Shown piece after piece: positions 1-59,229 of a stretch of 59,229 nt of DNA; the stretch's first letter is position 1; the number at the start of each line of letters is the position of its first letter. The translations under genes and the position numbers were made by a program. The notes below the pieces were generated by a model. The model saw nothing but the letters and a program-made list of their open reading frames with translations. It was not told the origin of the DNA and did no database searches. The stretch is taken from positions 1-59,229 of IMG/VR virus record IMGVR_UViG_3300028569_001325; one strand, written 5' to 3'. The stretch is from a virus.

Positions 1-948
1 CAAAAATTATCTAAAGATCCAGTTAAAGAATCAATAATAAGAAAAATAAGAAGAATGATAATGGAAGACTCAGGAAAAAAATTTGGCGATGACAACTTCA
101 AGCATTGGAAGGACACCTTTACTTTTAAATCTATGGATGAAAAAAATCCAGGACAGTATAAAGAAGTAAAAATTAACATGGAAGATGTTATGGATAGAGT
201 TAATCATTATAGAAAAAAATATGATGAGGACGATTCTTTTGTGAGGGCGGTAATTGATACTCACGAAGATGTTGTTAAAATTATGTTTACAAAAGATTTA
301 GCTCATCTACAAGAAAACTTTAAACCAAAAGGGTTGGTAATAATATTACAACAAATTAGAGAGTCTAGAGGTGAAATGGAAATATGGTCAGTTGCTAGAC
401 CTGCAAATGGGAACTGGTTTTTAGTTAAAGGTGATTACACCCCTAATCAATTGGTTAATATGGATTTAGAAAAAAATGAACCCCAACCAAAAGAAAAGGA
501 AGTTGACTCAAGAACAGAGGACGACTTAAAAAAAAAAGAAGTAACCGCACTACAAAGACTAAAAAATAATGAAAACGATGGTATTGATGAATTACCTAAA
601 CAAGTAAAAGATAAGATAAAAGAAAAGTTATCTAAGGGTTGGACAACCGAAGAACCATTCTTTGCGTTCACTCAGTTTTATGAAATTAGTGAAATTAATA
701 CGGTTTTTAATGATAAAATTAAAATATATAAATTAAAACCTTCTGATGAGTTTTTTAAATCTTTGGTTAGGGAGTCAGCGTCAATTAGACTTAAAAAAGG
801 TTTTTGTAAATCATTAGTTGAGATTAAAGACAAAACGGGGTTGGTTGAACGTCAACAAAAGGTTTTGGATCATTTTGTTAAAAAATGTGAAGATAAGTTC
901 GGTAATATCGAATTAAAAAAATATAGACAATCTAGATTTGATGATTAA
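1..948 (+). CDS. Hypothetical leader-bearing protein, 5' end outside window
   Basis: The reading frame is open from the first base, so the gene probably starts upstream; the first in-window ATGs are at 55 and 61. The residues before and around them (IIRKIRRMIME, then DSG) form a short basic helix ending in I-M-E, like the capsid-targeting leaders of several neighbours, which argues that the ATG at 55 is internal. The rest is a charged soluble protein with a Lys/Glu-rich stretch in the middle and no family I recognise. The next gene's ATG overlaps its end by 8 nt, so the two are likely co-transcribed and translationally coupled. Possible role: internal virion protein; this is inference only. 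Confidence 0.6.
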   Translation, partial: QKLSKDPVKESIIRKIRRMIMEDSGKKFGDDNFKHWKDTFTFKSMDEKNPGQYKEVKINMEDVMDRVNHYRKKYDEDDSFVRAVIDTHEDVVKIMFTKDLAHLQENFKPKGLVIILQQIRESRGEMEIWSVARPANGNWFLVKGDYTPNQLVNMDLEKNEPQPKEKEVDSRTEDDLKKKEVTALQRLKNNENDGIDELPKQVKDKIKEKLSKGWTTEEPFFAFTQFYEISEINTVFNDKIKIYKLKPSDEFFKSLVRESASIRLKKGFCKSLVEIKDKTGLVERQQKVLDHFVKKCEDKFGNIELKKYRQSRFDD

Positions 949-2983
949 AAAAATTAACATATCGGAATCTGAAAGGGAAAAAATTTTAAACCTTCATAAA
1001 GTATTAAAAGAGGCTACCGGATTATCTATTGGAGGTAAAGTTTTAGACCTCAATAGTAATGAACCAATTTTTGACGCTAAAGTCACACTAACTTTGTCAA
1101 ACGCAACAAAGGGTTTGGCAAAAACCGATGAGGATGGTAATTTTAAATTTGATGGTTTAAGTTCGGGTGAGTATGTGGTATCTGGAGATGCAAAATCCAA
1201 AGGATATGTTACTATGAGTAATAGTATAAATTTAGTCGATAAGGACATTTTAGATTTTAAAATTTTATTATCCTCTAAAGTTACTGATTTTCAAGAGATT
1301 AACACAACAGTCACTAAATTAACTGTTTTAGATTTTATATTTATTGGTGCGGACGGTAAAGACATACCTAATGTATCCTATTCTTTATACAATAACAAAA
1401 AGAAACTTATAGGTACTTACACCTCTGAAACAGGTAGAAGTACATTAATGTTTAATTCTTTTGATTACCAAGTTAAAAAAGGTGAAACAATTACGTATCC
1501 AGAAAATAAAGAACGCGGGTATTTTTATAGCCCGGGTAAGTCGTGTGAAGAACAAAAAGAGTTAATCGTTGTTACTAACATAAAAGGATATATTGAAACT
1601 AAACAAAAAATAAATTTCTGTTTAAATAATGGATCATATAGCACTGTAGTTTCAAAAGAAGAGGGTAACATTACCGTTACACCGACAGATAGTGAAACAG
1701 GAATACCAACAAAATATTCAAAACATTTAAATAGTAACGTATTTAAAACTGAACTTTTAACTCCTAAAATATCTGCTAAATTATCAACATTTGATACTAA
1801 CGATAAGATATTACCAAATGTTAAAATAGACGTTTATAAAGATAAAGATAGACAAGTACTTTTCCAATCTTTAGAAACAAACCAAAATGGTGAAACTAAT
1901 TTAAATATTACCACAGGTAATTTTGAATTATTTAACGATGAAAACGATCCTGTTAAAAAAGTAAGACTTTTTTTTGATCTTAGAAAAGATGGGTATAAAC
2001 CAATGTCAGGATATGGAGCCATTAAATATGGGAAAGAGGAGACTTATTCGTGGAACTTGGTACCAATTAAGGTACCAAAAGTTAAAGTACCAAAACCACC
2101 AAAAGAAATTAAAATTGGTGAGTGTAGAAGACTAACTAAAAGTTATCATAGAGATTTAGTATCCATTATAAGAAAAGAAACCACCATATCTGAGTTAGGT
2201 GGTAATGATGTGATAGATGAGAACAGAAATCAAGTACAGTGGTGTTTTATGCGATACAAAGATAGTTACTCAGAAAATATGAAAAAACTAATCAATAAAT
2301 TAACTAACGTACCACCATACTTAGATATTTTTGAACTTAGGTTTACACTTCAACAACAAAGAGATATTTATAAGGAAAATAGAGATATGAATATAGGACA
2401 AACAATAAGAAAAGTAATCTCTGAGCAGACAGAAAAAAAATCATTATTAAATAAAGAATCAAATATTATTAAAAAAAGACTTCAATTTGTTTTGGAATCA
2501 TCTAATAGAAGATATTTAAAAACAAATCTTTTAAGTGAAAGTAGAGAATTAATTTCAAAGGGTTATGATAGAAAATTAGTTAAAGAAAACTTTTTAGAAA
2601 TTATGAATACTATGAAAGATTCTGGAAAGGATTTTATTAGTGATGTAAAAAATCAATTAGGACAAAAAATTGCAGATACAGTTAAGGATAAACAACAAGA
2701 ACATGAAATGATTTTAACGGCATTTAATGAATTGGATCCACAAGTTATCGAGAGAGCATTTAAAGAGAACCGATCTGACGAATTAAGTGAGATTATTTCA
2801 AAAAAAGCGTTAGAAGATTATAAAAATCAATTTGGAGAAGGTGGAATATTTGGATCTATGGTTGCAAGTGTTGACCCTAACAAATTTAAAACTGAAGTTG
2901 CTAAGTTAGTACAAACGGCAATTGACGCGATTTCCACCGAAATGGACAGTAAAGTCCAAGACGCCGTTGGTGGAGAAGATTAA
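941..2983 (+). CDS. Virion-type protein with carboxypeptidase-regulatory-like Ig domains and a leader
   Basis: 680 aa from ATG 941 (a TTG at 938 in the same frame is less likely). Residues 1-24 form a leader ending in V-L-K-E before Ala25, a fit to a T4-type prohead protease site. Residues about 27-108 resemble the carboxypeptidase regulatory-like beta-sandwich (GGKVLDLNSNEPIFDAKVTL..., with a D-E-D-G-N-F-K-F turn). Two further Ig-like units of the same flavour follow at about 120-190 and 275-355. After a KVPKVKVPKPPK linker comes an alpha-helical C-terminal third. That third opens with Met483 followed by a second leader-like helix ending I-S-E at residue 495. Likely a structural or internal head protein; function not known. 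Confidence 0.6.
   Translation: MIKKINISESEREKILNLHKVLKEATGLSIGGKVLDLNSNEPIFDAKVTLTLSNATKGLAKTDEDGNFKFDGLSSGEYVVSGDAKSKGYVTMSNSINLVDKDILDFKILLSSKVTDFQEINTTVTKLTVLDFIFIGADGKDIPNVSYSLYNNKKKLIGTYTSETGRSTLMFNSFDYQVKKGETITYPENKERGYFYSPGKSCEEQKELIVVTNIKGYIETKQKINFCLNNGSYSTVVSKEEGNITVTPTDSETGIPTKYSKHLNSNVFKTELLTPKISAKLSTFDTNDKILPNVKIDVYKDKDRQVLFQSLETNQNGETNLNITTGNFELFNDENDPVKKVRLFFDLRKDGYKPMSGYGAIKYGKEETYSWNLVPIKVPKVKVPKPPKEIKIGECRRLTKSYHRDLVSIIRKETTISELGGNDVIDENRNQVQWCFMRYKDSYSENMKKLINKLTNVPPYLDIFELRFTLQQQRDIYKENRDMNIGQTIRKVISEQTEKKSLLNKESNIIKKRLQFVLESSNRRYLKTNLLSESRELISKGYDRKLVKENFLEIMNTMKDSGKDFISDVKNQLGQKIADTVKDKQQEHEMILTAFNELDPQVIERAFKENRSDELSEIISKKALEDYKNQFGEGGIFGSMVASVDPNKFKTEVAKLVQTAIDAISTEMDSKVQDAVGGED
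2365..2371 (+). promoter_or_regulatory. TATTTAT element inside the preceding gene
   Basis: The core TATTTAT lies in coding sequence (Asp-Ile-Tyr-Lys) and stands 15 nt before an in-frame ATG at 2387. That is the spacing seen in front of stand-alone genes in this window. Confidence 0.4.
2387..2983 (+). CDS. Possible nested gene: in-frame internal start with its own leader
   Basis: Starting at Met483 of the 680-aa protein, this frame would give a 198-aa helical protein whose first 13 residues (MNIGQTIRKVISE, then Gln) look like the capsid-targeting leaders of neighbours. A TATTTAT element precedes it at normal spacing. Either the helical domain is also made as a separate protein, or two formerly separate genes were fused and the precursor is cut at both I/L-x-E sites. 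The remaining helices carry Lys/Glu-rich segments; no known family. Confidence 0.35.
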   Translation: MNIGQTIRKVISEQTEKKSLLNKESNIIKKRLQFVLESSNRRYLKTNLLSESRELISKGYDRKLVKENFLEIMNTMKDSGKDFISDVKNQLGQKIADTVKDKQQEHEMILTAFNELDPQVIERAFKENRSDELSEIISKKALEDYKNQFGEGGIFGSMVASVDPNKFKTEVAKLVQTAIDAISTEMDSKVQDAVGGED

Positions 2984-3065
2984 AAAAACGGCTTTATTTA
3001 GGAATCAAGAGGTAGTTCTCTTTTTTCATAAACCTTAAAGTAAGGGAGGTGTTCTAAAATCTAAG

Positions 3066-3095
3066 AAAGGTATCCGAAAGGATACCTTTTCTTTT
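3066..3095 (+). terminator. Intrinsic terminator
   Basis: A perfect 10-bp stem (AAAGGTATCC / GGATACCTTT) closed by a GAAA tetraloop and followed by a T-rich tract. It ends the transcription unit that covers the first two genes. Confidence 0.85.
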
Positions 3096-3102
3096 ATACA
3101 GG

Positions 3103-3109
3103 TATTTAT
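3103..3109 (+). promoter_or_regulatory. TATTTAT late-promoter candidate
   Basis: Core 4 nt before the ATG at 3114. The flanks extend it to the palindrome TATTTATAAATA. It lies just behind the terminator, as a new transcription start should. Confidence 0.55.
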
Positions 3110-3113
3110 AAAT

Positions 3114-3467
3114 ATGGAATTTTTTATAAGAAAAAAGGCAACCTTACCCATATTAGAAGTTGACATCATTAAAGATGGTAGATTAGATTATAACCATAAA
3201 TTAAATCTAAGTGGAGCGACTATTACATTTTCTATGAGAGATGTTGATACGGGATTTTATAAAGTAACAAATGGGGTTTGTACATACTCAGTTGAAAACG
3301 AATCTGTTTACTACCAATTAACCAAACGAAACACCTCAAAGGTAGGTAGATTCGAGGGTGAGTTTAATATAACAACTTCTCAAGGGTTAATTATTTTACC
3401 TCTGAGAGATAGATTATATATTAACGTTATAGACTCATTTGTGGATTCAGAATTCTGTTGTAGGTAG
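3114..3467 (+). CDS. Small beta-rich protein, baseplate-upper-protein-like
   Basis: 117 aa, with no leader or membrane segment. The layout (MEFFIRKKATLPILEVDIIKDGRLDY..., then G-A-T-I-T-F-S-M-R-D, then a repeated strand pattern with G-R-F-E-G-E-F) resembles the Ig-like N-terminal domain of phage baseplate upper proteins (BppU-like), which describe a polynomial of strands around 'titFsmrd'. That points to a small structural or tail-associated protein. The 3' end overlaps the convergent minus-strand gene by 41 bp. The family match is from memory of the pattern and not certain. Confidence 0.5.
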   Translation: MEFFIRKKATLPILEVDIIKDGRLDYNHKLNLSGATITFSMRDVDTGFYKVTNGVCTYSVENESVYYQLTKRNTSKVGRFEGEFNITTSQGLIILPLRDRLYINVIDSFVDSEFCCR

Positions 3468-3945
3468 AAGGTGTAAAATAAATTCTTTCTTTAGTTCCCA
3501 CAATTTGTTTATACCACAACCCATCACCATCCATCCACACGTATGGGTCTTCAGGATTATCAGTCCACCCCTGTTTTGTATAACATTCAAAATCTTTACG
3601 TAAAAGGTTTGATCTGTGAGACGAATGGAACTCTTCGTTACCCAACCAATGAGGTAAAACAAACTCACCTTCAATTGTTTCATACTCCATTGTGTTCTTA
3701 AATCCACGATCTTTCCACACGTCAATACAATCGTTATAATATTGTTTAAGAGCGTTTACGTAGTCTCTCCACATCACAGAACAAGGGTGAGATGTCCAAC
3801 CTTTATACGGTTGTCCATTCTTTTTTGGTCTACCTGTGATTGCTGAGATAATTTGGTAAGCTTCGACACGTTGTTTACCTAAACGTTTGTTATCAAGAGA
3901 CTCTAATGATTTTCTAAAATCGGAATAAGGAAGGAATGTTTGCAT
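3427..3945 (-). CDS. Pyrimidine dimer DNA glycosylase-like protein (Pyr_excise family)
   Basis: 172 aa from the ATG at 3945; a longer frame to 4056 exists but its hydrophobic extra part overlaps the promoter. The N-terminus MQTFLPYSDFRKSLESLDNK followed by RLGKQRVEA matches the protein group commonly annotated as pyrimidine dimer DNA glycosylase / endonuclease V (Pfam Pyr_excise), with later G-W-x-x-H-P and M-W-R-D-Y blocks also typical. If right, it would repair UV damage in phage DNA by base excision. It is a lone minus-strand gene with a well-formed host-type promoter just ahead of the start. The annotation of that group is itself largely by similarity. Confidence 0.6.
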   Translation of the reverse strand: MQTFLPYSDFRKSLESLDNKRLGKQRVEAYQIISAITGRPKKNGQPYKGWTSHPCSVMWRDYVNALKQYYNDCIDVWKDRGFKNTMEYETIEGEFVLPHWLGNEEFHSSHRSNLLRKDFECYTKQGWTDNPEDPYVWMDGDGLWYKQIVGTKERIYFTPSTYNRILNPQMSL

Positions 3946-3950
3946 ATATA

Positions 3951-3982
3951 CAAATATAGATATATTTATTAATGACACAAAA
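3951..3982 (-). promoter_or_regulatory. Bacteroidota-type promoter for the glycosylase-like gene
   Basis: Read on the minus strand: TTTTG (3982-3978), 19 nt, TATATTTG (3958-3951). This fits the Bacteroidota consensus TTTG-N19-21-TAnnTTTG. The start codon lies only 5 nt further on, so the mRNA would be leaderless or nearly so. Confidence 0.7.
3963..3969 (+). promoter_or_regulatory. TATTTAT late-promoter candidate
   Basis: Core 19 nt before the ATG at 3989. It lies inside the spacer of the oppositely directed host-type promoter, so the two signals overlap on opposite strands. Confidence 0.5.
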
Positions 3983-3988
3983 TTTTTT

Positions 3989-5269
3989 ATGAAAATAATT
4001 CTTACAGAAAAACAAATTAAAGAACTAAATAATGAGATTAGTAGAACTAAAACCAATAATAGTATTATTGAAGAAATTAGTTTTATTAAAAAAGTCTTAT
4101 TTTCCTATGTTAACTCATCACAACAATCAGATAAAGAAAAATTATTATTTGTTGAGAACTATATAAATGAGATAAATAACAAATTAAAAATAAGTAACAA
4201 TCTATTTGAGGTAAAAAAAGGTAATGTTCATATTAATGAACAAACTGTAAAAAACAAAATAAAAAACTCATTTACCTTAATTGAAAGTAGGGTAAGTAAT
4301 CTTGGACTAATTAAAGAAGCTGGTGAAGTTGTAAATCCTATAGAACAAATTGATTTTGGACAACAAACACCTGAAACAGTCGAATTGGATGCTGAGATTG
4401 CGTCAGATAATGATGCTAACGAGTTCTGGACCCAATGTGGGATGACTCCACCAAACCCCAACGAAACTACAGAAAAACTAATAGAAAAGTGTAAAACAAT
4501 TATAATAAAAAATCAACCATTTTATAGAAACGCACTTGAAAGGGGTTGGGATAATCTTAAAGAATCTGGATTATTGATGAGTGGTGCTACCGCTGCCGCT
4601 AAATATTTTGGATTTAAACTAAAAGAAAAAAAAGAAGAGAAGGAAGGGGCAAAACCGGCTGAAGGTAATAAATTTTTAAATTGGATTAAACAATTTAAAT
4701 GGTCGGCGTTTTTTGAAGGGATGAGAAACGTACTACAAAGTTCTGGAGGACAATTAATACAAAAATTTCTTACATCAACAGGGGTGGGGGCTATTGGTGT
4801 TACCGCAGCTTGGGGTATTATTACTCTTTATGATGTATGGAATTTAATAAAGGGTACAGGTAATTGGTTTAACTTAATTATAGATGTAATATCAATTGCC
4901 AGTGGTGGTTGGGTAGGTAATAAATTATCTGCATTAAAAAATATGGTAGCAAACAACATTGATGATGTCGTTAAAGTGATTTCTAAAAATAAAACTGTGA
5001 GGGCACTAATAAAACCACTTTTAAAACAAATCTCAAATTTAGATAGTTGGTTAAAGAGTACAATGGAATGGGCGAAGAAAAAGATAAAGGCTGATTGGTT
5101 GGGTGAAGCTGGAAGTGGTGTGAGTATGGTGACTACTGATTTATCTTCAAAATTAGAGACAGAAATAACAAATGCGGAAAATGAAGAAAAAACTGAAACT
5201 CCCCCACCTGTAAATTCAACTCCCCCACCTGTAAATTCAACTCCCCCACCTGTAAATTCAAAGACATAA
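3989..5269 (+). CDS. Internal-virion-like protein with hydrophobic core and Pro-rich tail
   Basis: 426 aa. It begins MKIILTEKQIKELNNEI, sharing the I-x-LTE opening of other leader proteins here. Several L/I-x-E sites follow, the best being G-L-I-K-E before Ala111, so a propeptide of about 110 residues is possible. The middle (about 195-330) has helices rich in Gly/Ala and hydrophobics (GVGAIGVTAAWGIITLYDVW) that could cross or insert in a membrane. The C-terminus holds three tandem TPPPVNS repeats encoded by 21-bp repeats. The next gene starts with the same kind of Pro-rich linker, so the two products may work together, for example as ejected head proteins. No known family. Confidence 0.6.
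   Translation: MKIILTEKQIKELNNEISRTKTNNSIIEEISFIKKVLFSYVNSSQQSDKEKLLFVENYINEINNKLKISNNLFEVKKGNVHINEQTVKNKIKNSFTLIESRVSNLGLIKEAGEVVNPIEQIDFGQQTPETVELDAEIASDNDANEFWTQCGMTPPNPNETTEKLIEKCKTIIIKNQPFYRNALERGWDNLKESGLLMSGATAAAKYFGFKLKEKKEEKEGAKPAEGNKFLNWIKQFKWSAFFEGMRNVLQSSGGQLIQKFLTSTGVGAIGVTAAWGIITLYDVWNLIKGTGNWFNLIIDVISIASGGWVGNKLSALKNMVANNIDDVVKVISKNKTVRALIKPLLKQISNLDSWLKSTMEWAKKKIKADWLGEAGSGVSMVTTDLSSKLETEITNAENEEKTETPPPVNSTPPPVNSTPPPVNSKT
5198..5260 (+). repeat. Three 21-bp tandem repeats
   Basis: Three identical copies of ACT CCC CCA CCT GTA AAT TCA in frame, encoding TPPPVNS each time. Identity at the DNA level suggests recent slippage or expansion. Confidence 0.9.
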
Positions 5270-5292
5270 ATGTATTTTTTTAAAAAATGATA

Positions 5293-5299
5293 TATTTAT
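5293..5299 (+). promoter_or_regulatory. TATTTAT late-promoter candidate
   Basis: Core 15 nt before the ATG at 5315 (18 nt before the alternative ATG at 5318). Confidence 0.55.
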
Positions 5300-5314
5300 A
5301 TTAAAAATATTATA

Positions 5315-6109
5315 ATGATGAAAAATAAATTGTACTTAGAAAGATTAATTAAAAAAGCATTAATGGAGCAAAATGAAACGGGTGGTCCGCCACCTGTAAA
5401 ACCCGGAACCCCACCACCAGTATCAAGTACTCCCGAAGCTAGCTACTACGTAAGTATTGGGGGGAAAGATAGTGATCAAAAACAATATACCCCAACACAG
5501 ATGAAAAGTATGAATTTATCTGGGGAGGACAAAGTTTGGAAAACCGGTTATTCTGATTGGAAACCAATTAAAGATGTTCCTGAATTAAGTAGTGTTATTT
5601 CAGCATCGCCAGATAAACAAGCATCACCACAACAAAATACAACAACACAAACCACAGAAGAGAAACAAGTTGAGACTTTTTTTAATTACTGCCCAAAAAT
5701 CAAAGGTTTATTAGATCAGGCGGCTAAAAAAATATTAGATTTAACCAACCAAGAGATTAATTCTGCAGAATCAGTAGAGAAAGCTGAAGAAATACGAAAC
5801 AATGCATTTGAAAAAATGGGTGCCGATAATAAAAAAAATCTTGTTCATTGTAAATCAGAATTAAAAGGTTCGGGGAGAGGTGATATTCAACAAATACTTG
5901 CAAAATTTGAACCTGCAATTAAAACATTACTGAATAAAACCGCTGCTGATTTAGGTAAAAAGGCATTATCTGGTGGTGTTAATTTATTGGTTGGGTTGGT
6001 AACTAAAAAAATTGGTGGTGTATCAAACGCTGTTTCAGAAAGTTTAATTAAAAAGAACACAAAAAACCACTTAATTGAGGTTTACAATAGAAAAAATAGA
6101 AGAAGATAA
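5315..6109 (+). CDS. Leader-bearing protein with GYF_2 (DUF4339-like) domain
   Basis: 264 aa; two adjacent ATGs at 5315 and 5318. The leader (YLERLIKKALME, then Gln) ends in L-M-E, a fit to a prohead protease site. A Pro-rich linker (GGPPPVKPGTPPPVSS) follows, then at about residues 43-93 a GYF_2-type domain: YYVSIGGKD..., Q-Y-T-P-x-Q-M, V-W-K-T-G-Y-S-D-W-K-P-I and V-P-E-L. Such domains bind Pro-rich peptides, which is notable because the preceding protein ends in Pro-rich repeats. The C-terminal half is helical with a Gly/Ala-rich hydrophobic segment near 215-240. Probably an internal head protein; the role after injection is unknown. Confidence 0.65.
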   Translation: MMKNKLYLERLIKKALMEQNETGGPPPVKPGTPPPVSSTPEASYYVSIGGKDSDQKQYTPTQMKSMNLSGEDKVWKTGYSDWKPIKDVPELSSVISASPDKQASPQQNTTTQTTEEKQVETFFNYCPKIKGLLDQAAKKILDLTNQEINSAESVEKAEEIRNNAFEKMGADNKKNLVHCKSELKGSGRGDIQQILAKFEPAIKTLLNKTAADLGKKALSGGVNLLVGLVTKKIGGVSNAVSESLIKKNTKNHLIEVYNRKNRRR

Positions 6110-6130
6110 TAAAAATAATAATAAAAAGAA

Positions 6131-6157
6131 AAACCCACTTCAAAAGAGTGGGTTTTT
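6131..6157. terminator. Bidirectional intrinsic terminator
   Basis: A 9-bp stem AAACCCACT (6131-6139) / AGTGGGTTT (6147-6155) with A/T tracts on both sides. It can end the plus-strand GYF_2 gene and the minus-strand tmRNA. Confidence 0.85.
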
Positions 6158-6161
6158 TAAT

Positions 6162-6572
6162 TGGTGGAGGTGCGGAGGCTCGAACTCCGGTCCATAATAT
6201 CCTGTCAGATAAGGACTACACGTTTAGGTTGACATTTTCTAATGTCCCAAAATATTCAATTTTTAACTTGACTGAAAACAAGATTAGTTTGTTCTTCATT
6301 ATCGTAAACCAACAACCAATAAACGACTCGATTTCGGGTTCAGTCGTATTCCACCTTAAAGGACTTCTGTTGCTAGGTTATATGTCCACCGACCCCCGTT
6401 TCCGTGCTTAACTTAAGCTACAGTAACTTGCTCAGTTGCAATTAAACCAACCACTGAAAGGTTATCTAGTACGTTGCCGTATATAAGTGTGAATCAGTTT
6501 TTAAAGAGATTAATTCAGTCTCTACGTGCCCTTATTCCTCAGCCAATACCTGTCAAATCCATAAACACCCCC
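6162..6572 (-). ncRNA. ssrA: Transfer-messenger RNA (tmRNA)
   Basis: A 411-nt RNA on the minus strand. The 5' end GGGGGTG (6572-6566) pairs over 7 bp with CACCTCC (6172-6166) before an encoded CCA (6164-6162). The 5' part reads TTTATGGATTTGACAGG, the tmRNA hallmark. The T arm is CGGAG-TTCGAGC-CTCCG. AATAAGG near the 5' end can pair with CCTTAT near the 3' end (helix P2). A first pseudoknot is visible: stem AGAGA/TCTCT (6523-6519 / 6509-6505) and loop TGAAT (6517-6513) pairing with ATTCA (6494-6490). tmRNA rescues stalled ribosomes and tags the unfinished peptide for proteolysis. A host-type promoter lies upstream and a terminator downstream, so it is an autonomous unit. Confidence 0.95.
6413..6478 (-). 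other. tmRNA tag reading frame, 21 codons
   Basis: Eleven nucleotides after the first pseudoknot a GGC resume codon opens a frame of 21 sense codons ending in TAA. The tag starts GNVLDN and ends EQVTVA. Gly as first residue agrees with Bacteroidota tags, but the length is about twice the usual 8-12 residues and the end is Val-Ala, not the usual Leu-Ala-Ala. The other two frames from this spot stop after 3 and 5 codons. Confidence 0.65.
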
Positions 6573-6603
6573 ATAATTCAAAGAACTTTCGTTTCTATAA
6601 ATA

Positions 6604-6634
6604 CAAAGATAATATATTTGTTTTGATTATTCAA
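6604..6634 (-). promoter_or_regulatory. Bacteroidota-type promoter for the tmRNA
   Basis: Minus strand: TTG (6634-6632), 20 nt, TATCTTTG (6611-6604), placing the transcription start about 25 nt ahead of the mature tmRNA 5' end. Confidence 0.7.
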
Positions 6635-6636
6635 TA

Positions 6637-6643
6637 TATTTAT
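6637..6643 (+). promoter_or_regulatory. TATTTAT late-promoter candidate
   Basis: Core 6 nt before the ATG at 6650 and directly abutting an in-frame ATG at 6644. It is back to back with the tmRNA promoter. Confidence 0.5.
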
Positions 6644-6649
6644 ATGAAT

Positions 6650-7807
6650 ATGTTTAAAAAAAGATTTCTATACGAACAAGAAGAGGAAGTTGAATTAAAT
6701 GATTTTCAAAAAATCCTTGCGCTTAATAAAAGACGAATAAGTCCTTCCGATGTTGAGTTTTATAACTCAGAGGGTGAAGATTTTTCAGATCACATAGATA
6801 TAACTTATGACGGGATATTATTTAATTTTGATGGGTTAAAAGATTTTTTACAGTTCTTTTTTCCTGATTATTATGATGATGGAGAATATGATGCTAGTAC
6901 TTATGAGTGGATGTATGGGGGAAATTATGATTGGTATGACGAGTTTTATAATAGAGCATATGATGATTGGAAAGAGGGATATATAGTTTCTGCAATTAAA
7001 AGTGAGAGTTTAAAAAAATTAAAGGAGATATTCAATTATGTTGTCCCACATATTGGTAAATACATAGAAGAAAAAGAAGGAATATATAGTATTACTGATA
7101 GTTCTGGTGAATTAGCAATCACCAATTTTTTAGGAACTTTAGGGGTTGATGATGAAGTCTCAGAAGCATATATTGATGCACAAGTGGCTGCGGTAAGGGA
7201 TTCTGTTCCTAAATATATTAAAGACAACCACTGTAATTGTTTAACTGATGTCGGTATAGAAAATTATTCTGAAAGACACTGTTTTTGGAAATATGAAATG
7301 GATTGGGGTTCTGCAATTTTATTATTTGCTCGTTTTGGTACTGAAAACGATAAACTTTTAGATTTATTATTTGAAGGAATAAAAAATTCTAACGTTAGTC
7401 ATCTTCCTGAGTCTTACGAAATTCAACATTATTGTTGGGATCAAGACGAGTTTAATAGAACTTACGTTCGTGAATTGGATAGAGTTTTTAATAAACTTGA
7501 AGAAAAACTTGAAGATAGTGATTTATATAATAAAGAATACCTTAAAGTAATTGATAAAGTTTCAAGAATTGGTGGTGTAGATACGTGGATTAAAGCAAAA
7601 AATCAAAAAGTCCAAGTTAAAATTAATAACATTGATCCAGAAACTTTAAAAATAGATTTTAGTGTTACCCAAGGTAATAATTGGGCAGCAAAAAAAGGTA
7701 GGTCAACTATAGACGATATAATTAACCTACTTAATAATGAAAGTATGTATGGTGCTGAGGAATTTAGAGAACACTATTTAAAATTTCTTCAAAAGACGAT
7801 TCTTTAA
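6650..7807 (+). CDS. Acidic hypothetical protein with short leader
   Basis: 385 aa from ATG 6650; ATG 6644 adds two residues and an upstream TTG at 6623 lies before the promoter element. It opens MFKKRFLYE then QEEE, again an L-x-E motif after a short basic segment. The body is acidic and aromatic-rich (runs such as YYDDGEYDASTYEWMYGGNYDWYDEF) and has Cys/His pairs near 190-210 (HCNCLTDVG... RHCFW). No family recognised. The last 30 bp overlap the convergent peptidase gene. Possibly another packaged protein. Confidence 0.55.
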   Translation: MFKKRFLYEQEEEVELNDFQKILALNKRRISPSDVEFYNSEGEDFSDHIDITYDGILFNFDGLKDFLQFFFPDYYDDGEYDASTYEWMYGGNYDWYDEFYNRAYDDWKEGYIVSAIKSESLKKLKEIFNYVVPHIGKYIEEKEGIYSITDSSGELAITNFLGTLGVDDEVSEAYIDAQVAAVRDSVPKYIKDNHCNCLTDVGIENYSERHCFWKYEMDWGSAILLFARFGTENDKLLDLLFEGIKNSNVSHLPESYEIQHYCWDQDEFNRTYVRELDRVFNKLEEKLEDSDLYNKEYLKVIDKVSRIGGVDTWIKAKNQKVQVKINNIDPETLKIDFSVTQGNNWAAKKGRSTIDDIINLLNNESMYGAEEFREHYLKFLQKTIL

Positions 7808-8833
7808 GATTTCAAAAAGATAAGGTAAATCATCATCAGTAATAAAAACTGATGTACCATCATATATTTCTGAAATTGTAACACCGTCTTTTTCTTCAAT
7901 TACATCAACACTTTCCAATTGGTGAATATCTTCTTCTGAGTAATTATCCAAATCATCATCATCAAAATCAATTAAAGAATTCATAACGGTTTGTGATGTG
8001 TAAACAATCGGTTTATAAACAAACTCGTATTTTTTATACCCAAGTTCTTTAACCATATTTTTTCCAGCCTCAATTGCGTTTTTAACATCATCAATTGAAA
8101 TGAATTCTTGACTTGAGTGCATGTTATAGTAACCACAAGACATATTGATACAGGATACGTCAGATTTCTTCTTCAATTGCGAAACATCAGTATATGGGTG
8201 TGATTGAACCATCATCTCATTTCCAAACGACTCCTCAATTACCTTTAATGACTTTTCAAAAAACTCACTGTCACGATCAAACAAACGAACTCCCGAGCAA
8301 ATCTCGGAGATTAGATGGTTACCTGGAGCATCATATTGTGTGATATACCCAACATCTTTCAAAAAGTTCTCATCACATTTTGAAGATCCGTGACATCCCG
8401 TTTCTTCAGAAACAAATAACCCAATTTTTACTTTGTCTAATTGTTTAAGTAATTCTAAACAAATAAAGATTCCACATTTATCATCTCCACCAATACCTGT
8501 TGGGTTATCGTTCTCGTCATACGCTTTCAAACAATCAACCTCATTATTATCAAATGTTTTGCCGAACGTATTTGGACGAACAAGTTTTTCTTCTTTGACA
8601 ACAATTTTATCAATTTTCATATGAACGGTATCAGTATGAGCAATAAACATTGGGTAAGACTCTCCTTCTGAAAGTTCTCCTTTTGTTGCATATACATTCA
8701 TCATTTCGTCTCTGTAATACGTAACCCCTTCAATGTTGTCCAATTCAGAACAAATATATTCCACCATATCCTCTTCTTGATACGTTTTTGATGGTACTGA
8801 TAATAATTCTTTAAATTTTTCTAAATTGAACAT
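7778..8833 (-). CDS. M20-family metallopeptidase (peptidase T-like)
   Basis: 351 aa, close to the usual length of the family. The dinuclear zinc ligands and catalytic residues are all visible: H66-x-D68 in IAHTDTV, the bridging Asp in GIGGDDKCG (about 117), the general base pair E143-E144 in SEETGCHGS, and H239 near the end of the catalytic domain in YYNMHSSQEF. M20 enzymes remove N-terminal residues from short peptides or hydrolyse acylated amino acids. In a phage, recycling of peptides from degraded proteins is a plausible role. It is a single minus-strand gene, convergent with its right-hand neighbour on the map, and has a TATCTTTG box upstream. Confidence 0.85.
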   Translation of the reverse strand: MFNLEKFKELLSVPSKTYQEEDMVEYICSELDNIEGVTYYRDEMMNVYATKGELSEGESYPMFIAHTDTVHMKIDKIVVKEEKLVRPNTFGKTFDNNEVDCLKAYDENDNPTGIGGDDKCGIFICLELLKQLDKVKIGLFVSEETGCHGSSKCDENFLKDVGYITQYDAPGNHLISEICSGVRLFDRDSEFFEKSLKVIEESFGNEMMVQSHPYTDVSQLKKKSDVSCINMSCGYYNMHSSQEFISIDDVKNAIEAGKNMVKELGYKKYEFVYKPIVYTSQTVMNSLIDFDDDDLDNYSEEDIHQLESVDVIEEKDGVTISEIYDGTSVFITDDDLPYLFEILKNRLLKKF

Positions 8834-8848
8834 TGTGTCTCTTTTTTA

Positions 8849-8856
8849 CAAAGATA
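8849..8856 (-). promoter_or_regulatory. Host-type -7 box for the M20 peptidase gene
   Basis: TATCTTTG on the minus strand, 15 nt before the ATG. The -33 position reads GTTA, not TTG, so this is a weaker match than the other host-type promoters here. Confidence 0.45.
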
Positions 8857-8880
8857 ATAAACTTTTTCTAATTATTAACA

Positions 8881-8887
8881 TATTTAT
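8881..8887 (+). promoter_or_regulatory. TATTTAT late-promoter candidate
   Basis: Core 15 nt before the ATG at 8903, with the palindromic extension TATTTATAAATA. Confidence 0.55.
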
Positions 8888-8902
8888 AAATAAAATATTA
8901 AT

Positions 8903-9553
8903 ATGAAAAAAATTATAAGATTAACTGAATCAGATCTTGCTCGTATTGTTAAACGAGTTTTAAAAGAAGCGAAAGATGACGAAACTCAATACCATAGATT
9001 TCAAGAAGGTGGTGATCCAGGGATTGAACCATTTTTAGAGAATCCCATGAAAGAAAATATTGCTGATGAATTACAACACCAGTTAGAGGATGATAAATAC
9101 GCTAAAGGTCCTGAAGCACTTCGTAATACAAACTTAGGAAAAGGTACAGGAAAACTGTTTATTTTCTTTAATGGGCAAAAAATGACACCATCACAATTTA
9201 TTGATCAAGTTCAAGAAGACGCATCTGAAGGATACTGTCATACAATTAATTCATATGAATATAATAATAGAGTTTTAGCGTCAACAAAAATTACAATCAC
9301 AACAAAAACTGGTGACTGTAAAAAAACGGCACCTAAACCTAATGACGTTAAAAAAACAACACCTAAAAAGGCTTGTAAACACTCAAAAAATATTAAACTT
9401 GACAATGTTAAATTATTCCAAAGTGGTTGTATACGTAGGGGTAAGTATTATGCAGAATACGCAGATGGATCAACTTCAAAATGTAGTAAAGTTGACGGAA
9501 TAATTGGTTGTTGTACTGCCACTTGTTACGCAAAATCCGATACAAGAATGTAA
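8903..9553 (+). CDS. Leader-bearing protein with Cys-rich C-terminus
   Basis: 216 aa. The clearest leader of the window: MKKIIRLTESDLARIVKR followed by VLKE and then Ala24. It is a basic amphipathic helix closing with L-K-E at a likely prohead-protease site. The middle is soluble (LFIFFNGQKMTPSQFIDQV...). The last 65 residues are Lys- and Cys-rich (ACKHSK..., SGCIRRGKYYAEYADGS, KCSKVDGIIGCCTATC) and may bind metal or form disulfides. No family recognised. Bounded by a TATTTAT element and an intrinsic terminator, so it is a single-gene unit. Confidence 0.65.
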   Translation: MKKIIRLTESDLARIVKRVLKEAKDDETQYHRFQEGGDPGIEPFLENPMKENIADELQHQLEDDKYAKGPEALRNTNLGKGTGKLFIFFNGQKMTPSQFIDQVQEDASEGYCHTINSYEYNNRVLASTKITITTKTGDCKKTAPKPNDVKKTTPKKACKHSKNIKLDNVKLFQSGCIRRGKYYAEYADGSTSKCSKVDGIIGCCTATCYAKSDTRM

Positions 9554-9576
9554 TTTTATAAAATACAAATTAAATA

Positions 9577-9606
9577 AAATCCCCATCTTTTAGGTGGGGA
9601 TTTTTT
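9577..9606. terminator. Bidirectional intrinsic terminator
   Basis: Stem AAATCCCCA (9577-9585) / TGGGGATTT (9595-9603) followed by T7 on the plus strand. It separates two convergent genes. Confidence 0.85.
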
Positions 9607-9608
9607 TA

Positions 9609-11648
9609 TTACTTACTTTTTTTCTTTGTTGGTTTTTTTAACTTAACATCCGTTTTTTTATCCGTTTCATTATACGATAAAATAAATGTTGTTCTTTTTT
9701 CTGGATTATCAGATAAAATCTTTTCAGTTATTGCGTCATCAACCCACTTTTGGACTGTACGTTTTAGAATACGAGCACCAAACCTATTATCGGTACCAAC
9801 GGATATTAAATGTTTTTTAAGTGTATCATCAACTTCAACATCAAATTCAATTGCTCTTACTCTTTCATATACCTTATCCAATTCTAAGTCAACGATTTTT
9901 AATAAATCACTTTCATTCAAATCTTTAAAGTATATAATCTCATCAAACCTGTTAATAAATTCGGGAGCGAATTTTTTAAACAATTCTTTTTCTAACACAG
10001 ATTTAACCTCTTCTTCTTTATGTTCAATTTTTGAGCTTGTTGAGAATCCTACCCCTGTACCAAATTGTTGTACTACTCTTGTCCCAACATTTGATGTCAT
10101 TAGTATTACACAGTTTTTAAAGTTAATTTTTCTTCCGTGTCCGTCAGTTAAAAACCCTTCATCTAACATTTGTAAAAATACGTTAAAAATCTCAGGATGC
10201 GCCTTTTCAATCTCATCTAAAAGAATAACTGAATATGGTTTGTTTTTAATTTTATTTAAAAATGGTGAACCATCTTCATACCCAACATATCCAGGAGATG
10301 TCCCTGTAAGTTTTGATGTTGCAATTTTATCTGAGAATTCACTCATATCCAACCTGATGAGTGCGTCCTCACTGTTAAACATATGTTTTGCAAGTTGTTT
10401 TGCAAGTTCCGTTTTACCAACTCCTGAATTACCAATTAGTAACCCACTGAATATTGGTTTTTTAGGATCATTTAAACCAACTTTATTTCTTTGTATTGAT
10501 CTTGCAATTTTTGCAACTGCATCATCTTGACCAATAACTTTAGTACATAAAGTTTCTTTAAGTGTTCTTAGTTGTTCCGTTTCATCCGTATTAATTTTGC
10601 TAATTGGGATTTTAGTCATTAAAGAAACTACATCATAAACTATATCTTCAGTTACTTCACGTTTATTAACGTTTCTATTTTTTTCAAAATCTTCTTTTTC
10701 TTTTTGTAAATCAGATAATACTTTTCTTTCTTTATCTCTAAGATTTGCCGCCTCCTCATATCTTTGGCTATTAATAACCCTAACCTTTTCTTTTTTGATA
10801 TCCTCCGCTTGTCTTTTTAAGTCTTCAATAATCTCAGGAAGTTTTATTTCAACTTGTGATCTGGCACCAACCTCATCAATAATATCAAACGCTTTATCAG
10901 GAAATTCCCTATCTGTAATATATCTATCTGCAAGTTCAACACAAAGAACTAATATCTCATCGGTATATTTTACCTTATGGTGATCCTCATATCTTTCTTT
11001 TGAATTTTGAAGGATTATTAACGTCTCTTCTTTTGTTGATGGATCTACCATAACTTTTTGGAATCTTCTTTCAAGTGCCCCATCCTTTTCAATATTTTTA
11101 CGGTACTCTTCTAAAGTTGTTGCTCCAATGCATTGTAATTCACCACGAGAAAGTGCGGGTTTAAATATGTTTGACGCATCCATTGATCCTGAAGAATTAC
11201 CAGCACCAATCATTGTATGTATTTCATCAATAAAAATAATAATATCAGGATTTAGATATAGTTCTTCAATAATAACTTTCATTCTTTCCTCAAACTGTCC
11301 ACGATATTTTGTCCCCGCAACAATAGATGTCATATCTAAAGAAACTATTCTTTTTCCTGATAAATTTTGTGGACAATCACCCTCAAATATCTTTTTAGCT
11401 AACCCCTCAACAATTGCCGTTTTACCACAACCTGGTTCTCCTAAAATAATGGGGTTGTTTTTTTTACGTCTTGAAAGAATTTGAGCTATCCTATTAATTT
11501 CATTTTCCCTTCCAACAACAGGATCTAATTTACCTTCTTCCGCTAATTTTATTAAATCTCTTGAAAAATTATCTAATACCGGAGTTTTAGTTGATCCTTC
11601 TTGATTTTTATTTTTTGGTTTTTCGCTACCATCCACCGATTCTATCAT
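9609..11648 (-). CDS. ClpC-like AAA+ unfoldase lacking the N-domain
   Basis: 679 aa with both Clp AAA+ modules. D1: Walker A GEPGCGKT (70-77), Walker B IIIFIDE (136-142). D2: Walker A GNSGVGKT (406-413), Walker B VILLDE (474-479), sensor/Arg segment EFINRFDE (563-570). A short UVR-like middle segment (about 280-325, YEEAANLRDKE) marks it as ClpC/ClpA type, not ClpB. The tripeptide VGF at 533-535 sits where ClpC carries its ClpP-docking loop. The usual N-terminal Clp_N repeats are missing, replaced by about 30 polar residues, so adaptor or substrate choice should differ from host ClpC. No clpP is seen here; it would have to use host ClpP. Confidence 0.9.
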   Translation of the reverse strand: MIESVDGSEKPKNKNQEGSTKTPVLDNFSRDLIKLAEEGKLDPVVGRENEINRIAQILSRRKKNNPIILGEPGCGKTAIVEGLAKKIFEGDCPQNLSGKRIVSLDMTSIVAGTKYRGQFEERMKVIIEELYLNPDIIIFIDEIHTMIGAGNSSGSMDASNIFKPALSRGELQCIGATTLEEYRKNIEKDGALERRFQKVMVDPSTKEETLIILQNSKERYEDHHKVKYTDEILVLCVELADRYITDREFPDKAFDIIDEVGARSQVEIKLPEIIEDLKRQAEDIKKEKVRVINSQRYEEAANLRDKERKVLSDLQKEKEDFEKNRNVNKREVTEDIVYDVVSLMTKIPISKINTDETEQLRTLKETLCTKVIGQDDAVAKIARSIQRNKVGLNDPKKPIFSGLLIGNSGVGKTELAKQLAKHMFNSEDALIRLDMSEFSDKIATSKLTGTSPGYVGYEDGSPFLNKIKNKPYSVILLDEIEKAHPEIFNVFLQMLDEGFLTDGHGRKINFKNCVILMTSNVGTRVVQQFGTGVGFSTSSKIEHKEEEVKSVLEKELFKKFAPEFINRFDEIIYFKDLNESDLLKIVDLELDKVYERVRAIEFDVEVDDTLKKHLISVGTDNRFGARILKRTVQKWVDDAITEKILSDNPEKRTTFILSYNETDKKTDVKLKKPTKKKSK

Positions 11649-11663
11649 ATTGTGTTTTTTATT

Positions 11664-11694
11664 TAAATATAACCGACGGATTTTAATATATCAA
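11664..11694 (-). promoter_or_regulatory. Host-type promoter candidate for the ClpC-like gene
   Basis: Minus strand: TTG (11694-11692), 20 nt, TATATTTA (11671-11664). One mismatch to TAnnTTTG. Confidence 0.45.
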
Positions 11695-11715
11695 TTCTTT
11701 TTTGTCCTGTCATAG

Positions 11716-11722
11716 TATTTAT
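11716..11722 (+). promoter_or_regulatory. TATTTAT late-promoter candidate
   Basis: Core 13 nt before the ATG at 11736. Confidence 0.55.
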
Positions 11723-11735
11723 TAAAAAAAACGAT

Positions 11736-13229
11736 ATGAAACAAAATTTTATACTAACTGAAGAGGAAAAAAGAAATATCTTATCATTATATGGTAACCC
11801 ATCTTCTAAAATAATTACTGAACAACAGGTTAAGCAAGGTTCAGGAGGAGACTCTTACCAATACAAAAAAGAAGGAAATATATATTATTACGCATTTAAA
11901 AGAGAAGGGGCAAACCCACAATGGAAACAGCAAAAAAACCCAAAAGGAATTGAGGCTATTTGTACAAGAATCTTTGGTGAACCTGCCGGTTGTTCAACAG
12001 GCACAGGAGGAGGTGTAAATCAAGGAGGAGGAGGAGCAAACGCATCAGGAGCCTTAGCCGGCGGAGGTTCGGGGGCAGGAACTGCGATACCATCTGACGG
12101 GGTTAAACAATCTGCGGTAAGTCCTGATTGTATTAATGTGGTTGTAACTGGTAGTTTTGATGCTAACGTTAATTCAAATCCAGCAAATATTACTTCGTTC
12201 ATTAATAATTTTATGGCACAAATTAATTCAAACCCTTTATTAAAATCATCATATGCTGCAGGTACACTATATGTTGGGGGGATTAAATTGACAGGAGGGG
12301 CAAGTAACGTTTCGGGTGGTGAAGTTCCCCCTGAAGTAGATAATAATTATAATCCAACAACACCAACACCAGGAAAGGTTTACCCTGGAAATGCGGCTAA
12401 AAATAAAACATTAGCAGGACAAAGAGCCAACAGTCTATACTCTGAACTACAAAAACAACTACCCGCAATGAAAATTAATTTTGGACCTAACGTTACACCA
12501 ACTGTTACATCAATGGTTGTAGATACTGGCGGTTTAAATGATGCTAAAAGAAATACCGCTAAATATCCAAATCCGGGACAAATAGTTAAATGTGAAATCG
12601 ACTTGTGTGGGGTTAACGCTGGATCATCTATAACGGGAAATACCGTAACTACAGGATCAACACCAACAGACACAGGATCAACACCAACAAATTTAACAAC
12701 AACACAAATAGAAATTTTAGATTGTTTTAAAGATGCAACAATCCAAGTAAATTATACAGGAACAGGACATAAATGTAATTATGCTATTTATGAAATTTAT
12801 GTTAATGGTGTAAAACTAAAAAGAACGACAGGACAAGACTATGCAACTTTGAACAATAACGGAGACTTTGATAATGCAAGAAAAGAAGGTGAACATAGGT
12901 TTAACGAATTTGTGATTGATAAAATAACCGCAACATCATTTGTGAATAAAGAAAGTTTATACAAATACCAAGGAAATTTACAAATAGACGCTAAATGTGT
13001 TTTAAAGAACCCCTCGTTAAAGGATGGTTGGAGCAAAAAGGGTGGTTGTCATGACGGTGTTGGTAATATAGCTGCTGAAGTTAATGGTAAAGAATTTTCT
13101 GTAAATGCAAAAACCCCTAATAAATATGAAGAAGTTAAAAACTTAGCTAATTTCCCAGCATGTAAAGCTCAGTATCAAAAAATGATTGCATTTGAAGAAA
13201 ATTTAAAAAATAAAGTTAAGACTAAGTAA
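11736..13229 (+). CDS. Large leader-bearing protein with Gly-rich linker
   Basis: 497 aa. The leader MKQNFILTEEEKRNILSLYG continues to KIITE and then Gln-Gln, matching the I-x-LTE opening and I-x-E closing of the leader set. A small Tyr-rich domain (SYQYKKEGNIYYYAFKREG) is followed by a Gly/Ala linker (about 85-115). Next comes a region with GNAAKNKTLAGQRANSLYSE, faintly like the peptidoglycan-binding helix of OmpA-type domains, though too little to assign. The C-terminal domain is beta-rich with paired Cys. Not recognised as a whole. Bounded by its own promoter candidate and terminator. Confidence 0.6.
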   Translation: MKQNFILTEEEKRNILSLYGNPSSKIITEQQVKQGSGGDSYQYKKEGNIYYYAFKREGANPQWKQQKNPKGIEAICTRIFGEPAGCSTGTGGGVNQGGGGANASGALAGGGSGAGTAIPSDGVKQSAVSPDCINVVVTGSFDANVNSNPANITSFINNFMAQINSNPLLKSSYAAGTLYVGGIKLTGGASNVSGGEVPPEVDNNYNPTTPTPGKVYPGNAAKNKTLAGQRANSLYSELQKQLPAMKINFGPNVTPTVTSMVVDTGGLNDAKRNTAKYPNPGQIVKCEIDLCGVNAGSSITGNTVTTGSTPTDTGSTPTNLTTTQIEILDCFKDATIQVNYTGTGHKCNYAIYEIYVNGVKLKRTTGQDYATLNNNGDFDNARKEGEHRFNEFVIDKITATSFVNKESLYKYQGNLQIDAKCVLKNPSLKDGWSKKGGCHDGVGNIAAEVNGKEFSVNAKTPNKYEEVKNLANFPACKAQYQKMIAFEENLKNKVKTK

Positions 13230-13233
13230 AATT

Positions 13234-13258
13234 AAAGGGGGGCACATACCCCCTTTTT
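13234..13258. terminator. Bidirectional intrinsic terminator
   Basis: Stem AAAGGGGG (13234-13241) / CCCCCTTT (13249-13256) with T tract, shared by the convergent leader-protein and DUF2927-like genes. Confidence 0.85.
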
Positions 13259-13847
13259 AATTATATAACATTTTAATTACTTCCTTGTCAATATCGGAGT
13301 ATTCGTGTACTTCAGTCCAACCTTGATAAAAAATACTTTCAGGATATCTGTAAGAGTCGTTACCAAAACCCAATGACTGTGTGATTTCCTCTCTTAAGAT
13401 ATGTTTTCTTTGTGAGTTATTACTTGTTCTTTCTGTATCAACAAACGCCAAAGACATGTCAATTTGGTTATATTTAGGAAACATAAATGCCAACCCCCAA
13501 CTACGATCAATAAGATTAACACAAAAAGGGTTTATTTTTACGTATTCTGACGGACTACCAAAATAAAGTCTAACATTAGCAATACCAATATCGTCTGTAA
13601 TGTAAAAATTAATAGAAGTGATTAATTCATTTAATTCATCAATAACCTTAATTGTTTCTAATCTTAGTTCTTCATCACAATTTCCTTGAATTATAATATA
13701 TACGTCCTTTTCAAACTTCATTTTAGTTTTAGAGAACCCATGTTCTGATCCTGAAGTTATTTCATTAAAGTAGGAAACTATGGATGTATCTTGAGATAAA
13801 CCAACTAACGGCAATAATGATAAGATTAAAATTATAATTGTTTTCAT
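13257..13847 (-). CDS. Secreted DUF2927-like protein
   Basis: 196 aa. Residues 1-19 are a clear signal peptide (MKTIIILILSLLPLVGLS, cut before Gln-Asp). The mature part carries I-L-R-E-E-I-T-Q-S-L-G-F-G-N-D-S, then R-Y-P-E-S-I-F-Y-Q-G-W, which I recognise as the core of DUF2927 proteins, secreted proteins of unknown function suspected to be protease-like and common in Bacteroidota. It is a lone gene with its own host-type promoter and its own terminator, the layout of a host-derived accessory gene. In an infected cell it would be exported across the inner membrane. Confidence 0.7.
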   Translation of the reverse strand: MKTIIILILSLLPLVGLSQDTSIVSYFNEITSGSEHGFSKTKMKFEKDVYIIIQGNCDEELRLETIKVIDELNELITSINFYITDDIGIANVRLYFGSPSEYVKINPFCVNLIDRSWGLAFMFPKYNQIDMSLAFVDTERTSNNSQRKHILREEITQSLGFGNDSYRYPESIFYQGWTEVHEYSDIDKEVIKMLYN

Positions 13848-13865
13848 ATTTTTTTAGGTATACTA

Positions 13866-13897
13866 CAAATATAATACAAATATTTTAATCTACAAAA
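13866..13897 (-). promoter_or_regulatory. Bacteroidota-type promoter for the DUF2927-like gene
   Basis: Minus strand: TTTTG (13897-13893), exactly 19 nt, TATATTTG (13873-13866). Same boxes and spacing as the promoter at 3951-3982. Confidence 0.7.
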
Positions 13898-13908
13898 TAC
13901 TTATCACT

Positions 13909-14200
13909 ATGGAGTCATGGAAAAAATTTGCGGAAACTTTGGAAATAACAAAAGAGTTAGAAGAAACCTATTTTAAAATTAGAGAAGTATTCCAAAGAGA
14001 GGGGGTGGACACAAAAGGATATTGAAAAACCTCCATATTATCCGCAAGATTTAATGTTTTTACACCTAAAATTCCAACCATTGGTTCAGGAAGTTGATAG
14101 AACAATTAGAGATTATGGTTTTGGTGTTGACGGGGACGACGTTCATTATTACATTATGGATAAACTTCGTCACATAGATGACATAACCCCATTATATTAA
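13909..14200 (+). pseudogene. Small gene split by an apparent frameshift
   Basis: Frame 1 from ATG 13909 encodes MESWKKFAETLEITKELEET... and stops at 14025. The next frame continues without a break as DIEKPPYYPQDLMFLHLKF... to a stop at 14198-14200. Removing one G from the run of five at 14001-14005 joins them through QREGWTQKDIEKPP into a coherent protein of about 96 aa. This is too short in either half to show as a normal gene. It may be a sequencing or assembly indel, a real mutation, or (less likely) recoding. Function unknown; the following KTSC gene starts 5 nt after the stop. Confidence 0.6.
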
Positions 14201-14205
14201 TAATT

Positions 14206-14448
14206 ATGGCAATTAAAAGAACAACAATAGAAGGTACTAAAATTATCTGTGAAATAGAATCAAGTAATTTAGTAAAAACAGAATACGATAGTGAAACTAA
14301 AAAAATGATAGCAGAATTTAAAAACGGAATGAAGTATGAGTATGAGGACGTTCCACACAATGCGTACGCTAAATTCAGAATCTCAGAATCACAAGGAAAA
14401 TATTTTAATACTGAAATATCAAAAAAATTTAAGTATAAAAAGTTATAA
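14206..14448 (+). CDS. KTSC domain protein
   Basis: 80 aa, consisting of one domain: I-E-S-S-N-L-V-K-T-E-Y-D, M-I-A-E-F-K-N-G-M-K-Y-E-Y-E-D-V-P, Y-A-K-F-R-I-S-E-S-Q-G-K-Y-F-N-T-E-I. This is the pattern of the KTSC fold, a small beta-rich domain found alone or fused in phages and bacteria and sometimes linked to nucleic-acid metabolism; no activity is established. It lies 5 nt behind the frameshifted gene and probably shares its transcript. Confidence 0.8.
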   Translation: MAIKRTTIEGTKIICEIESSNLVKTEYDSETKKMIAEFKNGMKYEYEDVPHNAYAKFRISESQGKYFNTEISKKFKYKKL

Positions 14449-14461
14449 TCATTTTTGGTAG

Positions 14462-14468
14462 TATTTAT
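14462..14468 (+). promoter_or_regulatory. TATTTAT late-promoter candidate
   Basis: Core 4 nt before the ATG at 14473. It fixes the start, since an in-frame TTG at 14455 lies upstream of the element. Confidence 0.55.
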
Positions 14469-14472
14469 TTAT

Positions 14473-15219
14473 ATGTCAAATAATGAAAAAATTATAAATA
14501 GTTTATACCTACAAGACGAATTAAATCCTGATGTTTGGGATTTAAAAAATGATGATTACATCTTAAATCCTGAAATTAGAAAAAGACTATTAAAAACTGC
14601 ACAAATTTTTATAGAGTATTTAGATGTTGATTTTTTTGTACATGACATAATCTTAATCGGATCTTTAGTCGGGTACAATTGGAGTGAGTTTTCTGATTTT
14701 GATTTACACATACTATACGACCCTAAAGATTTGGGGGGTGAAAAAGATTTATATTCCGAACTTTTTAGGTTAAAAAAAACTGTTTTTAATGCGTCTCACA
14801 ACATTATAATAAAAGGGTTTGAAGTGGAGGTATTTGCTCAAGATATTAATGAAAAGGAGTCAAGCGTCGGATCATACTCAATCTTAAATAATGAATGGAT
14901 TAGAATACCAAAAAAAGAAAACTTTTCAATAGATAAAAAAACTTTAGAAAATAAAGCATCTCAATGGATGGATGTAATTGACGGGGTTATTGAAAATGCT
15001 GAAGATGAGGATCTTGAGGATGCTATTGAACTTGTTAAGAAATATAGAGATAAATTAAGAAAGTATAGAACTTGTGGACTTAAGAGTGAAGGTGAGTTTT
15101 CTTATGAGAATTTAGTTTTTAAATACCTAAGAAGAAATGGGTATATTAATAAATTAGAGAACTTTAAAAATACTTTTGCCGATAAAAAATTATCGTTAGA
15201 ACAAGAAAATTTTGAATAA
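14473..15219 (+). CDS. Nucleotidyltransferase-fold protein
   Basis: 248 aa. The segment I-L-I-G-S-L-V-G-Y-N-W-S-E-F-S-D-F-D-L-H (about residues 57-76) is the GS...DxD signature of the polymerase-beta-like nucleotidyltransferase fold, with the carboxylates in SDFDLH. A third acidic residue probably lies in F-E-V-E-V-F-A-Q. The second half is helical. Members of this fold transfer nucleotides to nucleic acids, proteins or small molecules; many phages carry stand-alone copies with no known substrate. No toxin or antitoxin partner is evident next to it. Confidence 0.75.
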   Translation: MSNNEKIINSLYLQDELNPDVWDLKNDDYILNPEIRKRLLKTAQIFIEYLDVDFFVHDIILIGSLVGYNWSEFSDFDLHILYDPKDLGGEKDLYSELFRLKKTVFNASHNIIIKGFEVEVFAQDINEKESSVGSYSILNNEWIRIPKKENFSIDKKTLENKASQWMDVIDGVIENAEDEDLEDAIELVKKYRDKLRKYRTCGLKSEGEFSYENLVFKYLRRNGYINKLENFKNTFADKKLSLEQENFE

Positions 15220-15243
15220 ACGATAAATTACGAAATAACCGTA

Positions 15244-15250
15244 TATTTAT
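15244..15250 (+). promoter_or_regulatory. TATTTAT late-promoter candidate
   Basis: Core 13 nt before the ATG at 15264. Confidence 0.55.
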
Positions 15251-15263
15251 ATAAAAAAATATT

Positions 15264-15452
15264 ATGCCAACATCTGCTTGTACTTCTTATTATACAACAA
15301 CTATAACCGGTTATTTGCCAAGTTCCGGTACGTCTACAGGAAGTATTGTAACATTCGGAACCCCAACACCTGTATGGTCAAATACTACAGGTGGGACTAT
15401 AAACGAATGTAATGCCGTCACTATTGGTGGATTTAATGGATTAAACAATTAA
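15264..15452 (+). CDS. Stand-alone GFNGLNN module protein
   Basis: 62 aa. From Tyr9 to the end it is about half identical to the last 56 residues of the 686-aa Cys-rich protein encoded at 32048-34108. Shared are YY-x-T...GYLP-x-SG, G-x-IVT, TP-x-P-x-W, NAV and an identical C-terminus GGFNGLNN. That a module occurs both alone and as a C-terminal domain suggests an assembly, capping or attachment unit of the virion. Transcribed from its own promoter candidate and followed 14 nt later by the next gene. Confidence 0.7.
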   Translation: MPTSACTSYYTTTITGYLPSSGTSTGSIVTFGTPTPVWSNTTGGTINECNAVTIGGFNGLNN

Positions 15453-15466
15453 AATTAATATAAAAA

Positions 15467-16786
15467 ATGGGAGATATAAAACCAATAGGTAGTGAAAAAT
15501 TACAAGGAATGGATAAAATAAATCGTATCCTTGAAATCTCTATATATAAAGAGACCACCCCAAGAAATGAAAACATAAATGAGGGTAAATCCTCAGAATA
15601 CATAATAAAACTTTCAGATGGTTTTTATTATGGTATTGTTAGAGAAACTAAAGGATATATATTGAAGCATGGTGTTGTCACAGACGAACTATCGTATATG
15701 AATGACATATCTGAAAGAAGATACTACCCATCTTATTCACAAGCGATGAAAAGACTGAATATTGTAGCATCTGAAGTTAACAGAAATACGGGTAACGTAC
15801 ATAGTACTCCTCTGATTGGTGAACAGTCAGAACCAAAAAAAAAATTCATTTTAAAAACACCTAAACCAAAAGGTGGGGATATTACTCCCCCTGCACCTGA
15901 TTTAGGAACACCACCACCTCCACCTGCACCTGATTTAGGAACACCACCTCCACCGGCAGGAGATATGGGAATGCCACCGGCAGGAGATATGGGAATGCCA
16001 CCGGCAGGAGATATGGGAATGCCACCGGCAGGAGATATGGGAATGCCACCAATGGGTGATGAAGGAATGCCACCGGCAGGAGATATGGGAATGCCACCAA
16101 TGGGTGACGAAATGGGAGATGGAGGAATGCCACCAATGGGTGACGAAGGTGACGAAATGGGTGGACCTGTAGGTTTAAAAACCATACAAAAATTAACAGG
16201 AAGATTAAGTCAAAAAATAAGATCTTTTGATAAAGAAAAAGGTTTGGATTCTCAAGATATTAAATATGTTGTAAACTCAATAATTTCGGCAATTGATTTA
16301 TCCAAATTAGATGAAGATGATAAAGAAGATATATTAGATAAATTTGAATCTTTTGATGACTACGGAATGGGGGAAGAAGGGGATTTAGATATCAGTGGAG
16401 AGGATGATTTCGGAATGGGTGACGAAGGAATGCCTCCAATGGGTGACGAAGGAATGCCGCCAATGGGTGAGGAGATACCTTCACCAACATTTACAGAATC
16501 AAGGGTTGAGAGGGTTTTAGCGAGTTACTTTAACATTAGTAATACTGAAAAACCTTTATTAGAAGAAAAAAGAAAAAGAAACTTTTTAAATGAAAAAATA
16601 AAAAAAATAAAGAGTTATAAAGAGATTGAAACTTTGTCTGAATCTGTAGAACAAGAAAGATCATCAAAAAAATTAATGTCGGAAAACAAAGACGTTAAAT
16701 TTATAGGAAAAACAAATAAAGAAAATCTAATTTTTTCTGTAAATGGTAAACAAGTTAAAGTGACACCAAGAGGGCGAGTTTTATGA
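15467..16786 (+). CDS. Head-region structural or core protein with Met-Pro-Gly-Asp repeats
   Basis: 439 aa. A folded N-terminal part (1-125, GFYYGIVRETKGYILKHGVV...) leads to a long low-complexity middle (about 140-235) built on P-P-A-G-D-M-G-M. A helical segment follows (GLDSQDIKYVVNSIISAIDL), then a second short block of the repeat, and a basic C-terminus ending KVTPRGRVL. Several L/I-x-E sites occur, including R-I-L-E near residue 28. Its place just upstream of the terminase and the acidic repeat suggest a head-assembly or scaffold-associated role; no family known to me. The next gene overlaps by 4 nt (ATGA). Confidence 0.55.
   Translation: MGDIKPIGSEKLQGMDKINRILEISIYKETTPRNENINEGKSSEYIIKLSDGFYYGIVRETKGYILKHGVVTDELSYMNDISERRYYPSYSQAMKRLNIVASEVNRNTGNVHSTPLIGEQSEPKKKFILKTPKPKGGDITPPAPDLGTPPPPPAPDLGTPPPPAGDMGMPPAGDMGMPPAGDMGMPPAGDMGMPPMGDEGMPPAGDMGMPPMGDEMGDGGMPPMGDEGDEMGGPVGLKTIQKLTGRLSQKIRSFDKEKGLDSQDIKYVVNSIISAIDLSKLDEDDKEDILDKFESFDDYGMGEEGDLDISGEDDFGMGDEGMPPMGDEGMPPMGEEIPSPTFTESRVERVLASYFNISNTEKPLLEEKRKRNFLNEKIKKIKSYKEIETLSESVEQERSSKKLMSENKDVKFIGKTNKENLIFSVNGKQVKVTPRGRVL
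15953..16150 (+). repeat. 24-bp coding tandem repeats
   Basis: Four copies of a 24-bp unit (CCGGCAGGAGATATGGGAATGCCA by position 15953-16048) encode P-A-G-D-M-G-M-P, followed by diverged copies to about 16150. A second small cluster lies near 16420-16470. In frame, so the repeat number can vary without breaking the gene. Confidence 0.85.
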
Positions 16787-17202
16787 TTTTAGTATATGTA
16801 AATGAATTAGGACCAAACTATAAGGGTGATAATATATATGAATTTATATTTTCGGACTTAGATGATGTTTGGGGTGATGAATGGGATGCTGAACCTGCAT
16901 CAGGTAAACCTTCACCTCCAGAAATACATTACATAAAAAAAGTAGGGGTTTTAAAAAATTCTGAAATTGATTTAAATTTAATACAGAACTCCGATTTTTT
17001 TGGTGTCTATGATGCGATTGATGGTGTTATTTCATTGGCTTGGGAAAATTCTGACAGCGATGAAATATTAGTAAATAAAAAGAAAAGATTAGTTTTTCAA
17101 TACGGAGAAAGTGTTGAAGACGTTGAAAATAAATTATACGAAAGAGACATCGTATTAAAGTGGGAAAAAAATTTAGTTCAAGATGAAGCATATGAATCCT
17201 AA
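16783..17202 (+). CDS. Conserved-looking small acidic protein
   Basis: 139 aa, start overlapping the previous stop as ATGA. Asp/Glu-rich with a compact alpha/beta look (MILVYVNELGPNYKGDNIYE..., DDVWGDEWDAEPASGKPSPP). The position between the repeat protein and the terminase genes suggests a head or packaging accessory. No family recognised. Its 3' end overlaps the next start by 20 nt, which makes translational coupling likely. Confidence 0.6.
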   Translation: MILVYVNELGPNYKGDNIYEFIFSDLDDVWGDEWDAEPASGKPSPPEIHYIKKVGVLKNSEIDLNLIQNSDFFGVYDAIDGVISLAWENSDSDEILVNKKKRLVFQYGESVEDVENKLYERDIVLKWEKNLVQDEAYES

Positions 17203-17761
17203 AATTGCGAGACTTCTTAGTGAAGGAATATCAATTAATACTCTTGAGTCATTAAATAATACTCAGTTGAATGTTTTATACGAAAGAGTTAAAAAATCAA
17301 AAAAAGAAACGAAAGAAGAGACTACTAAAACTATAAAACAATTTAATTTGGCTGATCCAACGGACAAAGATAAATTTTTAGATGCAAGTAAATCTGTAAC
17401 GGATAAAAATAAAATTAATTTTGATTCAAAAACAGATACCGCAACTGTTGGTGAAATGGAGATGACTGAGAAAGCAGTTTCTAAAAAACAACAAGAATTT
17501 TTTGGGCTAGTAAGGGGGATGCAAAAAGGAGACACACCAAAAAAAGGAAAGGCTGGTGAGGTATCAAAAGAAATGAAAAAGAAAGATGTGAAAGATTTTG
17601 CATCAACAAAACATAAAAATTTACCTAACAAAAAAGTAAAATCTAAAGATACGGATGATGTTAAAAAAATAGAAGAAAGTATTTTACGTCTAATAGAAAA
17701 ACACATACCTCCACATACGACTAAGTCAGATATAGTTAGAATGATTAACAAAAGAAAGTAA
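17183..17761 (+). CDS. DUF3008-like protein with short leader, upstream of terminase
   Basis: 192 aa from ATG 17183; ATG 17192 is an equally good start. The N-terminus (MNPKIARLLSE, then Gly) again ends a short basic helix with L-x-E. Residues about 95-150 match the phage motif SKKQQEFFGLVRGMQKG ... KKKDVKDFASTKHKNLPNKK that I associate with DUF3008. The rest is Lys-rich and helical. Role unknown. Its place directly before the large terminase (5 nt gap) could fit a small terminase or a packaged protein, but no HTH is evident. Confidence 0.6.
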   Translation: MKHMNPKIARLLSEGISINTLESLNNTQLNVLYERVKKSKKETKEETTKTIKQFNLADPTDKDKFLDASKSVTDKNKINFDSKTDTATVGEMEMTEKAVSKKQQEFFGLVRGMQKGDTPKKGKAGEVSKEMKKKDVKDFASTKHKNLPNKKVKSKDTDDVKKIEESILRLIEKHIPPHTTKSDIVRMINKRK

Positions 17762-17766
17762 AATGA

Positions 17767-19545
17767 ATGTCATTATCAAAAGAACAAGTATTATTAGAAT
17801 ACGCTAAATGTGTTAGAGATACTCCATACGCGTTAAAAACATATTTACAAACTTATGATAATACACAATCTAAATACGTACCGTTAGAGTTATTTAACGA
17901 TCAAGTAACCTTAGTAAAAGATTACGACACATCTGAAGAAAATATTGCATTAAAATACCGACAAGCGGGTGTCTCAACTGTAACATCAGCATGGGCATCT
18001 AAAAGATTAGTATTTGCACGTAAAGAAAAACCTGAAAAAATCTTAATTATTGCAAACAAAATGGATACCGCCATGGAAATGGGGAATAAAGTCCGAGCAT
18101 TTGTTGATCAGTGGCCGAAGTGGTTAGGAGTTGGGTTCTCTGTTGAGAAAAATTCACAAAGACATTTTAAATTAACCAACGGTTGTGAGGTAAAGGCAGT
18201 AGCAACATCAAAGGATGCGTTACGTGGGTATACACCAACAATATTAATATTTGATGAGGCAGCATACATAAATGCCGATGAAGACTTTTGGTCAGCATGT
18301 ATGGCATCCCTATCTACAGGAGGTAAAGTTATAGTAATTTCAACACCAAACGGGTTTGATCCTATATATTATTCAATCTATAGTCAGTCAATTAAAGGTA
18401 TGAATGACTTTAAAATTACTGAGATGTATTGGTTTAGGGATCCTAGATATTCTAAAGATTTAAAACTCATCAAATGTGACGATATTGTTCATTATATGTT
18501 GAATAGGGGTGATTACAATGATAGTGAAATAATATTAAATTATACTGATACTAAAGTTGTTGATAGAGATTTTAACGAGATTAAGAAAAAAATTGAGGAT
18601 GAGGGGTACAAACCGTACAGTTCTTGGTTTGAGGCTATGGCTAAAAAATTAAAATTTGACAAAAGAAAAATATCACAGGAGCTTGAGTGTAACTTTTTAG
18701 GTTCGGGAGATAGTGTTATCCCTTCTGAAACCATGAAAAAAATAAAAGAAAAACACATCAAGGAACCTGAAAATAAATTTATGGGTGGTGCTCTTTGGCA
18801 GTGGAAGGAGCCGGTTGCCGGACATAGATACATTATGGGTGTTGACGTTTCAAGAGGGGATAGTGAAGATTTTACCACAATGTGTATTATTGATTTTGAT
18901 GCAAGAGAACAGGTATTAGAATACTTAGGTAAGATTCCACCTGACATTGCTGCTGAAATCGCATTTAAATGGGCAACAATGTATAACGCATTTATTGTTA
19001 TTGATATCACTGGTGGTATGGGTGTTTCTACATCAAGAAAACTACAAGAACTTGGATATAAAAATTTATATATTGATGGGGTTAACCCTGCCGACAAATG
19101 GAAGTGGGATCCAAAATCACAAGATAAAATTCCCGGTATCAACTTTAACTCAAAAAGAGTTTTAATTGTACAGGCATTTGAGGAAGCGTTACGATTTGAT
19201 TTTGCGTTAAGATCACAAAGATTATTTAATGAACTTAATACGTTTGTTTATATCAGTGGTAGACCTGATCATCAAAAAGGACAACACGATGACTTAATAA
19301 TGGCGATGGCAATGGCTCTTTATGTTGGAGAATCATCTTTTGCTCAATTAGAAAAGGCTGCGGAACAAGCAAAGGCGATGATTGATTCATGGACTACAGA
19401 AACAACTATGTTTAAAGAATCCTCACAAAATTTTAATCCTGGTATTCCTGTAAGTTCTAACGGTAATTTTGGGTATGAGAGGAATCAGGTAACTAAAAGT
19501 GATTATGAAAACTATTTATGGTTATTCGGGGGTAGAAGGGTTTAA
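17767..19545 (+). CDS. Terminase large subunit (T4 gp17-like)
   Basis: 592 aa, usual length. ATPase: Walker A RQAGVST (65-71), Walker B ILIFDEAA (159-166), motif III ISTPNG (191-196). RNase H-like nuclease: GVDVSRGDSEDF with D360, VIDITGG with D413, and QHDD (D508, D509) before IMAMAMAL. This is the motor that threads and cuts phage DNA at the portal. An ATG at 17763 is out of frame, so translation should start at 17767. Lies directly upstream of the portal gene. Confidence 0.95.
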   Translation: MSLSKEQVLLEYAKCVRDTPYALKTYLQTYDNTQSKYVPLELFNDQVTLVKDYDTSEENIALKYRQAGVSTVTSAWASKRLVFARKEKPEKILIIANKMDTAMEMGNKVRAFVDQWPKWLGVGFSVEKNSQRHFKLTNGCEVKAVATSKDALRGYTPTILIFDEAAYINADEDFWSACMASLSTGGKVIVISTPNGFDPIYYSIYSQSIKGMNDFKITEMYWFRDPRYSKDLKLIKCDDIVHYMLNRGDYNDSEIILNYTDTKVVDRDFNEIKKKIEDEGYKPYSSWFEAMAKKLKFDKRKISQELECNFLGSGDSVIPSETMKKIKEKHIKEPENKFMGGALWQWKEPVAGHRYIMGVDVSRGDSEDFTTMCIIDFDAREQVLEYLGKIPPDIAAEIAFKWATMYNAFIVIDITGGMGVSTSRKLQELGYKNLYIDGVNPADKWKWDPKSQDKIPGINFNSKRVLIVQAFEEALRFDFALRSQRLFNELNTFVYISGRPDHQKGQHDDLIMAMAMALYVGESSFAQLEKAAEQAKAMIDSWTTETTMFKESSQNFNPGIPVSSNGNFGYERNQVTKSDYENYLWLFGGRRV

Positions 19546-19582
19546 TTTATACCATTGAATACTATTTTTAAAAAAAAGATTT

Positions 19583-21397
19583 ATGGCACAAGAAAAATAT
19601 ACAGTTTGGCAGAGGTTGAGTAAGGCTTTTGGGCCTAACGCAACAATGGACCAACAATCCCCAGTTTTTAAGTTTGACAAAAAAGAACTATTAAAAACTA
19701 CGGATAAGACTGAGTTTGAAAAGGAAAAACTACAAGCTCAACAAACGGTATACATTGGAAAACAATGGCAAAAGGTTGAAAGTAACCTATACCAACAAGC
19801 GGTTTACTATGAACCAACAAGAATGGCGTCGTATTATGATTATGAATCTATGGAGTATACTCCTGAAATTTCTGCGGCTTTAGATATATATGCTGAAGAA
19901 TCAACGACACCGGATCAAGACGGACATATATTAAAAGTCTATTCAGAATCAAACAGGATAAAATCAGTATTAACGGATTTATTTACAAATAAATTGGACA
20001 TTAATACGAATCTACCAATGTGGACAAGAAACACCTGTAAATTTGGGGATAATTTTATTTATTTAAAATTGGATCCAGAAAAAGGGATTGTGGGTTGTCA
20101 ACAATTACCTAATATACAAATTGAAAGATTGGAAAAGGGTATGAAGTTTCAACCTGATAAGTATTCCCAAGATATGGAGAACGACTCTTTGAAGTTTGTG
20201 TGGAAAGAAAAAAATATGGAGTTTAACACTTGGGAAATCGGACACTTTAGAATATTAGGTGACGATAGAAAATTACCTTATGGTACCTCAATGTTAGAAA
20301 AATCTCGTCGTATTTGGAAACAACTTTTATTATCGGAAGATGCGATGTTAATTTATCGTGTATCAAGAGCTCCTGAAAGAAGAGTATTTAAAGTGTTTGT
20401 TGGTAATATGGATGATAAGGATGTTGATCCATACGTACAAAGAGTTGCCAATAAATTTAAAAGAGATCAAGTTGTTGATAACAAAACAGGTAATGTTGAC
20501 ATGAGGTATAACCAAATGGCGGTTGATCAGGACTACTTTATTCCTGTTAGGGATGCTTCGGCTACTAACCCTATAGAAACGTTACCTGGAGGTACGAATC
20601 TATCTGAAATTGCAGATATTGAATACATCCAAAAGAAATTAGTTACCGCACTTAGAATACCTAAAGCATATTTAGGGTTTGAAGAAGCTGTAGGTGACGG
20701 TAAAAATCTATCTCTACTTGATATTAGATTTGCAAGAACAATAAATAGAGTACAAAAGTCTATGATTGCGGAATTAAATAAAATCGCAATTGTACATTTA
20801 TTTTTATTAGGGTTTGAGGATGAGTTAACTAATTTTACCCTATCGTTACATAACCCATCTAAACAAGCCGATTTATTATCTATTGAGTTGTGGAAAGAAA
20901 AAATAACATTATTTAAAGATGCAGTTGCACCTATACAAGATAGTGTTGCTCCTGTATCAGCATCGTGGGCTAAAAAACATATACTTGGATTTTCTGATGA
21001 GGAGATTAGACTTGATTTACAACAACAAAGAATTGAGAGAGCGGTTTCTGCTGAACTTGGTAAAACTGCTGAGGTTATAACAAGAACAGGTGTTTTTGAT
21101 AACATCGATAGTTTATACGGTAAAAAAGAAAGTGAAAAAGGAGCATCGGCAGACACAGGTGACAGTGGAGATGCCGGTGGAGATTTAGGTTCAGCACCAC
21201 CACCATCAGGAGGAGATGAATCCCCACCACCACCATCAGGAGGAGAGGCACCAACAACCGAAAGGTTGGTTAGTAGCGATTTAGATTTGTTATTAGAAGA
21301 TACCTTATTTAGTGGTAAAAATTACATGAATTTATCTAAAGGTAGAAATTCTTTAATCGAAATGGATGACAGATTGAAAAAATTAATTAATAAGTAA
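19583..21397 (+). CDS. Portal protein (T4 gp20-like)
   Basis: 604 aa. Typical gp20-like blocks: YEPTRMASYYDYESMEYTPE followed by ISAALDIYAEEST, then W-T-R-N-T-C-K-F-G-D-N-F-I-Y-L-K-L, the stem/crown helices around YIQKKLVTALRIPKAYLGFE, and ARTINRVQKSMIAELNKI. It forms the dodecameric ring at one capsid vertex, nucleates head assembly and binds the terminase. A Pro/Gly/Ser linker (PPPSGGDESPPPPSGG, about 540-556) and a short tail after it are extra to the T4 protein. A degenerate TATTTTTA lies 14 nt before the start. Confidence 0.9.
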   Translation: MAQEKYTVWQRLSKAFGPNATMDQQSPVFKFDKKELLKTTDKTEFEKEKLQAQQTVYIGKQWQKVESNLYQQAVYYEPTRMASYYDYESMEYTPEISAALDIYAEESTTPDQDGHILKVYSESNRIKSVLTDLFTNKLDINTNLPMWTRNTCKFGDNFIYLKLDPEKGIVGCQQLPNIQIERLEKGMKFQPDKYSQDMENDSLKFVWKEKNMEFNTWEIGHFRILGDDRKLPYGTSMLEKSRRIWKQLLLSEDAMLIYRVSRAPERRVFKVFVGNMDDKDVDPYVQRVANKFKRDQVVDNKTGNVDMRYNQMAVDQDYFIPVRDASATNPIETLPGGTNLSEIADIEYIQKKLVTALRIPKAYLGFEEAVGDGKNLSLLDIRFARTINRVQKSMIAELNKIAIVHLFLLGFEDELTNFTLSLHNPSKQADLLSIELWKEKITLFKDAVAPIQDSVAPVSASWAKKHILGFSDEEIRLDLQQQRIERAVSAELGKTAEVITRTGVFDNIDSLYGKKESEKGASADTGDSGDAGGDLGSAPPPSGGDESPPPPSGGEAPTTERLVSSDLDLLLEDTLFSGKNYMNLSKGRNSLIEMDDRLKKLINK

Positions 21398-21404
21398 TAT
21401 TTAT
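21398..21404 (+). promoter_or_regulatory. TATTTAT late-promoter candidate
   Basis: Core 14 nt before the ATG at 21419; it overlaps the end of the portal gene region (portal stop at 21397). Confidence 0.55.
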
Positions 21405-21418
21405 AATAAAAACTAATT

Positions 21419-22147
21419 ATGAATACATTTGGTAATATTAAAACAAATATAGAAAAGACGGCATCTGAACTAGCTAAAAAACCAGAATTTAAAAGATTTA
21501 TTTTTGAATTTAACACCTTGGTTTTAAAAAACAAAGACATTAGTGAGTTATACAATATCTATGATGACTTATCAACCAAAAAAGGGGTTTCCCCTGATAT
21601 TGTTAATGATTATGTTAATGAATCTATAGAATATTCTCAAATCCTTATGGAAAGTCAAACAAAAAACATTGGGTACTTAAATACATGGATATCTTCTTGG
21701 ACTAAATCAAATCAAAACGAATATTCTGATATTGATAACGCGATTTACAATAATAGTATAAGAAATTTAGAATCCGTTTTAGAATCTAAAAATAACATAA
21801 AAAAAACATTAATAAGTGAAGAAAAAATTAATGTTAAAGAAAGTATACATTTACCAATAAGATCAATGGTAAGTATAGCGAATAAGACACTTTCTAAACA
21901 ACTTTCAAATTTAACCGAATCAGATAAAGAAGAATTAAAAACGATTACATCTTTAAATAAAGATGAATTAAAAAAAGAAATTAATAGTTTAAAAGAATCC
22001 GTTAATTCAAAATTAAAACTAACATTAAACGAATCAAAAGATAGTGATTTGTCTAATACCATACAAAACACAATAAATAAGGTTAATGGTACAAAATATG
22101 ATCATTATAATTTGTATAAATTAAGAAAATTAAATACAGGGTTATGA
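21419..22147 (+). CDS. Helical protein between portal and protease, possible prohead core component
   Basis: 242 aa, almost wholly alpha-helical, rich in Ser/Lys/Asn/Glu and with no membrane segment. In T4 the small prohead core genes (67, 68) occupy this interval between portal and protease, so a core or scaffold role is reasonable. There is no sequence motif to prove it. Overlaps the following small membrane protein gene by 4 nt (ATGA). Confidence 0.5.
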   Translation: MNTFGNIKTNIEKTASELAKKPEFKRFIFEFNTLVLKNKDISELYNIYDDLSTKKGVSPDIVNDYVNESIEYSQILMESQTKNIGYLNTWISSWTKSNQNEYSDIDNAIYNNSIRNLESVLESKNNIKKTLISEEKINVKESIHLPIRSMVSIANKTLSKQLSNLTESDKEELKTITSLNKDELKKEINSLKESVNSKLKLTLNESKDSDLSNTIQNTINKVNGTKYDHYNLYKLRKLNTGL

Positions 22148-22407
22148 GAAAGTTTTTTAAATCGTTGTTAGGTGACGGTCCAACAACATTATCGTCTAAA
22201 AGATTTACTGGTATTATTTGTGTAATATCTTTAGTTATCGCATTATTTGTCTCTCTTTTTTCTGCAGGAAAATTAACACCTAACGAATCATTGATTGATG
22301 TTATTGCTCTGTTATCTTTTGGTTCTTTGGGTCTAACTTCTACTGAAGCCATCTTTTCAAAAAAGAAAACCGATAAAAAAGAAGAAGATAATCAATCTGC
22401 AGAATAA
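22144..22407 (+). CDS. Two-helix membrane protein, possible holin
   Basis: 87 aa. A short basic N-terminus is followed by a hydrophobic helix (FTGIICVISLVIALFVSLF), a polar turn (SAGKLTPNESL), a second hydrophobic helix (IDVIALLSFGSLGLTS) and a highly charged C-terminus (KKKTDKKEEDNQSAE). Small size, two membrane spans and a charged tail are what class II holins show, but membrane proteins of other function have the same outline, and no endolysin is seen nearby. Overlaps the portal-side neighbour's stop and, by 16 bp, the convergent bS21 gene. Confidence 0.5.
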   Translation: MRKFFKSLLGDGPTTLSSKRFTGIICVISLVIALFVSLFSAGKLTPNESLIDVIALLSFGSLGLTSTEAIFSKKKTDKKEEDNQSAE

Positions 22408-22580
22408 TTTTTCTGTTTAAATATTGCTTTTTGAATTTGAGATCTTCGTTCTACTGAGGGTTTTTTATATTCCTTTCTTTCTTGTAATTTTTGTATTTGT
22501 TTTGTTTTATATATCTTAAGCTTATAAGACTTTAACGCTTTCTCAATTGATTTTTCATTTTTAACCGGAACTACTATCAT
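22392..22580 (-). CDS. rpsU: Ribosomal protein bS21 homologue
   Basis: 62 aa, the normal length. MIVVPVKNEKSIEKALKSYK, then a second helix K-T-K-Q-I-Q-K-L-Q-E-R-K-E-Y-K-K-P-S-V, then R-R-S-Q-I-Q-K-A, match Bacteroidota bS21 in order and spacing. bS21 sits by the 3' end of 16S rRNA in the small subunit; in Bacteroidota it helps hide the anti-Shine-Dalgarno sequence. A phage copy could replace the host protein and bias initiation. The leader (TTGTAAAAAGAAAAAAAAT before ATG) has no Shine-Dalgarno sequence. A lone minus-strand gene in the middle of the head module. Confidence 0.9.
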   Translation of the reverse strand: MIVVPVKNEKSIEKALKSYKLKIYKTKQIQKLQERKEYKKPSVERRSQIQKAIFKQKNYSAD

Positions 22581-22600
22581 ATTTTTTTTCTTTTTACAAT

Positions 22601-22607
22601 ATAAATA
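22601..22607 (-). promoter_or_regulatory. TATTTAT late-promoter candidate for bS21
   Basis: Core on the minus strand, 20 nt before the ATG of the bS21 gene. Confidence 0.5.
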
Positions 22608-22624
22608 TACATAAAATTTTCATT

Positions 22625-22656
22625 TTTTGACAAGCGTAAAAGTTTTATTATACTTG
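22625..22656 (+). promoter_or_regulatory. Host-type promoter candidate
   Basis: TTTTG (22625-22629), 19 nt, TATACTTG (22649-22656): one mismatch to TAnnTTTG. It would drive the gene at 22687 and is divergent to the bS21 signal. Confidence 0.5.
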
Positions 22657-22686
22657 TTAAAACAATAAACTTGTAAGTCATGAAAA

Positions 22687-23136
22687 ATGAAAAGAGGAAA
22701 AACGTCAAAATTAAGTATATTTGATGAAGCAAAATGTCACTACGGAACAGTGGACTCAAAAAATTTAAAATCAATTTATCTTGTTCTACAAACATGGGTT
22801 GAGCCGATTACAGAACAGGATAACTGGAATAAAATAACAGGAGAACTTAAAAGACAAATATTACACACACTATTAGAGGTTACCGAACCAACCACCTTTG
22901 AAAAAAAATACATTGTTGATTTAGATTTGAGAACGAGCGGAATACAAAAAAATAAAAAAAGTTTTTTAAATCTTGAAATCACCTTATTTATCCACAACCA
23001 AGTAATAGATTTTAAATCTCTTATTTTAAGAAGTAAAATTAAAAAAATATTACAAGCAATCTATAAAGACGACTTACAAAATTCAAAGTATTTCACATTA
23101 AGTAAGACAAAAACGAAAGAAACGATAACTGTTTAA
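22687..23136 (+). CDS. Hypothetical protein between bS21 and the prohead protease
   Basis: 149 aa. Starts MKRGKTSKLSIFDEAKCHYG; an ATG at 22680 is out of frame. Mixed alpha/beta, basic, with a central strand-rich part (KKYIVDLDLRTSGIQKNKKSFLNLEITLFIH). No family recognised. Unlike its head-gene neighbours it appears to have a host-type promoter, so it may be made early despite lying in the late region. This would fit a regulator or small effector better than a virion protein; that is inference. Confidence 0.55.
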   Translation: MKRGKTSKLSIFDEAKCHYGTVDSKNLKSIYLVLQTWVEPITEQDNWNKITGELKRQILHTLLEVTEPTTFEKKYIVDLDLRTSGIQKNKKSFLNLEITLFIHNQVIDFKSLILRSKIKKILQAIYKDDLQNSKYFTLSKTKTKETITV

Positions 23137-23143
23137 TATTTAT
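23137..23143 (+). promoter_or_regulatory. TATTTAT late-promoter candidate
   Basis: Core 13 nt before the ATG of the prohead protease. Confidence 0.55.
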
Positions 23144-23156
23144 CATAAAAAAGATT

Positions 23157-23867
23157 ATGAAGATATTAGGACCAAATGATACGGGTAAGGGACTTCTTGT
23201 TGAATGGGATGCTGGAACCATTAACCCAAATGAATATAGAAACAGTCAAGTGATAAAGGAATCTTATGGTCAATTAGATTACTCAAAACCATTTGTATTT
23301 TATGCGACACTTCAAAAATACGGAGTACCAAATAGGAACGGTAGAGTTTATCCTGAGAAAATCTTAAAAAGAGAAGCTGAAAGATATAAAGAGATGATTA
23401 ATAAAGGAATGTCTATATCTGAACTTAATCATCCAGAATCGTCACTTATTGATTTAGATAGGGTTGCTCATATTATTACAGAAGTATGGTGGGAAGATAA
23501 CGTATTAATGGGTAAAATAAAATTATTAACCACACCAGGTTTTCACGAAAGAGGGATAGTTTCCTCAAAGGGAGATGTTGCGGCTAATATGATGAGACAA
23601 GGGGTTACTATGGGAGTCTCTTCTCGTGGAGTAGGTTCATTGGTTAAAAAGGGAGAACAAAATGAAGTACAGGATGATTTTGAGTTAATTTGTTTTGACT
23701 TGGTTTCCTCTCCATCAACTCCTGGAGCATATCTTTATTTAAATAAAGATGATAGACCTAAGTATGAAGAAAAATTAACTGAGAACGAAAAAATAGATAA
23801 TACATCTAATCCTATGAGTAAATCTGTTGACTTAATGAATAGATTATCCGATTATTTAGGTAAATAA
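23157..23867 (+). CDS. Prohead core protease (T4 gp21-like)
   Basis: 236 aa. The catalytic triad of the gp21/herpesvirus-assemblin fold is visible: His92 in ELNHPESS, Ser155/156 in MGVSSRGVGS, and Asp181 in ICFDLVSSPSTPGAY. T4 gp21 matures the prohead by cutting scaffold, capsid and internal proteins after [L/I]-x-E. Here the capsid protein carries H-L-I-N-E before Ala61 at the equivalent position, and many other proteins in the window carry such a site behind an N-terminal helix. The C-terminal tail is polar and may be removed by autocleavage. Confidence 0.93.
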   Translation: MKILGPNDTGKGLLVEWDAGTINPNEYRNSQVIKESYGQLDYSKPFVFYATLQKYGVPNRNGRVYPEKILKREAERYKEMINKGMSISELNHPESSLIDLDRVAHIITEVWWEDNVLMGKIKLLTTPGFHERGIVSSKGDVAANMMRQGVTMGVSSRGVGSLVKKGEQNEVQDDFELICFDLVSSPSTPGAYLYLNKDDRPKYEEKLTENEKIDNTSNPMSKSVDLMNRLSDYLGK

Positions 23868-23879
23868 AATTATTAAGAG

Positions 23880-24089
23880 ATGGATGAAAAGTATTTTGTA
23901 GCAAGAGTAACCACTGATATGGTGGATGAAAACACAGGAAAAGTAAAAAAAATTAAAGAGGAAAAATTAGTTAAGGGGTTTTCACCGACGGATGTTGAAG
24001 CTAAGGTGACTAAAACTTACGAAACTTATACAATGGATTGGAGAATTACCGCCATTGTTGAAAGTAAGATTGATGAGGTAATTGAATAA
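23880..24089 (+). CDS. Small protein, DUF4494-like
   Basis: 69 aa, 12 nt behind the protease and ended by a terminator. YFVARVTTDMVDENTGKVKK then E-E-K-L-V-K-G-F-S-P-T-D-V-E-A-K-V resembles the beginning of DUF4494, small proteins common in Bacteroidota and their phages. Function unknown. In T4-like heads this spot, between protease and scaffold, has no fixed small gene. Confidence 0.5.
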   Translation: MDEKYFVARVTTDMVDENTGKVKKIKEEKLVKGFSPTDVEAKVTKTYETYTMDWRITAIVESKIDEVIE

Positions 24090-24104
24090 TTTTTTAATTA
24101 GTGG

Positions 24105-24131
24105 GGGTGAATTTAGGTTCACCCTTTTTTT
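24105..24131 (+). terminator. Intrinsic terminator
   Basis: Stem GGGTGAA (24105-24111) / TTCACCC (24118-24124) followed by T7. Confidence 0.85.
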
Positions 24132-24188
24132 ATGACTAAAAATATCACAACATAAGTCAATATTAAAGACTTTTTTCAAACTACTACA

Positions 24189-24195
24189 TATTTAT
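24189..24195 (+). promoter_or_regulatory. TATTTAT late-promoter candidate
   Basis: Core 35 nt before the ATG at 24231, the longest leader of the set, but 17 nt before a mini-ORF start at 24213. Confidence 0.5.
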
Positions 24196-24212
24196 AATAA
24201 AAATAAACGCAA

Positions 24213-24234
24213 AATGCATTGCTTATTATTATGA
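24213..24234 (+). other. Possible leader mini-ORF (MHCLLL) before the scaffold gene
   Basis: ATG CAT TGC TTA TTA TTA TGA: six codons whose stop overlaps the next ATG (24231) as ATGA. Spacing from the promoter element is typical for a first gene here. It could couple or damp scaffold translation; coincidence cannot be excluded. Confidence 0.3.
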
Positions 24235-25604
24235 GTATGGAAAAAAATAATTCGATAGTAGAGGAAGCTTTATTACAAATGAGAGCGGTAGAGGATGCTA
24301 TCAATGAAAACGCAAAAGGAATACTTGCTTCAACCATGAAGGAAGAAATCAGTGAATTAGTAAGGGAATCTTTAGGGGGTTCAAAAAAATCAAAAAAGTC
24401 ATTAGTCGAACAAGAAGAAGAAGATGATGTCGATGTTACAGATGAAACAGACGACTATACAGAAGACGGCGACGATACAGAAGACTTTGATGAAACAGAA
24501 TTCGACACAGATGTTATGGCTGGATTTCCATCTGTAACAGGAGTTGAGGATGATAATCAAGATGCTATGGCTCCTTTGGATATGACACAGGCACCTATGT
24601 CTGACGTATTAAAAGTATTTAAGGCTATGGGTGATAATGACGGAATCATTGTTAAAAAGGATGATGCGGGTAATATCCGACTAACTGACAGTAACAAAGA
24701 CTCTGAATACCTTATTCAAATGGACGGCATGGATAACACTGAAATGCCAATGATATCACAAACAAATGAAAACGTTTTGTATGAGTTGAGTTTTGATGAC
24801 GGAGAGTATGGTAAATATGACGAATCGGCTGATCCAACAGATACGAGTGGTGAGTCTGGAGCGTTTACTGCTGAAGGGTGGGACGACGAAGATGAAGATG
24901 AAGATGAAATCGTTTATGAATTAGAAATGGAAGAATCTTTTAAACCAAAAGGTAACGTAGGTAAAATGAAATTCAAGTACCCTTCAAAACTTAGAAAAGG
25001 TGTCACTGAAATGGGTGACTATGAAGAAGAGAATAAATGGGAAGAAATGGGTGACATGGCTTACGATCCGTTTGTAGATGAAGATGACGATAAAGAAGAA
25101 TCTGGCGAAACTAAAGAATCTGCAAGAACTTTAGGAAACGGTAGTAGAAATTACCCTCAAAGAAAATCTTTACCTAAAATGAGAGTTAGACCAACTAACG
25201 AAGGAGTAACTAAAGAACTTAATTTATTAAGAGAAAAAAATGAAGAGTACAAAAAGGCTCTTGATTTCTTTAGAAACAAATTAAATGAAGTTGCGGTATT
25301 TAATTCAAATTTGGCTTATTCTACAAGATTATTCACAGAACACACAACAACAAAACAAGAAAAAATAAACATTTTAAGAAGATTTGATTCTATTGAGTCA
25401 TTAAAAGAATCTAAAAATCTTTATAAAACTATTAAAACAGAAATAGACAGTACATCATCAGATAAAGGTGTGTTTACAGAATCTATAGTGAGAAAAGTGT
25501 CAAAAACACCACAGAATGGATCGTCTACTAATTTAATAGAAAGTAAAACGTATGAGAATCCTCAATTCATGAGAATGAAGGATTTGATGACAAAAATTAA
25601 ATAA
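24231..25604 (+). CDS. Prohead scaffold / core protein (gp22-like by position)
   Basis: 457 aa from ATG 24231 (ATG 24237 also possible; the TTG at 24219 is unlikely). Very acidic, with Asp/Glu runs at about 60-95, 215-230 and 285-295, and helical ends. The C-terminal helices contain repeated L/I-x-E sites suited to destruction by the prohead protease. It lies between protease and capsid genes, where T4 has gene 22. Scaffolds diverge quickly, so position, acidity and helix content are the evidence. It would fill the prohead and be degraded before DNA packaging. Confidence 0.75.
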   Translation: MSMEKNNSIVEEALLQMRAVEDAINENAKGILASTMKEEISELVRESLGGSKKSKKSLVEQEEEDDVDVTDETDDYTEDGDDTEDFDETEFDTDVMAGFPSVTGVEDDNQDAMAPLDMTQAPMSDVLKVFKAMGDNDGIIVKKDDAGNIRLTDSNKDSEYLIQMDGMDNTEMPMISQTNENVLYELSFDDGEYGKYDESADPTDTSGESGAFTAEGWDDEDEDEDEIVYELEMEESFKPKGNVGKMKFKYPSKLRKGVTEMGDYEEENKWEEMGDMAYDPFVDEDDDKEESGETKESARTLGNGSRNYPQRKSLPKMRVRPTNEGVTKELNLLREKNEEYKKALDFFRNKLNEVAVFNSNLAYSTRLFTEHTTTKQEKINILRRFDSIESLKESKNLYKTIKTEIDSTSSDKGVFTESIVRKVSKTPQNGSSTNLIESKTYENPQFMRMKDLMTKIK

Positions 25605-25630
25605 ACTAAAAAAAATAAAAAACCAAAAAA

Positions 25631-27484
25631 ATGGGAGCATTATTAGAATCAGGTCTTGTTGGTAACATCGGGTTAAAACACCTTAAAGTTATCAAAGAAG
25701 ATACAATTAACAAATGGGATCGTTTAGGATTCCTAGATGGACTTAAAGGTCACATTAAAGAAAATATGGCGCAGTTATATGAAAACCAAGCGTCACATTT
25801 GATTAACGAAGCATCGTCAACAGATAGTTCAGGTTCTTTCGAAACTGTAGTATTTCCTATCGTAAGACGTGTATTCTCTAAATTATTGGCTAACGATTTA
25901 GTTTCTGTACAAGCAATGAACTTACCTATCGGTAAATTGTTCTACTTTGTACCTAAAATTCAATCTTACCAAAATGGTGGTACAAACGCTGCAGGTGGTG
26001 GAACACATTACGGTCCTATTGGTGCTGATGGTGGACCAACTCAAGCACAATCTCAAGCAGGTTACGGAGCAAACGATAAAAACCTTTATGATAGATTTTA
26101 CGAAGGTACTGAACCAGGATTAGACCCAGCAGGACTTTTTGATTATTCAAAAGGAACGTTTTCTGCAATCACTAAAAATGCTACTACAGTTGCATGGTCA
26201 AGTGGAGTTATGGTTCCAGCAGCTTACACTTTAACAGGTGGTACAGTTGTTGCTACAGGTGCTGACGGAGGTCCTGTTTATAGAAAAGCATTAATCGTTA
26301 TGTCAGGTTTCTCTTCTGCAGGAGCAGGTAAATTAATCGGTCCTGATGGACAAGAGATGGATAACGAAGCATTCCTTTCTGATTTAAGAGTTAACGCAGT
26401 ATCCACAGGATCATTCTCAGGAATGGGTGCAGGTGACTTGTTATTTAGAGTTGTAACTCAAAAATATGGTAAAGGTATTGTACAATACGGTTCACAAACA
26501 ACAACTAACTTCTACGCATCAAGTCCTTTAGGAAACGGTGGAGCATATGATAACTTATGTGATGCTACAGGTTTAATCTACTTAGAGGTTGATTTACAAC
26601 AACCATGTTCAATCGGAGCAGCATCATTAGATGGTTACTCAGGTTTAACATTAACAGTTTCTGGTGATTCAGCGGCAGGTACACAATTCACAACTCAATT
26701 TAGAGTTTACAAAGAAATGGAATTTGAAGATCAAATTGGTGAGGTTTCTTTTGATTTAGAATCAGTAACTGTTTCTGTAACTGAAAGAAAACTAAGAGCA
26801 CAATGGTCTCCTGAATTAGCACAAGACGTTTCTGCATTCCATAACATCGACGCTGAAGCTGAATTAACGGCTTTATTGTCTGAACAAGTGGCGGCAGAGA
26901 TTGACCGTGAAATTTTACGTGACTTACGTAAAGGAGCGGCTTGGAACTTACGTTGGGATTACAACGGATGGAAAAGAGGTACTACAGCAAATCCATTAAC
27001 ACAATACACTCAAAAAGATTGGAATCAAACTTTGATTACTGCGATTAACCAAATCTCAGCTCAAATCCACAAATCTACTTTGAGAGGTGGTGCTAACTGG
27101 ATCGTTGTATCTTCTGAAATTTCAGCAATCTTTGATGATTTAGAATACTTCCACGTATCTAACGCATCTCCTGATCAAGACCAATACAACATGGGTATTG
27201 AAAGAGTAGGTACTCTTGCAGGACGTTACCAAGTATACCGTGACCCTTACTTCCCAGCAAACACAGTTTTGATTGGACACAAAGGAACATCATTGTTAGA
27301 TACAGGTTATGTTTACGCACCGTACGTACCTCTACAATTAACACCTACAATGTATAACCCATTCAACTTTACACCGATTAAAGGTATAATGACGAGATAC
27401 GCGAAAAAAATGGTAAATAACCGCTTTTATGGCCGCATTACCGTAGATGGTGTTAGAACATTCGATTTAAGAGAATTGAGATAA
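25631..27484 (+). CDS. Major capsid protein (T4 gp23-like)
   Basis: 617 aa. The N-terminal 60 residues are a helical delta region ending H-L-I-N-E before Ala61, the prohead protease site (T4 gp23 is cut after I-A-E at residue 65). After it come V-F-P-I-V-R-R-V-F-S-K-L-L-A-N-D-L-V-S-V, QAMNLPIGKLFYFVPKIQ (gp23-type E-loop/N-arm region), and the HK97-fold core with YKEMEFEDQIGEVSFDLESV and A-E-L-T-A-L-L-S-E-Q-V-A-A-E-I-D-R-E. An insertion of about 200 residues rich in Gly/Ala/Thr may form a surface domain. Leader is nearly all A. Codon choice is more even than in neighbours, as expected for the most expressed gene. Confidence 0.95.
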   Translation: MGALLESGLVGNIGLKHLKVIKEDTINKWDRLGFLDGLKGHIKENMAQLYENQASHLINEASSTDSSGSFETVVFPIVRRVFSKLLANDLVSVQAMNLPIGKLFYFVPKIQSYQNGGTNAAGGGTHYGPIGADGGPTQAQSQAGYGANDKNLYDRFYEGTEPGLDPAGLFDYSKGTFSAITKNATTVAWSSGVMVPAAYTLTGGTVVATGADGGPVYRKALIVMSGFSSAGAGKLIGPDGQEMDNEAFLSDLRVNAVSTGSFSGMGAGDLLFRVVTQKYGKGIVQYGSQTTTNFYASSPLGNGGAYDNLCDATGLIYLEVDLQQPCSIGAASLDGYSGLTLTVSGDSAAGTQFTTQFRVYKEMEFEDQIGEVSFDLESVTVSVTERKLRAQWSPELAQDVSAFHNIDAEAELTALLSEQVAAEIDREILRDLRKGAAWNLRWDYNGWKRGTTANPLTQYTQKDWNQTLITAINQISAQIHKSTLRGGANWIVVSSEISAIFDDLEYFHVSNASPDQDQYNMGIERVGTLAGRYQVYRDPYFPANTVLIGHKGTSLLDTGYVYAPYVPLQLTPTMYNPFNFTPIKGIMTRYAKKMVNNRFYGRITVDGVRTFDLRELR

Positions 27485-27507
27485 TCAAAATCTTAAATAA
27501 TAACACT

Positions 27508-27536
27508 AAAGGGACAAGAAATTGTCCCTTTTTTTA
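27508..27536 (+). terminator. Intrinsic terminator after the capsid gene
   Basis: Perfect 10-bp stem AAAGGGACAA / TTGTCCCTTT with GAAA tetraloop and T tract. Confidence 0.9.
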
Positions 27537-27577
27537 TGTTTTTATATTAACTATATGTTTTTTGGATTAATATGTTA

Positions 27578-27584
27578 TATTTAT
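27578..27584 (+). promoter_or_regulatory. TATTTAT late-promoter candidate
   Basis: Core 4 nt before the ATG of the HNH gene, palindromic extension TATTTATAAATA. Confidence 0.5.
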
Positions 27585-27588
27585 AAAT

Positions 27589-28269
27589 ATGAAGAAATAT
27601 ATCCCATCAGAAGAAGAAATTAAAACTATACTTAAGTTGTATAATGATGATTTGATTGGGAGTCAATCAATTTCGGAAAAAATAGGATTAAATAAACAAC
27701 AAGTGTTAAGAATACTTAAAGAAAATGGTGTTAAATTAGGACCACCAGGTAGAAGAAATATTGGTGGTAAAAAAATTGCCGATAAAAAATGGAGAGAAAA
27801 AAATAAAGAATCGGTAAAAGAATATATTAAAACTTGGTATGAACAAAACAAAGAACATCGTAAAGAATACCTTAAAGAATACCGTGAAAAAAATATAGAT
27901 AATATTAGAAAAACAAAACGAGATTACGAAAGAAATCGTAAAGCGAGAGACCCCATCTATAAACTAATATCTAATTTCAGGACCGCAATATACCAGGTAT
28001 TAAAGGAGTGTAATGTAGAAAAGAACAATCATTACTTTGACATACTACAATACACACCTGAAGAACTAATAACACATTTAGAATTACAATTCAAGGACGA
28101 TATGAGTTGGGATAACTATGGAATTTGGCATGTTGACCATAAGTTACCTATAACATCATTTGATATACAGGAGATGGGAGATAAAGAATTTATGTCTTGT
28201 TGGGTCTTAGATAACCTCCAACCAATGTGGGGTATTGAGAATATACGTAAATCAAATAAATCCGAATAA
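27589..28269 (+). CDS. HNH endonuclease with N-terminal HTH (homing type)
   Basis: 226 aa. Residues 5-48 look like a helix-turn-helix (IKTILKLYNDDLIGSQSISE then KIGLNKQQVLRILKENGV). A Lys/Arg/Tyr-rich helix follows, and the C-terminal nuclease reads WHVDHKLPITSFD ... C-W-V-L-D-N-L-Q-P-M-W-G-I-E-N-I-R-K-S-N-K, a known phage HNH variant (H-x-D-H, N, N-x-x-K). It stands alone behind the capsid gene with its own promoter candidate and terminator, typical for a free-standing homing endonuclease that spreads into conserved head genes. Confidence 0.85.
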   Translation: MKKYIPSEEEIKTILKLYNDDLIGSQSISEKIGLNKQQVLRILKENGVKLGPPGRRNIGGKKIADKKWREKNKESVKEYIKTWYEQNKEHRKEYLKEYREKNIDNIRKTKRDYERNRKARDPIYKLISNFRTAIYQVLKECNVEKNNHYFDILQYTPEELITHLELQFKDDMSWDNYGIWHVDHKLPITSFDIQEMGDKEFMSCWVLDNLQPMWGIENIRKSNKSE

Positions 28270-28270
28270 G

Positions 28271-28302
28271 AAAAAAGGAGATAAGTAATTGTCTCCTTTT
28301 TT
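28271..28302 (+). terminator. Intrinsic terminator
   Basis: Stem AAAAAAGGAGA (28271-28281) / TCTCCTTTTTT (28292-28302). Confidence 0.8.
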
Positions 28303-28375
28303 AATATATGCTAATTCATAATACCAATATACACAACCAATTTAATTAATTATTGACAATAAATAATTTTGTAAG

Positions 28376-28382
28376 TATTTAT
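28376..28382 (+). promoter_or_regulatory. TATTTAT late-promoter candidate
   Basis: Core 17 nt before the ATG at 28400. Confidence 0.55.
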
Positions 28383-28399
28383 TAATAAAATGATCACCT

Positions 28400-30469
28400 A
28401 TGAAAAATTCACTATTTATTTTTTTTGTAATACTAACAAGTTTTTTTGTTAGATCACAAGTAAGTTCTTATACGTTTGGAACATCAACCGGAACATACAC
28501 ACCAATAGTTGGTGGGGTCAATTATAATAACTTTACAAGTTGGTCAAATACCAACTTTTTAGATGATAATAATTCGGCGGTATTAGAATCAATCGGATTT
28601 AACTTTGTTTATAATGGAACAACGTATACCCAATTTGGGGTTAATGCTAATGGATTTATATCACTGGGGTCATTACCAACTAGTAGTTATTTTCCATTAT
28701 CAACAGGTACGTCAAATAATGTAATATCGGCAATGGGTGCTGATTTAATAGGACGTGGGTCGTTATTAGCAAATAGAACAACTGGGAGTGCGGTAATTAC
28801 AATTACAGGTGGAGACATATCTCTAATATCGGTTGGGGATAAGGTAAGTGGTACGGGTATTCCTGCAGGTACCACAGTATTATCTAAAACCGCAACTACA
28901 GTTACAATTTCTGCAAATGCAACAACTTCGGGTACCGGATTTCATTTTAGATTTAGTAGGTCAACATTTGGTATTAGATTTCAAACAATAGGAACATCAC
29001 CTAATAGGACATTAGTGATCCAATGGACAGGATGGCAAAGATACACCACATCTGGAGGTTTTGGGGAGTTATATAACTTTCAGATAAGATTAAATGAAAC
29101 GACCAACACAATTAATGTTGTTTATAATATACAAGGACCAACAAGTATTACCTCAACAACATTTCAGATAGGTTTAAGAGGAACCTCAAATACCAATTTT
29201 AATAATAGAACAACTACAACAAATTGGTCGTCAACTACGGCTGGAACATTAAACAGTTCAACAGTTACATTATCAAGTACGGTTAAACCAACTGCAGGAT
29301 TAACATATACGTGGACACCGCCCGTTATTCCCGTTTGTTCAGGAACACCAAATCCAGGAAACACACTTTCTTCTTCATTAACATCACCACCAAACGGAAC
29401 CGTAAATCTTTCACTACAAAACACCACAACTGGTACAGGGGTAACTTATGTGTGGGAGAGTAGTACAGATAATTCAACATGGACAACCTTTGGTTCCTCA
29501 TCGGCTACACAAACATCACCACCAATCACATCACCTACTTGGTTTAGATCTACCGTTACTTGTTCAGGAAATAGTGGGATATCAACACCTATTCAAATAA
29601 CATTATCATATTGTACATATAATATAACTAATAATGATCCTACAGGTATTACTTCTGTAACGTTTGGTACAATATCAAATACAAGTATTGGTGGTCCATC
29701 CTACAGTGATTTTACCACACAATCAACTACCGTAGAACAGGGTGGAATTTATCAATTAAATGTTAATGTGAACACAGATGGTAATTGGACGGTAAATACA
29801 AAGGTTTGGATAGATTGGAATCAAAATTACATATTTGAAGTAGAAGAAGAGTATTCTTTAGGTAGTGCGTTAAACACTACTAATGGAATTACATCATTAT
29901 CCCCTTTAAATATAACTGTACCAACTGGAGCAACTTTAGGAGAAACTAGAATGAGAATAGTATCAGTTGAAGCCAGTGATCCTGCACCACTAGCGTGCGG
30001 TACACAACTTTACGGCGAAGCTGAGGATTATAAACTAACAATAACACCACCAACAGGACTTCCTGTAGAGTTACTATATTTTGATGGTATTACATATCCT
30101 TTGTTTAACTCACTTAAGTGGTCAACCGCATCGGAACATAACTCAGATTATTTTGAGGTAGAGAGAAGTGTTGATGGTGAAATATGGAAGGTTGTTGGTA
30201 GTAAATTGGCTTCAGGTAATAGTACGGTAGTTATTAATTATAGTTATTTAGATTCTTTTGATGATTTGGTAATACATTATTATAGATTAAAACAGGTTGA
30301 TTATGATGGTCAATATAAGGTGTACGGACCTATTGGTTTAGATAATACAAAATCAGTTAAAAAAGTTGTTAAATACATTAACATTTTAGGTCAAGAAGTA
30401 AGTTCAGAAACAAACGGGCTTATTTTTGAGGTATATGAAGACGGAACTATGAAAAAGATTATTAGGTGA
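28400..30469 (+). CDS. Secreted GEVED-domain protein with type IX secretion-like C-terminus
   Basis: 689 aa. Residues 1-19 form a signal peptide (MKNSLFIFFVILTSFFVRS, then Gln). A beta-sandwich domain follows, seemingly interrupted at about 125-180 by a module of phage-fibre type (SVGDKVSGTGIPAGTTVLS, ATTVTISANATTSGTG). Next are an Ig-like domain (about 310-405) and a GEVED domain (about 410-555; V-W-I-D-W-N-Q-N-Y, F-E-V-E-E-E-Y-S-L-G, G-E-A-E-D-Y-K-L). The end has the LPVELLYF ... L-K-W-S-T-A-S-E-H-N-S-D-Y-F block, YYRLKQVDYDG, and N-I-L-G-Q-E-V ... GTMKKIIR, the arrangement that precedes and forms type IX sorting domains in Bacteroidota. Such proteins reach the cell surface. No virion role is evident, although its promoter candidate is late-type. 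Confidence 0.8.
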   Translation: MKNSLFIFFVILTSFFVRSQVSSYTFGTSTGTYTPIVGGVNYNNFTSWSNTNFLDDNNSAVLESIGFNFVYNGTTYTQFGVNANGFISLGSLPTSSYFPLSTGTSNNVISAMGADLIGRGSLLANRTTGSAVITITGGDISLISVGDKVSGTGIPAGTTVLSKTATTVTISANATTSGTGFHFRFSRSTFGIRFQTIGTSPNRTLVIQWTGWQRYTTSGGFGELYNFQIRLNETTNTINVVYNIQGPTSITSTTFQIGLRGTSNTNFNNRTTTTNWSSTTAGTLNSSTVTLSSTVKPTAGLTYTWTPPVIPVCSGTPNPGNTLSSSLTSPPNGTVNLSLQNTTTGTGVTYVWESSTDNSTWTTFGSSSATQTSPPITSPTWFRSTVTCSGNSGISTPIQITLSYCTYNITNNDPTGITSVTFGTISNTSIGGPSYSDFTTQSTTVEQGGIYQLNVNVNTDGNWTVNTKVWIDWNQNYIFEVEEEYSLGSALNTTNGITSLSPLNITVPTGATLGETRMRIVSVEASDPAPLACGTQLYGEAEDYKLTITPPTGLPVELLYFDGITYPLFNSLKWSTASEHNSDYFEVERSVDGEIWKVVGSKLASGNSTVVINYSYLDSFDDLVIHYYRLKQVDYDGQYKVYGPIGLDNTKSVKKVVKYINILGQEVSSETNGLIFEVYEDGTMKKIIR

Positions 30470-30476
30470 TATTTAT
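30470..30476 (+). promoter_or_regulatory. TATTTAT late-promoter candidate
   Basis: Core 5 nt before the ATG at 30482. Confidence 0.55.
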
Positions 30477-30481
30477 ATTAG

Positions 30482-31087
30482 ATGTTAGACGATATTATAA
30501 AAAAAGTATTAAATGAAATTTCCACTTCTGTAAGTGCGGGGGGATATAACGGACCAATAGCGATAGGATTAAAAAAATGGAAAAAATCAGAATTAGGACC
30601 TTTTACTGAGTTTGCTGATACGGAATTTAATCACGAGAAAAAACAAAAAACATTAAAAAATAACGTTAAGGGTTATGTTGGTCATTGGGAAAAAAATGAA
30701 GATGGTTCTTACGAATTAGATAATTACGACGCACACACAATTAATGAAGATTTAGCTGTTTGGTTTGGAACAAAGAAGAAACCAAAAGGTTCTAAACAAC
30801 CAAAAGGTCCGTGGGTTAATATATGTAGAAAAGTTGATGGTAAACATCCCCCTTGTGGTAGACCTGACGCCGATAGTAAAGGTTACCCTAAATGTCGGGC
30901 AGTGGGAGTTGCGGGTAAAATGTCAGATTCAGCAAAAAAATCAGCGTGTCAACAAAAAAGAACTGCAGAGAAAAAAGACACACAAACAGGTAAAGGTCAA
31001 AAACCCGTAATGACTTCATATAAAACAAAAAAGACCCAAAATGAGTCTTTAAATATTATAATTAGAAATATTTTATCGGGTCTTTAA
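30482..31087 (+). CDS. Leader-bearing protein with DUF5872-like Cys domain
   Basis: 201 aa. Leader MLDDIIKKVLNE then Ile-Ser, ending L-N-E. From about residue 100 it has KKPKGSKQPKGPWVNICRKV, then C-G-R-P-D-A-D-S-K-G-Y-P-K-C-R and a basic helix S-A-K-K-S-A-C-Q-Q-K-R, the pattern I associate with DUF5872, a small presumably metal-binding domain found in large phages and giant viruses. The C-terminus (NESLNIIIRNILSGL) is a second short amphipathic helix. Overlaps the convergent HNH gene by 15 bp. Probably packaged; activity unknown. Confidence 0.65.
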   Translation: MLDDIIKKVLNEISTSVSAGGYNGPIAIGLKKWKKSELGPFTEFADTEFNHEKKQKTLKNNVKGYVGHWEKNEDGSYELDNYDAHTINEDLAVWFGTKKKPKGSKQPKGPWVNICRKVDGKHPPCGRPDADSKGYPKCRAVGVAGKMSDSAKKSACQQKRTAEKKDTQTGKGQKPVMTSYKTKKTQNESLNIIIRNILSGL

Positions 31088-31561
31088 CAATTTAATAAAC
31101 CCTAACCAAGTGTCTAAGTCATTTTCATTTCTACCTATATTTGCAGAATAGCAAGACAAAACAACATTCTCTTTGGTGTATCCCTTATCCCCATCAATTC
31201 TATCTAATGACGGTTGTTGGGGGTGTTTTTTCTTATCTGAAGGAATTAATGGTATACCAAACCAATAACACAGTCCGTTTTGATCGTCAAACATTTTGTT
31301 TACGTCATCAATAGTTAGTGTATTTTCTATTTTTCTATGTTTGGAGTCGTGTATTAATGTGTTTTGCCATAACCTAACTCTTCTTTCTTTTTGTAATATC
31401 CCTTCTTTTTTTCTTTGTTCAGGATATAATCTTTTTTTTCTTTTATAATTTCTAGTAACTTCAAGAAGACATTCTTTACATCTACTACCTCTTTGTGTTT
31501 TGTAAAAATCATCAAAACTCTTTATTTTATTACATTTACTACATTCTTTGTGTGTTTCCAT
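31073..31561 (-). CDS. HNH endonuclease with zinc finger (homing type)
   Basis: 162 aa from ATG 31561; an in-frame TTG at 31585 lies before the promoter element. The N-terminus has a zinc finger (C-S-K-C ... C-K-E-C, residues 7-29) and the C-terminal half the HNH fold: G-L-C-Y-W-F-G-I-P-L, P-S-L-D-R-I-D-G-D-K-G-Y-T, N-V-V-L-S-C-Y-S-A-N-I-G-R-N. This is a common phage family. A second stand-alone nuclease, with different fold details from the one behind the capsid gene. Confidence 0.85.
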   Translation of the reverse strand: METHKECSKCNKIKSFDDFYKTQRGSRCKECLLEVTRNYKRKKRLYPEQRKKEGILQKERRVRLWQNTLIHDSKHRKIENTLTIDDVNKMFDDQNGLCYWFGIPLIPSDKKKHPQQPSLDRIDGDKGYTKENVVLSCYSANIGRNENDLDTWLGFIKLLKTR

Positions 31562-31565
31562 ATAG

Positions 31566-31572
31566 ATAAATA
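31566..31572 (-). promoter_or_regulatory. TATTTAT late-promoter candidate
   Basis: Core on the minus strand, 4 nt before the ATG of the HNH gene, as at the other HNH gene. Confidence 0.5.
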
Positions 31573-31600
31573 TATGGATAAACAAAAAAAAAGATTATTT

Positions 31601-32029
31601 CTAACCTTTTTTCCATCCACCACCTTTTGAGTTATATCGTTTTACTGCAGCACCATTACAATAGGCACTAGGACAAACTTCGTAACGTTGTCTAGCCCAA
31701 GACAACGATTGTTGCCATAAATCTTTATTAGTTGCAACATTTTTCTTTTTTTTACCCTCTTCAATCATATCATCATCGTAGTCATTATCACCTTTTGTTT
31801 CATTCATTAAAAAATCAAAAACTTGATCCATGTTATTTTTTGCTTCTGAGATATGATCTTGCGCCCAATCATGTCCATGTTCTAAAATGGATTCTATTTC
31901 GTCCTGATCCATTTCTAATAACATCTCACATTGACGTTTCATTTGTTCTAAATTAGAAAAAAACATATATCTACTTGATTCGTGTTCTTCTCTAATAACC
32001 TTTCTAATAATTCTACTTATATTTTCCAT
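31601..32029 (-). CDS. Leader-bearing protein with PSAYxNGxA motif
   Basis: 142 aa. Leader MENISRIIRKVIRE then Glu-His, ending I-R-E. The middle is acidic and helical. The C-terminus (W-A-R-Q-R-Y-E-V-C-P-S-A-Y-C-N-G-A-A-V, then GGGWKKG) belongs to a short motif widespread in large phages, with the form 'R-x-x-V-x-P-S-A-Y-x-N-G-x-A ... K-G-G-G-W'. I know no function for it. Own promoter candidate; nearest downstream gene is the HNH nuclease. Confidence 0.65.
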   Translation of the reverse strand: MENISRIIRKVIREEHESSRYMFFSNLEQMKRQCEMLLEMDQDEIESILEHGHDWAQDHISEAKNNMDQVFDFLMNETKGDNDYDDDMIEEGKKKKNVATNKDLWQQSLSWARQRYEVCPSAYCNGAAVKRYNSKGGGWKKG

Positions 32030-32034
32030 ACTTT

Positions 32035-32041
32035 ATAAATA
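32035..32041 (-). promoter_or_regulatory. TATTTAT late-promoter candidate
   Basis: Core on the minus strand, 5 nt before the ATG at 32029. Confidence 0.55.
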
Positions 32042-32047
32042 TATCTA

Positions 32048-34108
32048 TTAATTATTTAATCCGTTAAATCCACCCATAGCTACAGCATTATCTTGAATTA
32101 CGGTTCTTCTTGTATCACTTCCATCTGTCCATATTGGGTGCGGCGTATTATATGTAACAATCTCACCATCAGTGTATCCCGAACCTGGAAGATACCCAAC
32201 AACGACCGTTTCATAATATTGATTTGCATGTATTATTGGGTGATAAAAGTCATAACATACCGAACAACTTGTAAAGATGTGTTGTACGTCAAGATTACCC
32301 CCACCTGCGTTAATCGGACAAGTATTAATTACTTTATAACAATTTCCATCGTAGTCAGATAATATTAATCCTTCAAATACTTCACTGTATCCTGCGACTG
32401 CGTACCAAGTGTTTAAAGGTATATTAACATAAGCTGCTTCATTTGTTTCACAAGATAATACTGATATCCCTATTCTAACAGAACCTTTACACTCATCACA
32501 AGTTGAGTAAGATTCAGTGGTTAAACTATTATATGAATCTAATACATTATAAACCCCATAGTTATATACATCGATTAATTCTACACAGACAAAATCAGAA
32601 TCACCCCGTTTTACTTTAACGATATCCCCAATAGCAAACCCAACTCCGGTTGTAACTGCAATACCACCGATTTTTTGATCACAGTCCATACCATACCAAA
32701 CATAATGATTATCACTACCTGTACACTCTAAACAACTATCAAACGTACTTAAACTTGGTATTGCAAACCTATACGATGATGGAACTTCAATACTTATAAT
32801 TTCACAACATTCATTTGTTATTGGGTTATAAAATAGTTTACCTATGGTGTCTTCTAAGTATTGAAATGATAATATTGAATCTTCATTCAGTACATTCTGC
32901 ACCGTGATAATAATATCGTCTTCAGGACTAATACCACCAATCTCACTACCTAAAAGCGTTATGGTATCACCAATAGAGTATGAAATACCAAGATTAGGTA
33001 ATCCTATGGAATCTATTGTATTTGATAGAACATATACATTAAATAACGCATATTGACCACCACCACTGGTAATCCCCGTTACGTAATACGTACCATCTGT
33101 TAATACCGAAATGGTAGTGTCACTATAACTAAATCCCCCTATTGGTCCTGTACCATTACAAGATGAGTAATTATATTGAATACCGTTACATTGGATACAT
33201 TCTTGACAACTTGGTTGTGGATCAAAATTTAAAAATTCATTTATTGTTACCGTTTCTCCTGTAACAATATCACCCACACTAAAACACCCATCAGATGATG
33301 ATAAATTTGATGATTCTCCACCATTAAAAAATAATGAGTTCCATACAATTTCATCCTCATTTGTTATACAGTTTGTTAGTATTCTTTGTTCTGCAACTTG
33401 TGCGTTACATTCATCACAAGTAACTTCACCACCATTATCAACAAAAAGACCATAATCCGAAATAAACGTTCCGTCTTGTGTTCCGATAATAGGGGTTAAA
33501 CCAACCGTACCACATCTTTGGTCTCCCGATCCATCTACAAATGATATTAAGTGACCAATATAGTCACTACTAGATAGTCCTACGTAATATATACCTGAAC
33601 CAAGACAAGACGTTACTTTATAAATTAAAAATGATGAATTTAAACATTCTCCACAAGTAGTTGAAAGTGTTGGGGTATCTACAATTGAGGTGTACCTTAC
33701 GGGGTTTAATTCATTAAAGACACCATAACTGACCATTTCATAACAATTATAAAACTGATTACCACTCTCATCCTCAGCATTAATAAAATAAACTTCATTA
33801 ATTAAAGGTGTCCCTGTAAATCCACTAAATTCAAAATAGTAGGTTCCTTGATTAATACAATCAGTAGCCGCAACATAATCGTATATTATTCCATAACACT
33901 CTAAACAACTACTATATGGCTCACCATCAAATGTTATGGTGATATTACCGCCATTGTAACTCAAAACCTGTGTAATCTCATAACAGGAATTACGGTTAGT
34001 GTATGTTGTACCTGAAGTTATCGCTGATAATGGATCCTCAGTTGTCCCTCTCTGTGGTGATCGTATATCACCACATTTTCTATAAAAAAAATCTGTAGTT
34101 TTTGCCAT
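32048..34108 (-). CDS. Cys-repeat virion protein ending in the GFNGLNN module
   Basis: 686 aa built of about seven related beta-rich units, each around 70-95 residues and each with a C-x-E-C or C-x-x-C pair (SSCLECYG, TTCGECLN, VTCDECNA, PSCQECIQ, DSCLECTG, STCDECKG, TSCSVCYD) followed 12-20 residues later by another Cys. The spacing suggests metal- or disulfide-stabilised repeats along a fibre or baseplate arm. The last 56 residues repeat the small protein encoded at 15264-15452. Start overlaps the upstream stop as TAATG, so it is coupled to the structural gene before it. No family known to me. Confidence 0.65.
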   Translation of the reverse strand: MAKTTDFFYRKCGDIRSPQRGTTEDPLSAITSGTTYTNRNSCYEITQVLSYNGGNITITFDGEPYSSCLECYGIIYDYVAATDCINQGTYYFEFSGFTGTPLINEVYFINAEDESGNQFYNCYEMVSYGVFNELNPVRYTSIVDTPTLSTTCGECLNSSFLIYKVTSCLGSGIYYVGLSSSDYIGHLISFVDGSGDQRCGTVGLTPIIGTQDGTFISDYGLFVDNGGEVTCDECNAQVAEQRILTNCITNEDEIVWNSLFFNGGESSNLSSSDGCFSVGDIVTGETVTINEFLNFDPQPSCQECIQCNGIQYNYSSCNGTGPIGGFSYSDTTISVLTDGTYYVTGITSGGGQYALFNVYVLSNTIDSIGLPNLGISYSIGDTITLLGSEIGGISPEDDIIITVQNVLNEDSILSFQYLEDTIGKLFYNPITNECCEIISIEVPSSYRFAIPSLSTFDSCLECTGSDNHYVWYGMDCDQKIGGIAVTTGVGFAIGDIVKVKRGDSDFVCVELIDVYNYGVYNVLDSYNSLTTESYSTCDECKGSVRIGISVLSCETNEAAYVNIPLNTWYAVAGYSEVFEGLILSDYDGNCYKVINTCPINAGGGNLDVQHIFTSCSVCYDFYHPIIHANQYYETVVVGYLPGSGYTDGEIVTYNTPHPIWTDGSDTRRTVIQDNAVAMGGFNGLNN

Positions 34109-35577
34109 TATTTTTTATTAACTATTTGAAATTGTAATTCCTTTTTATAGGTGTCAGTATTTTTATCTGACACTACCTTTATATCTACAAAATACTCGTT
34201 TGGTATTTTATCTGTGGTATCAAAAACAAAATAATATCCATCACTTGTTTTATTTATTCTTGTCCAATCTTGAACTTGTACTTCGGTGTTGGGTCCTTCT
34301 CTAACATATATTCTATAATATGATTCAATATTTTCTAAGATTTGTTTTGATGTGTAAGCCTTTTTAACTGTCACATTAACTTTTCTTATATCTGTGTTTA
34401 ATATTTTTTCATCGTATTTGATTCCGTCAAAACTAAACCCATATATTTTAGGACTTTCAGTCAAAGAACCAATTTTAAACCTGTTTGATTTTTTAATTAG
34501 TGCAAATTCATTTTCTGAATTTTCAAAAGACACACCATTTATTACTATATTTTCCCATACATCGTAATATAAACAAGGGGCATTAGAACAAGCAATAGGT
34601 GGTACCTCAACTTTATATATCCCATCAGTTACTAAACACGTAGGTAGATTAGAAAAAACGACGTTACTTGATGCATCTAAAATGTCAACTTGTGGGTTAC
34701 TATCAAAAGTCAGTGGAACCCCATTATCATAAGAATACAAATAAAGATAGTTTGTTACCCCACATATAAAATTATTTCTATTATCTAAAATTAAATCATC
34801 ATATGTCGTTTCTAAAAACGGTTCATAAAAAGTTTGGGTGTGAGGAGAGAAAAAACCAACTGAATAATTTTCAGACATTCCAGATATGTTTTCAACTTGG
34901 GGATAAAATGCAACACCCCACCCCGTAACTCCGGTTATGGTACCATCTAAAACCCCATTTATTTCTGATGACATATCAAATTCAATATCCTCATTACCAA
35001 ATTCAAAATGTTGTGTACCAACAATATAAATGTCATTATAGTTAACTCCTGAGATACCTAAACTATTAGTATTATCGTAAATTCCTTCTGTTGACCATTT
35101 AGATATTGTTGTAGTCTCAAACCAATTTACAGGTCGTGTAGAAAACGATCTGTCATTTAAATTTGTAACCTTAAAATCATAATAATCATAACCAACCCCC
35201 GTGTCCCAAGATTGTGGATTTCCTGTGTCTCCTGATGTTTTTGGTATTCTAAATAATATTAAATCAAAGGATGTTGATCTTCTTCTTCCTTGAGATGTAG
35301 TATCATTTAATAATTCCTTATCAAAAAATGAGGTGTTTGTCATTCTAAGGGTGTGGGTTAAATCTGTACCACAATCTGTAGATATAACATTGTCATTAAT
35401 TTTTTGAATTAGGTTAGATAAATCTATATTAAAAATATATCTACTGAACCCAATAGGTGCTGAAGAATTGTTCGCTCTACCATAAAATAATTCTACAATA
35501 GGGTTTCTACCTGTATTGGTGTAGGAATTATATAATAGTGTGTCTGACTTGTCGAAGTAAGATCTATATATTGACAT
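34108..35577 (-). CDS. Tail/baseplate structural protein
   Basis: 489 aa, beta-rich. It opens MSIYRSYFDKSDTLLYNSYT followed by N-T-G-R-N-P-I-V-E-L-F-Y-G, a start I associate with structural proteins of Bacteroidota myoviruses. A middle domain has paired Cys (CSNAPCLYYDVWENI), and the end is an Ig-like domain (YYRIYVREGPNTEVQVQDW ... FVDIKVVSDK). First gene behind its own TATTTAT element; coupled to the Cys-repeat gene. A baseplate wedge or arm role is inferred from position only. Confidence 0.6.
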   Translation of the reverse strand: MSIYRSYFDKSDTLLYNSYTNTGRNPIVELFYGRANNSSAPIGFSRYIFNIDLSNLIQKINDNVISTDCGTDLTHTLRMTNTSFFDKELLNDTTSQGRRRSTSFDLILFRIPKTSGDTGNPQSWDTGVGYDYYDFKVTNLNDRSFSTRPVNWFETTTISKWSTEGIYDNTNSLGISGVNYNDIYIVGTQHFEFGNEDIEFDMSSEINGVLDGTITGVTGWGVAFYPQVENISGMSENYSVGFFSPHTQTFYEPFLETTYDDLILDNRNNFICGVTNYLYLYSYDNGVPLTFDSNPQVDILDASSNVVFSNLPTCLVTDGIYKVEVPPIACSNAPCLYYDVWENIVINGVSFENSENEFALIKKSNRFKIGSLTESPKIYGFSFDGIKYDEKILNTDIRKVNVTVKKAYTSKQILENIESYYRIYVREGPNTEVQVQDWTRINKTSDGYYFVFDTTDKIPNEYFVDIKVVSDKNTDTYKKELQFQIVNKK

Positions 35578-35591
35578 ATTAACTTTTTTAT

Positions 35592-35598
35592 ATAAATA
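35592..35598 (-). promoter_or_regulatory. TATTTAT late-promoter candidate
   Basis: Core on the minus strand, 14 nt before the ATG at 35577. Confidence 0.55.
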
Positions 35599-35599
35599 C

Positions 35600-37171
35600 T
35601 TAGTTAATACGAATATTGCTATTTAAAACTTTTTGATATGCCTCTTGCATTTTAGCAAGTAAGTCATCGGTTGATAGTCCGTCTAACGTGACTGAAGATG
35701 GTGGCATTAATGGGTATGGGTGAACGTGAGTTAAACAGAATCTAACCATCAAATTTAATAATTCTAATAATTCCTCACCTCTTACCATTGATGATGTCTT
35801 TGGTTCAATTTCATTTGAGATTAAATCTTGATCAATTCCGTAAATGGTATTTGGTATATCTATTTTACCTTTACCTGGAATTATTGAGTCGTGAGATAAT
35901 AGGAATAGTTGATTTGCCCCCATTAATCCAACACTATTATTAACCATTTCCGCCTTAGAGGGAACTGACACATCTTTTCTAATACTATAAGGAAGTTCAG
36001 GTGAAAGTTTTGCATTTAAAACTAAACTATATCCGGGAGTTAAATCGGTAGACGATATTTTAACTAAAGTTTGTAAATACGCCATATTTCCGGCAGCAAT
36101 TAAATCTCCGGTACCTGTGAAGTTAGTTGTTAAATCTCTTAACCTTTTTGATGGTCTATAGTAAAATGGGAATTGTTCATTTAAATTTAAAGATGGATTT
36201 AAAAGTGATGTTTTAGGATCAGTAACAATACTTTTTAGTCTTTGGTTAATTTGATTAGATAAATCATTAAAATTTAATCCTATTGGGAAATTAATCATCC
36301 TAACCAATGTAACCCCATCGGTTGATCCCGTTAAATCTAATTCACTGTTATAATCAAAAACAGAAGTTAAAGTTTTGTATGCCTTTTCATCTGTTCTTAA
36401 AGAGTATATATATAAATTAGCGGTAAATGCTGAAAATTGATTCTCAGGGTTAATTACATCATACTCAATTAAATATTTAATTGGTAGTTCATTAGATACC
36501 AATTTAGTTTTAGAGGTTGGTTCACCATAACTAATTTTTGAATAGTTTTTAGTTAATTGTAAAAACGCTCTTGTATCATCAGCTTGTGGTATTTCACCAG
36601 TTTTAAATTGTTTGTGTTTACCGGCTCTTAATAATAATTCATCTTCTTTTATTATAATGTCAGCACTATTTCTACCATTTAATGATATATCTACAGGTTC
36701 AGCAAAAACTCCTTTAGTTGTCTCTTCTTTATATGTACCATCGTTATTCTTTATTGGTGGTATATTCTTAGTTGAATTAAGTGCCCCCGAATCTAAATTT
36801 GTTTTAGACGACGAGTAGTTCTCAAAATTAATAGATGCTGGAGATGAGTATGTCCCTATCATATAGAACTTATTTTTTGATGTTTTACTATTCGTGTTGT
36901 AGTAAAAAATCATAACACTCTCACCTTTTTTAGGTACTTGGTTGACAAAATAAGGTAATAGTGGTAAATAAATAAATGGATCCTTTTTAGACCACGGACC
37001 GTTTTTTTCCGGGGTTTTTGAATTCTCATCAAATCCATTATTTGATTTTTCTGCTGCTTCAATATTTTGAATAATGGGCTCAACTCTTACCCTACCCAAC
37101 ATAAGTGGATCCATATTATCTATACAAACACCAAAATATATTTGTTGACCCGATTGAAAATTATCCGCCAT
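35600..37171 (-). CDS. Baseplate hub/spike protein, gp5-like OB fold at N-terminus
   Basis: 523 aa. The first 120 residues read Q-Q-I-Y-F-G-V-C-I-D-N-M-D-P-L-M-L-G-R-V-R-V-E-P-I and later W-S-K-K-D-P-F-I-Y-L-P-L-L-P-Y-F, P-K-K-G-E-S-V-M-I-F-Y. This is the OB-fold of gp5/VgrG-type spike proteins ('G-x-V-x-D-N-x-D-P-x-x-x-G-R-V-R-V', then 'P-x-x-G-x-x-V-x-V'). No lysozyme domain is visible. The C-terminal part has a helix set (ELLELLNLMVRFCLTHVHP). Start lies 11 nt inside the preceding small gene. Confidence 0.75.
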   Translation of the reverse strand: MADNFQSGQQIYFGVCIDNMDPLMLGRVRVEPIIQNIEAAEKSNNGFDENSKTPEKNGPWSKKDPFIYLPLLPYFVNQVPKKGESVMIFYYNTNSKTSKNKFYMIGTYSSPASINFENYSSSKTNLDSGALNSTKNIPPIKNNDGTYKEETTKGVFAEPVDISLNGRNSADIIIKEDELLLRAGKHKQFKTGEIPQADDTRAFLQLTKNYSKISYGEPTSKTKLVSNELPIKYLIEYDVINPENQFSAFTANLYIYSLRTDEKAYKTLTSVFDYNSELDLTGSTDGVTLVRMINFPIGLNFNDLSNQINQRLKSIVTDPKTSLLNPSLNLNEQFPFYYRPSKRLRDLTTNFTGTGDLIAAGNMAYLQTLVKISSTDLTPGYSLVLNAKLSPELPYSIRKDVSVPSKAEMVNNSVGLMGANQLFLLSHDSIIPGKGKIDIPNTIYGIDQDLISNEIEPKTSSMVRGEELLELLNLMVRFCLTHVHPYPLMPPSSVTLDGLSTDDLLAKMQEAYQKVLNSNIRIN

Positions 37172-37367
37172 TATTTAATCTTTTTTTATATTCATCAAAA
37201 ACTTTATTATACGATTGTTCAGTAACATCTAAATGTTTTGTTAGTTTTACTATTAAATCCTTTGTTTTTTGGAAATCATTTTGTAAAAAATCCATAACAT
37301 CAACTATTTGTTTATTTGAACAATTTTTATAATCACTTAATATTTCTAAAACTTTTTTTGGTTCCAT
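37161..37367 (-). CDS. Small helical protein
   Basis: 68 aa from ATG 37367, one base behind the upstream stop; a longer frame from TTG 37406 would run deep into the upstream gene. All helical and charged (MEPKKVLEILSDYKNCSNKQ). Wedged between two tail structural genes and overlapping the next start, so it is translated as part of this operon. Could be a chaperone or small baseplate part; nothing in the sequence decides. Confidence 0.6.
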   Translation of the reverse strand: MEPKKVLEILSDYKNCSNKQIVDVMDFLQNDFQKTKDLIVKLTKHLDVTEQSYNKVFDEYKKRLNNGG

Positions 37368-37368
37368 A

Positions 37369-39348
37369 TTACATAAATTTTCCACTACCTTTTGATGGTT
37401 TAGCAACTATTGGGAAAGGTCCGGCAAAACCAACAGGTGGTGGTACATAAACCTCAACTTTTCCATTGGTGAATGTTTCTAAATTACTACCTTTTATTTG
37501 TGCCATCATCGCCATATTCATTAAATTTGGACCACCATCAGGAGCATCTCCTGTAGGTAAACCTAACCCTTGTAAATTTTCAATCACATTTGCAAATGCT
37601 CTTGTATCTGACACACCACCTAGTAATGAAGAACCGGCAAGTGCGAATAAAGGTAACCCTAAATTAAGTTGTGATATACCTAAATTAAGTAACTTTAGTA
37701 TATCATCAATAACACTTTTACAATTTCTATAATCAAGCAATGCCTGTCCTAACGCTAACAGTGCGTAAACAATTGCAGAATACATCGCTAATTGTTTATT
37801 TTTGGCTTCCTTGACAATATCAGATAATATCTTTTCTACTAATTGTTTAATTTGTTTTTTAACAATTTTAAACAACTCCTCAACAAAAATTGCTGTAACC
37901 TTTTGCATAAAATTTACAACAAATTTTCTAAACGTTTTCATAAACTTTTCTAAATCATCAAATAGGTTATCTAATTGAGATGAAAGTTGACTTGTAATCG
38001 CTTTAACCATAATTAAAAACCCTAACATAACCTTTGGTGATAAAATCGTTTTAAATACAATCTTAGGTAGTTGTGTGATAAGACTGGTATCTAAAGATGC
38101 CTTAAGATTAATATCTAACCCTAAAGACGGAACCAACTCTTGCCATTTAGGATCATTTGCTAACTCCCCTATTGCCTGTTCCACTCTGTCTATTTTTTTA
38201 GAACCTACATTTTCAGTAATAACTTCCTCAACAATACTTCTAGTTGCTTGTGGATTTACAGGTAATTTTAAATCCCCACAATCCTCAAACTGAACAACAC
38301 CATTTATAGTGTTATTTATACTCTCTTCAATAAATCTTAATTCTTGATTTGAGACTTCAAAAAAACCATCGTCAATTAAATCTTGATCACTTAATTTTGC
38401 AGTCCCCGAAACATCTATCTTTTTAGTTGGATCAGTACAAACCCCCATTATTCTTTTTAATATTAAATCAAATTTTTTCTGTTCTCTTAGTTCGTCAGTT
38501 GATAACCCTATACTAAAATCAAACGCTCCCGTCAAGGAGTTCATAATTTCTGCAGTTAAAACATCAAATTGTAAAATATCAATACTACCATAATAATCTC
38601 TTAAAAAATCAGATACTGTAGTTCTACTATTTAATTGAGGTTTAAGGGTTACTTTAAAAAAGTCCCCAAAGTTTGTGGGTCCGATTGCAGGGTAAAACTG
38701 AACATATTCAATATCAAATAAATCTTGTCCTGAAACTCCTCTATAATCTGAACCTAACTGTGTTTGATATGATTGTCCTAAATTTTGTAACCTATCATAT
38801 AATACTCGGTTAACTGAGTTTGGTATTATTCCTGGATTTGTTGGGGTATTCTCGTAATAAAATTTAGCGTCTTTGTCGTCAGGTGAAAATTTTAATCTTT
38901 TAAATAAATCTACCTGACTAACTTTAATGTATATTGGTTGATTTAATTTATCTTCATATGACTGTTCTTCTGAACAACCAATAGTTGAAACTATCTCCTC
39001 AACTAATATTTCACCTATTCTACTTTTAGTGACTTCAGCCGCCTCTAAGAAAAATCGACTAATGGTGTTTAAAGACTTATTTCCTGACTTCGGTAGGGAT
39101 TGTTTGAATAAATCTAAAAGTTGTTCTAGTTGATTTTTAACCTCGTTTTTTAGTTGGTTTTTAATATCACTTGTACCACTTTTTAATTCATTTAACTGTT
39201 TTGTTACATCACTCTTTTTTTTATCTAAAGATGTTTTTGCCTTTTGTTTTTTTTCACGCAGCTCATTTTTTTTACTTTCAGCAGTAGTTTGATAAGCACT
39301 TACTTTAGTTTTTGCTTTATTATAATCGTTATTTAAATCTAAACCCAT
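37369..39348 (-). CDS. Large tail/baseplate structural protein with coiled coil and helical hydrophobic core
   Basis: 659 aa. Residues 1-85 form a Lys/Glu coiled coil (SKKNELREKKQKAKTSLDKK). A mixed domain follows (about 125-260), then a helical part (about 410-560) with amphipathic and hydrophobic helices (VMLGFLIMVKAITSQL, LAMYSAIVYALLALGQALL), and a Gly/Pro-rich end (VPPPVGFAGPFPIV). It could be a tape-measure-like or baseplate-hub protein, but is shorter than a usual tape measure. Start overlaps the upstream stop as TAATG. Not assigned to a family. Confidence 0.55.
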   Translation of the reverse strand: MGLDLNNDYNKAKTKVSAYQTTAESKKNELREKKQKAKTSLDKKKSDVTKQLNELKSGTSDIKNQLKNEVKNQLEQLLDLFKQSLPKSGNKSLNTISRFFLEAAEVTKSRIGEILVEEIVSTIGCSEEQSYEDKLNQPIYIKVSQVDLFKRLKFSPDDKDAKFYYENTPTNPGIIPNSVNRVLYDRLQNLGQSYQTQLGSDYRGVSGQDLFDIEYVQFYPAIGPTNFGDFFKVTLKPQLNSRTTVSDFLRDYYGSIDILQFDVLTAEIMNSLTGAFDFSIGLSTDELREQKKFDLILKRIMGVCTDPTKKIDVSGTAKLSDQDLIDDGFFEVSNQELRFIEESINNTINGVVQFEDCGDLKLPVNPQATRSIVEEVITENVGSKKIDRVEQAIGELANDPKWQELVPSLGLDINLKASLDTSLITQLPKIVFKTILSPKVMLGFLIMVKAITSQLSSQLDNLFDDLEKFMKTFRKFVVNFMQKVTAIFVEELFKIVKKQIKQLVEKILSDIVKEAKNKQLAMYSAIVYALLALGQALLDYRNCKSVIDDILKLLNLGISQLNLGLPLFALAGSSLLGGVSDTRAFANVIENLQGLGLPTGDAPDGGPNLMNMAMMAQIKGSNLETFTNGKVEVYVPPPVGFAGPFPIVAKPSKGSGKFM

Positions 39349-39713
39349 TATAATTTATAATTTTGTCCACTATTATCAACATCCTTGTTTATTAACATTT
39401 TAAGTGTTTCATCATCCATATCAGACATAGTAAAATTATCTTCTTTAGATGAAGATGATTTTTCCCATATTGTTGATTGTAATTTAGATAGGGTTAGTTT
39501 TTTTTCTATGGTGTCGTTTATTATTTTTTGTTGCTCTTTAATAACCGGACCAATCATAGTCATATCTTCAGGATCCTTTAACATCCCTAACATTTTATTT
39601 TGAATCCTAATTGCGGTAGCTCTTTGTTCTACCAACTCATTATAGATTTCCTGCATTAACCCTAAAACTGAATCCTTATTTAAGGATATTTCTTTTTTTC
39701 TCGATCTATTCAT
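39348..39713 (-). CDS. Small helical structural or chaperone-like protein
   Basis: 121 aa, helical, starting MNRSRKKEISLNKDSVLGLM. A run of repeated Gln/Lys helices (VIKEQQKIINDTIEKKLTLS) leads to an acidic tail. First gene of a late unit, with the promoter candidate squeezed between it and the sigma gene stop; coupled to the large structural gene. No family recognised. Confidence 0.55.
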   Translation of the reverse strand: MNRSRKKEISLNKDSVLGLMQEIYNELVEQRATAIRIQNKMLGMLKDPEDMTMIGPVIKEQQKIINDTIEKKLTLSKLQSTIWEKSSSSKEDNFTMSDMDDETLKMLINKDVDNSGQNYKL

Positions 39714-39717
39714 AACA

Positions 39718-39724
39718 ATAAATA
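39718..39724 (-). promoter_or_regulatory. TATTTAT late-promoter candidate
   Basis: Core on the minus strand, 4 nt before the ATG at 39713, in the 16-nt gap after the sigma factor gene. It separates the upstream operon from the tail genes. Confidence 0.6.
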
Positions 39725-39729
39725 TTTAA

Positions 39730-40479
39730 TTATTGATTATGTATTTTTTTTACAGTATCTAAATAAAGATGTTTGTATTTTTTTAGGTATATTCTTATCT
39801 CTTTAGTGTTCATATTTGTCATCTCCCTTAAAGATAAAAGAACAATATTTTTGTTAAATTTATTATTATCGTTACCTATAAAAATATTCCCATAATTATC
39901 AAACAACTCTATCAACGCCTGTCCTAACTTAAATTCATTTTCAACTAAAGTATTATTATTTACGTAATTTTTTAAATCAACAAGAAAAATATCTATTATT
40001 TTTTCTGCATCAATTTTTTCAAATTCCATATAATAAATCATATCAGGACGATTCTCTAAAGTTGTTGAAATATCCTCATATGATATTTTTCTATTCATTT
40101 CTTTTTGGTCTTTTAAAATTTGACCCATCAAATAGTTTTTACATATAGTACCAAAGTAAGAATATGCTTTTTTGTTTTTTGCTGGTTTAAATTTATCAAC
40201 CTTAGTGATTAAAAAAGAATGTGTGTCACGATGAACATCAATATAATCCATGCCTTTTCTATATAACTTATATCTTCGTATGATAGATTCAATCATTTTC
40301 TCTAACGGCATACGAAGAAATTCATTATAAATTTTTTCTTTTTCTTCTTTTGTTTCTGCAATTATATATCTCTTAACTGCCTCTTCTTCACGGACATCAA
40401 AGTAATTAGTTGTTTTTACTTTTTTTACCGTCTTATTCTCTTCACATATATTCTTTTCTTCTTCATTTAATAATGACAT
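39730..40479 (-). CDS. Late-transcription sigma factor (T4 gp55-like)
   Basis: 249 aa. The central part (about 55-130) has sigma region 2 features: L-E-K-M-I-E-S-I-I-R-R-Y-K-L-Y, then D-T-H-S-F-L-I-T-K-V-D-K-F-K-P, and K-A-Y-S-Y-F-G-T-I-C-K-N-Y-L-M-G-Q-I-L-K, corresponding to the FdP...a-y-s-Y-f core of region 2.2-2.4 in gp55-like factors of large phages. The end (NIVLLSLREMTNMNTKEIRI) could be a small HTH. gp55-type factors direct RNA polymerase to late promoters that have only a -10 element, which fits the lone TATTTAT box seen in this genome. Last gene of the minus-strand operon, its start overlapping the previous stop. Confidence 0.75.
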   Translation of the reverse strand: MSLLNEEEKNICEENKTVKKVKTTNYFDVREEEAVKRYIIAETKEEKEKIYNEFLRMPLEKMIESIIRRYKLYRKGMDYIDVHRDTHSFLITKVDKFKPAKNKKAYSYFGTICKNYLMGQILKDQKEMNRKISYEDISTTLENRPDMIYYMEFEKIDAEKIIDIFLVDLKNYVNNNTLVENEFKLGQALIELFDNYGNIFIGNDNNKFNKNIVLLSLREMTNMNTKEIRIYLKKYKHLYLDTVKKIHNQ

Positions 40480-41288
40480 TATACTTCTTCGGATACATAT
40501 TTTATATTCCTATCATTAGTGAAGAAATGTTCTTTTTTTGCAGATTCAATCCAAAACTGTACCTCGTTGTCTGAGATTTTTTCTTGACCATTTTTATAGT
40601 TCCAAAATATTGACCCCTCTCTTAGGTTCATATGTTTATAACCAATTCTTGGAATCGTCATAATTTTTGTTGAATTGTACGTTAATCTTAGTAACAACTC
40701 ATAAACAAATGTTAATTTCATTGATGGTTTAAACCCTCCAATACTTTCAAAAGTAGATTTTTTAATAACCATCCCACTTGTTTGAAAATTTTGGTAAGAC
40801 AATAATACATCATTATTTAAATAACCAATTTCCGTGTTTAAACTTGCAGCAAACGTAGCTTCGTTTGTAAACCCAACAAACATACCTTTTTCGTCTGTAT
40901 CAACAACTAAAGGTAAGAATGTGTCTACTTCAGGATATGCTTCTGCAAACCTTCTAACATTTTTAAACCAAATACTTGAGTATTCGTCGTCAAATTCTAA
41001 AACGCTAACCCATTTACTTTTTGCGTTTTTTACACCTAAATTAACCTGTGTACAAAAATCAAAGTCCCCGTCATTTTGTATTAGATTAACGGTTAAGCCG
41101 CTAAATTCATATTTGTTTAAAAATGATTTTAGGTTGTCTTCACCTGAGTGTACAATTACTAATTCATTAATTCCTAAGTTTTGAATTTCTAATGATTTAA
41201 TTGCTCTGTCAAATAATTCATCGAAATTTTTATTCATTGATGAGTTAATTGGTAATATTACTGATACGTCAAATTTTTCTTTTTCCAT
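40479..41288 (-). CDS. Glycosyltransferase family 2
   Basis: 269 aa. N-terminal GT-A fold: VSVILPINSSMNKNFDELFD, A-I-K-S-L-E-I-Q-N-L-G-I-N-E-L-V-I-V-H-S-G, and W-V-S-V-L-E-F-D-D-E-Y, where the D-D-E replaces the usual D-x-D metal-binding motif. The acceptor part has F-Q-T-S-G-M-V-I-K-K-S-T-F-E-S-I-G-G-F. Seven nucleotides separate it from the upstream glycosyltransferase gene and its stop overlaps the sigma start. Likely adds a sugar in the same pathway as the rest of the operon. Confidence 0.8.
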   Translation of the reverse strand: MEKEKFDVSVILPINSSMNKNFDELFDRAIKSLEIQNLGINELVIVHSGEDNLKSFLNKYEFSGLTVNLIQNDGDFDFCTQVNLGVKNAKSKWVSVLEFDDEYSSIWFKNVRRFAEAYPEVDTFLPLVVDTDEKGMFVGFTNEATFAASLNTEIGYLNNDVLLSYQNFQTSGMVIKKSTFESIGGFKPSMKLTFVYELLLRLTYNSTKIMTIPRIGYKHMNLREGSIFWNYKNGQEKISDNEVQFWIESAKKEHFFTNDRNIKYVSEEV

Positions 41289-41295
41289 AATTTTT

Positions 41296-42360
41296 TTAGT
41301 TTTCTTCAGATACTTTTATTTTTTCTAATTGCTCAGAAAACGTTTTTGTTCTTTTTTCAAAATATTCATTAAATAATTCTTGTACTGATGTGTCAAATTT
41401 TTCTTTAGATGCGTATTTTAATCCCGTTTCTTGCATTTTTGCGTGTAACTCTTCGGATATGTTATCCTCTAACCAATTTTGTGTGTAGTTTGCAATAATA
41501 TCCACTATTTCGTTAAACTGATAAGTCCATACTCCGTTTTCTTCATTCATCCATTCAGGTTTTAAATTTGGAACCTTACCAATAACAGGTGTTCCAGAAA
41601 TCATACTCTCTAATGGGTATGTTCCAAACCCTGACTCACTATCAACCCAAACAGATACATAAGATTCTTTTAAGAAATTTGCAAAATCTTCTTGTTTAAT
41701 TCCTCTCATATCTCTAAATGTAATCCATCTATATTGAGGGTATTTTAAATAAAAAGTTTTAATAATCTTAGCACTATCTCTAGGTTCTCTTGTGTGAATT
41801 GAGATAATAGGTTTAGATGGTTTTTCTTTTTTAGAGAAGTTATCAGAAATAAATGGTTCTACCACATCCATACTAACAGATCTCATAATTTCTGATAGGT
41901 GCTTTTTTTGAAATTCTGAAGTGGTGATACATTTTATAAATCCATATTGGTTCCAAGTTACTCCAGGAGGTAATGTTTCCAAGACGTGATCATATGCTTG
42001 ACATAAAACCACCTTACCACAAGGGAAGTTTTTTAATTGATCCATAACGTGAGCATAAATCTCAGGGATAATAATAAAATCTTCAGGAGAAATCGATAGA
42101 TTTTGGTTTTCAATTGATTGGTGTGGGATATCCATATATTCCTCCCCTAACCATTCTGAAACTCCAGTATATTCTTTAGTCTCATGAATTATAATACTGT
42201 TATATCCATTATTTTTTAGTGTTAATGCCATGTCATAGATATACTTAACGCCTGCTCTAGGGTTACCTTTAGTGTCTTGTACTAAAAAATAAATTCTAGA
42301 TGATTTGTTTTTTAAATTTTCTAATGACTTTTCAAGTTTTTGAATTTTTTCTAATTCCAT
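41296..42360 (-). CDS. Glycosyltransferase, GT4-like (GT-B fold)
   Basis: 354 aa. After a short coiled coil comes S-R-I-Y-F-L-V-Q-D-T-K-G-N-P-R-A-G-V-K-Y (glycine loop of the first Rossmann domain). The second domain has P-I-I-S-I-H-T-R-E-P-R-D and V-S-V-W-V-D-S-E-S-G-F-G-T-Y-P-L-E-S-M-I-S-G-T-P-V-I-G, the E-x7-E-type donor site seen in GT4 enzymes (here ES-x-F-G-x-x-x-L-E). Soluble; part of the tightly packed minus-strand operon. Confidence 0.8.
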   Translation of the reverse strand: MELEKIQKLEKSLENLKNKSSRIYFLVQDTKGNPRAGVKYIYDMALTLKNNGYNSIIIHETKEYTGVSEWLGEEYMDIPHQSIENQNLSISPEDFIIIPEIYAHVMDQLKNFPCGKVVLCQAYDHVLETLPPGVTWNQYGFIKCITTSEFQKKHLSEIMRSVSMDVVEPFISDNFSKKEKPSKPIISIHTREPRDSAKIIKTFYLKYPQYRWITFRDMRGIKQEDFANFLKESYVSVWVDSESGFGTYPLESMISGTPVIGKVPNLKPEWMNEENGVWTYQFNEIVDIIANYTQNWLEDNISEELHAKMQETGLKYASKEKFDTSVQELFNEYFEKRTKTFSEQLEKIKVSEEN

Positions 42361-42363
42361 TTT

Positions 42364-42651
42364 TTAAAGTGTTTTTAGTATTTTGTTTATTAGTAATGTA
42401 TTAAATGATAGTTTAAATGGTATTGTTAAATCTTTTGCTCCGTGAATACCTAATGTCTCGTCTAATTCTTCTCTTTCTGTTAATAGTACCTCTATTAAAA
42501 TTTTAAATGTGTCATAACGAGTGACACTAATTTGTTGATCTGGCGTTTCCGTTTCTCCTGTTGGTACAGTTAACGAAGATTTTTCATAACTTACTTGTTT
42601 TTCCAATTCGTTTATGTCCAAGTAGTAATTTTCTCCTAAGAATTTTAACAT
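42364..42651 (-). CDS. Small hypothetical protein
   Basis: 95 aa. Starts MLKFLGENYYLDINELEKQV and overlaps the upstream HAD-like gene by 7 nt. Mixed alpha/beta with a polar centre (VPTGETETPDQQISVTRYDT) and a helical end. Similar short proteins occur beside baseplate or replication genes of large phages, but I cannot name this one. Co-transcribed with its neighbours. Confidence 0.6.
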   Translation of the reverse strand: MLKFLGENYYLDINELEKQVSYEKSSLTVPTGETETPDQQISVTRYDTFKILIEVLLTEREELDETLGIHGAKDLTIPFKLSFNTLLINKILKTL

Positions 42652-43298
42652 GTTACTTTTAATTTTTCTAAAATACCGTCAAATTCTTTCAATGATTCAA
42701 TTTCAAATTCAGATCCAACATTTTTATTATAAATTGTTACATACTTAATAACAATTTTATCTTTTGGTTTATTAATAATCAAATTTGGATTTGATGTTAA
42801 TAAAATATCAACTTCATTCCACATAGTGTCAATAGTTGCGTTAGAGTAAAATTTAATTTTTTCAAGTAAACACCCGAATTTAGATAGAAAGAATAAGGAT
42901 GCAGGTTTAGATCTACCCATCTCATCCGACAAAATGAGTAATTCGTTGTTGTCTCTATACTTCATATACAAATCATTTAAATCATTAAACGTAAATGTCT
43001 CTGTTGATCCGGCGTGTCCAAATATTTGCATTGCAAAGTCCTCATACATAAATGAATATAATTCATTATCATCATTAAATCTAAAGTGGTCGGTTAAGTT
43101 CAATGAAGTAACATCACTCAGAATTTTATATTCAAACTCTTCTTTTGGTACTAATTCTTCGGTATTACCAGACATATCAATATCAAAGGTTTTACCATCA
43201 TGTTCGTTTTCCTCTATCATATGTTTTTCATACAGTTGGGTAAACTTACTAATAGTGTCTCTTAATACTCCGTTAATTTCAATCCCTATTCTCTTCAT
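42645..43298 (-). CDS. HAD-superfamily-like protein with altered catalytic motif
   Basis: 217 aa. The start M-K-R-I-G-I-E-I-N-G-V-L-R-D-T is HAD motif I (normally D-x-D-G), but the nucleophile Asp is Glu and the second Asp is Asn. L-L-I-L-S-D-E-M-G-R-S-K-P-A-S looks like motif II/III, and D-I-L-L-T-S-N-P motif IV. With the nucleophile gone, phosphatase activity is doubtful; a binding or structural role is more likely. Overlaps PhoH by 20 nt. Confidence 0.6.
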   Translation of the reverse strand: MKRIGIEINGVLRDTISKFTQLYEKHMIEENEHDGKTFDIDMSGNTEELVPKEEFEYKILSDVTSLNLTDHFRFNDDNELYSFMYEDFAMQIFGHAGSTETFTFNDLNDLYMKYRDNNELLILSDEMGRSKPASLFFLSKFGCLLEKIKFYSNATIDTMWNEVDILLTSNPNLIINKPKDKIVIKYVTIYNKNVGSEFEIESLKEFDGILEKLKVTC

Positions 43299-44013
43299 AT
43301 TTTTTTAATATCTTACTTATCAAAGGATTTCTAACAATATCGTCATCACTAAACTCAAAAACCCCCATATCGTTTACGTTTTTAAACTTTTGTATTGCGT
43401 CGTATAGTCCCGACTGTTTTTTATCTTTGTATCTGTCTGTTTGTTCAATGTCTCCCGATATAAAGAATTTACTATTAAACCCTATTCTTGTCAATAGTAA
43501 TTTCATTTGATTTGGGCTTGAATTTTGAGACTCCTCAAATATTAAAATAGTGTTATCAATATTCATCCCTCTCATATATGCCAAAGCGAAGACTTCAATG
43601 ATTTCAGCATCTTTTAATTTTTCACGAGCATCTTTACCTATAATTTTATTTAATAGGTAGTAGGACGGAAAAATATACGGATCTAATTTTTCTTCTAAGT
43701 TACCAGGTAGAGAACCAAGCTTCTCCTCGGCTTCAACCGCAGGTCTTACAATAACCAATTTTTCATATGCATTATTAGTGTCCATTAATAAATCCACAGC
43801 AGCTTTCATGGCTATGTATGATTTACCTACCCCTGCGGGTCCCGAACAAATTGTTATTTGGTTGTTTCTAAGTAAGTTATAATAAACTTCTTGGTTTTCT
43901 GTTAAGAATTTATTTTTTTGTTTTTTCTTAATTATTGAATTAATAAAATCTTTTTTTGAAAATGTCTTAATCTCTCCTTCTTCAGTTTGTGGTTGTGGTT
44001 TTCTTCTTGTCAT
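43279..44013 (-). CDS. phoH: PhoH-like P-loop ATPase
   Basis: 244 aa. Walker A GPAGVGKS (58-65), Walker B ILIFEESQN (155-164; usually DEAQN), then L-L-T-R-I-G-F-N-S-K-F-F-I-S-G-D-I-E-Q-T-D, the PhoH sensor segment, and S-G-L. PhoH proteins are very frequent in marine and gut phages; a helicase/RNA-related role has been proposed but the in vivo job in phages is unsettled. Here it sits inside the glycan operon, with 4-nt overlap to the epimerase gene. Confidence 0.92.
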   Translation of the reverse strand: MTRRKPQPQTEEGEIKTFSKKDFINSIIKKKQKNKFLTENQEVYYNLLRNNQITICSGPAGVGKSYIAMKAAVDLLMDTNNAYEKLVIVRPAVEAEEKLGSLPGNLEEKLDPYIFPSYYLLNKIIGKDAREKLKDAEIIEVFALAYMRGMNIDNTILIFEESQNSSPNQMKLLLTRIGFNSKFFISGDIEQTDRYKDKKQSGLYDAIQKFKNVNDMGVFEFSDDDIVRNPLISKILKKYEENRD

Positions 44014-45041
44014 TTATTTAAGAATACTTGTTTATTAATCCATTCGTATGTTTTTTCCATACCTTTGATTAGTGGTTCAGAAACAACCCAACCAATTTTT
44101 GTTTCATAAAGTTTGTTGTCTGAATTTCTACCTCTCACGCCAACAGGACATTTAAAACCGTATTTAAGTTGAAATTCGTCTCCTTCTATATTTTTAATTT
44201 TAATATCTTTTCTTGAAATATCAATAGCCATTTGGGCTAATTCATTTATCGTAACCATCTCTTCTGATCCAATATTAACCGGTCCAATAAAATTACTATC
44301 CATTAATCTTAGTACCGCTTCAATACATTCGTCTATATATAAAAATGATCTTGTCTGATTACCATCACCCCACACTTCAATTTCAGTATCTGATTCTGCG
44401 ACTTTTCTACACATAGATGCGGGAGCCTTTTCCTTACCACCATTCCAAGTTCCGTAAGGACCAAAGATATTATGAAACCTTGCAATTCTTACGTCTAATC
44501 CATAATTTCTTTTGAAGGATAAGTATAGTCTTTCGCTAAATAACTTTTCCCACCCATATTCACTATCAGGGTTTGCTGGATATGCAGAGGACTCTTCACA
44601 GTTAGGATTTTCAGAATCCAACTGATTATGTTCAGGGTACATACATGCGGATGAAGAATAAAATACTTTTTTTACATTAAATTTTGTTGCGTAATCAACA
44701 ACATTTAAATTAATAAGTGCTGAATTATGCATAACATTCGCATCGTTTTCTCCCGTAAAAATATATCCTGCACCACCCATATCTGCAGCCAATTGATATA
44801 CCTCATCAAATGAGTTTTTTATATCGTTTAACTCCGTTTGGTTTGGTGCAAACATTACTCTTGACACTAAATGAGAATCTCTTAAATCACCTAATACGAA
44901 TTCTGTACAATATTCATTTTGTTTAAAATAATCATGAGGTTTAATATCAACAACCCTAACAAAGTTTCCTTCCTCATATAATCTTTTTGCTAAATGTCCA
45001 CCGATGAATCCTCCACCACCAAGAATTAGTATTTTTTTCAT
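44010..45041 (-). CDS. GDP-mannose 3,5-epimerase-like enzyme
   Basis: 343 aa from ATG 45041 (the frame goes on to 45083 but there overlaps nothing useful). NAD-binding ILGGGGFIGGH (6-16) and the SDR pair Y162-x3-K166 in SEYGWEKL. Segments typical of plant GME: A-A-D-M-G-G-A-G-Y-I, S-S-S-A-C-M-Y-P-E (Cys133), F-H-N-I-F-G-P-Y-G-T-W, G-G-K-E-K-A-P-A-S-M-C-R-K, G-D-G-N-Q-T-R-S-F, V-R-G-R-N-S-D-N. GME inverts C3 and C5 of GDP-mannose to give GDP-L-galactose. It would supply a donor sugar to the neighbouring transferases. Confidence 0.88.
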   Translation of the reverse strand: MKKILILGGGGFIGGHLAKRLYEEGNFVRVVDIKPHDYFKQNEYCTEFVLGDLRDSHLVSRVMFAPNQTELNDIKNSFDEVYQLAADMGGAGYIFTGENDANVMHNSALINLNVVDYATKFNVKKVFYSSSACMYPEHNQLDSENPNCEESSAYPANPDSEYGWEKLFSERLYLSFKRNYGLDVRIARFHNIFGPYGTWNGGKEKAPASMCRKVAESDTEIEVWGDGNQTRSFLYIDECIEAVLRLMDSNFIGPVNIGSEEMVTINELAQMAIDISRKDIKIKNIEGDEFQLKYGFKCPVGVRGRNSDNKLYETKIGWVVSEPLIKGMEKTYEWINKQVFLNK

Positions 45042-45054
45042 ATTGTTTTTTAAT

Positions 45055-45831
45055 TTACAAGTTTTTAATCCAATAAACTCCACATCTGTCTATAATTTTT
45101 ATTTCATCATTAATATTTTGAGATGCTCTAAAATCATGGGTACATGTTTTGGCTCCGTTAAGACAATAGTCGTCAATAATACAAACCCCCTTGTTTGATA
45201 ATTTATGATAACATGAGTAAAAAACATCATGTGTTGATTCGTACATATCACCATCCATTCTTAATAATGAAATTTTTTCTATATCCTTGTTATTCGGTAA
45301 AGTGTCACAAAAAAACCCTTTTATAAAAATCACATTTTCATCTAAACATCTCATAGACTCAAAATTATTTTTAACAGTTTCTAATGAAATTGAAAGTTCC
45401 TTATGTATGTAATGTATGTCCCCGTTATCTTGCGGAAATTTACCGCTTGGTTTAGGTAACCCTTCAAATGAGTCGCAAACAAATATTTTTTTATTCATTT
45501 CATATATATCACAATATAATTTCATAAAAATTGTTGCTCCACCTTTCCAAACCCCAGTTTCGATCAAGTCCCCCTCAATATCATTTATGCGAACATAATC
45601 CAACATTTCATGAAGATTATTCATTCTTTTCATACCAATCATTGTTAACGCATCTGTCGGCCAATCCAATCCTTCCATTCTTTGATAATCAATCTCAGCT
45701 GATAGAATATCGTCAATTTCTAATTCAGATGGGTACTCTCCCGTTTTTTTCCAATTATCAACTAACGACTGATTTTTTACCCTACCTAAAAGAGCAAACT
45801 TTAAAAAGTTTATTTTTTTTTGTTTTTCCAT
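45055..45831 (-). CDS. TylF-family O-methyltransferase
   Basis: 258 aa. Hallmarks of the macrocin-O-methyltransferase (TylF) family in order: G-D-L-I-E-T-G-V-W-K-G-G-A-T-I-F-M (SAM loop), D-S-F-E-G-L-P-K-P, G-F-F-C-D-T-L-P, L-L-R-M-D-G-D-M-Y-E-S-T (metal/SAM acids), C-I-I-D-D-Y, and D-R-C-G-V-Y-W-I-K. These enzymes methylate sugar hydroxyls. Six nucleotides from the next methyltransferase. Expected to decorate the glycan built by this operon. Confidence 0.88.
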   Translation of the reverse strand: MEKQKKINFLKFALLGRVKNQSLVDNWKKTGEYPSELEIDDILSAEIDYQRMEGLDWPTDALTMIGMKRMNNLHEMLDYVRINDIEGDLIETGVWKGGATIFMKLYCDIYEMNKKIFVCDSFEGLPKPSGKFPQDNGDIHYIHKELSISLETVKNNFESMRCLDENVIFIKGFFCDTLPNNKDIEKISLLRMDGDMYESTHDVFYSCYHKLSNKGVCIIDDYCLNGAKTCTHDFRASQNINDEIKIIDRCGVYWIKNL

Positions 45832-45837
45832 TTTAAT

Positions 45838-46431
45838 TTAAATTTTATAATTTTTATTTTTTAATATTGTTAACCCATTATTGTTAGTGAATCTCTCATG
45901 AACTTCCCATTCATTACCATTTTCAGTATCTAAAAAATCTAAAACCGCGTTCCACAATCCTTGTTTTTTTGTTTCTATGTTTTTAATCTCATTACTTGCA
46001 TGTTCATAAATTATTTCATCTACCTCACCAAAATATGTGGTGTCATGTAAAATGATATATTTTGAACATTTATTAGAATGAATATCTAACTCACAAACTA
46101 ATTGATTATATGTGTGAAGAGTGTCGATAAACAACAAATCTGTACTTTCAATTTGAATATTTAAAACGTCCGTTTCTATAAAAGAATAATTAATACCATA
46201 CTCGTTTGATAGATTTATCACCTCATTAATTTGAGGGTGTGTTACAATATCATAACTAATCATTTTTTTTGGGTTAGATAGTAACAGTGGCCAAGTTGAC
46301 GAAACCCACCTAACACCCATTTCTGTTATGTGTTCACATTCATTGGCGTATTTAAGTAATGTTGGTAGATGTTCATTTATATCTGAAGGTGTTGAACATT
46401 GATTTTCGTATATTAAATTTATTTTTTCCAT
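45838..46431 (-). CDS. Class I SAM-dependent methyltransferase-like protein
   Basis: 197 aa. H-I-T-E-M-G-V-R-W-V-S-S-T-W is motif I (E-x-G), followed by I-S-Y-D-I-V, T-D-V-L-N-I and D-L-L-F-I-D-T-L-H-T-Y-N-Q-L-V-C-E-L, with Y-I-I-L-H-D-T-T-Y-F-G near the active site (cephalosporin hydroxylase / Methyltransf_24 style). A second methyltransferase in the operon next to TylF; sugar or peptide substrate unknown. Overlaps its upstream gene by 13 nt. Confidence 0.75.
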   Translation of the reverse strand: MEKINLIYENQCSTPSDINEHLPTLLKYANECEHITEMGVRWVSSTWPLLLSNPKKMISYDIVTHPQINEVINLSNEYGINYSFIETDVLNIQIESTDLLFIDTLHTYNQLVCELDIHSNKCSKYIILHDTTYFGEVDEIIYEHASNEIKNIETKKQGLWNAVLDFLDTENGNEWEVHERFTNNNGLTILKNKNYKI

Positions 46432-47066
46432 TTTAATTTTTTTTTGTGTATTAATATCATATTATTTATGTCGTTCATTCTATTATTAGTTTTAAGTCTA
46501 TAGTGAAAAAATCCCTCATCAATTTCATTTGTATTATAAGTTAAATCAAATCTATATGAATTTATTAAAGGAATACCATTAGAAGAAAGAAATTTTCCAA
46601 AACAAACATCATCAATTAAACTAAAATCTAATTTTTCTTCATTATCTATTAATAAATGTACCAAGTCCTTAGAAATAATAAACCCTGATCCTGAACAAAA
46701 AGGTATACCAAAATGATTTCCTAAAATTCCAGAATAAAAATTGTTTTTAGGTTTATTTTCTAAATGTAATTTTAATAGATTTTTATCAATATATGAACTT
46801 GAATTTGTTCTTAGAACAAAATCAAAATCCATATTAGAAATAAGTTTAAACGCTTCTATAGATTTATTACCGCAATTTATTAAACTCTCAGGGACATCTG
46901 TTAAAATATTATTACCAACTATTATATTTTCATTATTATCACCAAAATAGTAATATGTTTCAACACCATCAACATTTACACTATCCCACGTTTGTTTTTG
47001 TGTTTTATAAAATTCAGTATATGTTCCTGAATCGTTATATGAAAGTACTAAAATTAATATTCTCAT
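46419..47066 (-). CDS. Galactosyltransferase-like (GT31-type) protein
   Basis: 215 aa. M-R-I-L-I-L-V-L-S-Y, D-F-D-F-V-L-R-T-N-S-S-S-Y (D-x-D-like position altered to R-T-N), C-S-G-S-G-F-I-I-S-K-D-L-V, and L-I-D-D-V-C-F-G-K-F-L resemble beta-1,3-galactosyltransferases of family GT31, where E/D-D-V-x-x-G is the signature. The DxD motif seems changed. No transmembrane anchor, so it is cytosolic. Part of the coupled operon (4-nt overlap). Confidence 0.65.
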   Translation of the reverse strand: MRILILVLSYNDSGTYTEFYKTQKQTWDSVNVDGVETYYYFGDNNENIIVGNNILTDVPESLINCGNKSIEAFKLISNMDFDFVLRTNSSSYIDKNLLKLHLENKPKNNFYSGILGNHFGIPFCSGSGFIISKDLVHLLIDNEEKLDFSLIDDVCFGKFLSSNGIPLINSYRFDLTYNTNEIDEGFFHYRLKTNNRMNDINNMILIHKKKLKWKK

Positions 47067-47782
47067 ATTAAAAAGTTTATTAATTTATCTATTTCATTTT
47101 TGTGTCTTGGATATGGTCGTAAAGAGTGACAATCTACATAATTTTCAGATTTTAATTCATTTTCATCATATGTCCAATAAACTCTGTCAATTCTTTTTTT
47201 TGCTCTTCCATATTCCCAACCGCGATTTAATTTTGTTATTATGGATTGGTTTTCATACGAATCTACCATTTTTCCAAAATGTAACTCATCCGTATCCCAA
47301 CCTAATCCCATATTATTTAATTTTATACAATACTCCTCAAAGGTGTCTTCAAATTTCATAATGTGATTGAATACTGATCCCTTTGCGGCATTATAACATA
47401 TTGGATACCTAACTACCCCTTGATATGCGTCAGAACTAAAAATAACTAAATTATCATTATCTATGGTTTCAATATCTTTAACAAAATAATTCTTACTTAA
47501 TGGTAACATATCTATGTCCGATGTCAAACATACGTTATTTTGGTAGTACTTTGTAACATACATTCTTGCTATTTGTGATTGAAATCCCGTATTAATGCCA
47601 TCTATTTTTTTAAAATTGTGGATGATGGAATCGTCATATTCTACTACATCATCATTGTCAGATATTTTAACCAATAAAGGCTTAATGCCGACTAAATTGA
47701 ACCAAAGGGTTTTTACAGGTTCCCAAAATTCCGAATATAGTGGGTTATCGTCGGTACTTACAATTACATAATCTATCTTCAT
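47063..47782 (-). CDS. Putative glycosyltransferase (DxD, GT-A type)
   Basis: 239 aa. I-D-Y-V-I-V-S-T-D-D-N-P-L-Y-S at the start, V-C-L-T-S-D-I-D-M-L-P-L (metal-binding D-x-D) near 85, and a conserved-looking Y-N-A-A-K-G-S-V-F acceptor region with G-W-D-T-D-E. The fold fits GT-A enzymes found in phage and capsule clusters; donor and acceptor cannot be read off. Overlaps neighbours on both sides by 4 nt. Confidence 0.65.
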   Translation of the reverse strand: MKIDYVIVSTDDNPLYSEFWEPVKTLWFNLVGIKPLLVKISDNDDVVEYDDSIIHNFKKIDGINTGFQSQIARMYVTKYYQNNVCLTSDIDMLPLSKNYFVKDIETIDNDNLVIFSSDAYQGVVRYPICYNAAKGSVFNHIMKFEDTFEEYCIKLNNMGLGWDTDELHFGKMVDSYENQSIITKLNRGWEYGRAKKRIDRVYWTYDENELKSENYVDCHSLRPYPRHKNEIDKLINFLI

Positions 47783-48438
47783 AATAATATTTTGTAGTCT
47801 TCTGTTACAGGAGTTTCGTTTATACTAATTCGTTCACCAACAAATCTACCATTTTCTCTTTTAATAGGAAATGGTTTTTTTTCATAAAATTCATCATGAG
47901 TACAACGGTCGTTTAAAAATACTTGGTATATAGTTTTAGAAAAGACTTGATCGTGACCATACTCCAAAGTTCTACCAAGATTAAATTTATTAACTAAATC
48001 TGTCATAGGTATTGTTTTTGCCTTTATTCCCCACATGCCGGCAAGAATTCCTGGTTCGCTTATACCATAAGGTATTACATGTGCAGGATGATCTCTCATA
48101 ACGTGTAATGTTTTTTTACTATCAATCCAATCTTGTACCGCTAAAAACTCTCTGTTTGATAATCTAGAATCACAATCTCTAAAACAGACATATTCGGCAT
48201 CTTCAATATCTGATGCTAAAAATCTCCAAAAAGAACCGTGAATACCTCTATTAGTCATATCTAAACAAATGACTCCGTTATTCAAAAGAGAATTAATAGT
48301 TTCTGACGGTACGCTATTGTCGTAATATAAAATCATTTGCCAATCAGGATAAATTTTTTTTACCTGTTCTGAATTTCTAATTGCCCCGATATTATATAAT
48401 GGGTTGTCTCCCCATAAACTGTAACTAATATAATTCAT
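47779..48438 (-). CDS. Putative glycosyltransferase with RDCDSR motif
   Basis: 219 aa. Y-I-S-Y-S-L-W-G-D-N-P-L-Y-N-I-G-A, then Y-P-D-W-Q-M-I-L-Y-Y-D, W-R-F-L-A-S-D, and Y-V-C-F-R-D-C-D-S-R-L-S-N-R-E with the D-x-D site, R-D-H-P, and M-W-G-I-K. I know this set from uncharacterised sugar transferases in polysaccharide loci and phages. Coupled to the large GT2 gene by TAATG. Confidence 0.7.
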   Translation of the reverse strand: MNYISYSLWGDNPLYNIGAIRNSEQVKKIYPDWQMILYYDNSVPSETINSLLNNGVICLDMTNRGIHGSFWRFLASDIEDAEYVCFRDCDSRLSNREFLAVQDWIDSKKTLHVMRDHPAHVIPYGISEPGILAGMWGIKAKTIPMTDLVNKFNLGRTLEYGHDQVFSKTIYQVFLNDRCTHDEFYEKKPFPIKRENGRFVGERISINETPVTEDYKILL

Positions 48439-49862
48439 TAAAATATGTTTTGATATAATTTATTTAAACTTTCGTCCATATTAACTGAGTGTCCTTGTGT
48501 TTTATGTGAATCTAATTGTAAATGTTTTAAAATTCCATTTGTAATTAACATTTTTTTATTTTTAATATTACTAAAATATGTGATAGATCTTTCGTGTGCG
48601 TGTCCACAAGTTTTAGTTTCTTTTATTCTATCAGCGATAGGATTAAACCAAGACATGTATTCGTTAAAAATATCAGTTCTAAATGTGGTGTTTGATGTTG
48701 ATGACCAAACAGAGTTAGGATTTTTTTCTAATATTTTTTTATAATAACTTAATAAATCTATTTTATTAAATTCTTTAATGACTGGTAGTATGTGTTGATT
48801 CCATTCAGGGTTTTGAACAAATTGGTAATGGGACATAGGAAATGGTACATACCCTATCATCTCAACATTATCATTATAAAGTTTTGTATGGAACTGGTCT
48901 ATATTTTTATTTAGTACAGTATCGTACTCAAACAAGTTAATATATTTAGTTCTTATTAAATTGTTTTTCCATAAACAATACCAACCTGTGTACGATGTGA
49001 ATAGAGGGTATTGTTCTAAATTACCGTCATAGTCTCTCGCAATAATAACATTATTAAAATTTTCTAATTTATCTATTGGACGACTACCTAAAAAAACGTA
49101 CCTATAATTATACAGGTTAGAAAATTTCTTTTTATTTTCAAATTCAATAATTAAATCTTGATCGTGAACAAAAATAAAAGTTTCTGACTCGTCTTTTTTA
49201 TTAATGTCTATTGGTAAATTATCCTTATACCTTTCGGCAAATTTAATTCTATTATCTTCCCACTGTTGGTTAGTTTGACCAATTGAGAGGTGAGTGACTC
49301 TAACATCAAACATAACCCCAACCTTTACATTATCTAAAAAGTTAGGTAAGCAAAAACCTAAATCATAAAAGTGGAACCCATCAATAGACTCATCAAAATT
49401 ATGTTTAATGTTATTTTTGTTTACCGCAAAAAATAACCCATCTACAAGTATAACATCTTCAATTTTATTACCAATGTCTTTTGAATATGTGCTTGTCCAT
49501 TTTTTACTTTCCTGTTTGTGATTTACTATACCATACATGGTGTTAAAAACTTCCCACCATTTAGCGTTTGTGTCCAAGTATTTAGTTCCTGCCAAACCTA
49601 AAACTCCATACTCAGGATTTTTTGTAAAATGTTTTAAAACTTTATCTGCCCAATTTTTTGTATCAAACTCTAAATCGTCATGACAAAACACGACAACATC
49701 ATTTTTAGATTCAGATAAAATTTCATTATACACTTTAGACAATGACTTCTCTCCGTTATTTACTTTTTCTATTACCTCAACATCCTTATACATAGACGTT
49801 TTTTGTAAATAATCAATATACTCTTGATTATGTTCTCTTGTTGAAAATCCTATTGTAATCAT
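48438..49862 (-). CDS. Two-part glycosyltransferase (GT2-like N-terminus)
   Basis: 474 aa. Residues 1-220 are GT2-like: I-T-I-G-F-S-T-R, S-L-S-K-V-Y-N-E-I-L, V-V-V-F-C-H-D-D-L-E-F (D-D site), and V-D-G-L-F-F-A-V-N. Residues 225-474 form a second domain (Y-R-Y-V-F-L-G-S, W-Y-C-L-W-K-N-N-L-I-R-T-K-Y-I-N-L-F-E-Y-D, T-C-G-H-A-H-E-R), with the look of another transferase-like unit that carries an E-Y-D motif. A double enzyme could add two sugars in sequence. Starts 4 nt inside the dUTPase end. Confidence 0.7.
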   Translation of the reverse strand: MITIGFSTREHNQEYIDYLQKTSMYKDVEVIEKVNNGEKSLSKVYNEILSESKNDVVVFCHDDLEFDTKNWADKVLKHFTKNPEYGVLGLAGTKYLDTNAKWWEVFNTMYGIVNHKQESKKWTSTYSKDIGNKIEDVILVDGLFFAVNKNNIKHNFDESIDGFHFYDLGFCLPNFLDNVKVGVMFDVRVTHLSIGQTNQQWEDNRIKFAERYKDNLPIDINKKDESETFIFVHDQDLIIEFENKKKFSNLYNYRYVFLGSRPIDKLENFNNVIIARDYDGNLEQYPLFTSYTGWYCLWKNNLIRTKYINLFEYDTVLNKNIDQFHTKLYNDNVEMIGYVPFPMSHYQFVQNPEWNQHILPVIKEFNKIDLLSYYKKILEKNPNSVWSSTSNTTFRTDIFNEYMSWFNPIADRIKETKTCGHAHERSITYFSNIKNKKMLITNGILKHLQLDSHKTQGHSVNMDESLNKLYQNIF

Positions 49863-50470
49863 ATTCCCGTACTTCCAAATCCTTTATCGTTTCTATCTTT
49901 TTCTCCTATGACTTCCACTCTTACTAAATCGACCCATTTTCCATTCATAACAGGACACAAAACCGCTTGAGCAATTTTTTGTCCCTTTTCAATTTTTATT
50001 CTTTCGTTTGTTGTATTAAAGATTATAACCTTCACTTCTCCTTGATATCCACTATCTACAGTACCTGGAGAATTTAAAACCATTAATCCTTGATTTAGAG
50101 CCAACCCACTTTTAGATCTAACTTGTATCTCATAACCTAAAGGAATGTCAAATCTAAGTCCTGTAGGTATTAATTTTCTATCATTTGCCTGTACCCAAAT
50201 ATCTTCTGTTGATCTTAAATCAAATCCCGAATCGGATTCGTAAGCATACTCAAGATTATTATTTTCAGAATCATTAATATATTTTAAAGGGATTTTTTCA
50301 AACTCCCCATTAAAATTAATCTGATTAAAATGGTTTTCAATGTCCTCCATATTAATTCCCATTGATTCTAACATCGCTTCAGGATTTGACATATCCATAT
50401 TACCCATACCAGATTGAAGGCTATTTAACATGTCCATCTGTTCTTTCACTTCTTTTAATTTTCCAAACAT
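49859..50470 (-). CDS. dut: dUTPase with N-terminal extension
   Basis: 203 aa against about 140-150 for the family. All five trimeric dUTPase motifs: AYESDSGFDL, RSKSGLA, GTVDSGYQGEVKVIIFN (catalytic Asp), GQKIAQAVL, and the C-terminal arm DRNDKGFGSTG. It hydrolyses dUTP to dUMP, keeps uracil out of phage DNA and feeds dTMP synthesis. The first 60 residues are an additional Met-rich helical region (MFGKLKEVKEQMDMLNSLQS), faintly like the start of YbaB-type proteins. Between exonuclease and glycosyltransferase genes, coupled by overlaps. Confidence 0.95.
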   Translation of the reverse strand: MFGKLKEVKEQMDMLNSLQSGMGNMDMSNPEAMLESMGINMEDIENHFNQINFNGEFEKIPLKYINDSENNNLEYAYESDSGFDLRSTEDIWVQANDRKLIPTGLRFDIPLGYEIQVRSKSGLALNQGLMVLNSPGTVDSGYQGEVKVIIFNTTNERIKIEKGQKIAQAVLCPVMNGKWVDLVRVEVIGEKDRNDKGFGSTGI

Positions 50471-51171
50471 TATTTTAAATCTTTTAATTGTTTTATAAAT
50501 TCAACTAACACATCAACATCTTTTTCACAATACTCAGCAATCTGAGGTAATTTTTGTTCTACCCAATACTCATGATGTACTTTATCTCCTGTTATTTCAC
50601 CTTCTTTAGGTGTTGGTATCCCCATTGTGGAACAAACCAAATCTAAGGAACCTATTGACGTGTAAGAACCGTATTGCCAAATTTCTTTTGTGTCAATCGC
50701 TTTAACCTCCCAAGGCTTAGTGTCGTAAGATGGTAATAACTTAGACGGTAAAATTCCGTTTATTATCATTCTTTTTGCCAACATAGGAATATCAAAATTC
50801 TTTAAGTTATGTCCACATAGATAAAAATCTAACTTATGACATCTATCAAGAAGACTTCTAACTTGTGTTAATAAAACTTTTTCATCATCACCTGAGAACG
50901 TTTGTTTTTTCACTTCTCCGTTATCCATAACAAACGCCATAGAAACACAAATGATTTTTGCAAACTCAGGAACAAGTGCCGCACGTTTTTTAAAAACTTC
51001 GTCTTTTGATAACCCAACATCTTCTGGAAACCTTTTTTGAAACCAATCAAAATATTTCTCAAACTGTTCTGCAATTTCAGGACTAAATCTTTCGCAAGAT
51101 TCTAAATCAGGACATCCACCTACGGTTTCAATGTCTAAGAATAAAATTTTTGTAATGGGTATGTTTATCAT
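50470..51171 (-). CDS. 3'-5' exonuclease, DnaQ/PolB-exo-like
   Basis: 233 aa. ExoI I-L-F-L-D-I-E-T (D-x-E), ExoII C-G-H-N-L-K-N-F-D-I-P-M-L, ExoIII Y-C-E-K-D-V-D-V-L (Y-x3-D type) are in the right order for an RNase H-fold exonuclease of the PolB-exonuclease-like family (DNA_pol_B_exo2-like). It may proofread or trim DNA ends; a polymerase domain is absent. Overlaps its neighbours by 4 nt and 1 nt. Confidence 0.85.
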   Translation of the reverse strand: MINIPITKILFLDIETVGGCPDLESCERFSPEIAEQFEKYFDWFQKRFPEDVGLSKDEVFKKRAALVPEFAKIICVSMAFVMDNGEVKKQTFSGDDEKVLLTQVRSLLDRCHKLDFYLCGHNLKNFDIPMLAKRMIINGILPSKLLPSYDTKPWEVKAIDTKEIWQYGSYTSIGSLDLVCSTMGIPTPKEGEITGDKVHHEYWVEQKLPQIAEYCEKDVDVLVEFIKQLKDLK

Positions 51172-52379
51172 TTTACTAAAGTTTTGTATAATTGTGCTCT
51201 GTCAGCCGTGACTTTATTTAGGTTATACGTATCTTTAACCGTTTCGTAAAGACGTTGTCCTAAATCGTATGCCCAATTAGGGTTATCAATTAATTTTTTC
51301 ATGTATTTTGACCAATCACCATTTCTAACCTCATCAACTAAAAGCGCGTTACCATCAACAAAGTTACCATTATTAAGTGAATGTTTCAAGTCAATTGTGT
51401 AAGGTCCGATGTTGGACGCAATAATTGCCTTCTTATAGAATCCTGCCTCAATAACTTTTAATTGTGATTTCATTCTATTAAAAACGTGATTTTTAATTGG
51501 TGCTAAGGACACATCGAACCATTTATAGTTTGCCGCGTAACTTGTAACGGGTTTTGTCCAAATTCTATTATATGTTGGGAATTCTTTATTAACATAGTCT
51601 TCCTCTTTAAATTTCATTAATGCTTCTTTTTGTGTTGGATTAATTAATGAATATTTGTCGGTAAAAATTTCTTCGTACCTTGCCCAAACAGTTTCTTCAG
51701 GTTTAATTGGTCTTTGTTTTTGTTCTCCTGTATCTTTATTAATTTCCGTTACAGTACCTCTTGTATCAAACCCACAAAGATAAACCGAAAACTTATCTTT
51801 TATTGGTCTTAATTTATTAAATGTTCCGTCCAATAATTTTAAATCGTGTAAGTGAGATGAACCACCTAACCACCCAAATCTTAACCTATCTGAAGATTCT
51901 GTCTTTGCTTGAAATTGTGGTTCGTTTGGATTTATTGCGTTAGGTAAAACAAATACATTTTTATTGAATTTACTTATTTCATTTGCAAATATCGTTGTTG
52001 TCGTTGTGACGTTACCTGCAACTTTTAAATTCGCAACTATTTTTTCATGTATTTTATTTTGAATGATTAATTGTTGGATAGGGTGTTCTTTAGTCGGTAA
52101 CCAATAATCATCTAAATCCATAATGGTTACTATACCCATTGAATTAAGTTTTTGAATTATTTGGACAGATTTATCATAATCTTGCCCAATACTTCTATGA
52201 AAATGTACGATTTGATATTGCTTCCAATAATTTATGTCGTTCACTTTTGGTTCATATTCTATATCCACATGAAACTCATCTGAATGATTATTTTGTAAAC
52301 AAACGTGTGGATCAATACTTCTAAATTTTCCAACACCCGTTTTATCGGATGGTAACACTAATACTTTAATTTTGTTCAT
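51168..52379 (-). CDS. Glycosyltransferase, GT4-like
   Basis: 403 aa. Begins V-L-V-L-P-S-D-K-T-G-V-G-K-F-R-S-I-D-P; V-H-F-H-R-S-I-G, I-M-D-L-D-D-Y-W-L-P, then V-F-V-L-P-N-A-I-N-P, R-F-G-W-L-G-G-S-S-H-L-H-D-L and K-V-I-E-A-G-F-Y-K-K-A-I-I-A-S follow, the typical second-domain motifs of GT-B family 4 enzymes. First gene of the large minus-strand operon; the leader has a degenerate TATATTTTAT about 17 nt upstream and a terminator before that. Confidence 0.85.
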   Translation of the reverse strand: MNKIKVLVLPSDKTGVGKFRSIDPHVCLQNNHSDEFHVDIEYEPKVNDINYWKQYQIVHFHRSIGQDYDKSVQIIQKLNSMGIVTIMDLDDYWLPTKEHPIQQLIIQNKIHEKIVANLKVAGNVTTTTTIFANEISKFNKNVFVLPNAINPNEPQFQAKTESSDRLRFGWLGGSSHLHDLKLLDGTFNKLRPIKDKFSVYLCGFDTRGTVTEINKDTGEQKQRPIKPEETVWARYEEIFTDKYSLINPTQKEALMKFKEEDYVNKEFPTYNRIWTKPVTSYAANYKWFDVSLAPIKNHVFNRMKSQLKVIEAGFYKKAIIASNIGPYTIDLKHSLNNGNFVDGNALLVDEVRNGDWSKYMKKLIDNPNWAYDLGQRLYETVKDTYNLNKVTADRAQLYKTLVK

Positions 52380-52412
52380 ATAAAACTTTTAATAAAATAT
52401 AGTAGATATAAA

Positions 52413-52442
52413 ACAAAAAATCCACCCAAATTAGGTGGATTT
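52413..52442 (-). terminator. Intrinsic terminator
   Basis: On the minus strand ATCCACC / GGTGGAT stem (52440-52434 / 52426-52420) followed by T6. It ends the unit of small genes from 54980 and isolates the glycan operon. Confidence 0.85.
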
Positions 52443-52460
52443 CATTAGTTGAAAATAAAA

Positions 52461-53099
52461 TTATTGTATTTTTTTGACTTTGGTTACCTTACCAATAAAA
52501 ATATGGTTACCTACTTTAAATTGTATTGTCTCATTACTGTTAGTTGTTGACTCCACTAACATTCCTGATTCTTTTAATTCTTCTCTAACAACATCTCTAA
52601 CGGTATCTCTAACAACATCCCTAATTATGGACTTCATTTCGTTTAGGCTAATGTTAGTCATATTATGGTTTGATTTTGGTTCAGTAATACTAACATTTTC
52701 AGATACAGTTTTATTTGGGAAATCAGATATTCTAGTTTTACCCATATTCATTAGTCTTTGTGCTCCTTGTATTACTTCATCAGAAATCTCAACACCCCCA
52801 CCAACAGAGTTAGGTTGGATTATTGGTTGTTCTATCATTAATCTTTTAATCTCATCAGGTAGTTTTGAATTAGCGATTCTACTCTCATCCAATGGTTTTG
52901 TTGGATCATGATAAGGTTTTTCTTGTGATTGTTCTGAAATGAATTCCTGTGGTAAATTATACGTAGCCTGAATGGGATTAAACTCCTCAAGCATAGGTGT
53001 ATTTATTTTTCTGGCATTTCCATTTTTTATTTGTTCGGATTTCTCCATAATTTTTTTTGATACTGCAAGTCTTTGCATTAAATCTTCTTGTGCTCCCAT
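52461..53099 (-). CDS. Hypothetical protein with Arg/Val coiled-coil segment
   Basis: 212 aa. Polar, partly disordered first 130 residues, then a regular heptad-like helix (IIRDVVRDTVRDVVREELKE, about 160-180) and a small beta domain at the end (IQFKVGNHIFIGKVTKVKKI). Possibly an oligomerising virion protein. One base separates it from the upstream gene. No family recognised. Confidence 0.6.
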   Translation of the reverse strand: MGAQEDLMQRLAVSKKIMEKSEQIKNGNARKINTPMLEEFNPIQATYNLPQEFISEQSQEKPYHDPTKPLDESRIANSKLPDEIKRLMIEQPIIQPNSVGGGVEISDEVIQGAQRLMNMGKTRISDFPNKTVSENVSITEPKSNHNMTNISLNEMKSIIRDVVRDTVRDVVREELKESGMLVESTTNSNETIQFKVGNHIFIGKVTKVKKIQ

Positions 53100-53100
53100 A

Positions 53101-53502
53101 TTATGCTATATTTTCTTCGTCGTTAAAGTTTGCGTTTATGAATACTCTTTCCATTGACCTATCACCACTAGGGTTGTAATTCGGTCTTACTTCTGTAAAA
53201 TTATCAAGGGTTGGTTTATAAGTAAAGATTTTATCTAACCTGAAAAGTCTCCATCCTGGTAAAAAATTATTTTCATTTTTTTCAGACCAAGAAGCCCCTT
53301 CGGATTCCCAAGCTCTTAATACTCTATTACCTCTCTTACTAAGCCCAAAACAAACGGGTTCAATGGTTCTATACCCTTTACCTCCATTATCGTCTCCGTC
53401 ATAATAAATTATTATAACTTTTTTGTTTTTAATAGAATCCTGAACATCCGAAATTGATGCTGCCTCTGAGATAATATTTTTTAAACTTTTTAAGAGTTTC
53501 AT
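53101..53502 (-). CDS. Leader-bearing WYL-like domain protein
   Basis: 133 aa. Leader MKLLKSLKNIISE then Ala-Ala-Ser, ending I-S-E before Ala14. The rest looks like a single WYL-type domain: V-I-I-I-Y-Y-D-G-D-D, G-Y-R-T-I-E-P-V-C-F-G-L-S-K-R-G-N-R-V-L-R-A-W, and W-R-L-F-R-L-D-K-I-F. WYL domains bind ligands or nucleic acids in transcription factors and defence proteins; here there is no HTH. A packaged WYL domain could act on the host at once after injection. Overlaps the upstream gene by 4 nt. Confidence 0.7.
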   Translation of the reverse strand: MKLLKSLKNIISEAASISDVQDSIKNKKVIIIYYDGDDNGGKGYRTIEPVCFGLSKRGNRVLRAWESEGASWSEKNENNFLPGWRLFRLDKIFTYKPTLDNFTEVRPNYNPSGDRSMERVFINANFNDEENIA

Positions 53503-53789
53503 TTAACTAAATAGTATGGATTATTTGTTGAGTATTTATTTATTTTTAAGTCATCTTTTCTTTCAAAAATGTCCGTAGATGTTCCCGCCTTTTGATTATG
53601 GATGTCAAGATCACCAGTACCCCTACCCATTTTATCTCCTGTTGCTAATGCGTCAGGGTGAACCGTTGAGTATTGGTTCTCGTCTTTAAAATCATTTCTT
53701 GCAAACATTTTTTTTCTTTGTTCTTCAGCTATTTGTGATAATTTATTATCAGGTTGACTGAAATCTAATTTGTCTGATTCTATTGGCAT
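53499..53789 (-). CDS. Small polar hypothetical protein
   Basis: 96 aa, rich in Asp, Lys and Asn, probably largely unfolded (DALATGDKMGRGTGDLDIHN). Coupled on both sides (ATGA downstream, TAATG upstream). Comparable small proteins are found among virion genes of large phages; no family recognised here. Confidence 0.55.
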   Translation of the reverse strand: MPIESDKLDFSQPDNKLSQIAEEQRKKMFARNDFKDENQYSTVHPDALATGDKMGRGTGDLDIHNQKAGTSTDIFERKDDLKINKYSTNNPYYLVK

Positions 53790-54247
53790 TATATTATTTT
53801 TTTCATTAGTTTATTTATTTTTTTTAGTTCCTCGTTAACCGATAAATCATCTACTGTCGATGAGTGTTTGTCATTTAAATTAAAACTATTTTTTTCGTGG
53901 TTATCAATGTATTGGTTTTGCATACCAGTATCACTTTTTATTTTTTTACCCCCATCAACATTGGCTCTCCAAACTTTTAATACCTCATCACACCAATTTT
54001 TCATTCTATCCCCACCGTTTAATATAAATGGTGCGTCTTCTTTATTACCGTTATACCCATCAAACCAACTCTTTATTCTTTTTATTTGTTGGTATGTTGC
54101 GTTTTTACTTTGTCTTAGTTCTTGATTTCGATTAAACCCTTCAATATTTGTGTCCGCCTGTAACTGCACTGAATTAAAGCTATCACCTAAATGTTTTAAT
54201 AATGTGTCAGGTAAAACTGCGGTATTGTTATATAAATCACTGTTCAT
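53789..54247 (-). CDS. Hypothetical protein
   Basis: 152 aa. Helical middle (QQIKRIKSWFDGYNGNKEDA, then MKNWCDEVLKVWRAN) and polar C-terminus with a short basic helix (KKINKLMKKII). Overlaps the upstream gene by 11 nt. Function not deducible; part of the four- to five-gene unit that starts at 54980. Confidence 0.55.
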   Translation of the reverse strand: MNSDLYNNTAVLPDTLLKHLGDSFNSVQLQADTNIEGFNRNQELRQSKNATYQQIKRIKSWFDGYNGNKEDAPFILNGGDRMKNWCDEVLKVWRANVDGGKKIKSDTGMQNQYIDNHEKNSFNLNDKHSSTVDDLSVNEELKKINKLMKKII

Positions 54248-54980
54248 CTTGAATTAACTTAATTAGTTGATTTATTGACATACCTTGTTTTTTTGCCATA
54301 CTTTTTAATGAAGAAACATTCTTTTTTAAAATATTTGACACTTCATCGTTAAGTTCCGTTTCATTATCTTTATTTGTTAATAACTTATCTTCAATTATAT
54401 CTTCGTTTTCATCAATACCCTTTTCTTTTAAAATTAACCTATCAATAAAGTTCTTCTTATTTTTAATTTTTTTAGGTGCCCTTTTATGTAACTTAGGTTT
54501 TTTACCTTGTTGTATGGTTCTTTCAATTGCCGCGTCTTTTTCTAAACCTAATTTTTTTTGAAAGTATTCTACAGTTTCGTCGTAGTTTAAAAACATAGTA
54601 TCTTCAAATCCAAAGGCATCACCCATATCCTCCTCAGCTAATTTACTCTCACCATAATGTCTACCCCTTAAAAACACATCTCTTGGATTTCTAGCCATAC
54701 CAATAATTTTATCCATTGTTGTTGAACCTTGCATACTTGATGCTGGATCTAATATTGGAATGCTTGATGACATCCACGTACCATCAGTATCGACAAGTTC
54801 TGTAACCTCCTCTTCTTTACCTTTAGTGTCTTTTTTTGTTTTTGTTTTAAATATTTCGTGTGATTTACATGGCATATATTTTCTATCACCATCTTCATTG
54901 TGATAGTGTGAACCCGTACATCCTAATGTTTTAGCAACTCTTTCTGCACGTTCTTTAGTTGAGTATTTGTATGATTTCAT
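54237..54980 (-). CDS. Phage protein with GCxGxH...YMPC motif
   Basis: 247 aa. Near the start R-A-E-R-V-A-K-T-L-G-C-T-G-S-H-Y-H and K-Y-M-P-C-K-S-H (residues 12-41) form a Cys/His motif that recurs in large marine and Bacteroidota phages and may hold a zinc ion. The middle is polar; the C-terminal 40 residues are helical (LKSMAKKQGMSINQLIKLIQ, HTH-like). Head of a minus-strand unit that diverges from the tail fibre genes. Confidence 0.6.
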   Translation of the reverse strand: MKSYKYSTKERAERVAKTLGCTGSHYHNEDGDRKYMPCKSHEIFKTKTKKDTKGKEEEVTELVDTDGTWMSSSIPILDPASSMQGSTTMDKIIGMARNPRDVFLRGRHYGESKLAEEDMGDAFGFEDTMFLNYDETVEYFQKKLGLEKDAAIERTIQQGKKPKLHKRAPKKIKNKKNFIDRLILKEKGIDENEDIIEDKLLTNKDNETELNDEVSNILKKNVSSLKSMAKKQGMSINQLIKLIQDEQ

Positions 54981-54994
54981 AAACTCTTTTACCT

Positions 54995-55001
54995 ATAAAT
55001 A
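54995..55001 (-). promoter_or_regulatory. TATTTAT late-promoter candidate
   Basis: Core on the minus strand, 14 nt before the ATG at 54980. Its plus-strand counterpart for the divergent gene starts 12 nt away. Confidence 0.6.
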
Positions 55002-55013
55002 CTTACAACAAAG

Positions 55014-55020
55014 TATTTAT
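55014..55020 (+). promoter_or_regulatory. TATTTAT late-promoter candidate
   Basis: Core 11 nt before the ATG at 55032. Within a 51-nt divergent gap both strands carry the element in the correct orientation, a natural control for the motif. Confidence 0.65.
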
Positions 55021-55031
55021 CTTAAAAAAGA

Positions 55032-56969
55032 ATGCCTAGTCAAAATTTAAATAGTTATTATTACCCAAGATACCAATCAAAATTGAATTATGGACAATAT
55101 TTCGATTTAACTTTGGCTTCAGATGAGAGGGGCTATGATGAGGAAGTTGTCTTCTCTACGGATATTATTGCCGAAAATGACGGTAATAGGTTACCAATTT
55201 ATATGGATTTAAGTTCTTTAGACTCGTCACCACAACTTATAATTGATTTTTATGAATATTCTTCCGGGTCGACATTAGTTTCAAAAAACTATTATAATCC
55301 AAATAATGTTGATATCTCTTGTTATTCGGCATTTACAGGAATATGTGATGTTGGGTTAGTTGCGACTGACAATGGTTTATACACTAAAATGTCAGGAGAG
55401 ACTTTATATTATTCTATGGGTATTAGAGATGACTATAAGTTTAATCCATATTATAGAGATAGAAGGTATAAAATGCATATGGTTACGGGATACACTCAGT
55501 CACCTAACATAAGATTTTCAGGTATACCAAAAAATACAATTTATAACTCACTATCAAAATCAGAACCCAACGTCGGATATTACCAACAATTATACGGTAG
55601 TTTTTATCAAGGATTTTATAAATTATTTGGGTATGATTATGAAGTTTTCCCTGAGAGGGTGAATAAGGGATGGTCGGCTGAAATGATATTAAAACCAAGA
55701 AATGTTGATCAATACCCAATAGACACTAACACGGAAGAATACTTAAATCAGATATACCCAAATAATTCAGGAACTTTCTTTTTCTTTGGTACAAGGGCTG
55801 AAAACAAATATTACCATTTTGCTGATGGTAGTCCCGAATCCGATTCGGGATATACAAGGGTTACTTCAGGATTAACAACATTAAATACATGTGCTTGTTC
55901 AGACACAGGAGTTACTAACGCCAATTGTGTTACAGTTTATCCACAAAGTGCATCAACCACCGCACATAATATTGGGTGTAATTGTGGTACACCGGCATGT
56001 AGTTATTCAGTACCTGTTCCCCCTATTAATCCTAAATTTGATGTTTTGTCAAACGCAATGTCCATTAGGTTTAGTGGTTGTCCGGTAAATCCAAGTATAT
56101 GTGTAAAGTATTTAAAAATAACAGGGGATTGTATAACTACCGGCACATGTGAAACGTCAGGAACAACATTTCAAACAGGGTATACTATCACAGAAATTTG
56201 TGGTCCAAGAATATATGATGAATGTGATTATCCTTGCTCTGCAGATACTGAAGATAGATGGGTTATGGTTAGTGCCGTTTTTGAACGACATACCACAATT
56301 GAGGATTGCGACTTATTACACTTAGGTGGGTTAGGAGATTTAAGAATTAGAACCTACCAATCCATTTTAGACGGAGCATCTTATAATTTAATAATGCCAC
56401 CCGAAACCCATCCAGGAAGTGTAGGTGAACCTAAAGTTTATAAAATAAAGTTTGATCACAAATGGTTTGATGATGTTTGGTATAGATTAGGTACACTTAA
56501 AATTTATGTGAACAGTTACCTTTATATGGTTATTGAAAATTTTGAGGAGATTATACCTAGAGAGTTAAACACACCTAAAGAAAGACAAGTCGGAGTACCT
56601 TTTAATTTTTCTTTTGGGGGAGGAACTCAAGGGTTACATAACCATTTAATATTTTCTGCAGATACAATGACTAGCGGACAATATATCCAAGATCCTGAGT
56701 TATTTCCAAATAATATATTATCAGCAACAACATTGTCAGGTTTAACTACCGACATATTAATGGAACAAACTTTCGGTGGAACATTTATGGGAGGAATATC
56801 TCAATTTAGAATGTATGTTGAACCGTTAACAACACCTCAAATACAACACAATTTTAGAATATTAAGAAATAGATTTGATTTATATGACTTTTGGTGTCCT
56901 AACTGTTATTCAGAAATACCGAACGATTATATTGATCCAGATTATATTGAACCTAATTATTTTGAATAA
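55032..56969 (+). CDS. Large virion structural protein, tail or appendage
   Basis: 645 aa, beta-rich, Tyr- and Asn-rich. A Cys-dense part at about 285-410 (CACSDTGVTNANC, CNCGTPACSYSV, C-G-P-R-I-Y-D-E-C-D-Y-P-C) suggests disulfide or metal stabilisation as in the Cys-repeat protein on the other strand. The C-terminal domain reads like a lectin- or jelly-roll-type sandwich (L-K-I-Y-V-N-S-Y-L-Y, F-S-F-G-G-G-T-Q-G-L-H). It heads the fibre operon. Probably a tail fibre connector or baseplate appendage. Confidence 0.6.
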   Translation: MPSQNLNSYYYPRYQSKLNYGQYFDLTLASDERGYDEEVVFSTDIIAENDGNRLPIYMDLSSLDSSPQLIIDFYEYSSGSTLVSKNYYNPNNVDISCYSAFTGICDVGLVATDNGLYTKMSGETLYYSMGIRDDYKFNPYYRDRRYKMHMVTGYTQSPNIRFSGIPKNTIYNSLSKSEPNVGYYQQLYGSFYQGFYKLFGYDYEVFPERVNKGWSAEMILKPRNVDQYPIDTNTEEYLNQIYPNNSGTFFFFGTRAENKYYHFADGSPESDSGYTRVTSGLTTLNTCACSDTGVTNANCVTVYPQSASTTAHNIGCNCGTPACSYSVPVPPINPKFDVLSNAMSIRFSGCPVNPSICVKYLKITGDCITTGTCETSGTTFQTGYTITEICGPRIYDECDYPCSADTEDRWVMVSAVFERHTTIEDCDLLHLGGLGDLRIRTYQSILDGASYNLIMPPETHPGSVGEPKVYKIKFDHKWFDDVWYRLGTLKIYVNSYLYMVIENFEEIIPRELNTPKERQVGVPFNFSFGGGTQGLHNHLIFSADTMTSGQYIQDPELFPNNILSATTLSGLTTDILMEQTFGGTFMGGISQFRMYVEPLTTPQIQHNFRILRNRFDLYDFWCPNCYSEIPNDYIDPDYIEPNYFE

Positions 56970-56975
56970 ACTTTA

Positions 56976-56982
56976 TATTTAT
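56976..56982 (+). promoter_or_regulatory. TATTTAT late-promoter candidate
   Basis: Core 11 nt before the ATG at 56994. Confidence 0.55.
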
Positions 56983-56993
56983 TAAATAAAAAA

Positions 56994-57764
56994 ATGCCAT
57001 TAGTTACTAGACAATACGGACCAAACGCAAAAAATACTAAACTATCCAATTTTGATATGGATAGTAACTTGTATTATTTACAAGAATTAGGTGTAAGTGG
57101 ATTTTCCTACTCAAACGGAATAATTGAGATATCCAACCCAACGGGAGGGACAAAAGATGTTACAATAAATATAGTTACAGGGTTTACATACAATAACCTT
57201 AATACTTTTACAATTACGGACAACTATAATAATAATTTTAGTGCAACAATTAATACTGTTACAGGATTAACTGTAAATGGAACAATTTCTGCAACAACAT
57301 ATCAGAATTTACCATTAGACGTTACAGTAACAGGAGGAACATTTTCCGCAGGAACAATAACGTTTACAAACACAACAGGAGGAACATTTAATGTTACTGG
57401 CGTTACTTCCACACCTTCCGTCAATTACACAATTTATAAATCGTTAGTTTCACTAAGTGGTGGGATATTTACTGTAACTCAATTAGAAAATACTATAGGA
57501 GACGGTAGTGGTGTAAGTCCAAATGATATTCAGTGGAGTAACCCTAATAATGGTATAATTAGAGCAACTAAGACAGGTGCGTTTACATCCTCTAATATAT
57601 TAATATCTGTTGAAAACATTAATGGTGGGGGGGTACCTTACATATGTACAGGACAAAAATCTACATCAAATTATATTTCAATAAGTATATTTCTTCATGA
57701 CGGTACGTTGTCATCAACACCAAATTTTACAAATTTACCAGTAGAAATAAGGAAGTATAACTAA
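56994..57764 (+). CDS. Tail fibre-like protein
   Basis: 256 aa, Thr/Asn/Gly-rich beta structure. Short repeats of the form V-T-G-G-T-F-S-A-G-T-I-T-F-T-N-T-T-G-G-T and T-V-N-G-T-I-S-A-T-T-Y are typical of tail fibre shafts in Bacteroidota phages. The N-terminus MPLVTRQYGPNAKNTKLSNF probably attaches it to the tail; the C-terminal 90 residues form a separate small domain. A 54-nt gap with a promoter element leads to the next fibre gene. Confidence 0.7.
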   Translation: MPLVTRQYGPNAKNTKLSNFDMDSNLYYLQELGVSGFSYSNGIIEISNPTGGTKDVTINIVTGFTYNNLNTFTITDNYNNNFSATINTVTGLTVNGTISATTYQNLPLDVTVTGGTFSAGTITFTNTTGGTFNVTGVTSTPSVNYTIYKSLVSLSGGIFTVTQLENTIGDGSGVSPNDIQWSNPNNGIIRATKTGAFTSSNILISVENINGGGVPYICTGQKSTSNYISISIFLHDGTLSSTPNFTNLPVEIRKYN

Positions 57765-57800
57765 ATTAATTTTTTTTAAAGAATTATTACAATAAAAAAC

Positions 57801-57807
57801 TATTTAT
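57801..57807 (+). promoter_or_regulatory. TATTTAT late-promoter candidate
   Basis: Core 11 nt before the ATG at 57819; identical spacing to the two preceding fibre genes. Confidence 0.6.
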
Positions 57808-57818
57808 AAAATAAAACA

Positions 57819-59229
57819 ATGTCAAATAAAAAAATTTCAGAATTACCTTACATAAGTAACACAGATATAGGTGGTTTAGATTTAGTTCCTTTAGTTACTT
57901 ATTTTTCTTCTGTTACTGGAGATACGGTTTACACATACATTAGTGATTTACAATCAACTATATTAAGTGCTACACCAATATCATACTCAAGTCTCACAAC
58001 ATTAATTACAAATAGCGGACTAACCGCAGGAAGTTATTATTTAATGACTGACTTCCAAACGTGTTACGATCAACCAAACTATGATGTTAATGGTACCCCA
58101 ATAACGATTGGTAATTATAAGACAGGAACAACAGAACCTATATTATTATTGGCAATATCAACGACAGGGTTTTCACCTACCGTATATTCTACATTATACA
58201 CTAATGATAAAATAACATACGACATAACTTGGAATACCACTGAAATCACGAGTAGTCCTGCAAAAGGTAGAATCACTGAAAGAATTGATAACTTTAATAA
58301 TAGAACTGATTATGATAACAGAAATATTTTATTTAAAAGATATATTGGTTATTCATATGAAGAAGACCAACCATACAGTGGTCTTGTAGGTATAAGTGGT
58401 TTAACAGGAACTACAGGAGTATTATATGGTAATACCGGAACAACATTTAATTCAAATTTTGGGTCGGGGTCTATTGTCTCAATAAGAAATTTAAATCCTT
58501 CGTTTTTTGAAATTCTTTCTGTTGAGAGTGATTCTTTGGCCATCATATCAGGGGTTACAATAAGTGAAACAACTGATTCTCCTTATTATTTTGGGAGTAA
58601 TGATGGTATAATGAGTTATTACCAACCAAATGTAAGACAGGATGAAGTTTTTGAATACACAACATTTGGTTATGTTATTGATAATAGTGATGCACTTAAC
58701 AACTATATTGGTAACCAAGCTAATTTATTTATCAAACAAGGCACTGGAGATTTTCTTTTGGCGAACAATGTTTTTCTTGACGGCCCAATCGTAAACAATA
58801 CCATTGGTAATGGTTCTTATAATAACACATTTAACGATGATTGTGATAATAATCAAATAGGTGATAGTTTTTATAACAACTCAACGAATGATGATTTTGA
58901 TGGAAATATAATTGGGGAACATTTTAATAACAACTATATCACCTCTAATTTTAATAATAATAGAATTGGTAGTGATTTTAGAAACAATATTTTACTAGGT
59001 GGTTCTTTTTACAGAAACAATATTGGAAATAACTTTAACAATAATGTTTGGACTAATAGTGACTTTCAAAATAATGAAATAGGAAATCAGTTTAATGATA
59101 ATAAAATTTATGGTGACTTCTATAATAATGATATTGGTAATGGATATAATAACAATGAAAGTTATTCAACTTATAATCGTAATTTAATTGGTAACGGATA
59201 TAATGGTAATACGGTATATTCACAATTTT
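57819..59229 (+). CDS. Tail fibre/adhesin with Asn-rich beta-solenoid repeats, 3' end outside window
   Basis: 470 codons without a stop up to the window edge. The start MSNKKISELPYISNTDIGGL is the usual attachment segment of phage tail appendages (K-I-S-E-L-P). From about residue 325 the sequence becomes a regular array with a period of 10-11 residues built on N-N-x-I-G-x-x-F-x (for example NNDIGNGYNNN, RNNIGNNFNNN), at least a dozen turns. Such Asn ladders are expected in a parallel beta-helix. Likely receptor-binding shaft. Confidence 0.8.
   Translation, partial: MSNKKISELPYISNTDIGGLDLVPLVTYFSSVTGDTVYTYISDLQSTILSATPISYSSLTTLITNSGLTAGSYYLMTDFQTCYDQPNYDVNGTPITIGNYKTGTTEPILLLAISTTGFSPTVYSTLYTNDKITYDITWNTTEITSSPAKGRITERIDNFNNRTDYDNRNILFKRYIGYSYEEDQPYSGLVGISGLTGTTGVLYGNTGTTFNSNFGSGSIVSIRNLNPSFFEILSVESDSLAIISGVTISETTDSPYYFGSNDGIMSYYQPNVRQDEVFEYTTFGYVIDNSDALNNYIGNQANLFIKQGTGDFLLANNVFLDGPIVNNTIGNGSYNNTFNDDCDNNQIGDSFYNNSTNDDFDGNIIGEHFNNNYITSNFNNNRIGSDFRNNILLGGSFYRNNIGNNFNNNVWTNSDFQNNEIGNQFNDNKIYGDFYNNDIGNGYNNNESYSTYNRNLIGNGYNGNTVYSQF

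Follow-up and report, generated by a model that had tools for sequence, protein, structure and literature searches.

The window, by which we mean the whole 59,229-base stretch analysed here, is a linear virus fragment that carries, at positions 6162-6572 on the minus strand, a complete one-piece tmRNA (ssrA) gene of 411 nt with the CCA encoded. The gene specifies a tag of 21 residues that is conserved across related viral loci, and in these loci it is linked to genes for a ClpC-like unfoldase and an M20-type peptidase. We put it at about an even chance that the phage tmRNA, together with host SmpB, tags stalled chains and that phage ClpC with host ClpP, followed by the peptidase, recycles them.

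ARAGORN and Rfam model RF00023 returned identical, exact bounds for the tmRNA, and the Rfam match runs from position 1 to 374 of the 374 in the model (107.1 bits, E 6.8e-41). These results bear out an earlier sequence-only reading of this DNA, which had recognised a phage tmRNA with acceptor stem, T arm, encoded CCA and first pseudoknot; the covariance-model search that it had proposed as a check of the fold gave this full-length match. On the minus strand, the 5' strand of the acceptor stem occupies 6566-6572, with G3 of the G3-U70 alanine-identity pair at 6570, while the 3' acceptor strand (6166-6172), the T arm (6173-6189) and the ACCA end (6162-6165) were placed by the covariance model and by pairing and covariation in relatives. 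Pseudoknot PK1 (6490-6523, minus strand), both stems of which covary, ends 11 nt ahead of the resume codon. The acceptor stem is completely paired in all 28 diverse relatives compared and its G3-U70 pair is invariant, with compensatory pairs that include GGGGGTG/CACCTCC, GGGCCCG/CGGGTCC, GGGTCCG/CGGATCC, GGGGATG/CATCTCC and GGGGGTA/TACCTCC. Over the acceptor stem, PK1 and T arm together, both sides were altered in 17 pairs, a count reached by none of 500 shuffles, and the covariation collapsed in controls in which the pairing was slid. Upstream of the gene lies a Bacteroidota-type -7 promoter element, TATCTTTG (TAnnTTTG; 6604-6611, minus strand), a motif shared with relatives and present in 41 of the 48 distinct 5' flanks of tmRNAs, whereas shuffles gave 3.7 on average and 10 at most. 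Directly past the gene, an intrinsic-terminator-like hairpin of 11 pairs is followed by a T run (6129-6157, minus strand).

The resume codon is GGC at 6476-6478, beginning at gene nt 95 (window 6478), and it opens a frame of 21 codons, GNVLDNLSVVGLIATEQVTVA, that spans 6413-6478 on the minus strand and closes with TAA at 6413-6415. A single open frame of 21 codons has a chance of ~0.37 and by itself is not significant; the frame is credible because of the comparative evidence. About 75 related viral loci yielded 34 distinct tags, with 21-22 codons in all intact copies and the consensus GNVLNKMxxxGLxRxxEVTVA, and the length varies in whole codons (21 or 22). One source of these tags was a scan of IMG/VR for GG[ACT]AACGT behind a tmRNA 5' motif, which returned 38 loci, nearly all of them tmRNAs, with tags that include GNVLDKMETLGLVRESEVTVA, GNVLNNLETLGLISTQEVTVA and GNVINKLSTIGLIRTEEVSVA; a second, Clp-based retrieval contributed many more, among them GDVLSKMETLGLLRESEVTVA, GNVLNKMAAIGLIREDAAVVA and GETFAKLQAVGLLRTEEVYAA. 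The tag ends in related loci are mostly VTVA, VAVA, VSVA or VVA, and some are VYAA.

Coding selection was assessed on 38 distinct 21-codon tag DNAs (29 peptides) from viral contigs. Residues G1, G11, L12 and A21 are invariant in this set, V3 and V20 are nearly so, and a hydrophobic C-terminus with a terminal Ala is kept in all 38 DNAs. Variability peaks at codon position 3, to a degree matched by 3 of 20,000 column shuffles, and the pooled pN/pS of ~0.52 corresponds to moderate constraint only. The tag frame is under coding selection, and the excess at codon position 3 and the invariant residues uphold the GGC resume codon and the 21-codon tag ending in VTVA that had been read from the sequence. 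Two observations had been named that would count against that frame. A short tag of LAA type was seen in no relative, and an indel in the tag region was seen in a single, visibly decayed copy (L013/L091, both on contig IMGVR_UViG_3300008259_004318), a tmRNA of ~210 nt whose frame is broken past GNVLDNLSVVGL. The peptidase frame of the same contig also contains an internal TAA. The short tag called by ARAGORN, ATEQVTVA (from nt 134), is made up of the last 8 residues of the conserved longer frame, in the same phase, and was rejected as a mis-call. We also considered the tag as an amphipathic helix and discarded the idea, its hydrophobic moment being no higher than that of shuffles. Among other viral tmRNAs encountered, one (L111, 14407-14781) has the resume codon GAC rather than GGC and its tag would read DNVINKLSAVGLIRTEENISVA; two more carry tags of 29 residues (GNVYNSEDMMSIPTSITRVAEEVELAIAA; L040, 1014-1409) and 25 residues (GNNSTHIFNQYPLVGNTQTQYAVAA; L248, 1501-1891) with ends closer to canonical tags.

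For comparison, host-type tmRNAs were collected from viral contigs by their tag pattern, eight of the nine matches being tmRNAs, and by tag type we take these to be from Bacteroidota. Their tags have 9 residues, GENNYALAA or GETNYALAA, in agreement with the short host tags that the sequence-only reading had expected, and in the seven that were measured the GGC resume codon is at gene nt 95-97, compared with nt 95 in the phage gene. The phage tmRNA therefore has the fold, G3-U70, the position of the resume GGC and PK1 in common with Bacteroidota bacterial tmRNAs, but its tag is 21-22 residues long with a mostly VTVA-like end, whereas that of the host has the 9 residues GE[N/T]NYALAA. The short LAA-like end, which is usual for tmRNA tags but does not define them, is absent from the phage tag. 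A search of 84,980 bacterial and archaeal species with a narrow, non-exhaustive pattern of 5' end plus resume codon gave no GNV-type tmRNA. Within the reach of this narrow pattern, a chromosomal origin of the GNV tag was rejected: none of the 11 matches was a tmRNA by ARAGORN and their sequences were chance-like. In viral sequences, G(E/D)-type tags sought downstream of that 5' pattern gave essentially chance matches, and the same tmRNA was found in no named isolate in INPHARED and in no plasmid.

Both protein genes of interest, which the first reading had missed, are also on the minus strand. The ClpC-like Hsp100 unfoldase (679 aa; 9609-11648) was identified with Pfam and PDB and has two AAA+ domains and a VGF ClpP-docking loop. 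Its Pfam families are AAA_2 (5e-56), AAA, AAA_lid_9 and ClpB_D2-small, with no N-terminal Clp_N domain among them, and its best PDB relative is S. aureus ClpC, to which it aligns only from ClpC residue 144, so the N-domain is missing. In ClpC and ClpA, the N-domain is the usual docking site for adaptors and substrates. The phage Clp shares its pair of AAA+ modules, its KYRG and GYVG pore loops and its VGF loop with ClpC/ClpA unfoldases, and it retains the Walker A/B motifs, but it differs from them in the absent N-domain. A VGF or IGF loop is present in every complete phage Clp of the set retrieved from the tmRNA, and by this motif the phage Clp may dock on host ClpP. Between clp and the tmRNA lies the gene for an M20/peptidase-T-like metallopeptidase (351 aa; 7778-8833), identified with the Pfam M42/M20 and PepT models and with PDB, where its best match is peptidase T. 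The predicted enzyme diverges from peptidase T (E 7.6e-5), but the HTDTVH, GGDDKCG and EE-GC motifs and later D/H positions of that M20 enzyme are invariant or nearly so among phage copies. H66, D68, D117, E143, E144, D168 and H239 are invariant in nine diverse copies, and from what is known of M20 we presume that these residues have metal-ligand or catalytic roles. Between the peptidase and the tmRNA, on the opposite strand, is a gene for a 394-aa protein (6623-7807, plus strand) that has no match in Pfam, PHROGs or NCBIfam. Its family is present in 70 of 81 related loci by neighbour clustering, and the protein could be an adaptor or could be unrelated.

The window encodes T4-like terminase, portal, gp23-type capsid protein and prohead protease, and because Flavobacterium phage immuto is among the nearest isolates, a host in Bacteroidota is likely. 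When retrieval started from the tmRNA, clp was found in 37 of 38 contigs and the peptidase likewise in 37 of 38, the exception being the contig with the different 29-residue tag (L040). When it started from Clp, a tmRNA was present in every one of the 43 loci whose downstream DNA extended for 5.6 kb or more, and each of the 60 tmRNA matches lay on the clp strand, 1.9-5.6 kb from clp. The Clp relatives that have no tmRNA are cut by contig ends, and the nearest to an exception (L115) has 5.5 kb downstream. As a control, loci collected with the Clp of another huge phage contained a tmRNA in 1 of 80 cases and the peptidase in 0 of 80. The clp and tmRNA genes, joined by the peptidase gene in 29 loci, run against almost all of the other conserved neighbours, which suggests that clp-tmRNA(-peptidase) is a distinct unit. 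In one subclade the peptidase is inverted and still adjacent. The wider neighbourhood, structural genes included, is also conserved in order in the related loci, and since these loci represent one virus clade the linkage does not prove that the parts interact. A search of 24 records gave no phage ClpP, and SmpB was found neither in the window nor in more than 3 of the 61 related records searched, so a phage SmpB was rejected as a regular partner and the system would borrow both SmpB and ClpP from the host. The three clade members with an SmpB gene are the L010 contig (G003, 19419-19826), where it adjoins the tmRNA on the opposite strand, and the L116 and L130 contigs.

Parts of this arrangement are found in other phages. 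An M20 peptidase of this type occurs in 12 of 50,697 named phage records, seven of which are Cellulophaga phages. The two of these that we examined, the cultured phages phi38:1 (KC821614; L265, 2172-2531) and Calle_1 (L264), each have a one-piece tmRNA in which a frame of 30 codons, GNNTNAVNAQIEANMEAVNAILNLEVAVGV, begins with GGA at gene nt 89; the tag called by ARAGORN has a later start (AQIEAN...). The M20 peptidase lies 1.3 kb downstream of the tmRNA and is 33-38% identical to that of the window, and the two genomes contain no related Clp. The 636-kb phage LR756504 has a tmRNA (L272; 280507-280863, minus strand) with a 24-codon frame, DNVNSFEQSILNELFAPVEMAVAA, that starts at GAC, and an M20 peptidase 130 kb away. 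The peptidase without a tmRNA was seen in Brevibacillus phage Jenst, and a related Clp without a tmRNA in the huge phages LR756502 and LR745206. The crAss-like phages have tmRNAs without this Clp; theirs are two-piece, with tags of 13-17 residues that begin GN. Two-piece (permuted) tmRNAs of Chryseobacterium phage MA9V-3 and crAss-like phages (L259-L263) carry the tags GNVIDINKYVAKLEVAA, GNFYVTDYTRIAA, GNNFVTDYTAIGA and GNNFVTDYTQLAVA, and in MA9V-3 a single-domain ClpX-like ATPase lies ~4 kb from the tmRNA (PMC13120357). The 484-kb phage LR756508 has a tmRNA (L242, 1501-1944) in which GGC at nt 97 may open a frame of 36 codons, GVNNADYESAGFTAEDFAQMDGESLYHGSERKPAAV, known from a single sequence, and a second match of 112 nt that comprises the tRNA-like domain only (L245). 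Those frames of these other phages that are known from single sequences are less secure than the 21-codon family. GOLLD RNAs occur in two ~640-kb phages (L078, 14037-14443; L079, 17538-17943), in each case next to tRNA genes and a ClpC-like gene.

In the pathway that we favour, the phage tmRNA would be transcribed from its own Bacteroidota-type promoter, charged with alanine and assisted by host SmpB in the rescue of stalled ribosomes, and GNVLDNLSVVGLIATEQVTVA would be appended in place of the 9-residue host tag. The N-domain-less phage ClpC may recognise the extended tag and pass tagged chains to host ClpP, the peptidase-T-like enzyme would trim the resulting peptides, and the phage would thereby possess its own route to tag, unfold and digest while infecting. 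Recognition of the tag by the Clp is proposed because of the linkage and because, in a parallel case in Mollicutes, an extended tag is read by Lon (PMC9382460). Whether this goes as far as a self-contained viral tag-and-destroy system, with its own 21-residue degron written over that of host ribosome rescue, a dedicated and co-evolving unfoldase that borrows host ClpP and a peptidase that finishes the peptides, is a more tentative matter, for which we would put the chances slightly below even; the extended tags of other Bacteroidota-phage lineages would, on that reading, be parallel solutions. We counted in favour of the pathway the independent recurrence of a tmRNA with the related M20 peptidase in phi38:1 and Calle_1. 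Against it we counted the tmRNAs that occur without this Clp (phi38:1, Calle_1, crAss-like phages), the Clp without tmRNA in LR756502 and LR745206, a ClpP partner that is not phage-encoded, a tag pN/pS that is only moderate and helix amphipathicity no greater than in shuffles.

Another account, which we judge unlikely, is that the phage tmRNA boosts rescue and the tag is read by host ClpXP, ClpCP or Lon, with the phage Clp and peptidase acting elsewhere, for example in capsid assembly or host-protein turnover. The hydrophobic C-terminus and terminal Ala of all 38 tag DNAs are consistent with this, as are the VYAA ends that come near the host NYALAA, the use of E. coli SsrA variants ending in LVA or AAV as degrons (PMC9382460) and the Cellulophaga and crAss-like phage tmRNAs that occur without this Clp, but it leaves unexplained the conservation of 12 extra residues and the linkage to clp in 43 of 43 loci. 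We consider it improbable that the tag is instead a stabilising or reassigned one, which would free ribosomes and replace the host degron by one that host proteases ignore, with truncated phage proteins spared or protease capacity saved. The canonical LAA end is indeed absent and extended tags recur in unrelated Bacteroidota phages; however, the tmRNA is inherited together with a protease system, and a tag that is ignored would not require 21 conserved residues with invariant positions. The sequence-only reading had offered that rescued peptides might be left undegraded or sent to another protease. Its phage tmRNA with a long tag stands, and the second outcome gains support because a ClpC-like unfoldase is linked to the tmRNA in essentially every relative; the first has no positive evidence, since a hydrophobic end and terminal Ala are kept and E. 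coli SsrA variants with LVA or AAV ends are used as degrons. Finally, a lack of functional coupling, with tmRNA, clp and peptidase as separate accessory genes that are held together by the conserved gene order of the clade, is very improbable: neighbouring structural genes do keep their order too and the tmRNA and peptidase of LR756504 are 130 kb apart, but the unit persists despite its opposite strand, a spacing that varies from 1.9 to 5.6 kb and the peptidase flip, and the tmRNA and the rare peptidase lie side by side again in Cellulophaga phages.

As to why phages carry tmRNA genes, a long-tag tmRNA tied to a phage unfoldase and peptidase makes it testable whether a virus redirects the degradation of rescued peptides. 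The pathway would also supply orthogonal protein degradation with a new tag-unfoldase pair. Many such tmRNAs are missed or mis-framed by ARAGORN, the standard software. Among known phage tmRNAs, those of mycobacteriophages, Bacillus phage G, Melnitz and huge phages are phage-encoded, as is the one described here. A tmRNA was reported in 402 of 18,146 phage genomes (PMC9004378), huge phages have been reported with tmRNA and SmpB (PMC7162821) and ten tmRNA phages are listed in PMC4131195; in these three papers we found nothing about long conserved tags or about a tmRNA linked to a Clp unfoldase and a peptidase. Phage tmRNAs as such are known, but our searches of the open PMC literature, subscription journals being outside this scope, turned up neither a conserved extended phage tag nor its association with Clp and peptidase genes. 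A close parallel is in Mollicutes (Mesoplasma florum, Mycoplasma), where a likewise long, non-LAA tag is matched to a particular protease. The mf-SsrA tag of Mesoplasma florum is longer than usual, ends in NYAFA, an ending that is in none of the related viral tags, and is read by mf-Lon (PMC9382460), and the extended mollicute tag and Lon co-evolved according to Ge and Karzai 2009, as cited in PMC9382460. The mollicute tag, however, is a cellular one and its protease is Lon, whereas here a viral tag of unrelated sequence would be recognised by a viral ClpC-like unfoldase.
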